Assembly (NCBI GenBank): GCA_018266835.1
Contig: JAFDZP010000002.1
Location: forward strand, 1,649,302 to 1,713,301
Origin: Bacteroidota bacterium
Lineage (GTDB): Bacteria; Bacteroidota; Ignavibacteria; Tepidaquicellales; Tepidaquicellaceae
Reading direction: 5' to 3'
Length of the DNA: 64,000 nt
Shown: piece after piece, positions 1 to 64,000 of the stretch
Numbering within the stretch: position 1 is the first letter of the stretch
How the letters are laid out: the number at the start of each line of letters is the position of its first letter
The notes under the pieces: model-generated
The model's input: the letters and a program-made list of their open reading frames with translations, nothing else
What the model was told of the DNA's origin: nothing
Databases searched by the model: none
Position numbers and translations under genes: made by a program

Positions 1-1
1 A

Positions 2-2203
2 ATAAAGAAATTTTTTGAAGACGAAAAGCTTGGCGAAACATTATCAAAAGCAAAAACAGAAATAGTTCCGCCGCAGGCAGATTATGTAAAACGCGCAGAA
101 GAAGATAAATTAAAAGATGAACAGTACAAAGCATCTATTTCGTCGCTTGAAGCAAAAATAAAAGAACTTGAAGCAAAGTTCAAAGAGTCCGAAGCTAAGA
201 AAGTTGAGACAAGAACAGAAACAAAAGTTGAGACTAACACTGAAGAAAAGATTGTTGCCAGAGAAGAGAAAAAAGAACCTAAGATAGAGCTTCCGCCGAT
301 AGACGTTGTACCTCCTGTAATAGAAAAGACTATTGAGCCTGAAGCAAAAATTACACCTGAACCGATTGTTGAAGAGCCGAAAATTGAAGCTGAAGAAAAA
401 ACAGTAGCACCTGACTTAGGAAATTTAGTTGTAGAATCAGAATATACCGAAGAAGTAAAAACCACTGAAGAAGATAAGCCTGAGTTTGTTTCTGCCATAG
501 ATGTAATCGAGGAAAAAATTGCACCAGTTGAAGATTTTAAACTACCGGCTGAAGATTTTACAAAGCCGATTGAGGAATCACTTGACGCACCGGCAATTGA
601 AAAGAAAATTGAAGAGAGACTTGCAGAGATAGTTAAAGCTCCGGGAAAGAAAACTCCTAAGGCAAAAGACCCGTCTACAAGCAATATTGATGATCTCTTA
701 AAAACATTAGGAGTAGCAGATGAAGAAGAATACGAAGAAGAATACGAAGATGTAATAGAAGAAGAGCTGGTACAGGAAGTAAAGACAGAAGATATTGCAG
801 ATAAGTACTTTATTAAAACTGAAGCACCTGAAGAAGTTCTTCCTGAAGTTATTGAAGAAAAAATTGCTCCGGTTATTGAAGAAGAAGTTACACCTGTAAT
901 AGAAGAAAAAATTACACCTGTAATTGAAGAGAAAACGGAAGAAGTTGTTCCTGAAATAGTTGAGGGACAAAAGCTACCTGATACTCCTTTGGTAAGTGAG
1001 ATTACTGATACAGAACTTCATGCAAAGGTTGATTCGCTTATACAGGAATTCAGAACTGAATCTTCAAAAATAAAAGAAGAAGAAGAGGAAAAAGAAAAGC
1101 AGCAGGAAATTGAAGAAAAGAAAGAAGCAGAGCCTGAAGTAATTGCACCTGTACCTGCAATGGATTCTGAAGAAGCACAGCTTTCAACAGCTTTATCTTC
1201 TATCTTCAATTCGATTCTTACCTCTGAAAATATTAAGAAGGAAGAGCCGAAGCAGACACCTATAATAAAAGAAGAAGTACAAAATCTTCATAATGAAATA
1301 GTAAAAAGTGAGAAACATCCGGAAACAACTGAACCAACTATAGAAGCTTCACAGCCTCCTGCAGAAGAGAAGAAGGATTTAAGCAATTCTTCTATCAGTG
1401 ATATTTACTCAAGCGCAAAAAGCTTTAATGATATATTCGAACAGAAATCTGAAACAAAAGAAGAGAAAGAGCATGCAGAGGATTTAAACCAAATCCGTGA
1501 GATGCATGAAAAAACCGATACGAACGGCCACGATTTAACCGATACTTCAAACGGTCACAATTTACAAGATACCACAAATGGTCATAACTTAACTGATACA
1601 AACGGTCACGGTTTGAAAGATACAGCAGGTCTTGATATGTACGGACCGGGACTTACAGAAAGCGGAAAAGAGCACGACGTAAGAACATCAAAAATTTACA
1701 CAAACGGTAATCCGCTGAAGCCATACGCAAACGGCAACGGAAAGAACGGTAACGGTGCATCAACATTAAATCAGGTACTTGAAGATAACGGTCTTCATAA
1801 AGAATCCAAGACGAGCATTTTCATAATTGCAATTATTATTGTAATAGCGCTTGGACTTTTATTCTTCGCGATTTTCAACTCAGGTATTATGGGTAAAGAA
1901 AATCCTTCATTAAAAGAAAAGAACTACGGACTGGTAAAGGTGAAAGATGTAAAGAATGAAAAATATTTTTACGATAACGGAAAAGATAAAGTTTACTTCC
2001 AGACAGAAAACGGTTTTACAATTCAGGCAGGTTCATTCAATGAAAAGGAAGCCGCAATAGAAAAATCTAAAATGCTGGCTGATAAGAAAATTGAAAATGT
2101 AAGAATTGAAGAACTTGAAAAAGACAATACAACATTTTTCAGAGTGAGAGTAGGAATGTTCAAAACTCTTGAAGAAGCAAAAAATTATTCAGAGAAGTTC
2201 TAA
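2..2203 (+). CDS. SPOR-domain, Glu/Lys-rich single-pass membrane protein (5' end missing)
   Basis: The frame is open from the left edge of the window to the stop, so this is the last 733 residues of a longer protein; the TTG near 989 is an internal Leu codon and not a start. Most of the visible chain is acidic low-complexity sequence with repeated VIEEK/APE-type units, which should be unstructured. Four NGH-containing repeats lie at about visible residues 505-541. A hydrophobic helix (FIIAIIIVIALGLLFFAIF) is at about 605-625, and the last 60 residues (FTIQAGSFNEKEAA to RVRVGMFKTLEEA) match the SPOR fold, which in other bacteria binds denuded septal peptidoglycan. I infer a type II anchored envelope or division protein with a long cytoplasmic tail. 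Its N-terminal domain is not visible, so an enzymatic or DNA-binding head cannot be excluded. Confidence 0.85.
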   Translation: MKKFFEDEKLGETLSKAKTEIVPPQADYVKRAEEDKLKDEQYKASISSLEAKIKELEAKFKESEAKKVETRTETKVETNTEEKIVAREEKKEPKIELPPIDVVPPVIEKTIEPEAKITPEPIVEEPKIEAEEKTVAPDLGNLVVESEYTEEVKTTEEDKPEFVSAIDVIEEKIAPVEDFKLPAEDFTKPIEESLDAPAIEKKIEERLAEIVKAPGKKTPKAKDPSTSNIDDLLKTLGVADEEEYEEEYEDVIEEELVQEVKTEDIADKYFIKTEAPEEVLPEVIEEKIAPVIEEEVTPVIEEKITPVIEEKTEEVVPEIVEGQKLPDTPLVSEITDTELHAKVDSLIQEFRTESSKIKEEEEEKEKQQEIEEKKEAEPEVIAPVPAMDSEEAQLSTALSSIFNSILTSENIKKEEPKQTPIIKEEVQNLHNEIVKSEKHPETTEPTIEASQPPAEEKKDLSNSSISDIYSSAKSFNDIFEQKSETKEEKEHAEDLNQIREMHEKTDTNGHDLTDTSNGHNLQDTTNGHNLTDTNGHGLKDTAGLDMYGPGLTESGKEHDVRTSKIYTNGNPLKPYANGNGKNGNGASTLNQVLEDNGLHKESKTSIFIIAIIIVIALGLLFFAIFNSGIMGKENPSLKEKNYGLVKVKDVKNEKYFYDNGKDKVYFQTENGFTIQAGSFNEKEAAIEKSKMLADKKIENVRIEELEKDNTTFFRVRVGMFKTLEEAKNYSEKF
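1515..1624 (+). repeat. Four in-frame NGH(x)L(x)DT repeats
   Basis: Four consecutive 9-11-residue units with the pattern NGHxLxDT are encoded back to back inside the SPOR-domain protein. Codons vary among units (AACGGCCAC, AACGGTCAC, AATGGTCAT), so the repetition is kept at protein level more than at DNA level. Further NG-rich sequence (about 1700-1760) follows before the membrane helix. Confidence 0.8.
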
Positions 2204-2221
2204 TCTAAATTATTATAAGCT

Positions 2222-2353
2222 ATGAAATATTTATCGTTAAAAGGCTTGGCAGTTTTAGCAGTAGCAATTGTTCCGATTGTGCTGAAGTTTAAATTGCATA
2301 AAAAAGATACACCGGTTGTGAATACACCAAGTATTCTTGTTGAGGCTGTTTAA
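2222..2353 (+). CDS. Small putative membrane or secreted protein (43 aa)
   Basis: An ATG-started frame of 43 codons begins 18 nt after the SPOR-domain gene. The protein has a short basic N-terminus (MKYLSLKG), a hydrophobic stretch LAVLAVAIVPIVL at residues 9-21, then a short polar tail. That would fit a single-pass membrane peptide or a cleaved signal with a roughly 20-residue product. The stop lies 32 nt before a strong terminator, so the gene would share the transcript of the SPOR gene. I do not recognise a family. A chance open frame is possible, but the position and the hydrophobic pattern argue for a real gene. Confidence 0.45.
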   Translation: MKYLSLKGLAVLAVAIVPIVLKFKLHKKDTPVVNTPSILVEAV

Positions 2354-2385
2354 CTAACATTCAGCATTTCAACTTTATACATCAA

Positions 2386-2415
2386 AGCCGCAGTGGGTTA
2401 GCTGCGGCTTTTTTG
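2386..2415. terminator. Bidirectional intrinsic terminator between convergent genes
   Basis: A perfect 8-bp stem AGCCGCAG / CTGCGGCT (2386-2393 and 2402-2409) is flanked by A-tracts on the left and T-tracts on the right, so it can work in both directions. The stop codon of the minus-strand lnt gene (2398-2400) lies inside the loop. Confidence 0.85.
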
Positions 2416-4062
2416 TTTTATAAACCCAATTACAAAACAAGCAAGCACAGCTCCGCTGCTTATCCATAAGCATATCACACTGAACAAATCTCCGTGCTCA
2501 GTATAAAAAGTTTTCTCTTTTATAATGCCGATCTTTCCTGCGAAAGAAGCTCTCGTATTTATTTCCGTCTCTTCATATTTATTTCCGTAGGGGTCAATAA
2601 AATCTGAGATACCTGTATTGGCGCTTCTGGCAATCCATCTTCTGTTTTCCACAGCGCGTAAAATTGCAAACTGATTATGCTGATAGGTTCCAAATAGTTT
2701 TCCCCACCATGCATCGTTTGTTATTATGGTACAGAAGTCCGCTCCTTTTTTTACAAACTTGGAAAAATACTCCGGGTACACTGATTCATAACAAATTGCA
2801 GTATTAAACTGCACTCCGTTTTCCATAACAAAATTTACAGTGTCTTTGCCTATCTGCCACTGGCTTATACCGACACCCCAGGTAACAAAATCTTTAAGGA
2901 AGCCAAGAGTTTCCTGATAAGGAATTCTTTCCGCGCCGATTACTAATTTATTTTTTTTATAAATCTGGTATTCCTGCGGAGTTTTGTTTTTTTCAAAAAG
3001 CGCAGCTGCATTGTATGTGTCGTAAAAATTTCCTGAGCCGCCTCTCTTAGCATCGGGTGGGGCTTCAAGTGAGTCTTTATAAAATTTTACATAGGGTAAT
3101 CCAATGAGTAACGGGGTGTTAATTGAATCAACAAGATTTTTAAATTTAAGATATTTTTCTTTATAGCTCTCCTGAAAAATTAAAAACGTAATTGCAGTCT
3201 CAGGCAAAATTATTAATTCCGTTTTAGGATTTTTATCCTTAAGTGTTTTAATCATATCGGTATACTCATTCACAAACTGCATTTGCTTACTTCCCCATTT
3301 TTCCCATGGGTCTCCGTTAGGCTGAACAACTCCCACGTTTACTTCTCCGTTTGTAAAAGCGTTAGAATATTTTGCAGGGCTTTTCATTATAAAAGTATAT
3401 GCATCGGGAGCAAGATAAACTACTATGATTAAAATTATCAGTAGATAGCTTTTGATATTAAAATTCTGCCATCTTGCAGCGCGCTGTTTCTGAGCAAAAT
3501 AAAACAGTAATATGCCTACTGTACAAATCCAGAACGTTAATCCGTAAACGCCTGTGTACTCTATAAACTGAATTTTAGCAAGGTTATATGTTTGAGAGTT
3601 ACCGAACGTAAGCCAGGGAAAACTCAGTTGCGTTTGAGTGTGAAGATATTCGAACGCTACCCAGATGAATGGAAATGAAAGGAGATATAAATATTTATAT
3701 CTGAAATTCTTTAACGAGCGGTAAACTTTATAGAAGGCTGCTGCAGGAAGCCAGAAGAACATAGGATGAGCTATAAGAGTAAGAACTCCCGCAACGATTA
3801 AAAATCTATCGGCATTGTGACGGAATCCGCTGAGGCACAACCACGAAACAGCTACAAGATTAAACCAGAAGAAAATTGCGTATGTTTTTCTGAGGACTTC
3901 GTTGTATGAGTTACACGTAATAATTTCTTTTATTAGAAGAATTATTCCTATGTAAATCAAAGGATAAAGATTGATAGGCGGAAAGGCAAGCCCGAAGCAA
4001 ACCCCGCAAATGACTCGCAGCCAGAAGTCTTTAGTCTTAAATCTGTTGAGGAACTTTTTCAA
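2398..4062 (-). CDS. lnt: Apolipoprotein N-acyltransferase
   Basis: Lnt transfers an acyl chain from phospholipid to the N-terminal cysteine of lipoproteins in the inner membrane, the last step of lipoprotein maturation. The 554-residue protein has several membrane helices in the first 220 residues, a nitrilase-like domain at about 240-520, and a last helix near the C-terminus. The Glu-Lys-Cys triad can be placed: E288 in LPETAITF, K370 in YKKNKLV, and C424 in AICYESVYPEYF. The downstream ITNDAWWGK and ARSANTG motifs are also family hallmarks. The lysine-loop motif reads LVIGAE where the usual form is LVPFGE, a mild deviation. The window encodes several lipobox proteins that would be substrates. 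It ends head-on against the SPOR/small-gene unit. Confidence 0.95.
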   Translation of the reverse strand: MKKFLNRFKTKDFWLRVICGVCFGLAFPPINLYPLIYIGIILLIKEIITCNSYNEVLRKTYAIFFWFNLVAVSWLCLSGFRHNADRFLIVAGVLTLIAHPMFFWLPAAAFYKVYRSLKNFRYKYLYLLSFPFIWVAFEYLHTQTQLSFPWLTFGNSQTYNLAKIQFIEYTGVYGLTFWICTVGILLFYFAQKQRAARWQNFNIKSYLLIILIIVVYLAPDAYTFIMKSPAKYSNAFTNGEVNVGVVQPNGDPWEKWGSKQMQFVNEYTDMIKTLKDKNPKTELIILPETAITFLIFQESYKEKYLKFKNLVDSINTPLLIGLPYVKFYKDSLEAPPDAKRGGSGNFYDTYNAAALFEKNKTPQEYQIYKKNKLVIGAERIPYQETLGFLKDFVTWGVGISQWQIGKDTVNFVMENGVQFNTAICYESVYPEYFSKFVKKGADFCTIITNDAWWGKLFGTYQHNQFAILRAVENRRWIARSANTGISDFIDPYGNKYEETEINTRASFAGKIGIIKEKTFYTEHGDLFSVICLWISSGAVLACFVIGFIKQKSRS

Positions 4063-4076
4063 ATGTAACTTTTTTC

Positions 4077-4115
4077 ATTCCCGCAAAGCTATTTGCTTGT
4101 TAAGGAGGCGGGAAT
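4077..4115. repeat. Short inverted repeat (ATTCCCGC / GCGGGAAT)
   Basis: Perfect 8-bp arms (4077-4084, 4108-4115) with a 23-nt spacer sit 15 nt upstream of the lnt start on the minus strand. It could be a small dispersed palindromic repeat or an operator. No sequence between the arms looks coding. Confidence 0.45.
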
Positions 4116-4190
4116 CCATAAACATCAGAAATTAAAATATAATTATGTAAGAAGGGATTGAAAAATTTATGGGGAATTATTTAAAGGAAT

Positions 4191-4658
4191 CTATTTGCAA
4201 TATTTATTGTAAAATGTTTCCATAGCTGAATATGGGACAATGGGGTACTTTTCTCTATACATTCTTAAAAGTTCGGAATCAAAAAACGGTCGTCTTTTGG
4301 TAATTAACTCTCTAAACATTCTTTCTTTACAGTAAACAACTCTGAAAAAATAACTATCGTCATCTTCATTTTGAGTGCCATCATCGTATTTAAACCATGC
4401 TTGTATGGTATCTTGAGTTCTAACTAAAGACAAAGTATCTAAAAAAAACTTCACTTTTTCTTTTCCATTTATTTTTTCATCTAATAGAATCCATCTGCTC
4501 TCATTTCTATTTTCTTCCTTTAAGAAATCCTTACTTAATAAATCACTATCCCGTATTATAGGTTTTTGCAGTTCTTTTTTTTCTTCCTTATTACAACCGA
4601 AACTGATCAGTAATAACATTAAAGAAATTAATGAAAGAATTTTAAGATTTATTTTCAT
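4191..4658 (-). CDS. Putative lipoprotein of unknown function (155 aa)
   Basis: The N-terminus MKINLKILSLISLMLLLISFGC is a type II signal peptide with lipobox ISFGC (Cys22), so the mature protein should be a lipoprotein. After a lysine/glutamate linker, residues 50-155 form a mixed, possibly beta-rich domain with WILLDEKINGKEKVKFFLDT and FRVVYCKERMFRELI. I do not recognise a family. It starts 6 nt after the stop of the upstream zinc-ribbon membrane protein, so the two are probably co-transcribed. The pair is visibly more AT-rich than lnt and ade on either side. Confidence 0.75.
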   Translation of the reverse strand: MKINLKILSLISLMLLLISFGCNKEEKKELQKPIIRDSDLLSKDFLKEENRNESRWILLDEKINGKEKVKFFLDTLSLVRTQDTIQAWFKYDDGTQNEDDDSYFFRVVYCKERMFRELITKRRPFFDSELLRMYREKYPIVPYSAMETFYNKYCK

Positions 4659-4664
4659 AGACTT

Positions 4665-5315
4665 TTATTTTGTAAAAAAAGTATTCATAAATCTCTTTGA
4701 TTTACGGAAGTAGCTACTCCAGATTACCCAATAAACAGTTAAAGTAATAATATTTATTATAGTACTACTTAATATATTTGAAGAAGTGTCACTTAACTTT
4801 TTGTAATAAATGCTAGAGGTGATGGATGAATAAAGCAATAAATTTGAAAATATTACAGCAAGAATTGTAAAAAAAATATATTTATTAAATTCTTTTCTGA
4901 ATTTAATATTTTTTGAAAAGAAAAGATAATGTACATATGATAAATATAAAAAAACTATTATTCTCACCATAAATGCAATATTAAGAAAAATGGAATTATA
5001 AGGGACTGAATTTTTATCAAGGTTGTCCTGAAAAATAGAAATTTCTCCTAAATTAGCAAAAGCACTCATTAGACTTAATACTAAGCATATAGAAAAAAAT
5101 AAAAGCCATCCCTTTATACCTACTAAAGTTTCGTCTACAACAATTATTTTGTTAGACGCTTTACATTCACTACAAATAAAGTTTTTGCTTGCAATATCTT
5201 GATTAGTTATTTCAAAAGTTTTTTTGCATTTGAAACAAGTTCCTAACGAACCATTGAGAACGCATGTTCCTTCCCACTCGGCTGTATTTTCAAACATATA
5301 TTTATTTTTTATCAA
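4665..5315 (-). CDS. Zinc-ribbon plus four-helix membrane protein (DUF2569-like)
   Basis: The 216-residue protein begins with a short soluble part that holds two CxxC pairs (CFKCKKTF and FICSECKA, about residues 27-52), as in a zinc ribbon. Then come four predicted membrane helices. The first (GIKGWLLFFSICLVLSLM) resembles the start of DUF2569 proteins, a family without an assigned reaction. Position 5315 is the first ATG; the ATG seven codons later (MFENTAEWEGTC) is an equally good start. It forms a two-gene unit with the downstream lipoprotein and is divergent from ade. The AT-rich composition may reflect recent acquisition (inference). Confidence 0.75.
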   Translation of the reverse strand: MIKNKYMFENTAEWEGTCVLNGSLGTCFKCKKTFEITNQDIASKNFICSECKASNKIIVVDETLVGIKGWLLFFSICLVLSLMSAFANLGEISIFQDNLDKNSVPYNSIFLNIAFMVRIIVFLYLSYVHYLFFSKNIKFRKEFNKYIFFTILAVIFSNLLLYSSITSSIYYKKLSDTSSNILSSTIINIITLTVYWVIWSSYFRKSKRFMNTFFTK

Positions 5316-5421
5316 ATTAGTTATAATTAATATGTTTTAAAATAGAAAACATTTTTATCTTAAATTTTAACTTTAATATCTCATCCATTCTGCTTATTTC
5401 TATTTATAACAAAAATTACTT

Positions 5422-7053
5422 ATGAATAAATTTTCAGTCTCAGGCAATATTGTCGATGTTGTTAACAATAAAATTTTTCCCGGAACGATAAACGTATCGG
5501 GTGAGAAAATAGAATCAATCACAGAAACTCCCAACGAAAAATATAATAATTATATCATTCCGGGATTTGTAGATGCGCATGTTCACGTAGAGAGCTCAAT
5601 GCTTATCCCTTCAGAATTTGCAAGACTTGCCGTTGTGCAGGGTACAGTTGCAACAGTTTCCGACCCGCATGAAATAGGAAACGTGCTCGGCATTGACGGA
5701 GTGCGTTATATGATTGCGAACGGGAAACTTGTTCCTTTCAAATTTTACTTCGGAGCATCGCCGTGTGTACCTGCCACAACTTTTGAAACTGCCGGAGCAC
5801 ACATTACACCTAATGACATAAGAAAATTGTTTGCAGAAGATAAGCTTGTTTATCTGAGTGAGATGATGAACTTCCCTGGAGTTCTTTACGGCGATAAAGA
5901 AGTGATGGAAAAGATTGCAATTGCTAAAGAGTTTGGCAAGCCGATTGACGGACACGCTCCCGGCTTACGAGGCGAAGATGCAAAAAAATATATTGAAGCT
6001 GGCATATCAACTGACCATGAATGTTTTACAATTGAGGAAGCGCATGATAAATTAAAATACGGGATGAAAATTTTAATACGCGAAGGCTCGGCTGCAAAAA
6101 ATTATGATGCACTGCATACGCTTATTGATACTCACACGGATAAAACTATGTTCTGCAGCGATGATAAGCATCCGAACGATTTAGTCGTAGGGCATTTGAA
6201 TCAGATTGCGGCGCGCTCAGTTGCAAAAGGTTATGACGTTATGAAGGTCCTTCAGTGCGCATGTGTAAATCCCGTGAAGCATTATAATCTGGAAGTGGGA
6301 TTATTACAAGTTGGCGATTATGCTGACTTTGCCGTAGTAGAAGACTTAAAATCATTCAAAGTTGAACAGACTTATATTAATGGAAAACTTGTTGCTGATA
6401 AAGGAAAAACATTGATAGAACGCGTGCCTTCAACAATTGTAAATAATTTTAATACTGAGTATAAAAATCCCAATGACTTTCAGGTTAAAGCCGTGAAAGA
6501 GAATATAAGAGTTATAGAAGCGAATGAAGGACAGCTTATTACGAACGAACTTCACTATCCCATGAAATCAGAAGAAGGTTATTTAGTATCGGATGTTGAA
6601 AATGACGTGCTTAAGCTTGCAGTGGTTGAGAGGTATGGCAACACTCCGCCTGCAGTTGCATTCATTAAAAATTTCGGATTGAAGAAGGGAGCGATTGCAT
6701 CGTGCGTTGCCCATGACTCGCATAATATAATTGCAGTCGGCGTTACGGATGAAGATATCTGCAATGCTGTGAACGGAATTATAAAACACAAAGGCGGTGT
6801 ATCTGTTTCGCAGGGCGGAAGCACGGAAGTGCTCGGCCTGCCCGTTGCGGGAATAATGTCAAACGAAGACGGTTACACTGTTGCAGATAAATATACGGAG
6901 ATTGATAAGCTCGCAAAGGAGCTTGGCACGCAGATGTATGCGCCATACATGACGCTTTCGTTCATGGCGCTGCTGGTGATTCCTGCATTGAAGCTCAGCG
7001 ATAAAGGATTGTTTGACGGAAGCAAGTTTGAATTTACGCCGTTACAGTTTTGA
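5422..7053 (+). CDS. ade: Adenine deaminase
   Basis: This metal-dependent hydrolase of the amidohydrolase family converts adenine to hypoxanthine and ammonia in purine salvage. The 543-residue length is usual for the bacterial Ade family. The motif [10 protein letters not shown] near residue 53 holds the HxH metal ligands and is characteristic of the family. [27 protein letters not shown] and the CSDDKHP segment give the other expected metal and substrate positions. The C-terminal domain ([10 protein letters not shown] and later) is complete. The ATG at 5422 has no clear Shine-Dalgarno site, as for most genes here. It stands alone between divergent genes upstream and a terminator downstream. 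Confidence 0.95.
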
Positions 7054-7054
7054 T

Positions 7055-7124
7055 AACCACCCCTAACCCCTCCTTGAAAAGCCGATCATTTATCAAAAGT
7101 CCCGCTTTAGCGGGAGAGGGGGAC
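7055..7124. repeat. C-rich dispersed palindromic element (copy C)
   Basis: The segment begins AACCACCCCTAACCCCTCC and ends GGAGAGGGGGAC, giving imperfect C-rich/G-rich terminal inverted repeats. An internal perfect hairpin CCCGCT-TT-AGCGGG lies at 7101-7114. The ends match those of the pair at 25424-25461 and 25540-25577. It lies directly after the ade stop codon. Miniature palindromic elements of this look are common between genes of Bacteroidota, but no mobility has been shown here. Confidence 0.6.
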
Positions 7125-7140
7125 ATTCTATAAAAAGTAG

Positions 7141-7165
7141 AGCTGCATTACATGCGGCTTTTTTA
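7141..7165 (+). terminator. Intrinsic terminator after ade
   Basis: AGCTGCAT (7141-7148) pairs with ATGCGGCT (7152-7159), including one G-U pair, over a 3-nt loop, and is followed by a T-run. Confidence 0.75.
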
Positions 7166-7310
7166 TTCATAAAAAAATAATTCCATATACCTACTAATAG
7201 GGAAGATTCGTTTGAAAAGGAATTCATGATTCATTATTTTTGAAGTGTTTGAGTTGATGAACGTGGGCTCTCGAATAAAATTCATCTCAGACGAAAAATA
7301 AAAAACACCA

Positions 7311-7365
7311 GCATTGTAAAAACAATACTGATGGAGAGAAAATCCGTCAAAAACCCGTCATTTCA
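7311..7365. repeat. Rearranged copy of the GACGGATTTT repeat family
   Basis: The plus strand reads TTGTAAAAACAATACTGATG and then GAAAATCCGTCAAAAACCCG. The first block matches the inner part of the 65-bp units at 25347 and 25612 in the same orientation. The second is the reverse complement of their GGGTTTTTGACGGATTTT block. The two blocks have therefore changed order and orientation. Confidence 0.6.
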
Positions 7366-7485
7366 AAAAATTTTCTTTAACATCAATCTGAAGACGAGAC
7401 AAAGATCCTTCAAAAAAGTTACTTTTTTATTACAGTCAAAATCTGAAATTAAAAAGAATCCGACTATTTCCCGACTTTGTAATAA

Positions 7486-7511
7486 CGTTCCAAAGCTGGA
7501 GCATCGGAACG
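7486..7511. repeat. Short palindrome CGTTCC...GGAACG
   Basis: CGTTCC (7486-7491) and GGAACG (7506-7511) flank a 14-nt centre. The layout resembles small extragenic palindromes (CGTTCC...AGC...GGAACG) found in many bacteria. Family membership is a memory-based inference. Confidence 0.4.
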
Positions 7512-7653
7512 AGAGAATGAAAAAGCTCCGACTAACTTAATTCATCATTCATATTTCTGAATTCATAATTGATATCCATAAGCCCTTATGATAACTTTTG
7601 TTGTCCCGTTCCGTATCACTTTTTAACAGTAATTTTCAATCTTAAAAATTCAC

Positions 7654-8634
7654 ATGAAAAAAATTTTAATTATCGGCGGAACAGGATTCGTCGGCAGAAT
7701 GGTCTCCGAACAGCTCTCACAGGATTCCAATTATGACTTAACTTTATTCAATCGCGGAAAAAGAAATCCCGACATCTTCCCGAATGTAAAACATATTCAG
7801 GGTGACAGGCTTACCGATGACATAAAAAAACTTGAAGGATTAAAATTCGATTGTGTAATAGATTTTGCAGGCATGTATCCTACAAATATAAATAACACTC
7901 TTGAAGTCCTAAAAGGAAACATCGGCAGATATATTTTTATTTCAACCTGTTCAGTTTATGATTTTGAAGCAGTTAACGGAATCATCAGTGAGGATTCGCA
8001 AGTTTACGGATGCACAGACGAGCAGCGTGACAGCAAGGACCTGCAATTCTACGGTCACAACAAAGCGGAGTGCGAGAGAGTTATTTTAAGCAAGGACTGG
8101 CTTGATGCAATTATTTTCCGTCCTGCGCTAATCTGCGGAAAGTATGACCCCACGGACAGATTTTACTGCTGGCTGTACAGAGCGAAGACACAGGATAAAA
8201 TATTAATGCCGGAATCAGCAAGCTCACTTACCCAAAATACTTTTGCTCCTGACTTTGCCCACTTAATTATTAAGGCTATAGAGGCAGACGGTCATAGAAA
8301 AATTTATAATGCAGTTACACATGACCCTGTCAGTATTTTTGATGTTGTTAATACATGTTCGAAGTTAGTCGGCACGAATCCCGAGCTTGTAGTTAGGTCA
8401 GATAAATTTTTCGAAGAGAATAACCTACAGCCATGGATGGATATAGCAATGTGGCTTGGTAAAATGGATTTTGTATTCGATATGAAAAAAGCGCATGAGG
8501 ATTTCAAGCCGCAGTTTCATTCGTTTGAAGAATCAGTGAAAGATACAATTCCTTTCTATGAAGAAAGAGGATGGCCTGTTCCTAAGTACGGACTGAGCAT
8601 CGAGAAGGAAAAAGAGTTAATCGAAAAAGATTAA
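7654..8634 (+). CDS. NAD-dependent epimerase/dehydratase-like SDR
   Basis: This is an extended short-chain dehydrogenase/reductase of 326 residues. The dinucleotide-binding loop GGTGFVG is at residues 8-14, and the catalytic Tyr-x-x-x-Lys appears as YGHNK near residue 132. A serine just upstream (STCSVYD) can serve as the third catalytic residue. The C-terminal half resembles isoflavone-reductase/CSP41-like members rather than UDP-galactose epimerase proper, so the substrate cannot be assigned. It has no cofactor-specific neighbour. Its stop overlaps by 4 nt the stop of the convergent HXXEE gene. Confidence 0.85.
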   Translation: MKKILIIGGTGFVGRMVSEQLSQDSNYDLTLFNRGKRNPDIFPNVKHIQGDRLTDDIKKLEGLKFDCVIDFAGMYPTNINNTLEVLKGNIGRYIFISTCSVYDFEAVNGIISEDSQVYGCTDEQRDSKDLQFYGHNKAECERVILSKDWLDAIIFRPALICGKYDPTDRFYCWLYRAKTQDKILMPESASSLTQNTFAPDFAHLIIKAIEADGHRKIYNAVTHDPVSIFDVVNTCSKLVGTNPELVVRSDKFFEENNLQPWMDIAMWLGKMDFVFDMKKAHEDFKPQFHSFEESVKDTIPFYEERGWPVPKYGLSIEKEKELIEKD

Positions 8635-9257
8635 TTTTTACCGGGAGGGAGACAGTGCTGAGGAAAAATATACTTTGTGTTTTCGTCTTTCATCCACTCA
8701 ATTATTTTTATTATCCCAAAGTAGTTGAAAATAAAACCAAGCAACAAACCGATTATGTAATCAAACGGCGATGCTAAATTACTTTTAGATATGAAATAAA
8801 AGAAGTAACCTGCTCCGGGAAGAAATAACAAAATACTTGTTAGCATTCCCGGATTATAAATTGTTTTTGCTTTTATGTTGAACATTATTGTATGAGCAAA
8901 AAAATTACCGACTGAAATAAGCGTCACACCAATAGCAAACCAGATGTATTTTTCTCCAATGAAAATTGCTATAAAATAAACGGTCCATCCTAAGCACACG
9001 TTTACAATAAGAGCTGAATTTGTATTCAAAGGAAATCTATCTGGCATTCTGCTGCTGAATAATTTTTCATTTATCAATCCCGGAAAATAACCCGGATACC
9101 TGTACTCTTCAAACTGATGAAAGAAAAGTGATGCGAAATTGAACCACAGAATAAATTTCAGACTTCCAAAAAATTCCGGGTTTAGAATTAGATAAAACGC
9201 AGCAGAACAGCCGAAAATAAATCCGATATCGAACCAATGATTTCTGAGAAAATTCAT
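8631..9257 (-). CDS. HXXEE-domain membrane protein
   Basis: The 208-residue protein has about six hydrophobic helices. It carries HQFEEY (residues 48-53), the HxxEE motif that gives the family its name, and a later GNFFAH plus NPGMLTS that fit the second conserved N/H region of the family. No reaction has been assigned to these proteins; the conserved His and Glu residues in a membrane setting suggest metal binding or catalysis (inference). It is transcribed toward the epimerase-like gene and may share no regulation with it. Confidence 0.75.
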   Translation of the reverse strand: MNFLRNHWFDIGFIFGCSAAFYLILNPEFFGSLKFILWFNFASLFFHQFEEYRYPGYFPGLINEKLFSSRMPDRFPLNTNSALIVNVCLGWTVYFIAIFIGEKYIWFAIGVTLISVGNFFAHTIMFNIKAKTIYNPGMLTSILLFLPGAGYFFYFISKSNLASPFDYIIGLLLGFIFNYFGIIKIIEWMKDENTKYIFPQHCLPPGKN

Positions 9258-9433
9258 TGAAGAAAATAGTTCTCTGTATTTGTATAATCAATAATTGTAT
9301 TTTTCACTTTAGAAAAGAATCGGACTTTCCATACCTTTTTTACCCTTTTATTTATTATAGAAAATATTTAAAGTTGAATAATTCACCCTACTCAATTCGA
9401 TTCACCAAGGTTTCTTTTTTCTAAACTCTAAAC

Positions 9434-9439
9434 GGAGGT
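9434..9439 (+). promoter_or_regulatory. Strong Shine-Dalgarno site (GGAGGT)
   Basis: GGAGGT lies 4 nt before the ATG at 9444. Most genes in this window have no such site, so this mRNA is probably well translated. Confidence 0.8.
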
Positions 9440-9443
9440 AAAA

Positions 9444-11285
9444 ATGAAACGTCTTTCCTGCTTGGTACTTTTCTTACTTACGGCGTTTTCCATTTCCACA
9501 ACATTTGCACAAACCCCGCAATATTATAATTATAATGTTACGGGTAATACGAACTCTTTTCCGTTTAATATACCCGGCGGTAAAGAGGTACAAGTATTAT
9601 TTCTCCCCGGAGATTTTGCACAGCCTACTCCTGCACCGGCAGGAAACATAACTGCAGTTTCATTCAGACTTGCAGCGAATTTAGGTCCTTACACTTATAC
9701 TAATTTTTACATAAAAATGGGTCAGACAAGTCTTACGACTTTTGATGCAGGTGTATGGTACTCCGGTCCGATGACACAGGTTTACCAGAGAGCATCTGTC
9801 AGTCTTGGCGGAAATGCTAACGAATGGATGACAATTAATTTAGATACGCCTTTTAATTATAATCCGGCGCAAAGTCTGGTTATTGAAGTAAATCAATGCG
9901 GTGCTGCCGGTGCTTCCGGATTCAGTACAGGTACAACAACCCTTACAGGATTCAGAAGAAACACTTCATTAACTACAAGTTCATGTCCTTTTGTATGGGG
10001 ACAGCAAAGCGGTACGATGCCACATATGGGAGTAAATATTTCTTCAGGTCCGGTAATTTGTACTAAATATGCAAACACATTTTGCCCTTTAGCAACTTAT
10101 CCTGTACTTCCTGCAATAACATATTTTAACTGCGCAGCCTGGATTGGTGATACATTATATGTTCAGGCACCAACAACAGCCGGGGCAGCTGCTACAACAA
10201 TTTACAGATATACAGTAGGCGGCACATGGACAACAGGTGTTCCTTGCCCCGTTGGAGTAACTGCTGCATCAATGAACTCAGTCGGCGGAAAATTGTATCT
10301 CATCGGGGGAGGAACTACATCGGCAACTACGGGATCAAACAATGTTCAGCGATATGATCCTGCAACAGGAACATGGACTGCTATGGCACCATTGCCTGCT
10401 GCCTTATCGGCACACGGTTCTGTAGTTTGGGGCGATAGCGTAATATATGTTGTCGGTGGTCCTTATACAGGCGCGGCAACAAATCTTGATGTTCATTATT
10501 ACAGAGTAGCTGCAAATACATGGGGTACAATCAGCGCATCTTTACCTTCCGGACAAGGAAGAAGAACTTTTGCCTTAAGTCTTGCTGCCGGAAATAAAAT
10601 TGTAATGACATGCGGATTTAATACTGTTTATTTAAAATCTACTTATATCGGAACTATCGGTTCTAATGCCACTCAGCTGACATGGGCAGCGGGTCCTGAC
10701 TTCCCTGTTGCACTAAGCAGACCATCAGGTTTTGCCTATGGAAACTACTCATTCTTATTGGGCGGTGATACAAATACTACAGCTGTTAAAAATGATAAGT
10801 TGTGGAGTTATAATGCTACAGGTGGTGCGTGGACACAAATGATAACTGCTAATCCTAGTCCTGTCTCTAATATCATGAATGGAGTAACTATAAAATGTGT
10901 TAACGATACTGTAAAGGTGTTTCAACCCGCAGGATATAATGCGGCATCTCTTGGTACAAATAATCTGATTATTACAGGCTGCGGTACAGTAACAGGGGTA
11001 GGTAATTCAAGTACAATCCCAAAGGAATATTCATTATCACAAAATTATCCTAACCCATTCAATCCAACAACAAAGATTGAATTCTCATTGCCAAAGGGCG
11101 AGTTTGTTGAGATGAGATTATATGATATACTTGGCAAGGAGGTTGCTATACTGGCACAAGGTGCGTTTGAACCAGGAAAGCATACTTTAGATCTGAACTT
11201 GTCTTATTTATCCAGCGGTACTTATTTCTATAGAATAACTGCAGGACAATTTACCGATACAAAGAAATTAATGCTTACTAAGTAA
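9444..11285 (+). CDS. Secreted kelch-type beta-propeller protein with T9SS sorting domain
   Basis: A Sec signal peptide (residues 1-22, ending TTFAQ) precedes an unassigned beta-rich domain (about 25-200). Then comes a kelch-like propeller (about 215-510) with repeating Y-D/N-x-x-T-x-x-W and GG blades, for example YDPATGTWTAMAPLP. The last 85 residues form a type A T9SS sorting domain: LSQNYPNPFNPTTKI, LYDILGKEV, GTYFYRI and a terminal KKLMLTK. Such proteins cross the outer membrane by T9SS, lose the sorting domain, and are released or attached to the surface. The function of the propeller is unknown; protein or glycan binding is likely. It has its own strong ribosome-binding site and a terminator. 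Confidence 0.88.
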   Translation: MKRLSCLVLFLLTAFSISTTFAQTPQYYNYNVTGNTNSFPFNIPGGKEVQVLFLPGDFAQPTPAPAGNITAVSFRLAANLGPYTYTNFYIKMGQTSLTTFDAGVWYSGPMTQVYQRASVSLGGNANEWMTINLDTPFNYNPAQSLVIEVNQCGAAGASGFSTGTTTLTGFRRNTSLTTSSCPFVWGQQSGTMPHMGVNISSGPVICTKYANTFCPLATYPVLPAITYFNCAAWIGDTLYVQAPTTAGAAATTIYRYTVGGTWTTGVPCPVGVTAASMNSVGGKLYLIGGGTTSATTGSNNVQRYDPATGTWTAMAPLPAALSAHGSVVWGDSVIYVVGGPYTGAATNLDVHYYRVAANTWGTISASLPSGQGRRTFALSLAAGNKIVMTCGFNTVYLKSTYIGTIGSNATQLTWAAGPDFPVALSRPSGFAYGNYSFLLGGDTNTTAVKNDKLWSYNATGGAWTQMITANPSPVSNIMNGVTIKCVNDTVKVFQPAGYNAASLGTNNLIITGCGTVTGVGNSSTIPKEYSLSQNYPNPFNPTTKIEFSLPKGEFVEMRLYDILGKEVAILAQGAFEPGKHTLDLNLSYLSSGTYFYRITAGQFTDTKKLMLTK

Positions 11286-11315
11286 TAAAATCTAATTTTT
11301 ATCTATTGAGTTAAT

Positions 11316-11342
11316 AAGGGGAACGAATAGTTCCCCTTTATA
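11316..11342 (+). terminator. Intrinsic terminator
   Basis: AAGGGGAAC (11316-11324) pairs perfectly with GTTCCCCTT (11330-11338) over a 5-nt loop, followed by TATATTTCT. Confidence 0.75.
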
Positions 11343-11436
11343 TTTCTCTGAAAATTTTGTTAAAAATTGTTTATAATTCGTAAAACAAGTAAATCAGTTC
11401 TAATCCCTTATTCTCAAAACTATAATAAAAAACACT

Positions 11437-13347
11437 ATGAGAAAAAAAATCACAATGTTGTTATTTGTAGTATTTATTGTCTTACCATTTTTATCTGTTA
11501 ATGCGGATACAAAAAAAGGAATGCAGAATAGTCCTGTCTCGGATAGCTCTGCAACTCCTGATGCATACGGCTATAAATGGAAAGATAATACAGATGCAGG
11601 CGGACCTGCATATACTTTCAGAGATACTACATCTGGCCCAAGCGCAAACTGGACAAGAGTCACAGGACTTAGTGACGATAATAACGTGGGACCGTTTCAG
11701 TTAGGTTTTAATTTCAGATACTATTATTACAATGTATCCAGATTAAGAATCGGTTCGAACGGATATTTATTACTTGAATCCGGTTCAGATGTAAATACAA
11801 GTCCGCTAAATTCCGGTTTTCCTACAATTCCATTACCAACTGTACCTAATAATTATATAGCAGTATATGGAGCAGATTTAATTTTTGGTGTTGCAGCACA
11901 GCCCGGAAAATGCTACATCTATAGAAATAATGTCGACAGCGTTATAGTCACATGGTATGACGTTCCTTTATGGCAGCAGGCAGCCCCCGGATATAACGGA
12001 AGCCATACATTCCAGATTGTAATGACAAAGTCAGACTCTTCCATTACAATGCTTTATAAAAACATAGCAGGTACATTACAGCCGCCATCAAGCAATAATG
12101 CGCTTGTAATAGGTATTGAGAACATCACGGGTAATATCGGACTTCAAAGATATGCAGGCGTGGGACCAACACCTATTACCAATAGCATGGCTATAAAATA
12201 CTATTATCCTCGTACAACAACTTATACAGTTAAAGATGCTGCAACATCATGGGTAGATAATGTTACAACGGGAGGTATATTTAAGAGGACAAATGATACT
12301 GTTACCGTAAATACAAGAATTGCAAATAATGGTAACGTACCGACAGGAGGCACTTTCCTGGCAAGTCTTTCTATAAAGAATGCATCGAATGTAGTAGTGT
12401 TTACGGATTCACTTACTGTTCCTGCACTCAATGCCGAGAAGGATACCCTTGTTTCCTTTGCAAAGAAATTTATTCCTACTACGGCAGGTAAGTACAGTAT
12501 ATCAGTAACAACTTTATTAACTGGAGATGCAGTTCCCAGCAATGATACAAAAACTCTTGAACTTAACGTTGTAACAAGAAGCTCACCATGGTACACTCTT
12601 GCCTATGATAACGGAACAAATACAGGCGGTATTTCATGGTCAGGCGGTACAGGCGCAGTTGCAATGTACTTTGTGCCACCGGTTTATCCTGCAAGAATTG
12701 ATACGTTAAGATTCTTCATACCATCTAACGCAAGCAATGTTTCATTCTTCGGAAAAATTTACAGAGATGACGGACCGGGAGGATTACCGGGAACAGAACT
12801 TTATTCATCTTCTGCAATTACTCCAACGCTTAACGTATTCACTCCGATAGTTGTACCTGGAGCAATTACAATTAACAGCGGCGGCTTCTATGTTTCATGG
12901 GAAATGAACGGAGCAAGCATTCAGATTGGCGAAGATATTACAGCGCCTATTTCTAACAGAAGCTTTGAAGGACTTGGCGGTTCATTTGCACCTTATAGAA
13001 ACGGTTCGACAAATGACCCGATGATAAGAGCTGTAATGAAGAATCCAAGTGTAAACGTTGTTAACATGAACACAGGTATTCCTGAGAAATTTTCATTATC
13101 ACAGAATTATCCTAATCCGTTCAATCCTGTTACAATGATTAACTTTAACATTCCTGTTAATTCATTTGTGAAGTTATCTGTTTATGATATTCTTGGAAGA
13201 GAAATAAAGCAGATTGTTAATAACGATTTAACTCCGGGAAGTTATAGCGTAGATTTCGACGCATCGGCTTTAACAAGCGGAGTTTATTTCTATACATTGA
13301 CAACAAACGGATTTGTTGATACGAAGAGAATGTTACTTGTAAAGTAA
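11437..13347 (+). CDS. Secreted multidomain beta-sandwich protein with T9SS sorting domain
   Basis: A signal peptide (residues 1-23, LPFLSVNA) is followed by an N-terminal beta domain with YRNN- and IGIEN-type strands. A CARDB/Ig-like segment lies at about 280-380 (VNTRIANNGNVPTGGTF and so on). A second beta domain runs from about 385 to 540. The type A T9SS domain covers 551-636 (LSQNYPNPFNP, VYDILGREI, SGVYFYTL, KRMLLVK). No catalytic motif was recognised, so adhesion or a structural surface role is most likely. It follows another T9SS cargo gene but has that gene's terminator in front, so it is probably transcribed alone. Confidence 0.85.
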   Translation: MRKKITMLLFVVFIVLPFLSVNADTKKGMQNSPVSDSSATPDAYGYKWKDNTDAGGPAYTFRDTTSGPSANWTRVTGLSDDNNVGPFQLGFNFRYYYYNVSRLRIGSNGYLLLESGSDVNTSPLNSGFPTIPLPTVPNNYIAVYGADLIFGVAAQPGKCYIYRNNVDSVIVTWYDVPLWQQAAPGYNGSHTFQIVMTKSDSSITMLYKNIAGTLQPPSSNNALVIGIENITGNIGLQRYAGVGPTPITNSMAIKYYYPRTTTYTVKDAATSWVDNVTTGGIFKRTNDTVTVNTRIANNGNVPTGGTFLASLSIKNASNVVVFTDSLTVPALNAEKDTLVSFAKKFIPTTAGKYSISVTTLLTGDAVPSNDTKTLELNVVTRSSPWYTLAYDNGTNTGGISWSGGTGAVAMYFVPPVYPARIDTLRFFIPSNASNVSFFGKIYRDDGPGGLPGTELYSSSAITPTLNVFTPIVVPGAITINSGGFYVSWEMNGASIQIGEDITAPISNRSFEGLGGSFAPYRNGSTNDPMIRAVMKNPSVNVVNMNTGIPEKFSLSQNYPNPFNPVTMINFNIPVNSFVKLSVYDILGREIKQIVNNDLTPGSYSVDFDASALTSGVYFYTLTTNGFVDTKRMLLVK

Positions 13348-13372
13348 AAGAAGTAATAATAGAAGTATAAAC

Positions 13373-13405
13373 AAAAAAGGGAGCGAAGAGCTCCCTTTTT
13401 GTTTT
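13373..13405. terminator. Bidirectional intrinsic terminator
   Basis: AAAAAGGGAGC (13374-13384) pairs perfectly with GCTCCCTTTTT (13390-13400) over loop GAAGA. The A-tract and T-tract serve both the plus-strand T9SS gene and the minus-strand lipoprotein gene. Confidence 0.85.
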
Positions 13406-13436
13406 ACATTAATACTAAATTAATACTAAAAATTTC

Positions 13437-14057
13437 TTAATTGAAATCCACACTGAATAAAATATCGCTGATTGTTTTTTCATTCTTAGCGAAGTTTGCA
13501 GTTGGTGTGTAAGCATAAACAACGTAGTTGCCATGGCTGCTTGCATCAATTGCGGACATAATAAGCATTGACATTTCCTGTCCGTTGATTTTTCCGACAG
13601 CGCCTACATAGTAAGCTTCGATGTCACCGATTTGTACAAAATGTGCTTCCCCTTCAGGTTCAAAATCGAAATCACCTAATGCCATTTCAAGTAATTCATC
13701 AGCAGAAATTTTATTGTTACCGAATACAACTGCAGTAGAGCCCATTGTTTTATCGGGACTCATGGTTGCTAATTTTGTATCTGTGTTTTCTGTTATTGTC
13801 CAGTCAGATGGAAGGCTGAAAGTCATTTTTCCGTCTGTAGATTTTAATTTTGTCCAGTCCGGTTCAGAAGGAGGTGTAACTTCTTTCTTTGGTTCGGATG
13901 ATTTTTTTACTTCTTTCTTTTTTGTGGTTTCTTTTTGTGTTTCTGTGGTTTTTTTATCTTTCGATTCTGTGGTTGATGTTTTGTCTTCTTTTTTGCCGCA
14001 GCCGGAGATTAAAAATAGAAATAATACTACTAGTGCCAGAGTAGAATTGAGTTTCAT
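13437..14057 (-). CDS. Lipoprotein with PsbP/DUF1795-like domain
   Basis: The signal peptide ends in the lipobox LISGC (Cys20). A Lys/Thr/Glu-rich linker (about 21-70) acts as a flexible tether. The C-terminal domain (about 72-206) starts with KMTFSLPSDWTI, the F-S-x-P-x-x-W pattern typical of PsbP-like or DUF1795 folds. These folds occur in bacterial lipoproteins without a settled function. A similar domain may close the membrane protein at 33122-34669. It stands alone, convergent with the T9SS gene. Confidence 0.75.
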   Translation of the reverse strand: MKLNSTLALVVLFLFLISGCGKKEDKTSTTESKDKKTTETQKETTKKKEVKKSSEPKKEVTPPSEPDWTKLKSTDGKMTFSLPSDWTITENTDTKLATMSPDKTMGSTAVVFGNNKISADELLEMALGDFDFEPEGEAHFVQIGDIEAYYVGAVGKINGQEMSMLIMSAIDASSHGNYVVYAYTPTANFAKNEKTISDILFSVDFN

Positions 14058-14287
14058 TCTATGTTAGGGTTTAATTTATAAAAAGTAAATGAAAATAAGA
14101 TATTCTGCAGATTATTGAAACTGTGTTCCATATCCGCAAGTCATATTTGTTTCGTTTTTTGTTCTACATTATTTCTGTATTTTAGTTCCGTTCAAAATTA
14201 TTTTGCAGTTTTCATTCAAAAAAAGTTTAAGATATTATGAAACTTCTTTTTGTGAGCAGAGTTATATTAAAAAAACAAAAAATATAC

Positions 14288-15019
14288 ATGAAAAAAATCC
14301 TACTATCTCTTTTTGCTCTAATTCTTTTTTTAAATTTTTACTCAAACAGTTATTCTCAGAGTTTCGCGGTGGGTTACCGGGTCGGTTCAGGTTCATTTAA
14401 ACCATTGGATTTTGTTATAGGCAGATATAATGATACCCGCACAGCCATTCTTACAAAAAAAATGGACAAGATATCATCTATATCCGGAGTTGTTTACAGC
14501 GTTGGGTATAATTTTGGCGAGGGAGGATTTGAACTCGAAATTCCGAACCTGAAATCCGAAACTGTGAGCTCTGAAACTTCAACTCAGATAAGAGAAGTTT
14601 ACATGAAAATGACAGGTCTGGAATTTAATTTCTCCTATGGAAAACAAGTGTTTCAGGAGGGTTCACTATTCGGATTTATCGGCGGTGCATTAAGTGTCGA
14701 TAAAGCTGATGCTTCAGTTTTCACAAGAATCTATGATAAAACAGGGACTGCCGGAGAATTTAAAGAAGTAAAAGCAGATGGCTCAGTAAATATGGGAATA
14801 GGACCTTTTGTCGGAGTTCACTTATTATTCCCGTCAGTCATTATTTTTGGCGAAGTAAGACCATTTTATAAATTTTCTATTACAAGCGCAGATTTCTTTG
14901 ATGTAAATGCTGCATTAAATCCTAATACTTGGTATAATGACGATATAGATGATACCAAAGGAAGCATGAATTATTTAGGTGTGAACGCTAAAATTGGTAT
15001 TACCGTAGCAATTTTTTAA
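14288..15019 (+). CDS. Outer-membrane beta-barrel-like secreted protein (243 aa)
   Basis: I chose the ATG at 14288 because it starts a clean signal peptide (MKKILLSLFALILFLNFYSNSYSQ). The in-frame ATG at 14237 would add 17 basic residues before it. The mature protein has alternating hydrophobic strands with Gly/aromatic turns (VGYRVGSG, YSVGYNFGEGGFEL, LEFNFSYGKQVF, IGPFVGVHLLFP, LGVNAKIGITVAIF) and ends in a hydrophobic residue followed by Phe, as outer-membrane barrels do. An 8- to 10-strand porin-like barrel is likely. No specific family was recognised. Confidence 0.75.
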   Translation: MKKILLSLFALILFLNFYSNSYSQSFAVGYRVGSGSFKPLDFVIGRYNDTRTAILTKKMDKISSISGVVYSVGYNFGEGGFELEIPNLKSETVSSETSTQIREVYMKMTGLEFNFSYGKQVFQEGSLFGFIGGALSVDKADASVFTRIYDKTGTAGEFKEVKADGSVNMGIGPFVGVHLLFPSVIIFGEVRPFYKFSITSADFFDVNAALNPNTWYNDDIDDTKGSMNYLGVNAKIGITVAIF

Positions 15020-15044
15020 ATAAAGATAGATTTGTTTATATTTT

Positions 15045-15080
15045 AAAGCCGGTCAGGTTAAGCCTTTCCGGCTTTTTTAT
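15045..15080 (+). terminator. Intrinsic terminator
   Basis: AAAGCCGG (15045-15052) pairs with CCGGCTTT (15068-15075) over a 15-nt loop, followed by a T-run. Confidence 0.75.
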
Positions 15081-15233
15081 TGTAAAACCTATCTCCTGCT
15101 ATTCCGTAGATATTAAAAATAAAATTCAAAAAATTTTTCATTAGTCTGTCCCCATTTGTAAATCTCAATCGTTAATAGTATATAAATCATCTAAATGATT
15201 TAAAATTTTTCAAAATCTAAACATTTAACCAAA

Positions 15234-15614
15234 ATGACAGCAAAAGATAATTCCCTCAACTGGTTTGAAATCCCTGCAACAGATATCAATCGTGCAGCAA
15301 AATTTTACGAAACAATTTTTTCAGCAGAAATGCCACGAATGGAAATGGGCGGCTCAATGGCATTCTTTCCTGCCGATATGATGAACGGGAAAGTCGGCGG
15401 TGCAGTTGTTCAAAGTGATATGCATAAACCTTCTGCAGACGGCGCAGTAATTTATCTTAATGCAAACCCTGATTTGGATATTGCATTAGGCAAAGTAGAA
15501 AAAGCCGGCGGTAAAGTTGTAATGCCAAAAACTAAAATCACTGATGAAATCGGCTTCATGGCTTTCTTCATAGATACAGAGGGAAATAAAGTCGGTATGC
15601 ATTCAAATAAATAA
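15234..15614 (+). CDS. VOC (glyoxalase/bleomycin-resistance fold) family protein
   Basis: The 126-residue protein shows the two beta-alpha-beta-beta-beta modules of the vicinal-oxygen-chelate fold. It has the opening NWFEIPATDINRAAKFYE and the closing MAFFIDTEGNKVGMHS, which carry typical family signatures. The substrate is unknown. It is followed after 11 nt by a YCII/DGPF protein and then by an ECF sigma factor. In known genomes, small VOC and DGPF proteins often sit beside ECF41/ECF42-type sigma genes, so a regulatory link is likely. Confidence 0.85.
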   Translation: MTAKDNSLNWFEIPATDINRAAKFYETIFSAEMPRMEMGGSMAFFPADMMNGKVGGAVVQSDMHKPSADGAVIYLNANPDLDIALGKVEKAGGKVVMPKTKITDEIGFMAFFIDTEGNKVGMHSNK

Positions 15615-15625
15615 ATGCTAAAATC

Positions 15626-15967
15626 ATGAAAGAATTTTTATTGCTCTTCAGAGGAAGAGATACTCAGCCGGGAGCATCACCCGAGCAAATTCAGGCACAG
15701 ACACAAAAATGGATGGACTGGATAAACGGTGTTGCAAACGACGGAAAATATAAAGGCGGTCATCCATTAACTGATACGGGAAGAACGATATCCGGTACAA
15801 AGAAGGTCATTACTGACGGTCCGTTTATGGAAGGGAAAGAAATGCTTGCGGGATACATTATGGTTTCGGTGAATGATTATGATGAAGCTGTTGCAATTGC
15901 AAATAACTGTCCCATACTCGACGGAGAAACCGGAAGTGTGGAAGTGAGAGAAGTAAGAAAAATGTAA
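15626..15967 (+). CDS. YCII-related (DGPF-type) protein
   Basis: The 113-residue protein has a ferredoxin-like YCII fold. It contains the motif DGPFMEGKE (about residues 72-80), which names the DGPF family, and the family's start KEFLLLFRGRD. DGPF genes are known genomic partners of ECF42 sigma factors, as here, where the sigma gene begins 6 nt downstream. The biochemical role of the family is unresolved; an enzyme-like active site has been suggested. The tight spacing implies co-transcription with the flanking genes. Confidence 0.9.
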   Translation: MKEFLLLFRGRDTQPGASPEQIQAQTQKWMDWINGVANDGKYKGGHPLTDTGRTISGTKKVITDGPFMEGKEMLAGYIMVSVNDYDEAVAIANNCPILDGETGSVEVREVRKM

Positions 15968-15973
15968 AACTAA

Positions 15974-17245
15974 TTGGAAGCTTCGTCTGAAAACGTAAAC
16001 AAATTAACCGACCATCTTTTTCGCCATGAAGCGGGAAAGATGGTTGCTGTTTTAACGCGTATCTTCGGTCTCTCGCAGATTGAAATTGCTGAAGATATCG
16101 TGCAGGATGCGTTTGCCCAAGCGCTGAAAGAATGGAAATTCAAAACTCCTCCCAATCCATCCGCATGGCTGATGATGACAGCCAAGAATAAAGCAATAGA
16201 TTTATTAAGACGTGAGAGATATAAAGAAAATTATACATTAGAGTCAGCAGCACAGCTTCGTAATGAATATACATCTGTTCCCATAATTGAAAACCTTTTT
16301 ATGCATAATGAGATAAAAGACAGCCAGCTTAGGATGATTTTTGCATGCTGTCATCCTTCATTAGCTGAAGCGGATCAGATAGCATTCACGCTGAAAATCT
16401 GCTCAGGTTTCAGTGTGGATGAAATTGCTGCAGCATTGCTTTCAAATACCGAGACAATTAAAAAGAGAATCCAAAGGGCAAGAAAACTGATTTCGGAAAA
16501 AGATATAAAATTTGATATTCCTCTTGGAAATAAATTAAAGAAAAGATTGGATGTAGCTTTACACTCAATTTATCTTTTGTTTAACGAAGGTTACAACTCA
16601 AGCAATAAGAGTGATCTGATAAGACAGGATTTGTGTGAAGAAGCAATCCGTCTGGCATTAATGCTTTCTGAAAATGAATTTATAAATCAGCCAAAGTGTT
16701 CGGCTCTTGTTGCCTTAATGAGTCTGCTGGCATCAAGATTTGAATCGCGTCTTGATTCTAACGGAGAGATAATTCTACTGGAAGAACAGGACAGGAGTAA
16801 ATGGAACACAGAATTAATTAATATAGGATTGTACTATCTGAATAAGTCTTCAGAGGGAAACGAAATAAGCGATTATCATATCGAGGCTGCAATCGTAGCT
16901 GAGCATTCAATCGCAAAAAGTTTCAATGAAACGAACTGGAATAGAATACTTCAGCTGTATGATATATTAAGTAAAATTAATTCCTCTCCTGTAGTTTTAC
17001 TTAATAGAGCAATTGTTATTGGGAAATTATCGGGAGCGGCTAAGGCAATAGAGGAAATAAATTTAATTCCCGGTGTTGAAAAATATCTTAAGTCAAACCA
17101 CTTATTTTCTGCGGTTCTGGGTGAAATGTATAAACAGGAAAACAATTCAGAGGAAGCAAAAAAATATTTTGAAATGGCATATGATTTAACAAATTCTGAA
17201 ACCGAGAAGAAACTTATTCAAAAGAAAATAAATTTATTACAATAA
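15974..17245 (+). CDS. ECF42-type RNA polymerase sigma factor with C-terminal helical-repeat domain
   Basis: The start is a TTG directly preceded by an in-frame TAA, so no longer start is possible; the next ATG (residue 23) would cut into sigma region 2. Region 2 spans about 5-80 (EDIVQDAFAQALKEW, LLRRERY). Region 4 spans about 115-175 with the recognition helix near FSVDEIAAALLSNTETIKKRIQRARKLI. Residues 180-423 form the helical TPR-like/DUF6596 extension of the ECF42 group, which replaces an anti-sigma partner and is needed for activity in characterised members. No anti-sigma gene is seen. The likely targets include its own VOC-DGPF operon. Confidence 0.92.
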   Translation: MEASSENVNKLTDHLFRHEAGKMVAVLTRIFGLSQIEIAEDIVQDAFAQALKEWKFKTPPNPSAWLMMTAKNKAIDLLRRERYKENYTLESAAQLRNEYTSVPIIENLFMHNEIKDSQLRMIFACCHPSLAEADQIAFTLKICSGFSVDEIAAALLSNTETIKKRIQRARKLISEKDIKFDIPLGNKLKKRLDVALHSIYLLFNEGYNSSNKSDLIRQDLCEEAIRLALMLSENEFINQPKCSALVALMSLLASRFESRLDSNGEIILLEEQDRSKWNTELINIGLYYLNKSSEGNEISDYHIEAAIVAEHSIAKSFNETNWNRILQLYDILSKINSSPVVLLNRAIVIGKLSGAAKAIEEINLIPGVEKYLKSNHLFSAVLGEMYKQENNSEEAKKYFEMAYDLTNSETEKKLIQKKINLLQ

Positions 17246-17246
17246 T

Positions 17247-17888
17247 TTATTCAACCAATTCTTCTTTATCTCCGTTTATTACAATTGCCTGCCCGTCCTT
17301 TAAAGTTATGTACTTTATATTATTATCAATGTAATACATTACTAATTCATCGATTAAATCAGTTTCGGGATGGTTTGATTTATAGTGCGGCGCAATTGAA
17401 TAGGGAAGTATGCCAAGCCCGTTCCATATTGGTTGTTCATTATACATTTTCTTGACATACTTTATATCATCTACAATATCCAGACCTTCGAGTGTTTCTG
17501 AAAGCACAACTATTCCGGCACTGTAACCGCCATAAGCTATCTTATCTTCTCTGATAAGCTGCACAAGTATTTCATCGAAGCCGCTCATTTTCATTGCATG
17601 ACGCAGAAGAAATACGTTTCCTCCGGGAATCCATACGGCATCAAAATCATTCATAACAGTTTTTAATTCTTCTTGTCTTCCAAAATATTTTCTCAGATCA
17701 ATTTCACTTCCTTTGATTCCAATTCTATTTAGGTTCTCAATCTGTTGCAGTCTGCCGGCTTCTCTATCTTCCGCAGGAAAATAATCTCTTGCATTCAGAA
17801 TGATTGCAGTATTTTTATCACCTTGAATCATTTCGGCAAATTTTGCCGGGTGATTCCCTAAATGAAACGAAGATAAGTAAAGTCTCAT
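17247..17888 (-). CDS. Peptidase S51 family protein (dipeptidase E-like), copy 1
   Basis: The 213-residue protein has the S51 fold with the nucleophile elbow GYSAG (Ser123), preceded by the IPGGNVFLLRHAM segment. A likely catalytic His lies in IAPHYKSNHPE. S51 enzymes include PepE Asp-dipeptidases and cyanophycinases; the specificity here is unknown. It is about half identical to the adjacent gene at 17894-18535, has the same length, and both end with an identical DGQAIVINGDKEE block, so they arose by tandem duplication. The 5-nt gap suggests one transcript. It abuts the stop of the convergent sigma gene. Confidence 0.85.
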   Translation of the reverse strand: MRLYLSSFHLGNHPAKFAEMIQGDKNTAIILNARDYFPAEDREAGRLQQIENLNRIGIKGSEIDLRKYFGRQEELKTVMNDFDAVWIPGGNVFLLRHAMKMSGFDEILVQLIREDKIAYGGYSAGIVVLSETLEGLDIVDDIKYVKKMYNEQPIWNGLGILPYSIAPHYKSNHPETDLIDELVMYYIDNNIKYITLKDGQAIVINGDKEELVE

Positions 17889-17893
17889 AAGCT

Positions 17894-18535
17894 CTAAAGT
17901 ATAATTTCTTCTTTATCTCCGTTAATTACAATTGCCTGCCCGTCCATAAGAGTTTTATAATGTATGTTTTCTGCTATGAAATACTCTACAACTTTATCCA
18001 TCGATTCAGATTTTCCATGCTGTGACTTGTAGTGCGGCGCAATACAATATGGAAGTACATTTAATCCTTCATATATACATTGTTCATTATAAGTTGATGA
18101 GACTTTTGTATCATCATCGGCAATTTCAAGTCCCCGAAGCGATGGAGCCAAAACAACAACTCCCGCGCTGTAACCGGCATAAACAATTTTATCTTCGTTT
18201 AACATATTTTTGATAATCACATCAAAGCCGCTATCGTACATTGCCCTCCGAAGAAGAAATGAATCTCCGCCCGGAATCCATAGAGTATCGTATTCCATCA
18301 GCTGTGCTTCAAGACTTTCTTTATCGCCGTAATATTTTCTTAAATCAATCTCTTCGGGAGTAAGTCCGATTTTTTCTAAATCGTGGAATTCCTCATGAAG
18401 CGCGTGATGTCTTTCTTTTTCGTGAAAGTAATCATGGGCATTTAATATAACTGCAGCACGTTTATTTCCTGTTACTAATCCAGAAAATTTTTCCGGTTCA
18501 TTACCGAGACGAAATGATGATAAATATAATCGCAT
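17894..18535 (-). CDS. Peptidase S51 family protein (dipeptidase E-like), copy 2
   Basis: This is the first gene of the tandem pair. It keeps the nucleophile elbow GYSAG, the LWIPGGDSFLLRRAM segment and the His-containing IAPHYKSQHGK. Compared with its paralogue the central region (HEKERHHALHEEFHDLEKIGL) is divergent and His-rich, which may reflect a different substrate. It starts 113 nt from the divergent aldo/keto reductase; the shared intergenic region must hold both promoters. Both copies lack signal peptides, so they act in the cytoplasm. Confidence 0.85.
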   Translation of the reverse strand: MRLYLSSFRLGNEPEKFSGLVTGNKRAAVILNAHDYFHEKERHHALHEEFHDLEKIGLTPEEIDLRKYYGDKESLEAQLMEYDTLWIPGGDSFLLRRAMYDSGFDVIIKNMLNEDKIVYAGYSAGVVVLAPSLRGLEIADDDTKVSSTYNEQCIYEGLNVLPYCIAPHYKSQHGKSESMDKVVEYFIAENIHYKTLMDGQAIVINGDKEEIIL

Positions 18536-18648
18536 ATTTTAAAATAGAAAGGAATTTACTCTTAATAAATGGTATTAATTCCATTTAGCGTTTTGCATCT
18601 TACTTGTTTTTACAAAAGAGAAGTAATATTATTTTATAAATAAAAATT

Positions 18649-19467
18649 ATGCAAACATATATTGAAATCCGTTCAACAAAAATTCCTGCATTAGGTTACG
18701 GTACGTTCCTTCTCCCGGGAAAAGAATGTCTCGACGGAGTTGCCGATGCATTGAACATTGGCTACCGGCATATCGACACTGCTCAGGCTTATAAAAACGA
18801 AGAAGAAGTTGGTACTGCTATAAAAAATACATCTGTTAAACGTGATGAAATATTTGTAACAACAAAAGTGACTCCGCGTAATTTTTCGGTTGAAAATTTT
18901 CTTCCTTCAGTAGAAGAAAGCCTTCAAAAATTGCAGATGGACTCTGTTGACATGCTGCTTCTTCACTGGCCATCGGATGATGAAACAAACAAAATAGCTG
19001 TCGAGCAGTTAGCAATAGCTCAGCAGAAGGGTTATGCAAAACTAATCGGGGTAAGCAATTTCACTCTAAGCCAGATGTATACTGCATTAAAGCAGGCAGA
19101 TATCTGCTGCAGTCAGGTTGAGTATCATCCGTACTTCGCTCAGAAAAAAGTTCTTCCTTATGTTCATAGCCACAATATGTTTCTCACTGCATACAGACCT
19201 TTGGCTGATGGAAAAATTCTCAAAGATGAACTTATCATTTCATTGGCAGAAAAATGTAATCACTCTCCTGCACAGATTGTTTTACGATGGTTCCTTCAGC
19301 AGAAAGATGTTGCTACAATTCCGAAAGCTTCCGATGAAAAACATCGCAGAGATAATTTCGATATCTTTGATTTTGAACTAAGCGATGATGATATGAAAGA
19401 AATAACCGGACTTGATACAGGCAAGAGAATGGTTGACCCTCCTTTTGCTCCCAAGTGGGATGATTAA
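18649..19467 (+). CDS. Aldo/keto reductase
   Basis: This NADPH-dependent TIM-barrel oxidoreductase of 272 residues has the full catalytic tetrad: D43 and Y48 in GYRHIDTAQAYKNE, K73 in VTTKV, and H106 in LLLHWPSD. The cofactor motif IPKASDEKHRRDN near the C-terminus is present. It resembles the 2,5-diketo-gluconate reductase branch, but the substrate cannot be fixed from sequence. It ends 1 nt before the stop of the convergent ApbE gene, so the two transcripts may interfere; no hairpin separates them. Confidence 0.92.
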   Translation: MQTYIEIRSTKIPALGYGTFLLPGKECLDGVADALNIGYRHIDTAQAYKNEEEVGTAIKNTSVKRDEIFVTTKVTPRNFSVENFLPSVEESLQKLQMDSVDMLLLHWPSDDETNKIAVEQLAIAQQKGYAKLIGVSNFTLSQMYTALKQADICCSQVEYHPYFAQKKVLPYVHSHNMFLTAYRPLADGKILKDELIISLAEKCNHSPAQIVLRWFLQQKDVATIPKASDEKHRRDNFDIFDFELSDDDMKEITGLDTGKRMVDPPFAPKWDD

Positions 19468-19468
19468 C

Positions 19469-20461
19469 CTATCTGCTTAGTTTTGTGAATGAAGAATTTT
19501 CGTCGGTAACACCTTTATCCATAATTATATAATAAGGGATATCAGCAGGAAGTTTTTCTTTCCCGCAGATGAAAAGAATCTTTGAAAGCATTACGCCTTC
19601 TTCGCAATTTTGCATGACCACTGTTGCGCTTTGGCAGTCACGGGCAGGGAAGCCGTTCTTCGGATTAAATATGTGATGATACCTTATTCCGTTTATTATG
19701 CTGTACCTTTCATAGTCACCGCTTGTAAGCACAGCACAGTCTTCAACTTCAATTCGCTTTACAATGTTTAGGTTTTCACGCGGGTCTTTCACTCCAATTA
19801 TCCATTTACTGCCGTCACTTTTTCTTCCGCTTGCGTAAATATCGCCGCCGCCGTTAATCAGGAAATTTTTAACTCCTCTCCCATGTAAAATCATTACTGC
19901 TCTGTTCAATGCATAACCTTTCGCTATTCCACCCAAATCTATTTTCAATCCTTTTTTAAGAAATGATATTGTAGTATCATTGGGATTCAGCGCCAAATTT
20001 TTGTAACCGACGTATGTAAGAAGATGTTTTATAAGAGATGAGTCGGGCGGAGTTTTTAACGGATGGTCAGAATTAAATCCCCAGTAATCTGTCAGCGGTC
20101 CCACTGTAATATCAAAGTAGCCGTCGTACAGTTCGGAGTATATAATACTTCTCTTTATTAATTCGTAAAGTTCAAAACTGATTTTCACTGGGAAGGAAGC
20201 AGCGTTGTTGTTCACGTAACTCATTTCAGTTGAGTCTTTGTAGTTGCTTGCAAATTTTTCTATGCGTTCAATTTCTTTGAAGGCATAATAAATTGCCTTC
20301 CTGCATGAATCTATGCTTCCGTGAATTGCAGTTATCTCAAACTCCGTTCCCATCAGCTGCTTGCTTGCAGACATTTCAAATGATACAGCAGTATCCTGAG
20401 AAAATGCATATGAATAAAATGAAATAAAAAATAAAATAAAAAATAATATTGCGGACTTCAT
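19469..20461 (-). CDS. apbE: FAD:protein FMN transferase
   Basis: ApbE attaches FMN covalently to a Ser/Thr of extracytoplasmic target proteins. The 330-residue protein has a cleavable signal peptide (ending SYAFSQ, without a lipobox) and the family motifs MGTEFEI, YDGYFDITVGPL, DLGGIAKGYAL, NGGGDIYASG, TSGDYERY and HHIFNPKNG. It is the last gene of a five-gene minus-strand operon and follows the NusG-II gene by 3 nt. The upstream DUF3570 protein carries two Asp-x-x-Ser/Thr-Ser-Ala-Thr sites that could be its substrates (inference). Confidence 0.93.
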   Translation of the reverse strand: MKSAILFFILFFISFYSYAFSQDTAVSFEMSASKQLMGTEFEITAIHGSIDSCRKAIYYAFKEIERIEKFASNYKDSTEMSYVNNNAASFPVKISFELYELIKRSIIYSELYDGYFDITVGPLTDYWGFNSDHPLKTPPDSSLIKHLLTYVGYKNLALNPNDTTISFLKKGLKIDLGGIAKGYALNRAVMILHGRGVKNFLINGGGDIYASGRKSDGSKWIIGVKDPRENLNIVKRIEVEDCAVLTSGDYERYSIINGIRYHHIFNPKNGFPARDCQSATVVMQNCEEGVMLSKILFICGKEKLPADIPYYIIMDKGVTDENSSFTKLSR

Positions 20462-20464
20462 AGG

Positions 20465-21109
20465 TTACTCGGCAAAAATATGAAGCTCGTTTGGAATGCA
20501 TGTAAGAAAATCACCGGCTTTGGTAATAGCTTTCATCTTACTGCAGATTTTATGTCTGCAATCAGAATCCATTATCTTAACGCCGCTCTCTGAAATATTT
20601 ATTTTTGTAATTCCTGCTTTACCTGTAAAACTGTAATTACCATAGGAGAGTGGGTCAATTTGTTTTATGATCTGTCCTTTTTGCATAACGAAAATCTTCG
20701 ATGCATTATTATCAGATTTTGTAAATAGTCTTACCCGTACAGGATTAGAAATTAAAGAAGGCAGCTTCAGTGTACTTCTTATTTCTTTCAATCCTTGACT
20801 TAAATTATCATTTGAATTTGTAAAATCTATGAGTCTTCCGTTTTTTACTAATACAATATCACCGACTGCATTTCCTGAGACAGAATACTCCGCATATTTT
20901 AAATTTGTAGTTTGAAAGTTTCCTTCCTTTGCAAATTTTTCCAGCATGGCAGATGCCTTATCGGGGTTATCAGTTATTACTTCAAGAGAAAAATTTTCTT
21001 CAGTTGAAGATGTTATTCCTGTCTTTGTTAATGCTTTTAAAGCAGAGGGCAGGATTGTCCCCGCAGCAACTGCCATTGATGATGCTATTAAAAAACTTCT
21101 TCTGTTCAT
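20465..21109 (-). CDS. Tat-exported NusG domain II protein
   Basis: The N-terminus MNRRSFLIASSMAVAAG has the twin arginine and hydrophobic stretch of a Tat signal. Residues 40-130 form an unassigned alpha/beta region. Residues 130-214 match NusG domain II as found in stand-alone exported proteins, with Cys residues in DSDCRHKICSKM and LTCIPNELHI. In Gram-positive bacteria such proteins are encoded beside FMN-binding proteins and ApbE, which fits the present position directly upstream of apbE. The cysteines may bind a metal or form a disulfide. The exact role is unknown. Confidence 0.8.
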   Translation of the reverse strand: MNRRSFLIASSMAVAAGTILPSALKALTKTGITSSTEENFSLEVITDNPDKASAMLEKFAKEGNFQTTNLKYAEYSVSGNAVGDIVLVKNGRLIDFTNSNDNLSQGLKEIRSTLKLPSLISNPVRVRLFTKSDNNASKIFVMQKGQIIKQIDPLSYGNYSFTGKAGITKINISESGVKIMDSDCRHKICSKMKAITKAGDFLTCIPNELHIFAE

Positions 21110-21126
21110 TTTTATAATTAAAATCT

Positions 21127-22269
21127 TTATAGTAAAATTTTAAATCCTATTGAAAATAAATATGCATACATCTCACTGAGACGTGTTGCCCAGTCAGGTG
21201 AATCTGTATGTCTGTGATAAAATCCTATGCTGGAAATAAGAGAAACTTTCTCGTTATTTAAAAAAGGAAGATCCAGACTTTTGTTTCCCTTTACTTCAAG
21301 ATCGAGTGAGAGCTGATTAGTATTTCCGGAATTCAACTTTCCGTCTACTGTCATCAGTTCTTCGGGAGCGGCGTACTCAGGCTTAAAGAAATATGCTTTC
21401 GTCTGAAAATACTGTCTGAAGCCCAGTGAAATATTTGTGTAGTTGCTTACATGGGTTTTGTATTCAATATCGAATGTATGCGACTTTATATCCCATGTAT
21501 CCCAGTAATATCTGTAACCGAGAAGCAGTGTCGAGAGCTTTGTAACTCCAAAGTTCATTCTTAGCCCGGCAGCCTTGCGAACTCGTACATCCGGTTCAAT
21601 AGGTTCAAGAGTTCTTAAAGTACTTCCGTCAAGAATTCTTACAACCTGATAGCCGTCAAGCATGTAACCGTTTACGTTTATATAGGAGAAATCAAGCTGG
21701 CTTATAATTTTCTTCGAGAGAATTTGCGTCACTCCTAAATTTATTGTTGTTGTATTTCTATCCTTCGTCCATGTTCTTGTCTGAGGAAAAACTTTATCCC
21801 AGTTGCCTGCGTAGCCGATCTGAAAAATTGTGTTCTTCTTTGCAAATGGCATTATAAGATTTGCGGCAAAAGTTTTTGATGAGTAGTCGTGCTCTGTACT
21901 ATACATACCGTCAACTGAAACCGTCGCTCCGAAAACATCTCTTGTTAATCCTAAGTTAAGCTGATGCCTTAATTCATCGGGAGTGTTATCGCCGCCGCCT
22001 GTTGTTGTCTTTGTTGCAGAGGTTACTCCATCGACTCTGAAAAGCATTTGCATCGTTGCCGAACTTATTGCATCTACTAAATAAGATGCATTCACACTTG
22101 TTTTGCTATCCAGATTTTTAGTGATACTTATAGAAGGGTAAATTACTATCAGTCTGAAATTATCGAAGTATGAATTCATATTTACCTGCAGTTCATCCTC
22201 AGTTGGCTGCTGCGCAAAAAGAAATACGGGCAAACATAAAAATAATATTACAGCAAACCATTTACCCAC
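21127..22269 (-). CDS. DUF3570 outer-membrane-barrel-like protein, possible FMN acceptor
   Basis: I chose the GTG at 22269, which overlaps the end of the DUF4266 gene by 8 nt and gives a clean signal peptide (GKWFAVILFLCLPVFLFAQ). An ATG at 22317 would add 16 charged residues. The mature 360 residues show many amphipathic strands (INLGVTQIL, LGYRYYWDTWD, ISLGFRQYFQ), as in barrels. DUF3570 and DUF4266 genes are known to be neighbours of apbE. DAISSAT and DGVTSAT (about residues 66-72 and 80-86 from the GTG) resemble the Asp-x-x-Ser/Thr-Gly-Ala-Thr sites modified by ApbE, with Ser in place of Gly. The domain assignment is firm; covalent flavin is a hypothesis. Confidence 0.8.
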   Translation of the reverse strand: MGKWFAVILFLCLPVFLFAQQPTEDELQVNMNSYFDNFRLIVIYPSISITKNLDSKTSVNASYLVDAISSATMQMLFRVDGVTSATKTTTGGGDNTPDELRHQLNLGLTRDVFGATVSVDGMYSTEHDYSSKTFAANLIMPFAKKNTIFQIGYAGNWDKVFPQTRTWTKDRNTTTINLGVTQILSKKIISQLDFSYINVNGYMLDGYQVVRILDGSTLRTLEPIEPDVRVRKAAGLRMNFGVTKLSTLLLGYRYYWDTWDIKSHTFDIEYKTHVSNYTNISLGFRQYFQTKAYFFKPEYAAPEELMTVDGKLNSGNTNQLSLDLEVKGNKSLDLPFLNNEKVSLISSIGFYHRHTDSPDWATRLSEMYAYLFSIGFKILL

Positions 22270-22474
22270 AGCCGCATCCTCCGCCTTCAGTACCGTTTCC
22301 TCCTTCCGAGCCTTCACGGATATTTATATAGTGGTCTTTGATTCCTTTCCGTATCGGGTTCTCATCGAATATCATATTCGGGTCAGCAAGCCTTTCTCTT
22401 TCATATGGCTGAACCACTACACAGCCTGAGGTAGTAAAGAGTAATGCTATGATTATAAATAAAATTGTTTTCAT
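22262..22474 (-). CDS. DUF4266 small lipoprotein with CGCG tail
   Basis: The ATG at 22474 starts a 70-residue protein with a type II signal and lipobox TTSGC (Cys18). Longer starts upstream would bury the signal. The core QPYERERLADPNMIF is the DUF4266 signature. The C-terminus is Gly-rich and ends GGGCGCG, as in other family members. The paired cysteines might bind metal or receive a cofactor. It lies 17 nt after the diheme lipoprotein and overlaps the DUF3570 start, so translation is probably coupled. Confidence 0.85.
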   Translation of the reverse strand: MKTILFIIIALLFTTSGCVVVQPYERERLADPNMIFDENPIRKGIKDHYINIREGSEGGNGTEGGGCGCG

Positions 22475-22491
22475 TTTGTAATGTCTCATTT

Positions 22492-22782
22492 TTAATTCCC
22501 TCTGTCCCAAAGTTTTCCGTGGCATTGATAGCATGAGTTTGCCCATGTGTTCACTCCGTTTATAAGAGTGACTTTACCTGCTAAATCTAATGAGTGGCAA
22601 GTAAGGCAGTCATCGATATTATTATTTCTTCCAACTGATTTATGAAGAAATCCGCCGTAAGAAGAGTTGTGGTCTGAAGGAACATTAGGCTTTGATGCAG
22701 TAGGGAACGGTCCGTCGCATGAATAGAATACTATAGAGAAAATAAATCCGATAACAAATAAATATATTAAGCTTAATTTCAT
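22492..22782 (-). CDS. Small diheme c-type cytochrome-like lipoprotein
   Basis: This first gene of the operon encodes 96 residues. A hydrophobic leader ends in VFYSC (Cys22), a weak lipobox. Two CxxCH heme c attachment sites follow (C59-L-T-C-H and C84-Y-Q-C-H), with His47 as a possible axial ligand. No known cytochrome family was recognised, and the fold is minimal. In the context of the NusG-II, DUF3570 and ApbE genes downstream, it probably supplies an electron-transfer step in the periplasm or at the outer membrane (inference). Heme attachment would need a cytochrome c maturation system, not in this window. Confidence 0.75.
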   Translation of the reverse strand: MKLSLIYLFVIGFIFSIVFYSCDGPFPTASKPNVPSDHNSSYGGFLHKSVGRNNNIDDCLTCHSLDLAGKVTLINGVNTWANSCYQCHGKLWDRGN

Positions 22783-23443
22783 AAATAAGTTTAGAGTATC
22801 TTCTTTACTATTAATAAAATACAGTAATGCAGATAAAAATTTTACGCAGCTATATAATTACAAAAACTTGTCCGGAAATTTATTTCTTATGGATGTGATG
22901 AGCGCGGAGAATTACTATTGTGTGACAATCAAAATTACTTTTGGTTTAACGCAAAGAAAAGACATTTATAAATCCTGTTTTGAATGGTGTTAAATTTTTG
23001 ATTAAAAATTAAACATCCGGTTTACCCTGAGAAAAATTTTGTTCAGTTTTCTTTTTGCTAATGATTCCTGAATTTTTCTTGGTATAAAGTTAAGTATTAA
23101 ATAACTAAAGTCATTTCTTGCTACTCTTTTATCTAACATAATATTATTGCCTTTTCCATTTTTTGAGAAGATTTATTTTGTTCATTGAACTTATACAAGA
23201 TATACTTAATGTCTTTTCCATACAAAAAGAAATCGATTAAAAATCCTGTAAATCCTAACAAAATTCCTACGTTATATCATTGATAAACATTAGTTTATTT
23301 ATTAAAATTGTCACCTTAAAAATTCATGAGTAATGGTTAGATTAAATTAGTAATGAATTCAGCTTTTCTGAATTTCCGACTTTAAATTCTCTGGCAAATT
23401 TCTCATTTTTACAAAACATTTAAAACAGAAAGGATTTACAATT
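22783..23443. other. 660-bp divergent intergenic region with two short minus-strand open frames
   Basis: It separates the diheme/ApbE operon from ndk and must hold both promoters. On the minus strand, a short frame at 23133-23261 (hydrophobic ILLGFTGFLIDFFLYGKD) ends 7 nt inside an ATG-started frame at 23002-23139 (45 codons, MLDKRVARNDFSYLILNF). Composition is protein-like, but neither has a known family. They could be a coupled pair of tiny genes or the broken remains of one gene. No other structure was recognised. Confidence 0.4.
23002..23139 (-). CDS. Possible 45-aa small protein or gene relic
   Basis: An ATG-started frame (MLDKRVARNDFSYLILNFIP...) begins inside the stop region of the hydrophobic frame 23133-23261, with the overlap TATGTTAG. 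The product would be basic, with a short hydrophobic centre. The overlap and matching strand suggest either translational coupling or a frameshift in one former gene. I do not recognise the sequence. Confidence 0.25.
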   Translation of the reverse strand: MLDKRVARNDFSYLILNFIPRKIQESLAKRKLNKIFLRVNRMFNF

Positions 23444-23863
23444 TTGGCATTACAAAGAACGCTTTGCATTATAAAACCAGATGCAGTTAAAAAGAACGTT
23501 TCCGGCTCAATTCTTCAGATGATACTTGATTCCGGCTTTAAAGTAAAAGGCATGAAACTCGTTCAGCTTTCCGAAGCTCAGGCAGGAAAGTTTTACGAAG
23601 TTCACAAAGAAAGACCATTTTATAAAGACTTAGTTTCTTTCATGACTTCAGGTCCTGTTATTCCGATTGCATTAGAAAAAGAAAACGGAATACTTGCATG
23701 GAGAACTTTAATCGGCGCAACAGATCCTGCTGAAGCTGAAGAAGGAACTATCAGGAAAAAATTCGCAGCATCAAAAGGTGAAAATGCAGTTCACGGTTCA
23801 GACTCAGAAGAGAACGGCAAGCTTGAAATTGCATTCTTCTTCCCGGAAAGCGAACTCGTTTAA
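23444..23863 (+). CDS. ndk: Nucleoside diphosphate kinase
   Basis: Ndk moves the terminal phosphate between nucleoside triphosphates and diphosphates through a phosphohistidine. The 139-residue length and the sequence [27 protein letters not shown] and NAVHGSDS (active-site His117) are diagnostic. The start is TTG at 23444, giving the usual MALQRT start; an AAAGGA element about 10 nt upstream supports it. A terminator follows. Confidence 0.96.
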
Positions 23864-23897
23864 TTTTATTATAAAGAACTAAGTTTCGCAGGTTCTT

Positions 23898-23928
23898 AAA
23901 GCCCGATTTTATATCGGGCTTTTTTATT
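23898..23928 (+). terminator. Intrinsic terminator after ndk
   Basis: AAAGCCCGAT (23898-23907) pairs perfectly with ATCGGGCTTT (23913-23922) over loop TTTAT, followed by a T-run. Confidence 0.85.
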
Positions 23929-23950
23929 TTATATAGATTATTTTGAAGCA

Positions 23951-25234
23951 TTGACCTCAAAAATTCTAAATATAATTCTTCTCATCTTTTTATTTTCATG
24001 CGGCTATGCTGCAATGGACCCTTTCAATATAAATTACTCTCAGAACGAAAAAGTCATCGATGCAAATCCCGATGACTGGGACTCAAAAGGCTTCAAGGAA
24101 TTTTCTAATACAAACCAGCGCGATACTCTCCGTAATAAAGTAAAGTTTCAATTTTCATGGGATGAGCAAAATCTTTACGGTATCTTTATTGTCTATGATA
24201 AACAAATTATCAAAGTCGTAAAGGGAATGGATAATCCCGATTTATTTCTTAACGATGCTATTGAACTTTACCTTGATACTAAGAACGACGATGTAAAGAA
24301 CAGAATGGATATTAACGATTACCAGTTTATCATTGATGCACTTGGTGACTTTGTAATTTTCAAAGGCGATAAGAACGAAATAAAAGATACTGCAAACTAT
24401 ACAGTACCTAAAGATTTCGGCACTGCAAACATTGTTACCAATGTAAAAACTTCGTTGATAGGCAGCGTTAACGATAACTCAGATAAAGACTCTTTGTACA
24501 TCATTGAATTTGCCATTCCATTTTCAAGCATAGGAGTCATACCCTCCGAAGGATACAATATGAAGTTGGATGTCTGTATAGATGACCGTGATTCAAAAAA
24601 GCTTTCCGATACTGTGAATACAAACGGAGTAGTCGGTGAAATGAGCTTCATAGACTGGAGCGGCAAAACTGATTTTGGCTACCCAAGTGACTGGAGGCAA
24701 GTCCGCCTCGATGGTCATCCTAATTTTATAAATGTTATCAATAAAAAATTCAGCAAGTCATGGCTGATGATTTTCGGACTTACGATTATAATTTCCTTCG
24801 TAGTAATTTTTATTCTGTTCAGAAGAATAAATAAGCTGAAAAATATTCCGGTCAGAGGGGAAATAACAGAGTCAGCTTTAATTCATGTCATTGAACATGA
24901 ACCCACAGAAGAACCGAATGAACTTCCTCATAAAGAATTATTTGAAAGAGCGAGGAAGTACATCGAGCAAAATATAGATAACAAAGTTTTAGCCGAAACT
25001 CTGGCTAAAGAGCTTGCCTTAAGTCTTCGTCAGCTTCAGAGATTTTTTAAAGAAGAGCTCGATACAACTCCGACGAGTTTTATTACTCTCATCAAATTAG
25101 AAAAAGCAGCCGAACTGCTGAAAGCCGGAAAGAACGTAACCGAGGCGGCGTTCTCAACAGGATTTAATGACTCATCTTATTTCTCCAGGGTATTTAAAAA
25201 GTACTTCGGAGTTCCTCCAAGCGATTATAAATAA
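23951..25234 (+). CDS. Membrane-spanning AraC-family regulator with extracytoplasmic CBM9-like sensor
   Basis: The start is TTG at 23951. Domains in order: a hydrophobic N-terminal segment (4-20, with a lipobox-like FLFSC), an extracytoplasmic beta-sandwich (about 30-255) similar to carbohydrate-binding family 9 domains (VKFQFSWDEQNLYGIFIVYD, DAIELYLDT, YIIEFAIPFSSIG), a second helix (271-290), a linker, and an AraC HTH pair (330-427; LRQLQRFFKEEL, VTEAAFSTGFNDSSYFSRVFKKYFG). The architecture is that of a one-component transmembrane sensor that binds a ligand outside the membrane and acts on DNA inside. The ligand and targets are unknown. It stands alone next to the repeat island. Confidence 0.85.
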   Translation: MTSKILNIILLIFLFSCGYAAMDPFNINYSQNEKVIDANPDDWDSKGFKEFSNTNQRDTLRNKVKFQFSWDEQNLYGIFIVYDKQIIKVVKGMDNPDLFLNDAIELYLDTKNDDVKNRMDINDYQFIIDALGDFVIFKGDKNEIKDTANYTVPKDFGTANIVTNVKTSLIGSVNDNSDKDSLYIIEFAIPFSSIGVIPSEGYNMKLDVCIDDRDSKKLSDTVNTNGVVGEMSFIDWSGKTDFGYPSDWRQVRLDGHPNFINVINKKFSKSWLMIFGLTIIISFVVIFILFRRINKLKNIPVRGEITESALIHVIEHEPTEEPNELPHKELFERARKYIEQNIDNKVLAETLAKELALSLRQLQRFFKEELDTTPTSFITLIKLEKAAELLKAGKNVTEAAFSTGFNDSSYFSRVFKKYFGVPPSDYK

Positions 25235-25294
25235 TGTAATAAGTAGTAAGTATACAGTAGAAAGAAATAGTCACATTATTGTAACATTTGCTGC

Positions 25295-25323
25295 GACCTG
25301 ACAGTATTGAAAACTTTCAGATC
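25295..25323. repeat. Degenerate GACCTGACAG palindrome (left flank of island)
   Basis: GACCTGACAG at 25295-25304 and CTTTCAGATC at 25314-25323 form an imperfect inverted repeat. It resembles the related sequence at 25680-25712 and the acctgacagg-type palindromes scattered through Bacteroidota genomes (recalled, not searched). Confidence 0.45.
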
Positions 25324-25346
25324 AAAAAATTTTATGAAATTGATGA

Positions 25347-25411
25347 GTTTTTGACGGATTTTGTGATGCTTAGTGTTGTAAAAACAATATTGATGATTTT
25401 TGAAATTCGTC
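25347..25411 (+). repeat. 65-bp direct repeat, copy 1
   Basis: It begins GTTTTTGACGGATTTTGT and ends TGAAATTCGTC. It differs from the copy at 25612-25676 at two neighbouring positions only (GA against TT). Confidence 0.85.
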
Positions 25412-25423
25412 TTATATAATTTA

Positions 25424-25461
25424 ACCACCCCCTTAATCCCCCTCCTTGTAAAGGAGGGGGA
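25424..25461 (+). repeat. C-rich palindromic element (copy A)
   Basis: ACCACCCCCTTAAT leads into an 11-bp perfect hairpin (25437-25447 with 25451-25461, loop GTA). It is inverted relative to copy B. Confidence 0.7.
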
Positions 25462-25539
25462 AACATTGGTAATCTTTTAAAATGAGGGGTTTTGACGTAT
25501 TTTGTGTATTCATCTAATTCCATTTATAAAATCTTATCC

Positions 25540-25577
25540 TCCCCCTCCTTTACAAGGAAGGGGACTGAGGGGGCGGT
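25540..25577 (-). repeat. C-rich palindromic element (copy B, inverted)
   Basis: Its reverse complement matches copy A at all but about 4 of 38 positions, including the hairpin and the ACCGCCCCC end. Confidence 0.7.
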
Positions 25578-25611
25578 ATCATTTAACATCAAAATTTTTT
25601 AAAAATGTCGG

Positions 25612-25676
25612 GTTTTTGACGGATTTTGTTTTGCTTAGTGTTGTAAAAACAATATTGATGATTTTTGAAATTCGTC
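25612..25676 (+). repeat. 65-bp direct repeat, copy 2
   Basis: Sixty-three of 65 positions match copy 1 at 25347-25411. The inner part TTGTAAAAACAATATTG can form a small hairpin. Confidence 0.85.
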
Positions 25677-25679
25677 ATT

Positions 25680-25712
25680 GGGTCCTGATAGGATTAAAGA
25701 CCTGTCAGATCA
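25680..25712. repeat. Degenerate palindrome (right flank of island)
   Basis: GTCCTGATAGG and CCTGTCAGATC form an imperfect inverted repeat (8 of 11 positions pair). This mirrors the palindrome at 25295-25323 on the other side of the island. Confidence 0.45.
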
Positions 25713-26554
25713 TAGTGTCGCCACGAATTTTTGGACAAAATCTCACGAATTCCTGGACTTTGTCCCTTTTTTCTACCCTTTTTTAGTGAAATATTTCCAT
25801 TTCCTTCAAAAACCGCACAAACTCGCTTCCAAAATGAACCATTTTCCAAAAATGCAAAAAAGCCATTTTTAAATCAGTTTTAAACTTTGTCCGTTTTTTC
25901 GTGAGATTTGGAGTGTTATAAATTCCCATTTTTCTCATTTGTCCAATTTTTCGTGTCCCGCCGTTTTTGCTAACTGTTTAAAAAATAAAGTACTTAAAAA
26001 TTGTCGAAGTCCATTTATTCACCGCCCCCCTATGTCAAAACAATTTTAAATGTTGGGTTTTGGTCGGATTTTTTGATTTTAAGCTGAAATCAAAGAATTT
26101 GATAATTTTTCTGCAAAATACTACAAAAATTGCACTTTTTTAAAGATACATTCTTTTAAATCTTTATATACAATATTGCCGCTAAAAAGTAACATTTTTG
26201 TTGCATTTTTGCATTTCCAATTTATTTTTAATGCTTTTTGTACGGTAGCTCAGCAAATTCCCCTGCGAATCATTCCTGTTTTATTCTTTCTTAATATATA
26301 GAGAACGGATAAAGTCTTCAAGTTCAACTTCCTCATTACTACTAATAGGTAAATAAAGATACAAAATTCAAAAAACCGATTGTGCGAATCTTGGCTTCAA
26401 TCCTTAGATTATGTGGATTTAAAATTACGTCAACCTTTAAAATAACGTAAAAAATGCATTTTGTCGCTTTTGTACATAATAAAGTCACAATACTTAATGA
26501 ATCAGGCCTCCTGAAAAATGTATTTTTGAATAAGATTTTTAACCTTTCAATTCC

Positions 26555-26782
26555 ATGCGATACGAAAATTTTCTCCTAACATATTCAGTAGCAACTATTC
26601 TCGCAATTTTAATTGCGGCGCTCGTTTTTGCAGAAAGGCAGTCCTTTCTGTTTCTTGGCTCCCTGTCAAATTTATTTATTGCAGCAGTTTCATTGAAATT
26701 GAAATTCCGTAACGCCTTCACGCCGTTCGGAGTAATGACTGCAGTAACAATTCTTTTAATAACATTAATTATACTTTTATGA
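26555..26782 (+). CDS. Small two-helix membrane protein (75 aa), coupled to the next gene
   Basis: The 75 residues hold two or three hydrophobic helices (YSVATILAILIAALVFA, FLGSLSNLFIAAVSL, VMTAVTILLITLIILL) joined by short basic loops. The stop TGA overlaps the ATG of the downstream propeller gene (ATGA at 26779-26782), a typical sign of translational coupling. I do not recognise a family. Membrane proteins of this size may assist export or stability of a co-expressed cargo, but nothing in the sequence proves this. Confidence 0.65.
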   Translation: MRYENFLLTYSVATILAILIAALVFAERQSFLFLGSLSNLFIAAVSLKLKFRNAFTPFGVMTAVTILLITLIILL

Positions 26783-29382
26783 AAAGTAAATTTTATCTCT
26801 TCTCCCTTTTATTATTAGCAGGCACTCTCCTTTCGTTTATTATAAAAGGAGATTTTAAAAATTATGAGCCCGCTAATAAAAATGAAAAATATGCAAAAGA
26901 AAAATATGAAAAAGAAGAACACGAACAATTTGAAAATGAAAAATCTGAAAATGAAGAAGCCGAGTTGAAATACAGAACCGTAACGGTAATCTCTCCCGAA
27001 AAGCAAAATCAAATCTGGGATAACTTAGATGCGATGCACAAGAATAAAACATTTTCAGAAGATAGAATCTATTCACCCTGGTATGCAACAGGACCGGTTG
27101 GAATCCGTGATATGTATTCTCCTGATTACCTTCATAAATACTCAGGCAGATGTATGATGGTTGATTTTGACCGCAACGGAAATTTCTGGGTAGGCTCTGC
27201 GCATGGAGGTTTATGGGCAGGTCCATATATTTTATATCCTATTCCGGTATCGGAAGGACTTAACACATTAAAGATAGGAGCTTTTGCTACACATCCTTCA
27301 CATGATTCAGATTATTTTGTAGGCACAGGATTATTCCGTCCTTTTAATGATGACCCGGGAACAGGACTATGGAGATGGACGGGGAGCGGACCTTCGTTTG
27401 TTCATCAGAATTTACCTGACCCGAACATATCATGGTTCAGCTCAATAAAAATTCATGCAGGCAATCCGAATATTGTACTTGCTGCTTCATCAAACGGAAT
27501 TTTCAGAACATCGGATAATGGAACGTCATGGAATAAAATCATTTGCGGTGATACAAATACAGGTGACCCTTCACAAAGATTTTCTGATTTACAGTCTGAC
27601 CCTTCTAATCCCGATATAATGTACGCCGTGAGGAACAGTTTTTTTATAAGAGGAGGAATTTATAAATCAACTAATGCAGGACTTAACTGGACAAGTCTTC
27701 CTACAGGAATAACAAATATCGGTAACTCAAAAATTGCAATTTGTAAAAATAATCCGGCTCTGCTATTTGCTAACATCACATATTCAAATTACAGGACATC
27801 CGGAGTTTACAAAAGTACGAATGCAGGCGCTTCATGGACGGTAGATTCTTCATCTGCTTTAAGAGGCATACTTGGCAATCAGGGATTTAACAACTGCGGA
27901 ATAACTGTATGCCCAAATGACCCCAGCATTGTTATTGCAGGCGGACAGGGAATGGCTCGCTCAACAAACGGCGGCACTGCGTGGACTCAGGTAAGCGGAA
28001 GTTTTGTACATGCCGATGTAACATCGTTTGCATGGAAAAATAATGATGAAGTGTGGAGTACATCTGATGGAGGATTGTTTAAATCTACAGATAAAGGTGC
28101 AACATGGACTACTCCCGATAACATAATGATGGTATCGGAAATTTTATTCCTTGCAATCAGTCCCTCGTTTGAACTTGACCAGGCAATAGGGGTTGAGCAC
28201 AACGGAGTATGCGTTACGCATAGTTTAGGTAATGATTACAGAATGACATTCGGAGGCGATGGCTCAGGTGTAGCGTTCAATCCGTTTGATACAAAAAAAG
28301 TTTATTGTAATGTGGGAGCTTTTCTTACGGGTTTACCGTTCAGATTTTTCAAAAGCAGTCAGGGCGGAGACTTCGATACATGGAGTGATATTTCAAGCAA
28401 CATACTTAATCCGTGCGGCTACTGGTATCAGAGTATTAAAACAGATAAACAATCTCCTCCGAATTTATATACAAGCGTCTGTACTACCGTATGGAAATCT
28501 ACCAACGATGGTGACTCATGGATAAATCTGAATACTCCTTCCTCATACATAACGGATAAAATTATAACTGTGAATGATAACGGAGTAGTGTTTGCAATTC
28601 CGAACGATACAAACTCAGCAGGCACAGGTAAGCTTTTAGTTTACAGCGGAAGCACATGGAGCGACAGAACTCCTCCCGGTACAGGCGCGAGCCAGATACA
28701 GAGAGTAAAAGTTCATCCGAGAAATCAGAATACTATCTTTGCATTGACAAGCGGAACGAATTCAGTAAGCCATAAGATATTCCGTTCAACAAATCTTGGT
28801 GTGAACTGGACTAACATAACCGGTACAGGACTGGATGATGTACCTATGGCAGATATGATTGCGCATCCGACTGACCCGAATAAATTTTATGTAGGTACGC
28901 AGGGATTTGGATTCTTCGGAACAACAAACGGCGGCACAAACTGGTATCCGTGGAATAACGGAGCGCAGAAAAGTGTGAGAGTAACTGAGATGGCATTTAT
29001 AGATAGCGGATTTGTATCAGACCATTTTATTATCTATGCAGCTACTTACGGCAGAGGAGTTTACATCAGAGATTTAAGCGATGACCCTTCAGGAATTGGA
29101 AGCAATAATACAGTTGTTGATAGCTATCAGCTCAGACAAAATTATCCTAATCCTTTTAATCCGACAACTACAATAGAATTCAATATGAAAAAATCAGGCA
29201 TTGCAAAGATGGAAGTTTTTGACCTAACGGGAAAATTAGTTGCGACAATTGTTGACGGATACAGGCAGGAAGGAAGGCAGAATGCTAAGTTCAGCGGATA
29301 CGGTCTGGCATCAGGAGTGTATTTTTATAAATTCACCGCAGACAGTTTTACAGATATTAAAAAGATGATGCTTGTGAAGTAG
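26779..29382 (+). CDS. BNR/sortilin-like beta-propeller surface protein with T9SS sorting domain
   Basis: The 867-residue protein has an N-terminal signal or anchor segment and a charged Glu/Lys-rich stretch (about 30-65). A large propeller follows, with many S-T-N/D-x-G-x-x-W blades (FRTSDNGTSWNKI, YKSTNAGLNWTS, FKSTDKGATWTT, FRSTNLGVNWTN). These are Asp-box/BNR repeats as in sialidases and sortilin-type proteins, but no sialidase catalytic set was recognised. The type A T9SS domain covers about 782-867 (LRQNYPNPFNPTTTI, VFDLTGKLV, SGVYFYKF, KKMMLVK). It is coupled to the small membrane gene upstream. Confidence 0.88.
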   Translation: MKSKFYLFSLLLLAGTLLSFIIKGDFKNYEPANKNEKYAKEKYEKEEHEQFENEKSENEEAELKYRTVTVISPEKQNQIWDNLDAMHKNKTFSEDRIYSPWYATGPVGIRDMYSPDYLHKYSGRCMMVDFDRNGNFWVGSAHGGLWAGPYILYPIPVSEGLNTLKIGAFATHPSHDSDYFVGTGLFRPFNDDPGTGLWRWTGSGPSFVHQNLPDPNISWFSSIKIHAGNPNIVLAASSNGIFRTSDNGTSWNKIICGDTNTGDPSQRFSDLQSDPSNPDIMYAVRNSFFIRGGIYKSTNAGLNWTSLPTGITNIGNSKIAICKNNPALLFANITYSNYRTSGVYKSTNAGASWTVDSSSALRGILGNQGFNNCGITVCPNDPSIVIAGGQGMARSTNGGTAWTQVSGSFVHADVTSFAWKNNDEVWSTSDGGLFKSTDKGATWTTPDNIMMVSEILFLAISPSFELDQAIGVEHNGVCVTHSLGNDYRMTFGGDGSGVAFNPFDTKKVYCNVGAFLTGLPFRFFKSSQGGDFDTWSDISSNILNPCGYWYQSIKTDKQSPPNLYTSVCTTVWKSTNDGDSWINLNTPSSYITDKIITVNDNGVVFAIPNDTNSAGTGKLLVYSGSTWSDRTPPGTGASQIQRVKVHPRNQNTIFALTSGTNSVSHKIFRSTNLGVNWTNITGTGLDDVPMADMIAHPTDPNKFYVGTQGFGFFGTTNGGTNWYPWNNGAQKSVRVTEMAFIDSGFVSDHFIIYAATYGRGVYIRDLSDDPSGIGSNNTVVDSYQLRQNYPNPFNPTTTIEFNMKKSGIAKMEVFDLTGKLVATIVDGYRQEGRQNAKFSGYGLASGVYFYKFTADSFTDIKKMMLVK

Positions 29383-29455
29383 GTGTTCTTTAATAGTTGT
29401 TCGTTAATCGTTATTCGCAAAACTAATTAAAAATTATTACAAAATAAAACTTAAT

Positions 29456-30796
29456 ATGAAATCAAAATTCACAGCACTACTTCTGTTGGTTTTCTTATTT
29501 TCTTCTCTCCCTTTGTTTGCCCAGTTGAACACTCCCACAATTGCAGTATCAAATATCACATGGGGAAGTTTTACTTTAACACTTACAAATACTTCGCCGG
29601 GAATACAAAACACGAGATGGATAATTAGAGAAACAGGCGGAGACACGGTAATGGATACGTGGTGGAACCAATGCGATACCTCGGGCTCGTGGATATCTTT
29701 TCCGTTCACAGCTGACCAGTATGACCTGACAACAAAAAATATTATCGGATGTAAACCCGGGCAGCAATACACTGCCAATGCTTTATACAATAACGGAGCA
29801 GTATGGTCGCCATCAAGCAATGTGATAAATTTCACAACAGGAGCAGAACCTGCCCTGACAGGTACTGATACCATTCATGTCGTTCTTTGGGGGCACTCAC
29901 TTTTAGATTACGGTGACCAGTGTATGCTTAAGTCTTTGATAAGGTGCGGCAATGAAGATTATAATTACGCTGATAACATCGCACACATGCTGCAGACTGC
30001 ATTGAGGATGTCAACAGGTAAGAAAATTTCTGTGATTAACAGAGGAGTGAACGGTTCGCAGCACTCGGATTGGTACAACGATTATTACAATGAATATTTA
30101 GCGGGCGGAAGATATGCCGACCATAATTCATATCCCATTGTTGTTTTCTTCTTCGGCGCAAACAATGCTCACAACGGATATCCTGTTGCAAGCTTCGGGA
30201 ATGATATGAGAAATTATATTTCATTCTTAAATAATCTTGGCGTGAAAGTTGTTTATAATTCTATTCATCACACAAAAGAAAGTTTTGTAGATGCAGGTTC
30301 GCAGATTGCTTACAGAAATATGTGGAATACAGTAATGAATGAGAACAGCGGAAATCCTAAAGTGAGAAGGGGACTGGATTTGTATTCATTATTCAGTTCC
30401 AATGAAAGCAGATTCCTCGGAGCAGATAAAGTTCATCCGGATTTATCGGAAGGAATGATTGAAGTTGCAAGGCAGCTTGCGCCGATAGTGCAGAGTGTAA
30501 CAAGCGTAAAGAAGATAGAAGGATTTGTACCGAACATGTTTGAGCTGAATCAGAATTTTCCTAACCCTTTTAATCCTACAACAACAATAAGGTACAGCAT
30601 ACAAAAATCTGCATTTGTAAATCTGATTGTGTATGATATGAACGGAAAAGAAGTTGAAAAATTAGTTTCAGAAAATCAGGGCAACGGGTATTACGAAGTA
30701 AATTTTAATGCAGATAAACTTGCAAGCGGAATTTATTTTTACAAGCTTGAAACACAGGATTTCATCGCAACAAAAAAAATGTCCCTTCTAAAATAA
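29456..30796 (+). CDS. Secreted SGNH-type hydrolase with Ig/FN3-like domain and T9SS sorting domain
   Basis: A signal peptide (1-22, PLFAQ) is followed by a beta-sandwich of FN3 type (about 24-128). The SGNH/GDSL-like domain (about 138-345) has the block I serine in GHSLLDYG (Ser148; GHS in place of the usual GDS), RGVNGS as block II, GANN as block III and DKVHPD as the block V Asp-His pair. Esterase activity on an extracellular carbohydrate or lipid is likely. The T9SS domain spans about 361-446 with NFPNPFNP. The block I Asp-to-His change could alter activity. It follows a BNR cargo gene by 73 nt. Confidence 0.8.
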   Translation: MKSKFTALLLLVFLFSSLPLFAQLNTPTIAVSNITWGSFTLTLTNTSPGIQNTRWIIRETGGDTVMDTWWNQCDTSGSWISFPFTADQYDLTTKNIIGCKPGQQYTANALYNNGAVWSPSSNVINFTTGAEPALTGTDTIHVVLWGHSLLDYGDQCMLKSLIRCGNEDYNYADNIAHMLQTALRMSTGKKISVINRGVNGSQHSDWYNDYYNEYLAGGRYADHNSYPIVVFFFGANNAHNGYPVASFGNDMRNYISFLNNLGVKVVYNSIHHTKESFVDAGSQIAYRNMWNTVMNENSGNPKVRRGLDLYSLFSSNESRFLGADKVHPDLSEGMIEVARQLAPIVQSVTSVKKIEGFVPNMFELNQNFPNPFNPTTTIRYSIQKSAFVNLIVYDMNGKEVEKLVSENQGNGYYEVNFNADKLASGIYFYKLETQDFIATKKMSLLK

Positions 30797-30848
30797 AATC
30801 ATGCACGAAAAAGCATTAGTAATATGCTCCCTCCGATAGACTAACAAT

Positions 30849-30884
30849 AACTCCTGTTTGTAAAATACAGACAGGAGTTTTTTA
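30849..30884. terminator. Bidirectional intrinsic terminator
   Basis: AACTCCTGTTTGTA (30849-30862) pairs with TACAGACAGGAGTT (30866-30879) with one G-U pair and a 3-nt loop, then a T-run. It serves both the SGNH gene and the convergent minus-strand gene. Confidence 0.8.
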
Positions 30885-32384
30885 TTGATACTGATAAGCT
30901 TGTTTTGGTTTATCGTAAAGTTCGTAGCATTTTTCAATCAGCCATTCTTTGCTTGGTATGAACTCATCTTTTTCAATTCTGTTCTTTAAATATTCTGCAT
31001 CAAAGTTGCTGGAGTTCTCTTTGAATTTTATTAATTTTTCTACGGAATTCAGAAACAGCATTTCGGATTCTATTCTTTTTTTACTTAACATTTTACTTGC
31101 CCTGTACTGTTTTTTGAACAATATTATTTTATCAAGACAATCGACAAAATTCCTCATCTCATATAAAGATCTGACCTGAAGGTTATTAATTCTTTCTTCG
31201 AACGTTCTGTTATTAGTTTTTATTTTATCCAGCGATATTAAAACTTTATCAAAAGAATAATTTAAAAAATGATAATGGGCTTCGGTCATATACTTCATAT
31301 CATCTCTGTCATCAGGCGGCAGGAACTTTATATAGGACAAAAGATTTTTGATTTTATGTTTGTTTTTCAGAGTATCATAATTAGAGAGCATATTGAAGAA
31401 ACTTCCTGTTATAAAAAATTGTGATTTGCTGTTTACAAAAAGTTTCTTTTCAAGAATTGTTTCCTGGAGATTAAGATATTCTTTTGAAAACTCTTCTGTG
31501 TTTTTTACTACTTTACGTTTAACAATACAGTATGATTTCAAACAAGCCATATGATAATCTATATCATCCACGCTCATCTTATTAATATTCTCAAATACTA
31601 TTTTTTTGTAGTTATAATATTTTTCTTTGTTATCTATATCGTGAATAGCATCAAAAAAATAATTTAGTAATTGCAGATAAGAATCATATTTATTGAAAGG
31701 CTTTATCAAATTGAATAGATTATTCAATAATTCTGAATCATGAATTTTACTGAATATACTATTTGTATTGTTTGAGTAAGCTCCTGAATATGTAAAATTA
31801 CTTGCGCTTACAGATATAAGCTCTGCAATATAAAAATTTGTTATGGCGGTTACTATTTTTGTCAGACGGGCAACATAATCTTCAATATTTTCCTTCTTTT
31901 TTTTCTTTCCAAAAAACATTGTATAGTTTGCATTTTCAATTTCCAGTAAATATTGCTTTAGAAAAGTATTTGAATCTAAATCAACAAATTGATCAATCTG
32001 TGTAACCATCTTATCACTTTGAAGCTTGAAAATATTTTTCAGGGATCTTTTTCTTAACTCTTCAAGAAAAACAATATCGGGAAAAATTTCATTTTTCTCA
32101 AAAGAAATTTGCCTGAGAAAATTTAGAACAAGTCTATGCAAGGAACTTAAACCTTCATTTATTTTCCCATAAGAAAACTTTTCAGACGGATATAATTTAG
32201 AAAAAATCTTCTCCCGTGTAAAATTAATATCAGTAAATAAGGGATAGTAAATTCTAATTATAGAATATAGTTCAACAAGCTTTTTTCTTCTATTAAAGTA
32301 TGTTGAATCTAAATATTGACCGAAAGCTTCAAGCTCATCGGGATTGAATGTTTTAATTACATCGATAAAATGGCATTTAATCAT
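30882..32384 (-). CDS. Unrecognised helical protein, paralogue of the gene at 40669-42078
   Basis: The 500-residue protein is predicted to be almost all helical, rich in Lys, Asn, Phe and Tyr, without a signal peptide. Its N-terminal 100 residues share a clear signature with the 469-residue protein at 40669-42078: KTF...E...F..(Y)L.S.Y.N, then YYP.F, FTR..IF..YPSEK(F/Y) and ..LVL..L. The rest aligns loosely and could be TPR-like. I do not know a family function. Both paralogues are convergent or close to secreted propeller genes. The gene is strongly AT-rich. Confidence 0.7.
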   Translation of the reverse strand: MIKCHFIDVIKTFNPDELEAFGQYLDSTYFNRRKKLVELYSIIRIYYPLFTDINFTREKIFSKLYPSEKFSYGKINEGLSSLHRLVLNFLRQISFEKNEIFPDIVFLEELRKRSLKNIFKLQSDKMVTQIDQFVDLDSNTFLKQYLLEIENANYTMFFGKKKKKENIEDYVARLTKIVTAITNFYIAELISVSASNFTYSGAYSNNTNSIFSKIHDSELLNNLFNLIKPFNKYDSYLQLLNYFFDAIHDIDNKEKYYNYKKIVFENINKMSVDDIDYHMACLKSYCIVKRKVVKNTEEFSKEYLNLQETILEKKLFVNSKSQFFITGSFFNMLSNYDTLKNKHKIKNLLSYIKFLPPDDRDDMKYMTEAHYHFLNYSFDKVLISLDKIKTNNRTFEERINNLQVRSLYEMRNFVDCLDKIILFKKQYRASKMLSKKRIESEMLFLNSVEKLIKFKENSSNFDAEYLKNRIEKDEFIPSKEWLIEKCYELYDKPKQAYQYQ

Positions 32385-32495
32385 TTTTACCCCTCATTTT
32401 ACTTTTCTAACATTAAATTATGTATTTTTGTTTTAAAAATCCACAAAATAATCAATTACCCTACTTGTTCTGTTTTATTTTTTTTAAGATTTAGC

Positions 32496-32527
32496 TTTGC
32501 TATTATATACAAACATCTTGATATTTG
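32496..32527 (+). promoter_or_regulatory. Candidate Bacteroidota-type promoter
   Basis: TTTG (32496-32499), a 20-nt spacer, then GATATTTG (32520-32527), which matches TAnnTTTG at 7 of 8 positions. Transcription would start near 32533, about 20 nt before the small secreted-protein gene. Confidence 0.4.
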
Positions 32528-32553
32528 GTACAACTAATTAAAATTAAATTAGT

Positions 32554-32766
32554 ATGAAGACAATAAAAATTTTTTCGCTGGCAAGCGCCCTTTTCATTCT
32601 TTCAATTTTTTCATCTACTTTCAGTTATGCTAATGTAACAGATTTTCCAAATACTGTTTCAGTATCTGAAAGTGATCATGTTGAATATGTCTATATAGAC
32701 GGAGTTAAATATAAATACACTTACACTGATGACGGCAGAATAATAATTTCAGAATCAGAAGATTAA
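32554..32766 (+). CDS. Small secreted acidic protein (70 aa)
   Basis: A good signal peptide (MKTIKIFSLASALFILSIFSSTFSYA) leaves an acidic mature peptide of about 44 residues. It is rich in Tyr, Asp and Ser, with a likely beta-hairpin YVYIDGVKYKYTYTDDGRI. The family is not recognised. It is followed after 39 nt by another small gene and lies opposite the helical-family gene. A promoter candidate lies just upstream. Confidence 0.7.
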   Translation: MKTIKIFSLASALFILSIFSSTFSYANVTDFPNTVSVSESDHVEYVYIDGVKYKYTYTDDGRIIISESED

Positions 32767-32805
32767 TTTTTTATAATCACCCCTAAATAAAATAAAGGAC
32801 TAACT

Positions 32806-32991
32806 ATGTTCAAATGCTGGATTTACATCTCAGGGGAAAACATCAGTAGTAATAATACTGAAGGATTACTATCTGATAAAGATGAGGTTTATAAAAGTAA
32901 GAGTGTAAAAGAAAATGAAATTAAAAGAATAGACTCATACTTTCCGGATATGAGAAAACTCAATTTCTTTAATAGGTTTGTAAATTTTTAG
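32806..32991 (+). CDS. Possible small protein (61 aa)
   Basis: The ATG is preceded by AAAGGACTAACT, a plausible ribosome-binding site. The 61 residues are polar and charged (SDKDEVYKSKSVKENEIKRIDS) with no signal peptide or known motif. It follows the small secreted protein and precedes a terminator, so it fits a two-gene unit. It could still be a chance open frame. Confidence 0.45.
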   Translation: MFKCWIYISGENISSNNTEGLLSDKDEVYKSKSVKENEIKRIDSYFPDMRKLNFFNRFVNF

Positions 32992-33061
32992 TAATAATAA
33001 AAGGTATATACGTCTGTTGCCGAAGGTTTTGTGCCACTCCCCCTTTGCCAGCAGATTAAAG

Positions 33062-33100
33062 AAAAAAGGCTTATCTCTTACCGGTAAGCCTTTTTTATTT
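33062..33100. terminator. Bidirectional intrinsic terminator
   Basis: AAAAAAGGCTTA (33062-33073) pairs with TAAGCCTTTTTT (33085-33096) over an 11-nt loop. It closes the small-gene unit and the convergent minus-strand gene. Confidence 0.8.
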
Positions 33101-33121
33101 ATGTTTAAATTTTTTGTGATT

Positions 33122-34669
33122 TTATTTTGGCGGTGCAGGAGGAATAATATTAAGGCTTCTTACAATCGCCTCTACAATGGGTCTGTATTGATCAAAATAT
33201 TGTTTCTTTATCTGAGCGTTTACCGAAAGCTTATCTGTCTTAAGGAAAATAAAAAATCTTAAATTAGTAGAGCCCGCTACAGTCTTCGGTTCGTTTTCAT
33301 ATGCAGTTAATGCGCTGTCATTCATCTGAAATGTATTCTTGAACTCAGCTGCATTGTAATCTTTACCTTCATTATCCAGTGATATAAAAATATTTGCAGT
33401 ACCGTTTTCTTTTGCAGTAGTGTCGGTTAATATTACACCCTTAAATTTCTCCACACTCTTATCGATGTTTCTCATATCAATAACTTTCCAGTTTTGAGGA
33501 TAACTCATTCGTAAGCCAAGTTCACCCTCACTGAAACCTTTCTTTAATGAATCAGGAATGCTGTAATTGCCTGTGACATTTTTCAGTGAATCAACCTTCT
33601 TTAAGCTATCGTTATTTGCCTGCAGCTTACGTAATGAATCTAATTGGCGTGTTGCATCATTTGTAAGATTTGAATCCTGCGGAATATTTATCTTCGGTCT
33701 TGTTATCTTCGGAGCCCTGATAATATTTTTCTTTATTACAGGAGGCTGTACTTTATCAGTCGGTGTTCCGTCTTCTTTTGGTTCTTCCTTAGGTTTATTC
33801 GGGTCTTCGTATTCTTTGAAATTTATTTTTACAGGAATATCATTTATAACTATTAGTCTCTTTTCCTGTTCGATTGTCTTTGTTTCAGTTTTCCCGTAGA
33901 AATTATAGAAAAGCAGCGAGCATATACAAGCGAATACAACTGCAGATATAATACCAATCGTCATATTTTTTCTGTAAAGCAGTCTGTTCAGATGGAAAGG
34001 ATTTTTCTTCCCTATCTTCTGCTCAAGGAGCTCATCTTCTGTTAAAGGAATTAGCGGCTCATCAGGTCTGCCCAGATCAACGGGCATAATGAGATTTTCT
34101 ACATCGGGATTTGGAGTAAAAGATACAGGCTGTACTAACTGCCCGTTTTCATCTTTTTTTTTTTCTACGATTAATTCGCCGGTGCTAGGATCAATTGAGA
34201 TTATAATTTCTACCTCTTGAATCTCTTCGCCCTGCTTAGGATGGAGATACAAACGATTGCTTTGTGTTTCCGTAAGGGACTTTGTATCCTTTACGGAACA
34301 ATCAATATTAACACCTTTTTTTGTCTTAACTCTTATTCTTAATAAATTTTCATTTATTAAGTTTATCTGGTAATTGCTTTCACCTGAGGCGGCAGCTGGT
34401 ACAGCTGGCTTAACCTGTTCTTTTTTCTCTTCAGTTTTTAATTCTTCCTGATTTTGTTCTTCTGTATTTACAGGTTCAGAAACTTCGGAAGTTTTAGTTT
34501 TTTCTTCTTTTATATCTTCAGTTACAACTTTCGGCGCAATGTTGTTAAGATTTTTAACTTCACCGGCTTCATATGCATTTATGTCGTCCAGAATTCTTTG
34601 CTCAAGAGTTTTAGTTTCTTCGTGTTTTATATCTTTTTCGTCGGTATTTTCTGTCAAATTATCGTTCAT
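33122..34669 (-). CDS. Single-pass membrane protein with acidic N-terminus and PsbP-like C-terminal domain
   Basis: The 515-residue protein starts with an acidic, low-complexity cytoplasmic region (1-95). A small beta domain (about 97-170; NYQINLINENLLRIRVKTKKG) comes next. A single membrane helix lies at about 236-258 (IGIISAVVFACICSLLFY). The extracytoplasmic part has a Pro/Lys-rich linker and a C-terminal domain (about 380-510) opening with LGLRMSYPQNWKVID, like PsbP/DUF1795 folds. Its layout (acidic cytoplasmic tail, helix, small envelope domain) recalls the SPOR protein at the left end. No family was recognised for the whole protein. It is convergent with the small-gene unit. Confidence 0.75.
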   Translation of the reverse strand: MNDNLTENTDEKDIKHEETKTLEQRILDDINAYEAGEVKNLNNIAPKVVTEDIKEEKTKTSEVSEPVNTEEQNQEELKTEEKKEQVKPAVPAAASGESNYQINLINENLLRIRVKTKKGVNIDCSVKDTKSLTETQSNRLYLHPKQGEEIQEVEIIISIDPSTGELIVEKKKDENGQLVQPVSFTPNPDVENLIMPVDLGRPDEPLIPLTEDELLEQKIGKKNPFHLNRLLYRKNMTIGIISAVVFACICSLLFYNFYGKTETKTIEQEKRLIVINDIPVKINFKEYEDPNKPKEEPKEDGTPTDKVQPPVIKKNIIRAPKITRPKINIPQDSNLTNDATRQLDSLRKLQANNDSLKKVDSLKNVTGNYSIPDSLKKGFSEGELGLRMSYPQNWKVIDMRNIDKSVEKFKGVILTDTTAKENGTANIFISLDNEGKDYNAAEFKNTFQMNDSALTAYENEPKTVAGSTNLRFFIFLKTDKLSVNAQIKKQYFDQYRPIVEAIVRSLNIIPPAPPK

Positions 34670-34828
34670 TTACTAAAGCCTTAAATTTAGTCATCTTAAA
34701 CTTAAGATTAAATTCATTCTTTAATATTTTTAATTCAAAAAAGGGTTGTTAAGTTCCATCAGTTTACGATTATTTTTCAATAAGTTTTCAAATTTCTGAA
34801 GATTTTTGCAAATTCTGCATTTTTGAGG
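34670..34828. other. Intergenic DNA between the PsbP-like gene and the four-way-junction element
   Basis: AT-rich, with no gene seen; it should hold the promoter of the minus-strand gene. The complete gap to pdxH runs to 35014 and contains the four-way-junction element at 34829-34931. A minus-strand open frame that crosses the element (34730-34939) is not called. Confidence 0.5.
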
Positions 34829-34931
34829 GGGCGCTCTTGTCCCGGCAAAGCCGGGACTCCTCAGCAGAAAGAGACAGGTTTTATCTGTCTCTTTCTGCTG
34901 AGGACTGAATCTTCGATTCAGAAGAGCGCCC
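34829..34931. repeat. Perfect four-way-junction palindromic element (103 nt)
   Basis: An outer stem GGGCGCTCTT / AAGAGCGCCC (34829-34838, 34922-34931) encloses three hairpins that abut with no free base. These are 34839-34857 (8-bp stem GTCCCGGC, AAA loop), 34858-34904 (20-bp perfect stem, 7-nt loop) and 34905-34921 (7-bp stem CTGAATC, TTC loop). All 103 bases except the loops are paired, on either strand. There is no coding content. It ends 83 nt before pdxH. It may be a mobile palindromic element, a structured RNA or a protein-binding DNA junction. The structure is certain; its function is unknown. Confidence 0.9.
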
Positions 34932-35014
34932 TCCTTCACCCAAAATAGTATATCAATTATTGAATTTAATCTCTCGCCTTTTCTTCCGAATTTTATTCAA
35001 ACAATTATAATACT

Positions 35015-35650
35015 ATGAACTACGCAGACTTAAGAAGAGAGTACATATCAAAAGATTTTGATATCAAAGACACCGATAAAAATCCGTTCGTTCAGTTTGA
35101 AACATGGTTCAGCGAAGCAATGGAAATAGATAAAGACGATACTAATGCATTTGTTCTTTCAACATGTTCAAAAGATGGAAAACCTTCATCAAGAATTATG
35201 CTGCTAAAAGGAGTTGATGATAAGGGTTTTGTTTTCTATACAAATTACCTCGGAAGAAAAAGCAAAGAGCTTTTAGAAAATCCTAACGCATCAATTTTAT
35301 TTTTCTTTAAAGAGCTTCACAGGCAAATCAGAATCGAAGGCAGGATTGAAAAAGTAAGCAGAGAAGAATCTGCTGAGTATTTTCATTCACGACCTGTTGA
35401 AAGTCAGATAGGTGCATGGACTTCAATCCAAAGTTCAAAAATCGAAAGCAGAAAAACTCTTGAAGAAAAATTCGAGAAGTATTCAAAAGAATTTAACGGA
35501 AATGAAGTTCCGCTTCCTGATTTCTGGGGAGGCTTCAGACTCATTCCCGATTACTTTGAATTCTGGCAGGGAAGAGAAAGCAGGCTTCACGACAGAATAA
35601 GCTACGAAAAAGAAAACGGCAGCTGGAATTTATCCCGCTTATCTCCGTAA
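35015..35650 (+). CDS. pdxH: Pyridoxamine 5'-phosphate oxidase
   Basis: PdxH is an FMN-dependent oxidase that makes pyridoxal 5'-phosphate. The 211-residue protein matches the family in length and motifs: LSTCSKDGKPSSRIMLLKG, FYTNYLGRKSKEL, ASILFFFKELHRQIRIEGR, SRPVESQIGAW, PDFWGGFRLIPDYFEFWQG and the terminal RLSP. It is a single gene. The four-way-junction element directly upstream would lie in its leader if transcription starts before it. PLP-dependent proteins in the window include glucan phosphorylase and the D-threonine-aldolase-like enzyme. Confidence 0.95.
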   Translation: MNYADLRREYISKDFDIKDTDKNPFVQFETWFSEAMEIDKDDTNAFVLSTCSKDGKPSSRIMLLKGVDDKGFVFYTNYLGRKSKELLENPNASILFFFKELHRQIRIEGRIEKVSREESAEYFHSRPVESQIGAWTSIQSSKIESRKTLEEKFEKYSKEFNGNEVPLPDFWGGFRLIPDYFEFWQGRESRLHDRISYEKENGSWNLSRLSP

Positions 35651-35681
35651 ATTTTAATATCATTTTAAATTATACACCAAA

Positions 35682-35706
35682 TTCCCCCTCTTTAACAAGG
35701 GGGGAA
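35682..35706. repeat. Short C/G-rich hairpin
   Basis: TTCCCCCT (35682-35689) and AGGGGGGAA (35698-35706) flank an 8-nt loop after pdxH. It is related in composition to the C-rich elements at 25.4 kb and may be a degenerate copy or a weak terminator. Confidence 0.4.
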
Positions 35707-35844
35707 TATAATTATCTTCAGAGAATAGATTGCTTCTTTTTTTCTTATAATCTATTTTTGATTTAGTTAAAAATTCCGTCCGCCGAAAACTCCTCACCCC
35801 GCAGAGGAGAAAAACTATTTTCCAAAATTTTCAATTCACATTTT

Positions 35845-37962
35845 ATGAAAAAGATTTTTCTTATTCTGGTTTTATTCATTTATTCAAATTCTTTTTCGCA
35901 ATGGTCGCGGGCTAATGCCGGAGTTGACGGCGGAGTAATTTTTTCCATTTATGCTATGCCTTCCTCAAATACTCTCTATTGCGGAAGCAACGGCAGCGGA
36001 GTGTTTAAATCAACCAATGCGGGAGATAACTGGGCTCCGGTTAATATCGGAATATCTGAATACGGCTTCTATCCCACATGCTTTGCTTCCGTTGGAAGTA
36101 CTGTCTTTATGGGAGCAAGTTATTCCGCATCTAACGGCGGAGGAATGTACAGAACAACTGACGGTGCAGCAACGTGGCAGAAAATAAATTCAGGACTTAA
36201 TGGAAAAGCTCTGGATATAAATAAAAGTACTACACGAAACTCAGATGTCTTTATTACAACTGATAGCGGAGTTTACCGCTCAACCAATAACGGCAGCAAC
36301 TGGGTTCATCTCACGGCATCAATAAATCCCGTACCAAAAGCGGACGGAATATTCTTCAAAGGCGATACACTATATATAGGGACAAATCAGGGAGTTTTTT
36401 ATTCAACAGGAAATTATTCATCATGGACTTCAGCAACAGCCGGCTCACCCGGAGGTCCCGCAACTTCATTTGCATACTACAACGGAAATTTATACAGCAC
36501 ATTTTTCGGAAGCGGTGTTTTTGTTTCTTCAAACAATGGCGCAAACTGGAGTGCTGCAAACTATAACCTTACAGGTAATCTTCTTAACTTAAGATGTGTT
36601 TATGTTTTTAATAATTCCCTTTACGTTTCCTGTAACGGCGGAGTATTTATGCTCGGAAGCAATACATGGAACTCAATGAGTACGGGACTTCCGACAGATT
36701 ATCCTTATTTCTATTGGCTCACATCAGTTCCCGGAAAGTTAATCACATGCACTTATGCAAAAGGAGTTTATGTAAGTTCAAATAACGGAGCATCATGGAA
36801 TCAAAAAATTTCGGGACTTACATCTGGTTACGTTAATGCAAAAAAAATAATTGCGTCGGGAAATATTTTGTATGCGGCGACTTCCAATAACGGAGTATAT
36901 AAATCCACTGATAACGGAATAAACTGGTTTACCGTAAATAACGGTAACTCTCTTGCCTGCAATAATATCTGTTCTATCGATTCAAGACTATATGCTCTCT
37001 CCGATGGAGGAGTATTTTACACAACGGATGGCGGCAGCAGCTGGACATCTCTTAATAACGGATTATCAGGCAACGATTTAAAAGTTTACAGTATCATGAA
37101 ATCCGGTGCAACTTTATTCATAGGAACATACAACGGCATTTTCAATTCTACAAATGACGGGCAGACATGGATCGCAAATTCCTTTCACGGAACACAAAAA
37201 TTAGTTGTTACAATGAATCAGATCAACGGAGTTCTCTTCGCAGGCTGCTCTCCTTCAACTCCTTCTCTTAGTAAGTCTACTGACGGCGGAAACACATGGA
37301 GCACAGTTGCATATTTCAGTTTTCAGGCTGAAGTTTTTGATATCTATATTGACGGAACGAGTATCTATCTTGGCACAGGACATGGAGTTCACCGTTCAAC
37401 AAATAACGGACTTAACTGGACAGTTTTAAATAACGGACTTGGCGCTGACCCGTATGTTTCATCTATAATACGAGTCGGTTCTGCGCTCTTCTGCACTCAG
37501 ATGTTCGGTGGCAGAGGCTTGTTCCGTTCCTATGATAATGGCGCAAATTGGGTAGATGTAACGGGTTTATATTTTATTTTTTCAGATTTCAATGATGTTA
37601 TTAATTTTAACAATAATATTTTCGTTGCAACGTCATCTGCAATATATTATCAGCCGCAAAGCCAGCTAACAAGTGTAAGAGGAATGAGCGGAACAGTTTC
37701 ATCATTCAGTCTTCAGCAGAATTATCCTAATCCGTTTAATCCGGCTACTACTATAAAATATTCCATAAAACAGAACGAATTTGTAACTCTTAATGTTTTT
37801 GATTTAGCGGGCAGAATTGTAAGCACTTTAATAAATGATTACAAAACAGCAGGAGAGTATAGTATTAACTTTAATGCGGCTAACCTCCCTTCAGGAATTT
37901 ATTTTTACACTCTAAAAGCAGGAGATTTTTCAGAAACAAGAAAAATGATTTTAATGAAATAA
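35845..37962 (+). CDS. BNR-repeat beta-propeller surface protein with T9SS sorting domain
   Basis: A signal peptide (1-19, IYSNSFSQ) leads into about 600 residues of Asp-box blades (FKSTNAGDNWAPV, YRTTDGAATWQKI, YRSTNNGSNWVHL, YTTDGGSSWTSL). They probably form one or two propellers. The type A T9SS domain covers the last 85 residues (LQQNYPNPFNPATTI, VFDLAGRIV, SGIYFYTL, RKMILMK). The W-x and S-x-D-x-G-x-x-W repeats alone do not show enzyme activity. It is convergent with another propeller gene and separated from it by a terminator. Confidence 0.87.
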   Translation: MKKIFLILVLFIYSNSFSQWSRANAGVDGGVIFSIYAMPSSNTLYCGSNGSGVFKSTNAGDNWAPVNIGISEYGFYPTCFASVGSTVFMGASYSASNGGGMYRTTDGAATWQKINSGLNGKALDINKSTTRNSDVFITTDSGVYRSTNNGSNWVHLTASINPVPKADGIFFKGDTLYIGTNQGVFYSTGNYSSWTSATAGSPGGPATSFAYYNGNLYSTFFGSGVFVSSNNGANWSAANYNLTGNLLNLRCVYVFNNSLYVSCNGGVFMLGSNTWNSMSTGLPTDYPYFYWLTSVPGKLITCTYAKGVYVSSNNGASWNQKISGLTSGYVNAKKIIASGNILYAATSNNGVYKSTDNGINWFTVNNGNSLACNNICSIDSRLYALSDGGVFYTTDGGSSWTSLNNGLSGNDLKVYSIMKSGATLFIGTYNGIFNSTNDGQTWIANSFHGTQKLVVTMNQINGVLFAGCSPSTPSLSKSTDGGNTWSTVAYFSFQAEVFDIYIDGTSIYLGTGHGVHRSTNNGLNWTVLNNGLGADPYVSSIIRVGSALFCTQMFGGRGLFRSYDNGANWVDVTGLYFIFSDFNDVINFNNNIFVATSSAIYYQPQSQLTSVRGMSGTVSSFSLQQNYPNPFNPATTIKYSIKQNEFVTLNVFDLAGRIVSTLINDYKTAGEYSINFNAANLPSGIYFYTLKAGDFSETRKMILMK

Positions 37963-37992
37963 GATTGCGGTTTCACTTTCAGTGAACAAACA

Positions 37993-38033
37993 AAAAAGAC
38001 CTTTACCGGAAACGATAAAGGTCTTTTTGTCTT
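37993..38033. terminator. Bidirectional intrinsic terminator
   Basis: AAAAAGACCTTTA (37993-38005) pairs perfectly with TAAAGGTCTTTTT (38016-38028) over a 10-nt loop, between two convergent propeller genes. Confidence 0.88.
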
Positions 38034-38053
38034 TAAAAGTAATTTGAAGAATT

Positions 38054-40633
38054 TTATTTTATCAGTGACATCTTTTTCACTTCGCTGTATCCACCGCTTT
38101 CTAATTTATAAAAATAAACTCCGCTTGATAAATTTGCGCCGTTAAACTTAACTGAATAACTTCCTGCTGCTTTTGTTCCTTCCACTAAATTAGCAACTTC
38201 CTTCCCGGATAAATCAAAAACCTTTAATGTAACGAAAGATTTTTCTTTTATATCGAAAGAAATATAAGTCTCCGGATTAAATGGATTTGGATAATTCTGC
38301 TTCAATATAAAACCCGAAACAGCCTGATTGTTATTATTCACTCCGCTTGGCAGATTTGAAATATCTAGCTCAAACATGCTTCTGCCATGCGTAGCTGCAA
38401 TAAGTTTTGCAGATGACTGGTGATAAACTAAATCAAATACAGGTGAGTTAGGCAATCCCGTTCCCAGCTGAGTCCATATAGCGCCAAGTCTGGTAGTATA
38501 ATAAACTCCTGCATCTGTGCCAACAAACAATGTTGAATCTTTATTATAATCTATTATTAAAGAGTTAGCAGGAACATTTAATAAATTATTTGAAATATTT
38601 GTCCAACTTTGCCCGTAATTTACAGTTCTGAAAATATGCGTATTGTTCAGATCCATATTGAATCCGCTTAACGTTACATATGCAATCGCAGGATTTCTTT
38701 TGTCCACGACAACATCTGTAACATATCTCAATGGAAGTCCGCCGGAAACATCAATCCAGTTTGTTCCTGAATTAGTTGTAACCATTACCCTTCCGTCATC
38801 AGCTCCCGTGTAAATTACTCTCTGCGAAGAAGGTAGCACGGCATTTGACATACATGTAATTGTTCCTAGTCTTCCGTTAGCGCCTTTTGTTAAATCAGGA
38901 CTGATAACACTCCATGTCTCCCCTTTATCAGTAGATTTATTTAAAACGTAAGAACCGAAATAAACTATGTTTGGATTTTGAATATCAAGCATGTAAGGCG
39001 ATGACCAGTTCGTTCTGGTCAGGTCAAGTCCTCCGCCTATACCGGAAAAATTATTTCCGCCGTCATCGCTTCTGCCTATTCCTCCGTTTTGCGACTCCAT
39101 ATAAATTACATTTGAGTTCGTGTAATCAACTGCGCAATGAAAACCGTCGCCTCCATATAAAACACTCCATCCTGCAGGACCCGGATTTACCGAACCATGC
39201 GAGCCGTTATCCTGAGTTCCGCCATATCTCTTGATAGGATTTATAAAATCTATACATGCAGCGTAATATTGCGTAATAGGCAGGTCATATTTTTTGCTCC
39301 AGTTAGTTCCGCCGTTGCTTGTTGTAAAAATTCCACCGTCGTTACCGAGAATCATTGACTGATTATTTGTTGGATTTATCCACAAGCAATGCTGGTCAGG
39401 ATGCTGCTGATCAAAAGAACCTGAATAAGCATTTGTAAGATTCGTCCAGCTTACTCCCGCGTTTGTTGTTCTGAAAACATCCACGCTTCCTATGTAAAGT
39501 GTGTTAGCGTTAGAGGGCGCAGTTTCAATAAGTCCGAAGTACCAGTCAAATCCTGAAGACTCCACGCCTGTTATTGGCAAGGTTGTCCAGTTCAATCCTT
39601 TGTTCGTAGATTTATAAACTCCGCTTATATTGTTGCCGTTTGTTGTTCTGTAAATTGCATGTATTATAGATGAGTTTGCTTTCGCTACATTAATATTTAT
39701 ACGTCCTGTTGTTGCAGATGGAGCAGGAAGTCCGTTTGATGCGCCGAGTAAAGTCCAGTTAGCTCCTCCGTTGCTCGAGCGGTACAATCCGCTTGATAAT
39801 CCTCCCGTGCTTGAAATTGATGGAGGTCTTATTCTTTCCCACATTGCTGCATATACAATGTTCACATCTGTATAATCAATTCCCACATCAATTGCAGAGG
39901 TAGAATCACTTACAAATAAAACTTTGTTCCACGTCTGCCCTGCATCTGTTGATTTATATATTCCTTTGTTAACACTTTTGGAACGGTATCCCATTCCTCC
40001 TGCATAAACTATATTTGAATTTAAAGGATGAACTTTTATTGATGATACATTCAGCACTTCAGATAATCCAATAACACCCCATGTATCGCCTTTGTTAGTG
40101 GATTTTAAAATTCCGTATCCCGGATAACAATCGATTGCAGAGTTTGCCTCTCCCGTTCCTGCATAAATTATATTAGAGTTGTTCGGGTCCATTTCAAGAC
40201 TGCTCATTCCCAGTGCGGGAGCAAAATCTGTTTTAGCAGTCCAGTTCACTCCGCCGTTAGTAGTTTTGAAAATTCCGCCGGCTGCTGCGCCGATGATGAT
40301 TATGCTGGGATTAGCAGGGTCAGAAGTAATACATGTTACTCTTCCGCCGATGTTTGTCGGTCCGATAGGATTCCATGCTACAGTAAGACTGCTTGCATCA
40401 ATCAAATCGTTTTTCTTCTTCATCGCATCGAAATATTTTTCGACAGGTATATCTTCTAACGGATATGCTCTTTGAGTATAAAACCATTCGGAAGGTTCAG
40501 TCTTTGCATGCTCCGATTCTTCCTTTTGTTCTTCGTTTTTTTGTACAGAATTTGTCTGAGGGGGTGAAGGAAACTTGTAAAATAATAGTGCGGCCAGCAG
40601 GAAAATTCCTGCAATAGAAATTATACTTTTCAT
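38054..40633 (-). CDS. BNR/sortilin-like propeller surface protein with T9SS sorting domain (859 aa)
   Basis: A signal peptide or anchor (SIISIAGIFLLAALLFYKF) is followed by a Glu/Lys-rich segment. A long propeller then carries the motifs FKTTNGGVNWTA, LKSTNKGDTWGV, YRSSNGGANWTLL, FTTSNGGTNWSK and NKSTDKGETWSV. The segment NPIGPTNIGGRVTCI marks the start of the propeller. The T9SS domain is at about 772-859 (LKQNYPNPFNPETYI, VFDLSGKEV, SGVYFYKLESGG, KKMSLIK). The gene at 26779-29382 has the same layout and is its closest relative here by eye. Confidence 0.88.
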   Translation of the reverse strand: MKSIISIAGIFLLAALLFYKFPSPPQTNSVQKNEEQKEESEHAKTEPSEWFYTQRAYPLEDIPVEKYFDAMKKKNDLIDASSLTVAWNPIGPTNIGGRVTCITSDPANPSIIIIGAAAGGIFKTTNGGVNWTAKTDFAPALGMSSLEMDPNNSNIIYAGTGEANSAIDCYPGYGILKSTNKGDTWGVIGLSEVLNVSSIKVHPLNSNIVYAGGMGYRSKSVNKGIYKSTDAGQTWNKVLFVSDSTSAIDVGIDYTDVNIVYAAMWERIRPPSISSTGGLSSGLYRSSNGGANWTLLGASNGLPAPSATTGRININVAKANSSIIHAIYRTTNGNNISGVYKSTNKGLNWTTLPITGVESSGFDWYFGLIETAPSNANTLYIGSVDVFRTTNAGVSWTNLTNAYSGSFDQQHPDQHCLWINPTNNQSMILGNDGGIFTTSNGGTNWSKKYDLPITQYYAACIDFINPIKRYGGTQDNGSHGSVNPGPAGWSVLYGGDGFHCAVDYTNSNVIYMESQNGGIGRSDDGGNNFSGIGGGLDLTRTNWSSPYMLDIQNPNIVYFGSYVLNKSTDKGETWSVISPDLTKGANGRLGTITCMSNAVLPSSQRVIYTGADDGRVMVTTNSGTNWIDVSGGLPLRYVTDVVVDKRNPAIAYVTLSGFNMDLNNTHIFRTVNYGQSWTNISNNLLNVPANSLIIDYNKDSTLFVGTDAGVYYTTRLGAIWTQLGTGLPNSPVFDLVYHQSSAKLIAATHGRSMFELDISNLPSGVNNNNQAVSGFILKQNYPNPFNPETYISFDIKEKSFVTLKVFDLSGKEVANLVEGTKAAGSYSVKFNGANLSSGVYFYKLESGGYSEVKKMSLIK

Positions 40634-40668
40634 GAGGTTAGTTTTTTAAAGATATATAATATCCGTAA

Positions 40669-42078
40669 TTATTTAAACTCACTTACCTTCGAAAGCAGCC
40701 ACTGTTTTTCAGCAGTCACTTCCTTTTTGATTCGTGCTTCAATATCATCTTTTTTCTTTTCTCCGTTTTTAATGCGTATCATTTCTCTTACGAAGTTTGT
40801 GAAGTTTGTAATAAGCACGCGGACATTTTCAGGAACGGATTTATCGCGTTTAATGGTATGCTTGAATGAATCAATTAAAGAGTAACTTGCATCAACTTCA
40901 TTAAGCTCGTAATAATTTTTTAAAGTGAGATTTTTTATCAGGTATTTATGAAGTGAAAAACTGAAGTTAATTTTTAAAAGCGCTTCAAGTGATTCTGAAT
41001 ATCTTTTTTTCGAAAACTCAATATTTGCCAGACAATAATTATAAACATCATCCTTCAATTCTTTCTTCATCTTATCTTTAAAATCATTGATGAATTTTTC
41101 GGCAAATTTTATTTCTCCCAGACGAAGCGCCGTTGTTACAATATTAATGAAAAGAAACTCCGAAAAGATTATTCCATATAATTTTCTCTTTAGAATTTCT
41201 TTCTGGAGATTAAATAATTCATTAAGATAGTTTACATTTCCTTTCTCAAGCATTTCTGTAGCATAATTAGTAAGCGTAGTATATATAGAAGGAAGTGCAG
41301 TTTCCTGAATTTTAGCGTAAAGTTTTTCTTTGTTGTGTTTCAAAGAATAATAATACTTTTCTTCGCCGCTTATATAAAGCAGAAGTTCGGTGTAATATAA
41401 ATCAAAAAGATTTTCTTTCCCGGAATAGTTTTCAGCAGCAAAGCTGTTTATTTCTTTAAAAAACGGAAGCGAAAAATTATTATCGGTGAAGCTGCGTTTT
41501 TCCTTAAACCTCTCAATGAATTTGTGAATAAAAGTAAGCGCAAAATAATTTGAGAGGCATTCTATCTCTTCATCAAAAAGCAAAATTGCTTTTTTCCTTT
41601 CCCTGTAGAAATAAAAAGATTTTATTGCTTGTATAAGCTCAAATTTTTGCCTGTAATACTGGTTGTCTTTTCTTTTACAGCTCTCAAGTTTTTTGTTGAG
41701 TTCTTTACTCTTTATTTCAAAAAGAGCTTCGGAATTTCTGTTTTCAAGCTCCTCAAGTACTCTTTTCCCGACTGCCTGTTCATCGTTGATAAAATTATTG
41801 ATAGCAAGATAATCCAGAACAAGCTTCATTGTTTCTGAAACAAGCTTTCTCATTCTTGCATCATTGTATTTTTCAGACGGGTAAATTAATTTAAAAATAT
41901 TTTGCCTTGTAAAATCTTCTGCTTCAAAATCAGGATAATATTTTTTTATTGCCGCAAAAAATTTAAGAATATATTCGCCCGATGTATTTAAATAAGGTGA
42001 CTGTAAAAATTTTTCAAACTCTTTTATCTCGTGCTTAGAAAAAGTTTTCAGCAGTAAAATTAATTTTGTGTCATTCAT
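40669..42078 (-). CDS. Unrecognised helical protein, paralogue of the gene at 30882-32384
   Basis: The 469-residue protein has no signal peptide and appears all-helical. The N-terminal signature KTFSKHEIKEFEKFLQSPYLN, YYPDFEAEDFTRQNIFKLIYPSEKY and LVLDYLA matches the protein at 30882-32384. The C-terminal half has TPR-like spacing. It lies 35 nt upstream of the propeller gene at 38054-40633 on the same strand, so they could be one transcript. It is divergent from a second pair of propeller genes. No function can be assigned from sequence. Confidence 0.7.
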   Translation of the reverse strand: MNDTKLILLLKTFSKHEIKEFEKFLQSPYLNTSGEYILKFFAAIKKYYPDFEAEDFTRQNIFKLIYPSEKYNDARMRKLVSETMKLVLDYLAINNFINDEQAVGKRVLEELENRNSEALFEIKSKELNKKLESCKRKDNQYYRQKFELIQAIKSFYFYRERKKAILLFDEEIECLSNYFALTFIHKFIERFKEKRSFTDNNFSLPFFKEINSFAAENYSGKENLFDLYYTELLLYISGEEKYYYSLKHNKEKLYAKIQETALPSIYTTLTNYATEMLEKGNVNYLNELFNLQKEILKRKLYGIIFSEFLFINIVTTALRLGEIKFAEKFINDFKDKMKKELKDDVYNYCLANIEFSKKRYSESLEALLKINFSFSLHKYLIKNLTLKNYYELNEVDASYSLIDSFKHTIKRDKSVPENVRVLITNFTNFVREMIRIKNGEKKKDDIEARIKKEVTAEKQWLLSKVSEFK

Positions 42079-42109
42079 ATAATGTTACTCACAAATTTCA
42101 AAAAGTTTC

Positions 42110-42142
42110 TTTGGAAATAGCAGTTTTATTGGGTAAATTTTG
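42110..42142 (+). promoter_or_regulatory. Weak Bacteroidota-type promoter candidate
   Basis: TTTG (42110-42113) and TAAATTTTG (42134-42142) are about 20 nt apart. The -7 element has one extra or shifted base against TAnnTTTG. It lies about 50 nt before the propeller gene at 42191. Confidence 0.3.
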
Positions 42143-42190
42143 TAGTTTTACAATTGAAGACGGTAAATTAATTTAACGATTTTAGCGTAC

Positions 42191-43444
42191 ATGATAAAGT
42201 ATATTTTAATTTTTTTAATTGCTGCTTCCTCCCTGAAAGCGCAATGGTTACAATCCACAGGTATTCCTGCCAATCATTTAGTTTACTCAATGGCCTCCTG
42301 CAACGGCAAAATGTTTGCAGGTACGGGTGTTGGTATTCTTACAACAGGAGGACTGTCAGTTTCAACCGATAATGGAATTACATGGACAAGTGTAGATATG
42401 AACTGGAGCGGACAATCCGCCGTAATGAGCCTGGCAGTAAAAGATAATTATATTTTCGCAGGTACATACGAAGACGATTTGTTTATTTCAAGTAATGCAG
42501 GAGTGAACTGGACTCATGTTTTCCTGAATAATTCCGGCGGAGTTTTTGAAATAGGCATATCAGGAAATAACGTTGTTTGTTACACAAATGGAACAGGACC
42601 TATCTGGGCTTCCACTAATATGGGAGCAAACTGGGCGATTATCAATTCCTCAGCTATAGCTCTTGTGAATGATTTTCTCACACATGACAACACATTGTTT
42701 GCCGGATGCAGTAATGGATTGGGATACTCAACTAATAACGGAATTAACTGGGATACGGCAGGCAACCATGGATTACCTTCTAACCCTGATCATACTAAAC
42801 CAATAAGTGGTATTACTTATCACAACGGAAAAATATTTGGAAGCTGTATTCAAAAAATTTTCTATTCAGCAGATAATGGAAATAACTGGACACAGGTAAC
42901 AGCCGGAGTGCCCGCCTACTCTAATATTTATTCAATGATATCTTACGGAGGTAAAATTTTTGCAGGCTTGACAGGAACAAGCGACGCAACTAAAGGTGTC
43001 TTAGTATCTTCTAACGAAGGTGCAAGCTGGGCATTGATGAATCAGGGATTCAGTTCTGTACCAAACATTAGAGTGCTTATGATTAATAGTGAGTTTATGC
43101 TCGCCGGCGCTTATACAGGCGGAGTGTACAGAATACCATTATCAACTATAACCGATATCGGTAATTCACCGGAAATCGTAAAACAATTTTCTTTGAAGCA
43201 AAATTACCCTAATCCATTTAATCCTGAAACGATAATAAATTTTGTAATTAACAAAAAAGATTTTATAAGTTTGAAAGTTTATGATAATAACGGGAAATTA
43301 GTCGCTTCATTGGTAAATAAAGTATTGGAAGCGGGAAGTTATTCTTATAATTTTAATGCGCAGAGTCTTCCATCAGGAGTTTATCTTTATAAACTGGAAT
43401 CACCGGGTTTTTCCGATTCAAAAAAAATGCTTCTTATTAAATAA
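42191..43444 (+). CDS. BNR-repeat propeller protein with T9SS domain, tandem copy 1
   Basis: The 417-residue protein has a signal peptide (1-17, ASSLKAQ) and a compact propeller with blades VSTDNGITWTSV, ISSNAGVNWTHV, ASTNMGANWAII, YSTNNGINWDTA and YSADNGNNWTQV. The T9SS domain occupies about the last 85 residues (LKQNYPNPFNPETII, VYDNNGKLV, SGVYLYKLESPG, KKMLLIK). The downstream gene, 31 nt away, is a close paralogue with the same layout, and the pair is probably one operon. The start WLQSTGIPANHLVYSM is shared with the neighbour. Confidence 0.87.
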   Translation: MIKYILIFLIAASSLKAQWLQSTGIPANHLVYSMASCNGKMFAGTGVGILTTGGLSVSTDNGITWTSVDMNWSGQSAVMSLAVKDNYIFAGTYEDDLFISSNAGVNWTHVFLNNSGGVFEIGISGNNVVCYTNGTGPIWASTNMGANWAIINSSAIALVNDFLTHDNTLFAGCSNGLGYSTNNGINWDTAGNHGLPSNPDHTKPISGITYHNGKIFGSCIQKIFYSADNGNNWTQVTAGVPAYSNIYSMISYGGKIFAGLTGTSDATKGVLVSSNEGASWALMNQGFSSVPNIRVLMINSEFMLAGAYTGGVYRIPLSTITDIGNSPEIVKQFSLKQNYPNPFNPETIINFVINKKDFISLKVYDNNGKLVASLVNKVLEAGSYSYNFNAQSLPSGVYLYKLESPGFSDSKKMLLIK

Positions 43445-43475
43445 TTTGTAAAGTAATTATAAGACCTTCTTTTAA

Positions 43476-44741
43476 ATGTTTAAATTAATTCTAAATTGTT
43501 TTGCTGTTTTGTTTATATCAGCTTCTTCTCTGTCAGCTCAATGGGTACAGTCCACAGGAATTCCTCAAAGTCATGTCGTCTATTCCATTATACAATGCAG
43601 CGGAAAATTATTTGCAGCTACGGGAGTAGTTAATCTGGAATATGGAGCTATACTTTCTTCAACGGATAACGGAGTAAGCTGGGGCAATGTAGATGTAAAT
43701 CAACCCAATTTATCGGCAGTTATGTGCCTGGTAGTAAAAGGTACCTACATTTTTGCCGGAACCTACAGAGACGGCTTGCTCATCTCAAGCAATGCAGGTA
43801 ATAACTGGATAAGAACAGATGTAACTACAGCCGGTTCAATTTTTCAAATAACTATTTGCGGTAACAATATCGTTTGCTATACAACAGGCAACGGACCTTC
43901 AAGAATATCAACTGATAATGGTGCTACATGGAATACTGTGAGTGAAAATGTTCTGAAATATGTTAATAGTTTTTTAACTATAGGAAACACTTTTTATGCC
44001 GGAGCAGAAAAAGGTTTAGCATTTTCTATAGATGACGGACTAACCTGGTCACTCGCAGCAAACAATGGAATACCATTCGATGGAAACGGTCAGAAGCTTA
44101 TATATAGTCTTGTTTCACATGACGGCAAAATTTTTGCAAACTGTCAGCAAAAAATCTTTTATACAACCGATAACGGGAATAACTGGATAGCTACTAATAT
44201 TTCACTTAGTAACTTCGGAAGAGTGTATTCAATGATTTCTTATAACGGAAAAATATTCGGTTCGATGTACGGACTCAGCGATACTGCGCGCGGAGTGATA
44301 ACTACAACTAATAATGGTATAAACTGGTCAAATTTAAATACCGGAATGCCGGGTCCTCCGAGCGTTCGCTCATTATTTATAAATAATGAGTTTTTGCTGG
44401 CGGGAACTTATTCAGGTACAATCTATAGAATGCCGTTATCTGCTGTAACCGGATTAAATAATTCACCGGAAATTGTAAAACATTTTTCTTTGCAGCAAAA
44501 CTATCCGAATCCCTTTAATCCCGAGACGAAAATAAATTTTGTAATTAATAAAAAAGATCTTGTAAGTTTAAAAGTTTATGGCAGTGATGGGAAGTTAGTT
44601 TTTTCATTGGTGAATAAAGAAGTAGAGGTGGGAAATTATTCGTTTACATTCAGTGGAGAAAATCTTCCTTCGGGAATATATTTTTATGAACTGAAAGCGG
44701 GAGCAATATCCGATACGAAGAAAATGATATTGGTGAAATAA
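43476..44741 (+). CDS. BNR-repeat propeller protein with T9SS domain, tandem copy 2
   Basis: This 421-residue paralogue of the upstream gene shares the opening WVQSTGIPQSHVVYSI and the blades SSTDNGVSWGNV, ISSNAGNNWIRT, ISTDNGATWNTV and YTTDNGNNWIAT. The T9SS domain runs over about 337-421 (LQQNYPNPFNPETKI, VYGSDGKLV, SGIYFYELKAGA, KKMILVK). The pair probably arose by tandem duplication, and the divergent loops may bind different ligands. It ends convergent with the D-threonine-aldolase-like gene, with no terminator in the 24-nt gap. Confidence 0.87.
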   Translation: MFKLILNCFAVLFISASSLSAQWVQSTGIPQSHVVYSIIQCSGKLFAATGVVNLEYGAILSSTDNGVSWGNVDVNQPNLSAVMCLVVKGTYIFAGTYRDGLLISSNAGNNWIRTDVTTAGSIFQITICGNNIVCYTTGNGPSRISTDNGATWNTVSENVLKYVNSFLTIGNTFYAGAEKGLAFSIDDGLTWSLAANNGIPFDGNGQKLIYSLVSHDGKIFANCQQKIFYTTDNGNNWIATNISLSNFGRVYSMISYNGKIFGSMYGLSDTARGVITTTNNGINWSNLNTGMPGPPSVRSLFINNEFLLAGTYSGTIYRMPLSAVTGLNNSPEIVKHFSLQQNYPNPFNPETKINFVINKKDLVSLKVYGSDGKLVFSLVNKEVEVGNYSFTFSGENLPSGIYFYELKAGAISDTKKMILVK

Positions 44742-44765
44742 CCGAAAAAGTAAAGTACAAAGAAA

Positions 44766-45854
44766 TTAATATTTCATCATATCAATTTCTTCGCCGGAGA
44801 GAGTAAACATTTTCTTCATGCATTCGGCAGTCATGCATGAGTGCGAAGGCAGAATTCCGAGTACATCACCGATTTTTGTTTCCTCAAATAATTCATCGGA
44901 AGCCTTTATAATTCCGTGCTCCTGTGAGAGTGAGCTTACATAACTCTTTTTATCGGGAGCGTCCCATCCGGTATCATTAAGATTTACAACATAACCAAAA
45001 GCAGTTGTTCCATTCTCCATAACGAAAGAATCCTTTGAGAAATGTATTCCGCCGCCGTAAATTAAAATTTCTCTTCTCCCTTCATTTTTAGCAACTACCG
45101 GACAAGCCACTGCTACTGCAATTTGTTCTATATCACAGACTCCGTTACTCCACTGCTGCAAATCATAGAATGCAAAATTCCCCGGGCGAATTTCATCCGC
45201 TCCTTTAAAATTTTTCATTAAACTGCACGAAGGTGTATCTCCAATGGAAATTAACATATCAGGATAATCTTTTAAGTAAGATTTTTTCAATTCAGTTAAA
45301 ATTGATAAACCTTCTTCATGAATTTTTCTTACCTCTTCGACTGACTTAGCTTTATATGTATGTCCCGAATGAGCAAGAAATCCTTTGAAAATTAACGCAT
45401 CGTTTTTCTCTTTTAAAATTTCGTCAATTAAATTTTTATCCTTCGGGTCAATTCCTGCTCTGTGAGTACCCGTATCAATCTTTATAAAAAATCCAACTGG
45501 GTGCTTAAGATTTTCGTTTATAAATTTTACTGAATCAATTTCCGTAATTAATAAATTCAGATTTATTTTTTCTGCCAATGAATTTATTCTGTTTATCTCA
45601 AGGATGTTGACAGGAAACGCTACCGTAATATCGCGCCAGAAGGCATTTGCAAAATACTCTGCCATTCTGAGTGAAGAGACCGTGATTTTATCAACTCCAA
45701 ATTCCCTGTACCATTTACCTATTTCAATTGCCTGATGTGTTTTGAAGTGAGGGCGAAAAATTAAATTATTCTTCTTCGCCTTATCTGACATGAACTTAAT
45801 ATTTGCTAAACATTTCTGTTTATCAACTAATAAAGTCGGAACAGTGATTTTCAT
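44766..45854 (-). CDS. D-threonine aldolase / D-serine dehydratase-like PLP enzyme
   Basis: The fold-type III PLP barrel has the Schiff-base lysine in RPHFKTHQ (Lys38), FFIKIDTGTHRAGI, GDTPSCS and RPGNFAFYD. The C-terminal metal site appears in ILPSHSCMTAECMK, where His and Cys are spaced as in the zinc-dependent DSD1 group. The product could be a D-threonine aldolase or D-serine dehydratase; sequence alone does not decide. Its ATG overlaps by 4 nt the stop of the upstream DUF971 gene, so it is translationally coupled in a three-gene operon. Confidence 0.88.
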   Translation of the reverse strand: MKITVPTLLVDKQKCLANIKFMSDKAKKNNLIFRPHFKTHQAIEIGKWYREFGVDKITVSSLRMAEYFANAFWRDITVAFPVNILEINRINSLAEKINLNLLITEIDSVKFINENLKHPVGFFIKIDTGTHRAGIDPKDKNLIDEILKEKNDALIFKGFLAHSGHTYKAKSVEEVRKIHEEGLSILTELKKSYLKDYPDMLISIGDTPSCSLMKNFKGADEIRPGNFAFYDLQQWSNGVCDIEQIAVAVACPVVAKNEGRREILIYGGGIHFSKDSFVMENGTTAFGYVVNLNDTGWDAPDKKSYVSSLSQEHGIIKASDELFEETKIGDVLGILPSHSCMTAECMKKMFTLSGEEIDMMKY

Positions 45855-46171
45855 TTCGTTATTTTACTTTCATTGCCGAGCTCTTTCAGCATCTCCCATG
45901 AATAAATTCCGGTGTTGTGTCCGTCCTTCCACGTGACCTGCACTCCATAGTTTCCGATTTTTTCAATTTTATCAATTTCATAAAATCCCGCTGCTTTGAA
46001 CGGAGCCTTCAACGGAATGTATGTATCGAATATAACTGATTCACCCTTGCAGTGAACGCAGGGACATTCATCTCTTAAATTTTTGAGAGTAATTTCTGAA
46101 ACCGAATCATCGCCCCATGTAACCTGTAAAGAATTGTTTTCGGTTTTGTTTATCTTTTTCGGAAACAGCAT
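45851..46171 (-). CDS. DUF971 protein
   Basis: The 106-residue protein resembles the N-terminal domain of gamma-butyrobetaine hydroxylases, a beta-rich metal-binding fold also found alone in bacteria. It has LRDECPCVHCKGE (Cys residues near 36, 38 and 41) and the C-terminal WKDGHNTGIYSWEML. Its ATG shares one base with the TAA of the upstream gene (TAATG), and its end overlaps the next start by 4 nt. Stand-alone members have been linked to iron-sulfur or metal handling, but no function is settled. Confidence 0.88.
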   Translation of the reverse strand: MLFPKKINKTENNSLQVTWGDDSVSEITLKNLRDECPCVHCKGESVIFDTYIPLKAPFKAAGFYEIDKIEKIGNYGVQVTWKDGHNTGIYSWEMLKELGNESKITK

Positions 46172-46512
46172 TATATTTTGAACCTTCCTACAAATTTATT
46201 TGAATTGTTCCACTTTGCCTGATAGTCATACTTCACATAAAATATTTTTATATCTGCCTGGTAATCGTAATCAACAAAGAAAACTTTTGTATCTGCCTGG
46301 TAATCATACTTTGTAAAGAACCAGTTCTGGTCTTTACCTGTTGCCTGATAATCGTAGTCCGTTACATAGACACACAAATCTGCCTGGTAGTCGTAGTCAA
46401 CGACTTTGACTTTTACATCTGCCTGATAATCGTACTTCACTCTGTAAACGTTACCGGCTTTAACATTTACGGATAGAAAAAATAAAGCTGCTAAAACAAA
46501 AATTGTTTTCAT
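46171..46512 (-). CDS. Secreted YDYQAD-repeat protein (DUF6150-like)
   Basis: A signal peptide (1-19, FFLSVNVKAG) is followed by seven close repeats of about 13-16 residues built on (V/K)YDYQAD, for example VKYDYQADVKVKV, VDYDYQADLCVYV and TKYDYQADTKVFF. Each repeat alternates a Tyr/Asp strand with a Val/Lys strand, so a stacked beta-solenoid-like or short beta-ribbon structure is likely. The repeats resemble DUF6150 proteins. Why it is coupled to a DUF971 gene and a PLP enzyme is unknown; it is the first gene of that operon. Confidence 0.8.
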   Translation of the reverse strand: MKTIFVLAALFFLSVNVKAGNVYRVKYDYQADVKVKVVDYDYQADLCVYVTDYDYQATGKDQNWFFTKYDYQADTKVFFVDYDYQADIKIFYVKYDYQAKWNNSNKFVGRFKI

Positions 46513-46642
46513 AATTATAAAATTTATTATCTAAATTACTCATTCAAGGAAAATAAACATAGGAAAATTTTTAAGTGGTTAAAAGCACGCATAATGGTTA
46601 TTTTACAAACTTTCTAAAATTTTACCCCTTAGTACACACACA

Positions 46643-48724
46643 ATGCAGGAAATATTAAATCAGCTAAAAGAGCTTTCGTATAACTTATCATGGACATGGA
46701 ACAATGAGTTTTATTCCGTCTTCGAAGAAATAAATAAAGATTTCTGGATATGGAGTGATCGCAATCCAATCAAATTTCTTGATACTATCAATCACTCTTT
46801 TCTTCTTGAAACAATTGAAAAGAAAAATCTCAGAGACAGAATTACTGAGATGTATATCGATTACAAAAAATATGTTTCAGCCGATACATTCTATAAAGAA
46901 AATTACTCCGATATAGTTTCACCGACAATTGCATATTTTTCAGCTGAGTTTGGTATAACAAATTGTTTAAAATTATATTCAGGCGGTCTGGGAGTTTTAT
47001 CGGGCGACCACATGAAATCTTCTTCAGATATAGGACTACCATTAGTCGGAGTCGGGCTTGCTTATCTTTACGGTTACTTCAGACAATTTATTGATAAAGA
47101 CGGAAGACAGTCAGAGTTATATGAGAAAAATAATTTTGAGTATCTCCCGATGCACTTAGTTACCGATGACCATTACCGGCCAATTAAAATTTCAGTTGAA
47201 ATGCCGGGACGAATAGTTAAAGCACAGATATGGAAGCTTATAGTGGGCAGAATAAATTTATTTATGCTTGATACATTTGTGGATGAAAATACAGTTGATG
47301 ATAAAAGAATTACCGATATACTTTACGGCGGCGATACTGAAAAAAGAATTCAGCAGGAAATACTGCTGGGTATCGGCGGCAAAAAACTTCTTGATACACT
47401 CGGTTACAATATAAAAGCTTATCATCTCAATGAAGGACACTCAGCTTTTCTTTGCTTTGAAAGAATTGCAGATAAGATGAAGGAGCTGAACATTTCTTTT
47501 CATGAAGCAAAAAAAATATGCTACAACTCAAATATTTTCACAACTCACACTCCCGTACCTGCAGGTATAGATATTTTTGAGAGAAGTTTAATTGAAAAAT
47601 ATTTTAAGACTTATGCAGAAGAGAAATTAAAACTCTCTTTCGATGAATTTTTTAAAGAAGGTGATTTGTACGATGCTGATACATCGAACTCAAAATTTAA
47701 TATGGCAGACCTTGCTATAAATAATTCCAATTTCATCAACGGAGTAAGCAAGCTGCACGGAGATGTTTCGCGCAAGATGTGGAATCTTCACAGTGACAGG
47801 ACACAGATTGATTCCATCACAAATGGAATACATACAAAATCTTTTTTATCAAAATATTCAGAAAGATTATATATAAATAATTTCGGGAAGGACTGGATTA
47901 AGCAGGAAGGCATCTGGGATAAAATAAGCGAGCTGACCGACGAAGACCTATGGAAAACAAGAACAAGGAACAGAACTAAGTTGATAAATTTTGTCCGCGA
48001 ATCAATCTCGGACAATTTGAAATCACAGAATGCTTCCTATGAAAAAATTCAGGAAGCGGAAAGTTTGTTGGATGAGAATGCTCTAACAATAGGTTTTGCA
48101 AGAAGATTTGCGACTTATAAAAGAGGGGACCTGATATTTAAAGATATTGAACGGTTAAAGAAAATCCTTACAAATCCTAAAATGCCGGTGCAGTTTATTT
48201 TTTCCGGTAAGGCACATCCAAAAGATAATGAAGGGAAAGCAATCATTGCTGAGATAGTTGCATACATGAATGACAATTCGCTAAATCATAAAATAATTTT
48301 CTTAGAGAATTACGAGCTTGAAGTTGCAAAACGTCTCGTTCAGGGATGCGATGTGTGGCTCAACAATCCAAGGAGGCCGCAGGAAGCATCAGGAACAAGC
48401 GGAATGAAAGTCATTGCAAACGGCGGATTGAATTTTTCTATCCTCGACGGATGGTGGGCTGAAGCTTACGCGCCTGAGTTCGGATGGAAGATAGATTCTA
48501 TTGAGGATGTTTCACTCGAAGAGAAGGACTGGTTTGAAGCAAACTCAATGTACACAACTTTAGAAAAAGAAATTTTACCTTTGTTCTATTTAAGAGATGC
48601 TCATAATTTACCTGTGGAGTGGATAAAGAAAATGCGTGCATCAATTAAAAATCTTGCAGGATATTTCAGCACTCAAAGAATGGTAAAAGAATACACAGAG
48701 AAGTTTTATACAAAAGTATTTTAA
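46643..48724 (+). CDS. glgP: Alpha-glucan phosphorylase
   Basis: A glycosyltransferase family 35 enzyme that releases glucose 1-phosphate from glycogen or other alpha-glucans. At 693 residues it belongs to the shorter branch of the family. Markers include AYFSAEFGI, YSGGLGVLSGDHMKSSSD, LNEGHSAF, THTPVPAGID, RFATYKRGDL, FSGKAHPKDN and the PLP-lysine segment EASGTSGMKVIANGG. Synthetic or branching enzymes of glycogen metabolism are not seen nearby. It is a single-gene unit with its own terminator. Confidence 0.95.
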   Translation: MQEILNQLKELSYNLSWTWNNEFYSVFEEINKDFWIWSDRNPIKFLDTINHSFLLETIEKKNLRDRITEMYIDYKKYVSADTFYKENYSDIVSPTIAYFSAEFGITNCLKLYSGGLGVLSGDHMKSSSDIGLPLVGVGLAYLYGYFRQFIDKDGRQSELYEKNNFEYLPMHLVTDDHYRPIKISVEMPGRIVKAQIWKLIVGRINLFMLDTFVDENTVDDKRITDILYGGDTEKRIQQEILLGIGGKKLLDTLGYNIKAYHLNEGHSAFLCFERIADKMKELNISFHEAKKICYNSNIFTTHTPVPAGIDIFERSLIEKYFKTYAEEKLKLSFDEFFKEGDLYDADTSNSKFNMADLAINNSNFINGVSKLHGDVSRKMWNLHSDRTQIDSITNGIHTKSFLSKYSERLYINNFGKDWIKQEGIWDKISELTDEDLWKTRTRNRTKLINFVRESISDNLKSQNASYEKIQEAESLLDENALTIGFARRFATYKRGDLIFKDIERLKKILTNPKMPVQFIFSGKAHPKDNEGKAIIAEIVAYMNDNSLNHKIIFLENYELEVAKRLVQGCDVWLNNPRRPQEASGTSGMKVIANGGLNFSILDGWWAEAYAPEFGWKIDSIEDVSLEEKDWFEANSMYTTLEKEILPLFYLRDAHNLPVEWIKKMRASIKNLAGYFSTQRMVKEYTEKFYTKVF

Positions 48725-48740
48725 TTTTTATTATAAACAA

Positions 48741-48778
48741 AAACACCTTCTAATTAAACTGTAGAAGGTGTTTTTTTT
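48741..48778. terminator. Bidirectional intrinsic terminator
   Basis: AAACACCTTCTA (48741-48752) pairs perfectly with TAGAAGGTGTTT (48762-48773) over a 9-nt loop, with a T-run after it and an A-tract before it. Confidence 0.85.
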
Positions 48779-48804
48779 ATATCCCCGAATGATTAGAATT
48801 ATTT

Positions 48805-49464
48805 CTAACTCATAAAAACTCTTTCAAACGTCCAGTAAATTGCAAATAAACCTATTACAACTGAAATCGGTATAGCGACTTTTTGCTTATACCATATTTT
48901 ATCTTTTGTCCATTTGCCGAATAAAATATATGCAAGCATTATAACCGCAATTTGCCCCAGTTCAACCCCCACGTTGAAAAGCACCAGGGCATAACCGAAT
49001 TCCTTCTGCGGCAACCCAAGCTCCTGCAGCGCGCTTGCAAAACCAAGTCCGTGTATCAATCCAAAAAAGAAAACTATCGCAATAGTTATTCTTTTAAAAT
49101 CTTTTACAAGTATTACTTCAATTGCTATAGCTAAAATTGTAATTGCAATGAAAGGTTCAACAATGTATGAAGGCACGTTTACAATTTTAAACATCGCAAG
49201 TCCCAGTGTTATTGAGTGCGCAACTGTAAATGTTGTTGCAAGCAGTAAAACCTGCTTCATAGTTTTGCACATTAAATAAAGCCCGACTATAAATAGTATG
49301 TGGTCAAATCCATAGGGAAGTATATGAGTAAAGCCCAATTGAAGATACAGCCAGCTTACATCTATCCTTGATAATTTATCTATATCAATCGGATGTGCGA
49401 AAATTATTGAAGGAATGTATGTTATAAATAAAACTATAATTGAAAAAAATATTTTCTTTTTCAT
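48805..49464 (-). CDS. HupE/UreJ-type membrane protein
   Basis: A signal peptide or first helix (FITYIPSIIFA) precedes six or seven membrane helices. Motifs are GFTHILPYGFDHILFIVGLYL (His-rich, metal-ligand-like), TTFTVAHSITLGLA and FGLIHGLGFASAL, as in HupE/UreJ nickel or cobalt permease-like proteins. No urease or hydrogenase gene is in view. In Bacteroidota such a gene often follows a TPR lipoprotein or membrane protein and a DUF4331 gene, exactly as here, so its substrate may relate to those genes. Confidence 0.82.
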   Translation of the reverse strand: MKKKIFFSIIVLFITYIPSIIFAHPIDIDKLSRIDVSWLYLQLGFTHILPYGFDHILFIVGLYLMCKTMKQVLLLATTFTVAHSITLGLAMFKIVNVPSYIVEPFIAITILAIAIEVILVKDFKRITIAIVFFFGLIHGLGFASALQELGLPQKEFGYALVLFNVGVELGQIAVIMLAYILFGKWTKDKIWYKQKVAIPISVVIGLFAIYWTFERVFMS

Positions 49465-49481
49465 TTCTGTGAGATTGAAAA

Positions 49482-50768
49482 TTATTGTTGTTCTGTTTGG
49501 CTTAACCAGGGATATATTTTTAGTGCATTTGAAGTATATTCTTTCGCTTTAATATCATTGCCTGCTTTTTCATAAATTTTTCCGGCGTGATACATCATCA
49601 GCGGGTCTTTCACTCCGAGCTTCAATGCAGTCTCAATATTTTTCAAAGCTTCTTCGTTGTTTCCGTTTTTATATTCTGCCCATGCAAGTGTATGAAATGT
49701 CTTGAAGCTGTTGTTTCCTTCACTGATATATTTTTCCGTTGTGTGTATAGCATCTTTTAAGTTCTTGCCTTGGTTTATATTGAAAAGTATAAGTTCTAAA
49801 TCAGTATCTACACCTTTCTCTTTAAAATATGTATTGATGAATTTTACCTTTGCATAACTCTCTTCTGCTTTTTCTATCTGTCCTGTTATTTTGTATGTGT
49901 CTGCAAGCATAATCAGATATTCCGGAAGCTTATTTTTCTCTGTAATTTTTTCATACAAGGAAATTGCGCCTTCATAATCTTTTTCGTATAGTTTTATCTT
50001 TGCAAGTCCCCCGAGGGCATGAATATAATTAGGATATTTATTCAAAGCACTCTGATATTCATTTTTAGCCGCTTCCCTGTCACCCGATAGAAAATATAAA
50101 TTTCCTAATTGCACCGTGCACCATGCAGTGTTTTCTCCTGTAGGCGCGCCTGCAGTAATTGCCATCTTCATTGCATCAATTGCTCCCGGTAAGTCACCGT
50201 GAATTTCTCTTATGTAGGAAATTCTTGAGTACGAGCTTAAGTCAGGTCTTGTATCTACCATTACCTGCGCTGATTTTATAGCATCTTCGTACATTCCCAG
50301 TTCAACCTGAGCATCTACGATAACGCTTAAAACATAAGCAGAGTACGGATTTAACTCTTTCGCTTTCAAACCTGTTTCCAAAGCTTGTTTAAAATTGTGT
50401 TCCGATAAATAAATTGAACCAAGCCCGGCATACGCATCTGAATTTTTGTCGTTAATCTCAATTGCTCTCTCAAGAAAATTCTTAGCATCTTCATAATACT
50501 GCGGGTCATTTTCTTCACGTGTCTTCTGAATATATGCGTATCCTGTTTTCACAAGTAAACTTACATTATCGGGATTGCTTTTAAGGTCTTCCTGATTTTT
50601 TGAAATATATCTGTCAACAGATGAAACTGAATTTGAAACATACGATGTCTTGCTGTTCAGAATTCCCATAACATTATTGCGTGCTTTGTTCTTTCTGTAA
50701 TCAAAGAACTTCCATGTTCCTATTCCTAAAACTATAACTGCTAAACTGTATATTATTATTTTCTTCAT
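49482..50768 (-). CDS. Membrane-anchored TPR protein
   Basis: The ATG at 50768 begins a proper N-terminal helix (MKKIIIYSLAVIVLGIGTWKF). A longer frame to 50828 would add 20 residues encoded in a repeat-rich region. The 428-residue protein has at least six TPR units from about residue 80 on (AYAGLGSIYLSEHNFKQALETGLKAKELNP, AWCTVQLGNLYFLSGDREAAKNEYQSALNKYP, YLIMLADTYKITGQIEKAEESYAKVKF). The repeats should act outside the membrane as a protein-binding scaffold. It lies between the DUF4331 and HupE/UreJ genes on the same strand, 17 nt before HupE. Confidence 0.85.
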   Translation of the reverse strand: MKKIIIYSLAVIVLGIGTWKFFDYRKNKARNNVMGILNSKTSYVSNSVSSVDRYISKNQEDLKSNPDNVSLLVKTGYAYIQKTREENDPQYYEDAKNFLERAIEINDKNSDAYAGLGSIYLSEHNFKQALETGLKAKELNPYSAYVLSVIVDAQVELGMYEDAIKSAQVMVDTRPDLSSYSRISYIREIHGDLPGAIDAMKMAITAGAPTGENTAWCTVQLGNLYFLSGDREAAKNEYQSALNKYPNYIHALGGLAKIKLYEKDYEGAISLYEKITEKNKLPEYLIMLADTYKITGQIEKAEESYAKVKFINTYFKEKGVDTDLELILFNINQGKNLKDAIHTTEKYISEGNNSFKTFHTLAWAEYKNGNNEEALKNIETALKLGVKDPLMMYHAGKIYEKAGNDIKAKEYTSNALKIYPWLSQTEQQ

Positions 50769-50789
50769 GCTGGTTGAATTAAAGAGAAT

Positions 50790-50914
50790 TAAACGCAAAG
50801 AGCGCAGAGATAACGCAAAGCTGCGCAAAGAAATTTCGTGAAATATTCAAAGAAATTAATTCAGTTAAACTTCTTAGCGGACTTTGCGAAGAACCTTCGC
50901 GCTCTTTGCGTTTA
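50790..50914. repeat. CGCAAAG-type inverted repeat
   Basis: TAAACGCAAAGAGCGC (50790-50805) and its exact reverse complement (50899-50914) flank about 93 nt that contain further CGCAAAG and CTTTGCG copies in both orientations. Such aaacgcaaag repeats are frequent between genes in Bacteroidota (recalled). It lies between the DUF4331 and TPR genes. Confidence 0.75.
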
Positions 50915-50999
50915 GTTATTATAATTGTGCTCATAATTTATTGTATTAAAATTCCTCCGGCAGAATTTCACCGGAGGAGATGTTCATAGAATTATTAAA

Positions 51000-52760
51000 T
51001 TATTTAAGTAACATCATTTTTCTTGTATCTTGTCCTGCAGATGTTATAAGCTTTACAAAGTAAGTTCCTGTAGGAGCTGCCATACCGTCATTGGTCTGGC
51101 CGTTCCATACTACTGAGTTTACTCCTGCTGCAACAGTTCCATCAACTAAAGTCTTTACTTCTTTGCCAAGCATATCGTAAATTATTATAGAAACCTTATC
51201 ATTCTTCAAAAGATTATATCTTATTTCTGTTGAAGGATTGAACGGATTTGGAAAATTTTGCTGAAGTCCGTAAGATGTTGGTAAACCGTTTGGTGAACCT
51301 GTATTAAAAATACCTACTATAGAACCGTGAGTATTTGTATATCCCTGGTGAGGAGCAGCTAAATATGGGAATGTAGTTGCAAAATCTTTATCATTTCTTT
51401 GAACGCCGTCACCTAACTGAGCATTTATACCTGTGCTGTAAGGAGGTCCGAGCAATACACCCCCTACCACTCTTAATGCAATATCAACAACGTCATCTTT
51501 AAGTCTTCTTCCGTTAGGGAAACCTGCATTATCACCTGCGATAACACCAAGTCTGTTTTCATTTGCAAACGGAACAGGTGCGATACCTAAGTTAATTCTT
51601 AACTGCTCTGATGGAGTTCTTGTATCCTGTGGTCTTTGGTTTAATCCGCTGACACCTGTTAAGAACACTGCAACTAAATCATTTCTTCCTGAAGTTGGGA
51701 TATCATCCGTAACAGGATAAAGCGTATTGATTATTCCTGCAAGTTCAGGATTTGTAACGTAATTTAAAAACTGTGCATCACTTACAGGTTTAGAAGCATT
51801 CCATAAATCTTTTTTTCCTAATGGAATAACAACTTCGTTTACTAACGGCATACCTAATCTAGAAACCTGAACATCTAATCCTGTTCCGATTCTTGTACCG
51901 TCTGAATTAATAACTGTAGTAGTTTTTCTTGAAGTTGTTGACCACACACCAACTATTGCATTTGAATCTGATGCTGAAGGATTCGGGCTGCCGTTTCTTG
52001 TAACTTCTGATTTCGGAACCTGAATTACTATTGAGTGAACATTGTATCCTGCAAGAGCATCCTTACCGCCACCGCCGTTACCGGGAGCATTAGGTCTGAT
52101 TTTCAATAAATCGAAAGTTGCGCCAAGGTCAACAAAGAATGCATCGTCTGTTGGTCCGGCAAAAACTTTTCCGCCGCTTGATGGTAAAGTCTGAACACCT
52201 GCCTGCATCAAAGCATTGTAATCGGGCATTGAAATAGGACCTGCATAGTTCGGGTCACTTGGTCCAGGACCGCCTACATAAGCCGGAGGAACAGGAAGTG
52301 CAGATGAAGTCCATGCTGTTACACCATTAACAATTTTCTTTACAACGTAAGTTTGTTTTACATTAAGGTCAGGATCGTTTAATGAAGTTACAGAGCCTGT
52401 ATTGTAAAGGAATGTATTTGTGTTAGCAATTACATCTGTAAACTGAAACTGATAAACTACGTGTTCAAGTCTGTCGCCAACGTTATCAATTTTAATTTCG
52501 TAAGTAACGTCAGTTCCGAATTTATTGAAGTTAGGACCGCCTGACGGCTCTTCGAACGGATTAAAGCTTGCAACAATTGTAAGCGCAGTCGGCGCATCGG
52601 GCGCAACGAATGCATACACATCTGTATTATCAGCCTGCGGATCTGCGCTGATAATAGGTGCCTCTCTGTGACTGGATGCTTCCGTATCTACTGTAAAGTA
52701 GAAAACTCCGCCGCCAATACACAAGATAGCGATAAGAGATAGAATAATTCTTTTTTTCAT
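51000..52760 (-). CDS. DUF4331 protein with T9SS sorting domain
   Basis: The ATG at 52760 is preferred over an in-frame ATG four codons upstream because GGAG lies 8 nt before it. A signal peptide (about 1-27) leads to ASSHREAPIISADPQADNTDVYAFVAPD, the hallmark start of DUF4331. Further conserved parts (GPTDDAFFVDLGATFDLL, GYNVHSIVIQVPK) follow. Residues from about 500 form a T9SS/FlgD-like sorting domain (LQQNFPNPFNPSTEI, IYDMLGKEV, VVWNGQTNDGMAAPTGTYFVKL, RKMMLLK). The function of DUF4331 is unknown. It heads a minus-strand group with the TPR and HupE/UreJ genes. Confidence 0.9.
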   Translation of the reverse strand: MKKRIILSLIAILCIGGGVFYFTVDTEASSHREAPIISADPQADNTDVYAFVAPDAPTALTIVASFNPFEEPSGGPNFNKFGTDVTYEIKIDNVGDRLEHVVYQFQFTDVIANTNTFLYNTGSVTSLNDPDLNVKQTYVVKKIVNGVTAWTSSALPVPPAYVGGPGPSDPNYAGPISMPDYNALMQAGVQTLPSSGGKVFAGPTDDAFFVDLGATFDLLKIRPNAPGNGGGGKDALAGYNVHSIVIQVPKSEVTRNGSPNPSASDSNAIVGVWSTTSRKTTTVINSDGTRIGTGLDVQVSRLGMPLVNEVVIPLGKKDLWNASKPVSDAQFLNYVTNPELAGIINTLYPVTDDIPTSGRNDLVAVFLTGVSGLNQRPQDTRTPSEQLRINLGIAPVPFANENRLGVIAGDNAGFPNGRRLKDDVVDIALRVVGGVLLGPPYSTGINAQLGDGVQRNDKDFATTFPYLAAPHQGYTNTHGSIVGIFNTGSPNGLPTSYGLQQNFPNPFNPSTEIRYNLLKNDKVSIIIYDMLGKEVKTLVDGTVAAGVNSVVWNGQTNDGMAAPTGTYFVKLITSAGQDTRKMMLLK

Positions 52761-52772
52761 TTTGAACTCCAT

Positions 52773-52990
52773 TTGGTTAATTAGTAAAATATAAATGCAT
52801 AACTAAATAACGAAGAAAGAATCAAAATGGATTTAATTATATTTTTTAACTCATTATTTAAAGTAAAATAAACTTTAAATTGAAATAAAAAGATACAAAA
52901 TGTGCGCTTTAAACCTTAAAAATCACCTGTAAACGGGGTTATTGTTGAAAATAGATTAATTTTATAAGATACATTTCGTTGTAAAATTAT
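52773..52990. other. Divergent promoter region between DUF4331 and the 27-codon gene
   Basis: AT-rich; no gene seen. On the minus strand CATTTTGTATCTTTTT (about 52887-52902) lies 130 nt before the DUF4331 start and contains a TATCTTTT element, a possible -7 box one base off TAnnTTTG. Confidence 0.35.
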
Positions 52991-53021
52991 TTTGCGAATG
53001 GGTTATTTCTCTATATCTTTG
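52991..53021 (+). promoter_or_regulatory. Bacteroidota-type promoter (TTTG-N19-TATCTTTG)
   Basis: TTTG (52991-52994), exactly 19 nt, then TATCTTTG (53014-53021), a full match to TAnnTTTG. Transcription should start near 53028. It drives the 27-codon gene at 53050. Confidence 0.7.
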
Positions 53022-53049
53022 TTCAAGTAAATTTAAACCCCCTAAAACA

Positions 53050-53133
53050 ATGGTAACTATATCATCAGTTGCAATTTTAGTAATCCTCTCAAGCTTCGTG
53101 GCTATGCTGTTCATGAAGGCGGAGAAGAAGTAA
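53050..53133 (+). CDS. 27-aa single-helix membrane microprotein
   Basis: ATG to TAA encodes a protein with one hydrophobic helix (ISSVAILVILSSFVAMLFM) and a basic tail (KAEKK). It has its own consensus promoter 29 nt upstream and an intrinsic terminator 50 nt downstream, so it forms a separate transcription unit. The size and shape recall small accessory subunits of membrane complexes (KdpF- or CcoQ-like), but no such complex lies beside it and I recognise no family. The transcript could also act as a small RNA. The promoter and terminator are the main reason to call it. Confidence 0.6.
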   Translation: MVTISSVAILVILSSFVAMLFMKAEKK

Positions 53134-53183
53134 AAAAAATTTTTGGAACTTTCTTATCACCCCCTTTAAGAAGGTTCATACTA

Positions 53184-53222
53184 TAATCCGGTTTAATAAC
53201 TCTTAAACCGGGTTACGATTTT
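53184..53222 (+). terminator. Intrinsic terminator after the microprotein gene
   Basis: TAATCCGGTTTAA (53184-53196) pairs with TTAAACCGGGTTA (53203-53215) with one G-U pair and a 6-nt loop, then CGATTTTTC. Confidence 0.75.
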
Positions 53223-53310
53223 TCAAAGCTCTTTCATAAATATAAGTAAACAACCCACGCAGATAGTCTCTGTTTAGAGAAGAGGCATTGGCTATTTGCA
53301 ATGAACTGAA

Positions 53311-53347
53311 AAACCCGCTGTACCCAATTACAGCGGGTTTCTTTTTA
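53311..53347. terminator. Bidirectional intrinsic terminator
   Basis: AAACCCGCTGTA (53311-53322) pairs perfectly with TACAGCGGGTTT (53329-53340) over a 6-nt loop. It serves the minus-strand choice-of-anchor-J gene. The 53223-53310 segment before it holds no recognised gene. Confidence 0.82.
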
Positions 53348-53367
53348 TAAAGCAAATTTGAAGTAAA

Positions 53368-54303
53368 TTATTTTAGGAAGGTGAGAACTTTTGTTTCCGA
53401 GAAATCCTTAGTAACCAATCTATAGAAATAAATTCCTGTTGGTAAATTTGAGGCATCAAATGTTACGCTATATTTTCCCGCGTTTTGATTTTGCGCTACT
53501 AAATCTGCAATTTCTTTTCCATTAATATCATAAATTTTTAATGAAACAAAATTAAAAGATTTTATTTCATAATTAATTTTTGTGGTAGGATTAAATGGAT
53601 TGGGATAATTTTGAGATAATGAAAATTTTTCCGGAATTTCAGTTGAAATAGTCTGAATTCCAATGTAGCTTCTATTGCCTATGAACATATCATCTATGTT
53701 GCACCATAAGGCATTTTCAGAAGGAATGTAATATCGGAATCCTATATAAATTTTTTGACCATTGAATGATGATAAATTAAATTTGTATTGCGTCCATACA
53801 TTTACTGCACTGTCAAGGTTGCTTTTAATTGTTGAAAGCTTTAAAACAGAAGTTTGAGGTGACTGTGCAGAGCAAATCCAGATCTGAAGTGAATCAACGT
53901 ATAAAGCAATACCGGGAGTGCTGCCTAAAAGTCCCCAAAAAATCAGGCTGTCACCTGGTTGAATTCTTAAACTGTCAGTCCATACCCAGTCATCTGCTAT
54001 GTATGAACCGCCTTCGCCTGCAAACCAAGAAATATGTAGAGATTTTTTCCCGCTATGAGCTCTTGGTTTATTAATGTTTGTATCTCCTCCAAGATTCTGG
54101 TTTGTGTCTCTTACAGCCCAGCCCTTATTTCTTCCGAACAAATTAGAATCTGCATCAAGTTTTTTCCATTTAAGCGGAATGCTGTCAGGATACTGAAGTG
54201 AGATGTTTTCAAAATCACTTTGAAATAAAATCCGCTGCGAGTAAGAATTTTTAAACATCAAAATTGAAAAAAACAGGATGACGATTTTTAATGTTGTTTT
54301 CAT
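53368..54303 (-). CDS. Choice-of-anchor-J jelly-roll protein with T9SS sorting domain
   Basis: A signal peptide (1-22, KNSYSQ) precedes a jelly-roll domain of the choice-of-anchor-J / cleaved-adhesin type (about 24-212). Markers are ILFQSDFENI, LPLKWKK-like PLKWKKLDAD, WVWTDSLRI, KIYIGFRYYIP and CNIDDMFIGN. The type A T9SS domain is at about 225-311 (LSQNYPNPFNPTTKI, IYDINGKEI, TGIYFYRL). The ATG shares one base with the TAA of the upstream DUF1501 gene (TAATG), so it is coupled to it. A glycan- or protein-binding role on the cell surface is likely. Confidence 0.85.
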   Translation of the reverse strand: MKTTLKIVILFFSILMFKNSYSQRILFQSDFENISLQYPDSIPLKWKKLDADSNLFGRNKGWAVRDTNQNLGGDTNINKPRAHSGKKSLHISWFAGEGGSYIADDWVWTDSLRIQPGDSLIFWGLLGSTPGIALYVDSLQIWICSAQSPQTSVLKLSTIKSNLDSAVNVWTQYKFNLSSFNGQKIYIGFRYYIPSENALWCNIDDMFIGNRSYIGIQTISTEIPEKFSLSQNYPNPFNPTTKINYEIKSFNFVSLKIYDINGKEIADLVAQNQNAGKYSVTFDASNLPTGIYFYRLVTKDFSETKVLTFLK

Positions 54304-55856
54304 TATTTTATCAGAATCATTTTTTTTGTTTCAATATTATTATCAGATATTAATTTATAGAAGTAAACTCCACTTGATATTCCTGATTTCCCTGTAGTAT
54401 CGAAAGTTACACTGTGTACGCCGGATTTTTTATATCCATTTACCAGAGTTTCCACTTCCTTTCCGGATGAATTATATACTTTCAGTGTTACGTAGGATTC
54501 TTTTTTAATTGTAAAGCTTATCCTAGTAGCAGGGTTAAAGGGATTAGGAAAATTTTGCGAGAGCAAAACATCTTTTTTTTCTTTTTCGTCGCCTTCGATA
54601 GGCTGCTGAGGAACTATTAAAGGCAGAGTACTATATTGATTTGATAATATGTTCAGCAGTTCCTGATCACTTACGGCAAATAGCTGTTTCAAAACAGAGG
54701 AATAGACTTGTCTGTAATCATACTGAAAATTAAGATTTCCGTTGTTCAGGTTTACCAGGTCCGGATTGTTACCATAAACTCCCTGATTAACTAAATCACC
54801 GAATACAAATAAAGGAGCAGCAGTTCCATGATCAGTACCTGCACTGCCGTTTTCAGAAACTCTTCTTCCGAATTCTGAAATTGTCATACCAACAACTCTG
54901 TTATTAATTCCATTCAGCTGTAAGTCCTGCATGAAAGAAGTAATAGCTCCATTCAATTTATTAAGTAAAATGTTATGAGCAATTAACTGTGATGAGTGAG
55001 TATCAAATCCTGCCAATGTTACTACATATAGCCTGGTATTAAGTCCACCGTCAATTAATTTAGCTACAATTTTCAATTGATCAGCCAATGTATTATTAAT
55101 AGGGTATTCTACCAAGTTGTTTCCTAAGTCGGCTGCCTGCTTTACTCTATTGGCATATTGAAGAGAATCAGCGCCTACCTTTCTTGCAAAGTTCAGTTCC
55201 ATTCCTGCCAGGGTTTTAATTGTTTCATAACCGCTGAAGGCAGCTCCCTGAGTCAGCTGATAAAACTGGTTAGGATCCTGAAATGTAAGACTCATATCAC
55301 CGACTTGTGAAAGAAGCGATAGATCTGCGCTTGTACCTATTTGAATTGACATAGGATCGGGCGGAAGATTACTTGGGAAATTGGGATATTCTTCATGTAA
55401 ATATCTTCCGAGCCATCCGGTTTGTAAAACCTGATTTGAATCTGAGGCTGTATGCCAGATATCCGTTGCTCTGAAATGTGAAAAGTTTGGATTTGCATAA
55501 CCAACGTTTTGAACTATCGCCAGCTTACCATCAATCATAAGATTTTTAAATTCAGTAAGCGCAGGGTGAAGCCCCATAGTTGAACCGGGCAATGAAAGCA
55601 CCTGATTTTGAGGTATGTTTAAATTAGGTCTTTTTATAAAGTAGTTGCTATCCTGATACGGAATTAAAGTGTTTAAGCCGTCATTTCCGCCAAGCAGCTG
55701 AACAACAACAAGTATTTTATTAGTAGTAAGCAAAGGATTTAAGAGATTCTTTGCAACAGAACTTGCTCCGAGAGCTTTAATTGGAATACTGTTGAAAGAA
55801 AGCGCAGCGCCAGCAGTTCCAATTGATATTGTTTTTATAAAATCTCTTCTTTTCAT
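54303..55856 (-). CDS. DUF1501 protein with Tat-like signal and T9SS sorting domain
   Basis: The N-terminus MKRRDFIKTISIGTAGAALSF fits a Tat signal. The DUF1501 domain (about 45-410) has VVVQLLGGNDGLNTLIPY, NPNFSHFRATDIWHTA, TLAGFDTHSSQ, VGMTISEFGRRVSENGSAGTDHGTAAPLFVFG, which suggest a metal-dependent, alkaline-phosphatase/sulfatase-like fold. Residues 435-517 form the T9SS domain (LSQNFPNPFNPATRI, VYNSSGKEV, SGVYFYKLI, KKMILIK). DUF1501 and DUF1800 genes are known as conserved neighbours. The pair may act on an envelope or extracellular polymer (inference). Confidence 0.9.
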   Translation of the reverse strand: MKRRDFIKTISIGTAGAALSFNSIPIKALGASSVAKNLLNPLLTTNKILVVVQLLGGNDGLNTLIPYQDSNYFIKRPNLNIPQNQVLSLPGSTMGLHPALTEFKNLMIDGKLAIVQNVGYANPNFSHFRATDIWHTASDSNQVLQTGWLGRYLHEEYPNFPSNLPPDPMSIQIGTSADLSLLSQVGDMSLTFQDPNQFYQLTQGAAFSGYETIKTLAGMELNFARKVGADSLQYANRVKQAADLGNNLVEYPINNTLADQLKIVAKLIDGGLNTRLYVVTLAGFDTHSSQLIAHNILLNKLNGAITSFMQDLQLNGINNRVVGMTISEFGRRVSENGSAGTDHGTAAPLFVFGDLVNQGVYGNNPDLVNLNNGNLNFQYDYRQVYSSVLKQLFAVSDQELLNILSNQYSTLPLIVPQQPIEGDEKEKKDVLLSQNFPNPFNPATRISFTIKKESYVTLKVYNSSGKEVETLVNGYKKSGVHSVTFDTTGKSGISSGVYFYKLISDNNIETKKMILIK

Positions 55857-55880
55857 TTTAGAGCGTTAGATTTTAAAATT

Positions 55881-57302
55881 TTAATATAACTGATACTCTG
55901 CCATATAAATGATGGCTTTTAAAAATTTCTTTATTTTGTTTGGAGCCTGAGGATCTGAAATATTCCAGTCTTGAACAATTGCTCCGTCTAAGAGAACCTG
56001 AAGCAGATAATTCAACTGTTTTTCGGAAATCTTCAGTCTTATTAAATGTTCGGACATATCTTTTACTAATTGCAGAGCATTATTTGGCTGCGGAAATGAA
56101 GTAGCAAAAGCAATCGGATCAACAGAAAATCCCGTTGGAGTGTTATCTTTTTTGATTCCGGTAATTGCACTTTCATTAAATGCATTTCTTACTGGTAAAG
56201 AGAAAGAGTTCAGCCAGTTTCTGTAACCTAGCCAGCCTCTTACGTTCGGAGGATCTAAAATATATTGATTAGCTAAATTTCCTTGAAATATCAGATCGTT
56301 CAGATTTGTATTTATGGTAGAGGCGTTCAAAGAAATATTTAACTGGCGTAACTGGCCTATCATTATTTGCAAAGGTGATTTTATTAACGAGCCCATTACA
56401 TTTTCAGAAAAAAATAATTCGCTTTTTAATAATGTCTTAAGTACAGGCGCTATTTCAAAATTGTTATTTCTTAATATCTCAGCCAATTGATTTATCACAG
56501 GCATGGCATCTGTCATATCAGGACTTTGATTAACAAAAAATTTATAGAATTTTGAACAAATAAAGGTTGCTGCTGCGGGCTGCTGAAAAACAATATTAAT
56601 AACGTCTTCATCAGTCCAGTTTCCGGTCTGTCCGAAATATGTTTTATTTGTATAATCATGTCTCAGGGGAACAAATTGAGCGCCCAATCCATTTGCAACC
56701 CAGCCTGTAAGGGCTCTAGCACCTTCCCGGATATCGGTTTCCGTATAATTTCCAATTCCCAGTGTAAATAATTCTAAAAGTTCTCTGGAATAGTTTTCAT
56801 TTGGCTGACCGACAGCATTTAAAGCCCCATCTAGATATATCAGCATGGCAGGGTCGCGGTTTATAGCAAAGGTCAGGTTTTTGAAATTTCCAAAAACGAA
56901 TCTTCTAAACATTGTATTTTGGATGTACAAATATTGGGGAATCTGAACTGAAGTAACTGAGGAAGTAAAGTGGTTATGCCAAAACAAGGTCATTAATTCC
57001 CGAAGATTAGGAGGCTGGTTATACATTAACTTTGCCCACCAGATTCTTAACTCATTACACCTCTGATAGTTTGTCTGGACATTGCCAAAATCGGGAGGTT
57101 CTGATATCCAGGCACCAGGTGAATCGGGCAGTGTATATGGTTCAAATAATTTTTCAACCGCAGCATCAGGAGTAAGAGTTAGAAAATAATTTATATCGGA
57201 AACTTTTGCACCGAACGTCGTTCGGTTTAACAGGTGGAGCACCATTTTTTTATTCCATGGTCTCCCTGCACTTGGGATATAAGGATCTAATGGATTTACC
57301 AT
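55881..57302 (-). CDS. DUF1800 protein without a signal peptide
   Basis: The 473-residue protein has the DUF1800 markers HLLNRTTFGAKVSDINYF, MTLFWHNHFTSS, MLIYLDGALNAVGQPNENYSRELLELFTLG, REGARALTGW and YILDPPNVRGWLGY. The start at 57302 gives MVNPLDPYIPSAGRPWNKK, with no signal peptide, and an in-frame TAA five codons upstream rules out a longer start. It precedes the Tat-signal DUF1501 gene by 24 nt. It could be exported as a folded passenger of the Tat-signal partner or stay in the cytoplasm. Confidence 0.9.
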   Translation of the reverse strand: MVNPLDPYIPSAGRPWNKKMVLHLLNRTTFGAKVSDINYFLTLTPDAAVEKLFEPYTLPDSPGAWISEPPDFGNVQTNYQRCNELRIWWAKLMYNQPPNLRELMTLFWHNHFTSSVTSVQIPQYLYIQNTMFRRFVFGNFKNLTFAINRDPAMLIYLDGALNAVGQPNENYSRELLELFTLGIGNYTETDIREGARALTGWVANGLGAQFVPLRHDYTNKTYFGQTGNWTDEDVINIVFQQPAAATFICSKFYKFFVNQSPDMTDAMPVINQLAEILRNNNFEIAPVLKTLLKSELFFSENVMGSLIKSPLQIMIGQLRQLNISLNASTINTNLNDLIFQGNLANQYILDPPNVRGWLGYRNWLNSFSLPVRNAFNESAITGIKKDNTPTGFSVDPIAFATSFPQPNNALQLVKDMSEHLIRLKISEKQLNYLLQVLLDGAIVQDWNISDPQAPNKIKKFLKAIIYMAEYQLY

Positions 57303-57476
57303 AAATGTAAGTTTTTATAAATTAAGTCAAAATTTGAATTAAATATTGAATCATCCGTCCTGTAAAATCAGAAATAATGGTTTGGTTTTAATTTACAAGT
57401 CAATTTATTTATTTTCAACTTAAATTTATTTGATGATAATAATTTATGTGTTTCGAAATTATCTATTTTGCAGATA

Positions 57477-57500
57477 ATATTTAACGAAAACGTTAAATAT
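57477..57500. promoter_or_regulatory. 10-bp perfect inverted repeat upstream of the RodZ-like gene
   Basis: ATATTTAACG (57477-57486) and CGTTAAATAT (57491-57500) flank AAAA, 56 nt before the start. It may be an operator or a leader hairpin. It lies in the 253-nt gap between divergent units. Confidence 0.55.
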
Positions 57501-57555
57501 CTCCCTTTAATTAGTTTTAAAATAAAAGTATTTTTAAGTTTATACGACGATAAAA

Positions 57556-60809
<3,254 letters not shown>

Positions 60810-60824
60810 ACTCCAATCGTCTCT

Positions 60825-60858
60825 CGTTGCGATGCTTCTGCGTCGCAACGTTTATTTA
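60825..60858. terminator. Bidirectional intrinsic terminator after ligA
   Basis: CGTTGCGATGC (60825-60835) pairs with GCGTCGCAACG (60840-60850), with one G-U pair and a TTCT loop, then TTTATTTATA. The minus-strand WYL gene ends at 60852, just inside the tail. Confidence 0.7.
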
Positions 60859-61706
60859 TATAATGAAATTATATCTTTAGCTCTTTGAGTTATCTCTTTC
60901 TTTAACTGTATCGGTTTTATAACTTCAACTTCTTTTCCCCAGCCCATGACCCATGCTATAAATTCATAGGAAAGTTTCACTTTAATTTTCATAAAGACGG
61001 CATCATCTTTTTCTGTTATCTCCTGATTCTCAATCCAGATTTTATCTTTGATTAATTTCCCCGTTTTCTCAGTAAATTTTAATTCAACATCAAAAGCTTC
61101 TCCGCCGCTGAACGTTCCCCATGATTTTTCATATATGTTAAAAGCACCGGGCAGTTTTTTAATCGAACTTTTTTTATCACCGAATCTTATATCAATAATT
61201 CTTTCTATAAGGTAGCATTTGATTTCTTCCGAGTCATCATTCTCAACTCCGTAAAGATGAAACGTTCTTCCTGTATTAATTAAGCTTATAGGAGTAATCT
61301 CTCTCCACTTAATATCGCCGTGCATATTACGCCCGTAGCCGAGCTCAATGATTTGTTTTCCGTTAATTGCTTTTAAAATTTTCACAAAAACACTCAGCGC
61401 ATTCTCTCCAAATTTTTTATGAATTAATTTTAAATTTCGTATATTTATATTATCGTTTAAGGATAGATAAGCAGTGATGAGTGTATTCAATACTTCATCA
61501 TCGATGTTTATAATTTCGAAAACATTTTTCCGCGAGTAAACACCTACTCCCAGCTGCCTCAGTTTATTTGCATCGCGCCTGATTGTTGTAACGCTGGTAT
61601 CCAGTTTTTCGGCAAGCTCATCTTCGGAATAATATCTTTGCTTTTCTAAAATCAAAGATGCCATTTCAATCTGCCTGAGAAGCTCTTCTGAAAATTTATT
61701 TGTCAT
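60852..61706 (-). CDS. WYL-domain HTH transcriptional regulator
   Basis: The 284-residue protein has an N-terminal winged HTH (about 1-65; YYSEDELAEKLDTSVTTIRRDANKLRQLGVGV) and a WYL-type ligand domain (about 105-200; IIELGYGRNMHGDIKWREITPISLINTGRTFHLYGV). The C-terminal WCX-like segment ends with FIAWVMGWGKEVEVIKP. WYL regulators respond to small ligands or nucleic acids. It is divergent from hutU, so regulation of urocanate breakdown is possible, but no direct evidence was found. The 425-nt gap between them includes a palindrome at 61924-61939. Confidence 0.9.
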   Translation of the reverse strand: MTNKFSEELLRQIEMASLILEKQRYYSEDELAEKLDTSVTTIRRDANKLRQLGVGVYSRKNVFEIINIDDEVLNTLITAYLSLNDNINIRNLKLIHKKFGENALSVFVKILKAINGKQIIELGYGRNMHGDIKWREITPISLINTGRTFHLYGVENDDSEEIKCYLIERIIDIRFGDKKSSIKKLPGAFNIYEKSWGTFSGGEAFDVELKFTEKTGKLIKDKIWIENQEITEKDDAVFMKIKVKLSYEFIAWVMGWGKEVEVIKPIQLKKEITQRAKDIISLYK

Positions 61707-62131
61707 AGGCTATAAAATTGGAAATATATTTCTAACAAAACAATGAACTATTTTTTCGTTAAATCTTGATTTATCTGTCAAGAACTATTTTTTTAAAAAT
61801 CCCTATATGTATATATGGAGAGCAATTCATTTAAGTAAAGAAAAATACTGATTATATTTGTCAGGATTTTTTATAACCCTGATAAAAAATTTTGTATCTT
61901 AAAAAACTTATTTTATATCAGAATTATCAAAATTGATAAACCAATTAATTAAGTGATAACTTACGAGGGGGCGTAAGTTTCGTTATATGTTTTTACAAAG
62001 TTTAGTTCCTTCTTAAATTTTAAAAAAATCCGTAAATATATTTTATAAACAGAATATCCTTTTAGCTTTTTAAAACATCTTTGATTTAATATTTTAAAGA
62101 ACCTTAAAAATTTAATCATTCAAAATTCTAT
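61707..62131. promoter_or_regulatory. Long divergent regulatory region upstream of hutU
   Basis: No gene is seen. TATATTTG at 61853-61860 matches the Bacteroidota -7 element; a TTTA lies 19 nt upstream of it. If used, the leader is about 265 nt. It contains a palindrome TTATCAA-AA-TTGATAA (61924-61939) and a hairpin AACTTACG / CGTAAGTT (61958-61965, 61972-61979) whose loop is AGGGGG. The palindrome could bind the WYL regulator; the hairpin could control translation. These are inferences. Confidence 0.4.
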
Positions 62132-63781
62132 ATGTCCAGAAGTATAAAAGCCCCCACAGGAACAACATTATCCTGCAAAAATTGGATTACAGAAGCAGCA
62201 ATGCGAATGCTTATGAATAACCTTGATGCCGATGTTGCCGAGCGTCCCGAAGACTTAATCGTCTATGGCGGTTCAGGCAAAGCAGCGCGTAACTGGGAAT
62301 GTTATGATAAAATTATTGAAACATTAAAAAGTTTAAATGAAGATGAAACTCTTCTTGTGCAGTCAGGTAAACCTGTAGCTGTTTTTAAAACACACACAAA
62401 CGCGCCGAGAGTCTTAATTTCTAACTCGCAGCTTGTGCCGGCATGGGCAACATGGGATGAGTTCAGAAAACTGGAAGCGCTCGGATTAATAATGTACGGT
62501 CAGATGACTGCAGGAAGCTGGATTTACATAGGCACGCAGGGAATTTTACAGGGAACATACGAAACATTTGCCGCCTGCGCAAATAAACATTTCGGCGGAA
62601 CACTCAGCGGAAGATTAGTTCTTACTGCAGGACTCGGCGGAATGGGCGGAGCACAACCATTAGCAGCAACATTAAACGGTGCAGCGTTCTTAGGCATAGA
62701 TGTAGATAAAGCAAGAATACAAAGAAGAGTTGATACAGGCTATTGTGATTTAATAACAGAAGATTTAGATGAAGCTTTAAAGCTTGTGCTGGCAGCTAAG
62801 GAAAGAGGCGAAGCGCGTTCAGTTGGACTTGTTGGAAACGCAGGAGAAATTCTCCCTGAGATTTTAAACAGAGGGATTATACCCGATGCACTGACTGACC
62901 AGACATCTGCACACGATATGCTTAATGGATATGTTCCTATGGGAATGACTTTAGATCAGGCGCGCGAGTTGAGAAGTAATGACCCTGATAAATATATTGA
63001 GTTTGCAAGAAAGACAGTTGTGATACACTGCAAAACAATGTGGGAGTTTATGAAACGCGGCGCAGTTACTTTCGACTACGGAAATAATTTACGCGGTGAA
63101 GCAAAATCACAAGGGTTTGAAAAAGCATTTGATATACCGGGCTTTGTGCCTGAATATGTTCGCCCGCTTTTCTGTGAAGGAAAGGGACCATTCAGATGGG
63201 TAGCGCTTTCGGGTGACCCCGAAGATATCTACAGAACAGATGAAGCAATAATGGAAGCGTTCCCGGAAAATAAACTTCTGCATAAGTGGCTTAAAGCTGC
63301 AAGAGAGAAAGTTCACTTCCAGGGATTGCCTGCAAGAATATGCTGGCTTGGTTATGGTGAAAGAGCAAAGGCAGGAAAAATATTTAACGATTTAGTGAAG
63401 AACGGAATTGTAAAAGCTCCGATTGTTATAGGAAGGGACCACCTCGATTGCGGAAGTGTTGCATCGCCTAACAGGGAGACCGAAAGAATGTTGGATGGAT
63501 CCGATGCAATTGCTGACTGGCCTGTGCTTAACTTTGCTTTGCATTGTGTTGGTGGTGCATCATGGACTTCATTGCATCACGGCGGAGGAGTGGGTATTGG
63601 GAATTCAATTCACTCAGGAATGGTAATAGTTGCAGACGGAACTCCCGAAGCCGAAGTAAGACTTGAAAGATGTTTAACATACGACCCCGGAATGGGAATT
63701 GTGCGTCACGCAGATGCAGGATATGATTTAGCAATCGAAGAGCAGAAGAAGTTCGGCATCAATATGCCCATGTTGAAGTAA
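62132..63781 (+). CDS. hutU: Urocanate hydratase
   Basis: HutU converts urocanate to imidazolone propionate, the second step of histidine breakdown, using bound NAD. The 549-residue length and motifs fit: [71 protein letters not shown], and the active-site Cys in [18 protein letters not shown]. HutH and the later pathway enzymes are not in the window. It is preceded by a long structured leader and followed after 12 nt by a PAP2 phosphatase gene. Confidence 0.97.
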
Positions 63782-63793
63782 TTATCAAAATAA

Positions 63794-64000
63794 ATGGGAG
63801 ATTTTTTCCAAAATATAGATGCCTCGCTTTTTTATTTTATAAATAAAACTTGCGCAAATCCTCTGACTGATAAGGTAATGCCGTTTATTACTGAAAGTAA
63901 TCACTGGATGCTCGTCTATATTATTTTGCTTGGGTGGTTAGTTATTAAAGGAGGAGCTAAAGGAAGAGTTGCAGTTGTAATGGCTTTACTTCTTGTTGTA
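63794..64000 (+). CDS. PAP2-family phosphatase (3' end beyond the window)
   Basis: An ATG at 63794 begins 12 nt after hutU and the frame stays open to the end (69 codons). The sequence GDFFQNIDASLFYFINKTCANPLTDKVMPFIT is the usual amphipathic start of PAP2/undecaprenyl-diphosphatase proteins. A first helix (WMLVYIILLGWLVI) and a second (VAVVMALLLVV) follow. The catalytic histidine motifs would lie beyond the window. It is likely co-transcribed with hutU, but the link may be accidental. Confidence 0.7.
   Translation, partial: MGDFFQNIDASLFYFINKTCANPLTDKVMPFITESNHWMLVYIILLGWLVIKGGAKGRVAVVMALLLVV

What the first reader, a model, noticed from the sequence alone, without database searches (positions are those of the whole stretch)
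34829..34931. 103-nt element folds into a four-way junction with no unpaired base outside the loops
The outer 10-bp stem and three inner hairpins (8, 20 and 7 bp) abut exactly: 34829-34838, 34839-34857, 34858-34904, 34905-34921, 34922-34931. All arms are perfect complements. A chance origin is very unlikely. It has no poly-T tail, so it is not a simple terminator. It may be a mobile palindromic element, a structured RNA in the pdxH leader, or a DNA junction recognised by a protein.
Basis: seen in the sequence. Interest (0 to 1): 0.85.

Follow-up and report, generated by a model that had tools for sequence, protein, structure and literature searches.

The report
Cross-shaped palindromic DNA element family
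The 103-base cross is one of about 30 scattered copies, found only in one bacterial genus among the genomes searched, in which almost every base has changed yet the cross shape is kept base pair by base pair; it looks like a small mobile DNA palindrome recognised by shape rather than by sequence.

Summary
The fold is real and exact: a 10-bp outer stem and three abutting hairpins with no unpaired base at the junction (DNA z -13.8, RNA z -14.4; 0 of 200 shuffles). By sequence it is single-copy in its genome. Covariance models found 14 copies there and 16 in the one other species of the genus held, and none in 27 further genomes of the family. All copies lie between genes, in divergent, convergent and co-directional contexts. 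Across 25 loci, 48 of 49 pairs changed on both sides while 96.2% of cells stay paired. G·T (23) and A·C (20) departures are equally rare, so pairing is kept at DNA level, not on a transcribed strand. The window's own site is empty in the sister species. Of 10 comparable sites, 7 are empty, 2 are occupied at the same place, and 1 has moved and inverted. There is no target duplication, no REP tag, and no Y1/RAYT transposase in the genome. Best reading: a new family of small, non-autonomous, cross-shaped palindromic elements, spread as folded single strands, with arms kept perfect by template switching and/or selection on shape. The enzyme is unknown and movement is inferred. The pdxH-leader RNA reading is not supported.

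The parts
34829..34838 (+). outer stem, 5' arm GGGCGCTCTT (pairs with 34922-34931; weak extension to 34827)
   Evidence: covaries in family, helix 1
34839..34857 (+). hairpin 1, GTCCCGGC-AAA-GCCGGGAC, 8 bp, 3-nt loop; family motif GTCCCG
   Evidence: identical copy in the sister-species element L015/L051; 8 of 8 pairs doubly changed in family
34858..34904 (+). hairpin 2, 20 perfect bp (22 with G-T), in the family mostly 20-22 bp with 3-4 nt loop; sequence almost fully replaced between copies
   Evidence: 22 of 22 pairs doubly changed in family
34905..34921 (+). hairpin 3, CTGAATC-TTC-GATTCAG, 7 bp, 3-nt loop
   Evidence: 7 of 7 pairs doubly changed in family
34922..34931 (+). outer stem, 3' arm AAGAGCGCCC
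34759..34948 (.). insertion region: 190 bp here against 66 bp in the sister species, flanks alignable on both sides; element absent there
33122..34669 (-). neighbouring gene, 515 aa, no Pfam family; divergent from pdxH (context only)
35015..35650 (+). neighbouring gene pdxH (pyridoxamine 5'-phosphate oxidase); context only, its orthologue lacks the element upstream

Best explanation
A previously undescribed family of small (about 103-114 bp), GC-rich, cross-shaped palindromic DNA elements, dispersed between genes in one genus. Shown: shared architecture (outer GGCGC-type stem, GTCCCG hairpin of about 8 bp, central hairpin of about 20-22 bp, hairpin of about 7 bp, all abutting); presence/absence differences between species at orthologous sites; pairing kept at DNA level through near-complete sequence change. 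Inferred: the element spreads non-autonomously as a folded single strand (for example on the lagging-strand template) handled in trans by an enzyme that reads shape, not sequence; the arms are kept perfect by replication template switching (one arm copied from the other) together with loss of copies that no longer form the cross.
For: 14 + 16 copies found by structure models in the two species of the genus. 48 of 49 pairs doubly changed, 96.2% of cells paired, 513 doubly changed cells against 138 in shuffles and 83-104 in slid controls; independently 32 of 49 pairs on 5 elements aligned without a covariance model. Non-Watson-Crick cells G·T 23 and A·C 20 of 1221. Own site empty in the sister species with alignable flanks; a second near-clean empty site at A1133. 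Sites A105, A1080, A1311, A6_125 and A1744 also lack it in the sister species. Element GC 54% against 35% in flanks. Mixed gene contexts and unrelated neighbouring genes. GTCCCG-type hairpins occur in the fetched stretches of the window's genome almost only inside crosses.
Against: No two copies exceed about 84% identity, so no movement is recent. No target-site duplication. No mobilising enzyme identified; Y1_Tnp is absent from this genome. Two sites are occupied in both species at the same place (A843/B22b and A857/B22a), which a host function would also explain. Gain in one species cannot be told from loss in the other with only two species.
Confidence: 0.55

Rival explanations
1. A resident DNA structure with a host function: a cruciform or junction bound by a nucleoid, repair or supercoiling-related protein, kept by selection on shape.
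For: Shape and arm lengths are tightly kept while sequence turns over; two sites occupied in both species; no recent near-identical copies.
Against: 7 of 10 comparable sites are empty in the sister species; none in 27 other genomes of the family; no common class of neighbouring gene.
Confidence: 0.25
2. No selection on shape at all: a multi-hairpin palindrome inherited from a few founders whose arms are mechanically re-matched by replication template switching.
For: Template switching is documented to create perfect stems and multi-base compensatory changes (PMC8794818); hairpin 2 changes wholesale beside conserved hairpins 1 and 3 in A5_370/B42.
Against: It does not by itself explain why three hairpins and an outer stem keep their lengths and exact abutment across about 30 copies, nor the empty sites.
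Confidence: 0.1
3. A structured RNA or a terminator / mRNA-end element, including a pdxH leader.
For: Very stable RNA fold; about 10 copies lie within 25 bp of a stop codon.
Against: G·T is not favoured over A·C, whereas selected RNA helices tolerate G-U; six copies lie between divergent genes; no poly-T tail here; no Rfam match; not upstream of pdxH in the sister species.
Confidence: 0.1

Closest known systems
Repetitive extragenic palindromes (GTAG and CGTC REPs, REPINs)
   Same: Dispersed palindromic DNA between genes, heterogeneous in sequence, presumed mobilised in trans; CGTC REPs also lack a known transposase (PMC3733652).
   Different: REPs are single 20-40 bp hairpins with an unpaired GTAG or CGTC tag, in high copy; here about 103 bp, four helices, no tag, about 15 copies per genome, and no Y1_Tnp gene in the window's genome.
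Mitochondrial GC clusters / double-hairpin elements (yeast, Allomyces and other mitochondria)
   Same: Short GC-rich palindromes in AT-rich DNA, sporadic sites, rapid diversification, merger and shuffling of hairpins, TE-like without a known enzyme (PMC4478555).
   Different: Those are mitochondrial, with simpler hairpin arrangements; here a bacterial chromosome and a fixed cross of outer stem plus three hairpins.
[quoted passage not shown]
   Same: Short non-autonomous elements with terminal inverted repeats.
   Different: No target-site duplication and no parent insertion sequence identified.
Integron attC sites
   Same: Sequence varies while a folded single strand is the recognised form (own knowledge).
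   Different: attC recognition uses extrahelical bases (own knowledge); here helices of the best copies are uninterrupted and there is no cassette array. Integron integrase not searched.

Membership tests
REP / REPIN | unpaired GTAG or CGTC tag at one end of the palindrome | tested here: not met
   no GTAG/CGTC on either strand at the edges of 30 elements
REP / REPIN | RAYT-type Y1 transposase in the genome | tested here: not met
   PF01797: 0 matches in the window's genome (99% complete); 4 in the sister species, partial over the profile
REP / REPIN | unit of 20-40 bp with a single hairpin | tested here: not met
   about 103-114 bp typical, four helices
MITE | terminal inverted repeats | tested here: met
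   outer stem arms, mostly 9-12 bp, in nearly all copies
MITE | target-site duplication | tested here: not met
   17 of 30 have no direct repeat of 3 nt or more at the edges; the best is 5 nt in one copy
MITE | parent transposase with the same ends | not tested
   no full-genome search for long elements with these ends was made
Mobile palindromic element (general) | empty orthologous site in a relative | tested here: met
   window site and A1133 site with alignable flanks
Structured RNA | pairing kept preferentially on one strand (G-U tolerated, A-C not) | tested here: not met
   G·T 23, A·C 20 of 1221 cells
Structured RNA | member of a described Rfam family | tested here: not met
   no match at gathering thresholds in the window
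Intrinsic terminator | T-run after the stem and position at gene ends | tested here: not met
   no T-run at the window copy; six copies between divergent genes
Integron attC | extrahelical bases and an integron integrase | tested here: inconclusive
   no bulged bases in the best copies; integrase not searched

The most novel reading that the evidence does not exclude
A mobile DNA class recognised purely by a three-dimensional four-way-junction shape, whose sequence is free to turn over almost completely, copied as a folded single strand by an unidentified junction-specific enzyme.
Probability: 0.25. Interest if true: 0.88.

Novelty: new variant of a known kind. Interest (0 to 1): 0.72.

Why it matters
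Dispersed bacterial palindromes are usually single hairpins defined by sequence. Here a fixed, four-helix cross survives across about 30 loci while nearly every base pair is replaced and both DNA strands are constrained alike. That makes a clean natural test of how perfect palindromes are maintained (template switching against selection on shape) and of whether a bacterial enzyme can mobilise DNA by junction shape alone.

Tried and rejected
pdxH-leader riboswitch or sRNA: no Rfam match, absent from the orthologue, no strand bias. Intrinsic terminator: no T-run and wrong contexts. REP/RAYT: no tag, no Y1_Tnp in the genome. Sequence-only search: one copy; hairpin 1 alone is a common hairpin in unrelated genomes, mostly as simple hairpins. 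Phage and plasmid collections: no phage match and one 29-base plasmid match; viral contigs gave no cross. G117 and G147 hits: G117 is a TGTCATTCTGA-type repeat with a GTCCCG hairpin, G147 looks like chance. Association with a gene class: none seen for the window genome's copies. Literature search found no matching bacterial family, but subscription papers are not held.

Full report
Observation. It is the minimum-free-energy and centroid fold with DNA and RNA parameters, with z-scores of -13.8 and -14.4 and 0 of 200 shuffles reaching it. It lies in a 345-bp divergent intergenic region between a 515-aa gene (33122-34669, minus) and pdxH (35015-35650, plus). No Rfam family matches the window.

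Copies. That match is a second complete cross with nearly the same outer stem and an identical hairpin 1 but different hairpins 2 and 3. A covariance model built from the window element alone found four copies in each genome. A model from five copies and one from 31 matches at 25 loci raised this to 14 in the window's genome and 16 in the sister species. A few are enlarged or degenerate (B1, B19, B41, L152). No other genome of the family had one (27 genomes, 135 candidates scored in each). In class- and phylum-wide samples of about 390 genomes each, only these two species gave true crosses, but those searches scored only 9-10 candidates per genome with stricter filters, so absence there is provisional.

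Architecture. In canonical orientation: outer stem of mostly 9-12 bp rich in GGCGC; hairpin 1 GTCCCGnn with a loop of 3-5 nt; central hairpin mostly 20-22 bp (some with internal mismatches near the base) with a 3-4 nt loop and AAATTGA near the loop in most copies; hairpin 3 of 7-9 bp, often CGAAYC. The helices abut with no or few unpaired bases. A mechanical scan that knows nothing of the model recovers most of these crosses and finds none in 387 kb of unrelated genomes or in shuffled sequence.

Covariation. On five copies aligned by MAFFT without a model, 32 of 49 pairs show a change on both sides and 96.3% of cells are paired. On 31 rows fitted to the model, 48 of 49 pairs do, with 513 doubly changed cells against 138 in shuffles and 83-104 in slid controls. 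The second alignment leans towards the structure, and six loci are in it on both strands. Without those duplicates the departures from Watson-Crick are G·T 23, A·C 20 and 32 others of 1221 cells; by thermodynamic folding G·T pairs are 1.7% on one strand and 1.2% on the other. A helix selected as RNA should tolerate G-U on its own strand and not A·C, so the constraint is on DNA. Compensation alone does not prove selection: template switching during replication can create and repair perfect stems (PMC8794818).

Sites. The copies are intergenic in mixed contexts, about ten within 25 bp of a stop codon and six between divergent genes; neighbours in the window's genome share no family. In the sister species the region upstream of pdxH aligns on both sides and lacks the element (190 bp against 66 bp). 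A1133 is similarly empty (178 against 91 bp). A105, A1080, A1311, A6_125 and A1744 have no cross at the corresponding place. A843/B22b and A857/B22a are occupied in both species with strongly diverged arms. A5_370/B42 lies beside the same gene but inverted and about 400 bp away. The B11 site is empty in the window's genome. There are no consistent target duplications and no REP tags. Copies are at most about 84% identical, so the family is old or fast-evolving.

Mechanism. I commit to a non-autonomous mobile palindrome handled as folded single-stranded DNA, with arms held perfect by template switching and by loss of broken copies. Dispersal and DNA-level pairing are shown; the single-strand step, the enzyme and the maintenance mechanism are inferred. 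The Y1/RAYT class is not it in this genome (PF01797 absent). A host-used DNA structure remains the main rival because of the two shared sites.

Known relatives. It works like REP elements (PMC3733652) and mitochondrial GC clusters (PMC4478555) but is not a REP: tag, unit size and transposase tests fail. I found no description of this family in the open literature searched; subscription papers are not covered.

Noticed in passing
window 50787-50917: A second long palindrome, 19-bp arms (95% complementary) 93 nt apart, AACGCAAAGAGCGC-type, DNA fold z -6.4; a different repeat type.
   Followed up: partly
window 7342, 25359, 25624; L108 9854, L112 9867, L114 9882, L117 9887: Motif GAATCCGTCAAAAATTCATCAAA (11-bp repeats) lies within about 50 bp of four of the crosses and elsewhere; two window copies flank a 65-nt inverted repeat at 25397-25604.
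   Followed up: partly
L119 9627 and 9801, L122 8308 and 18975, L121 11708, L123 13926: The sister species carries another small palindrome family, GTTACGAAGCTCCAGCTTCGTAAC / TCCTTACGAAGCTCCAGCTTCGTAAGGA, not seen in the window genome's stretches.
   Followed up: no
L082 1501-1602; L161 1305-1323 and 1454-1472: The same GTCCCG hairpin sits inside unrelated TGTCATTCTGA... and ...GCAATGAC palindromic repeats in another family of the class and in a viral contig, as if it were a reusable module.
   Followed up: partly
L129 8065-8092, L126 19377-19404: GTAGAGACGCAATAC-TTGCGTCTCTAC palindrome in the sister species, two copies seen.
   Followed up: no
L125 9945-10066, L122 9908-10038, L152 9895-10022: Enlarged crosses in which a further hairpin is nested inside or extends hairpin 1 or 3, suggesting growth by hairpin-in-hairpin insertion.
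   Followed up: no
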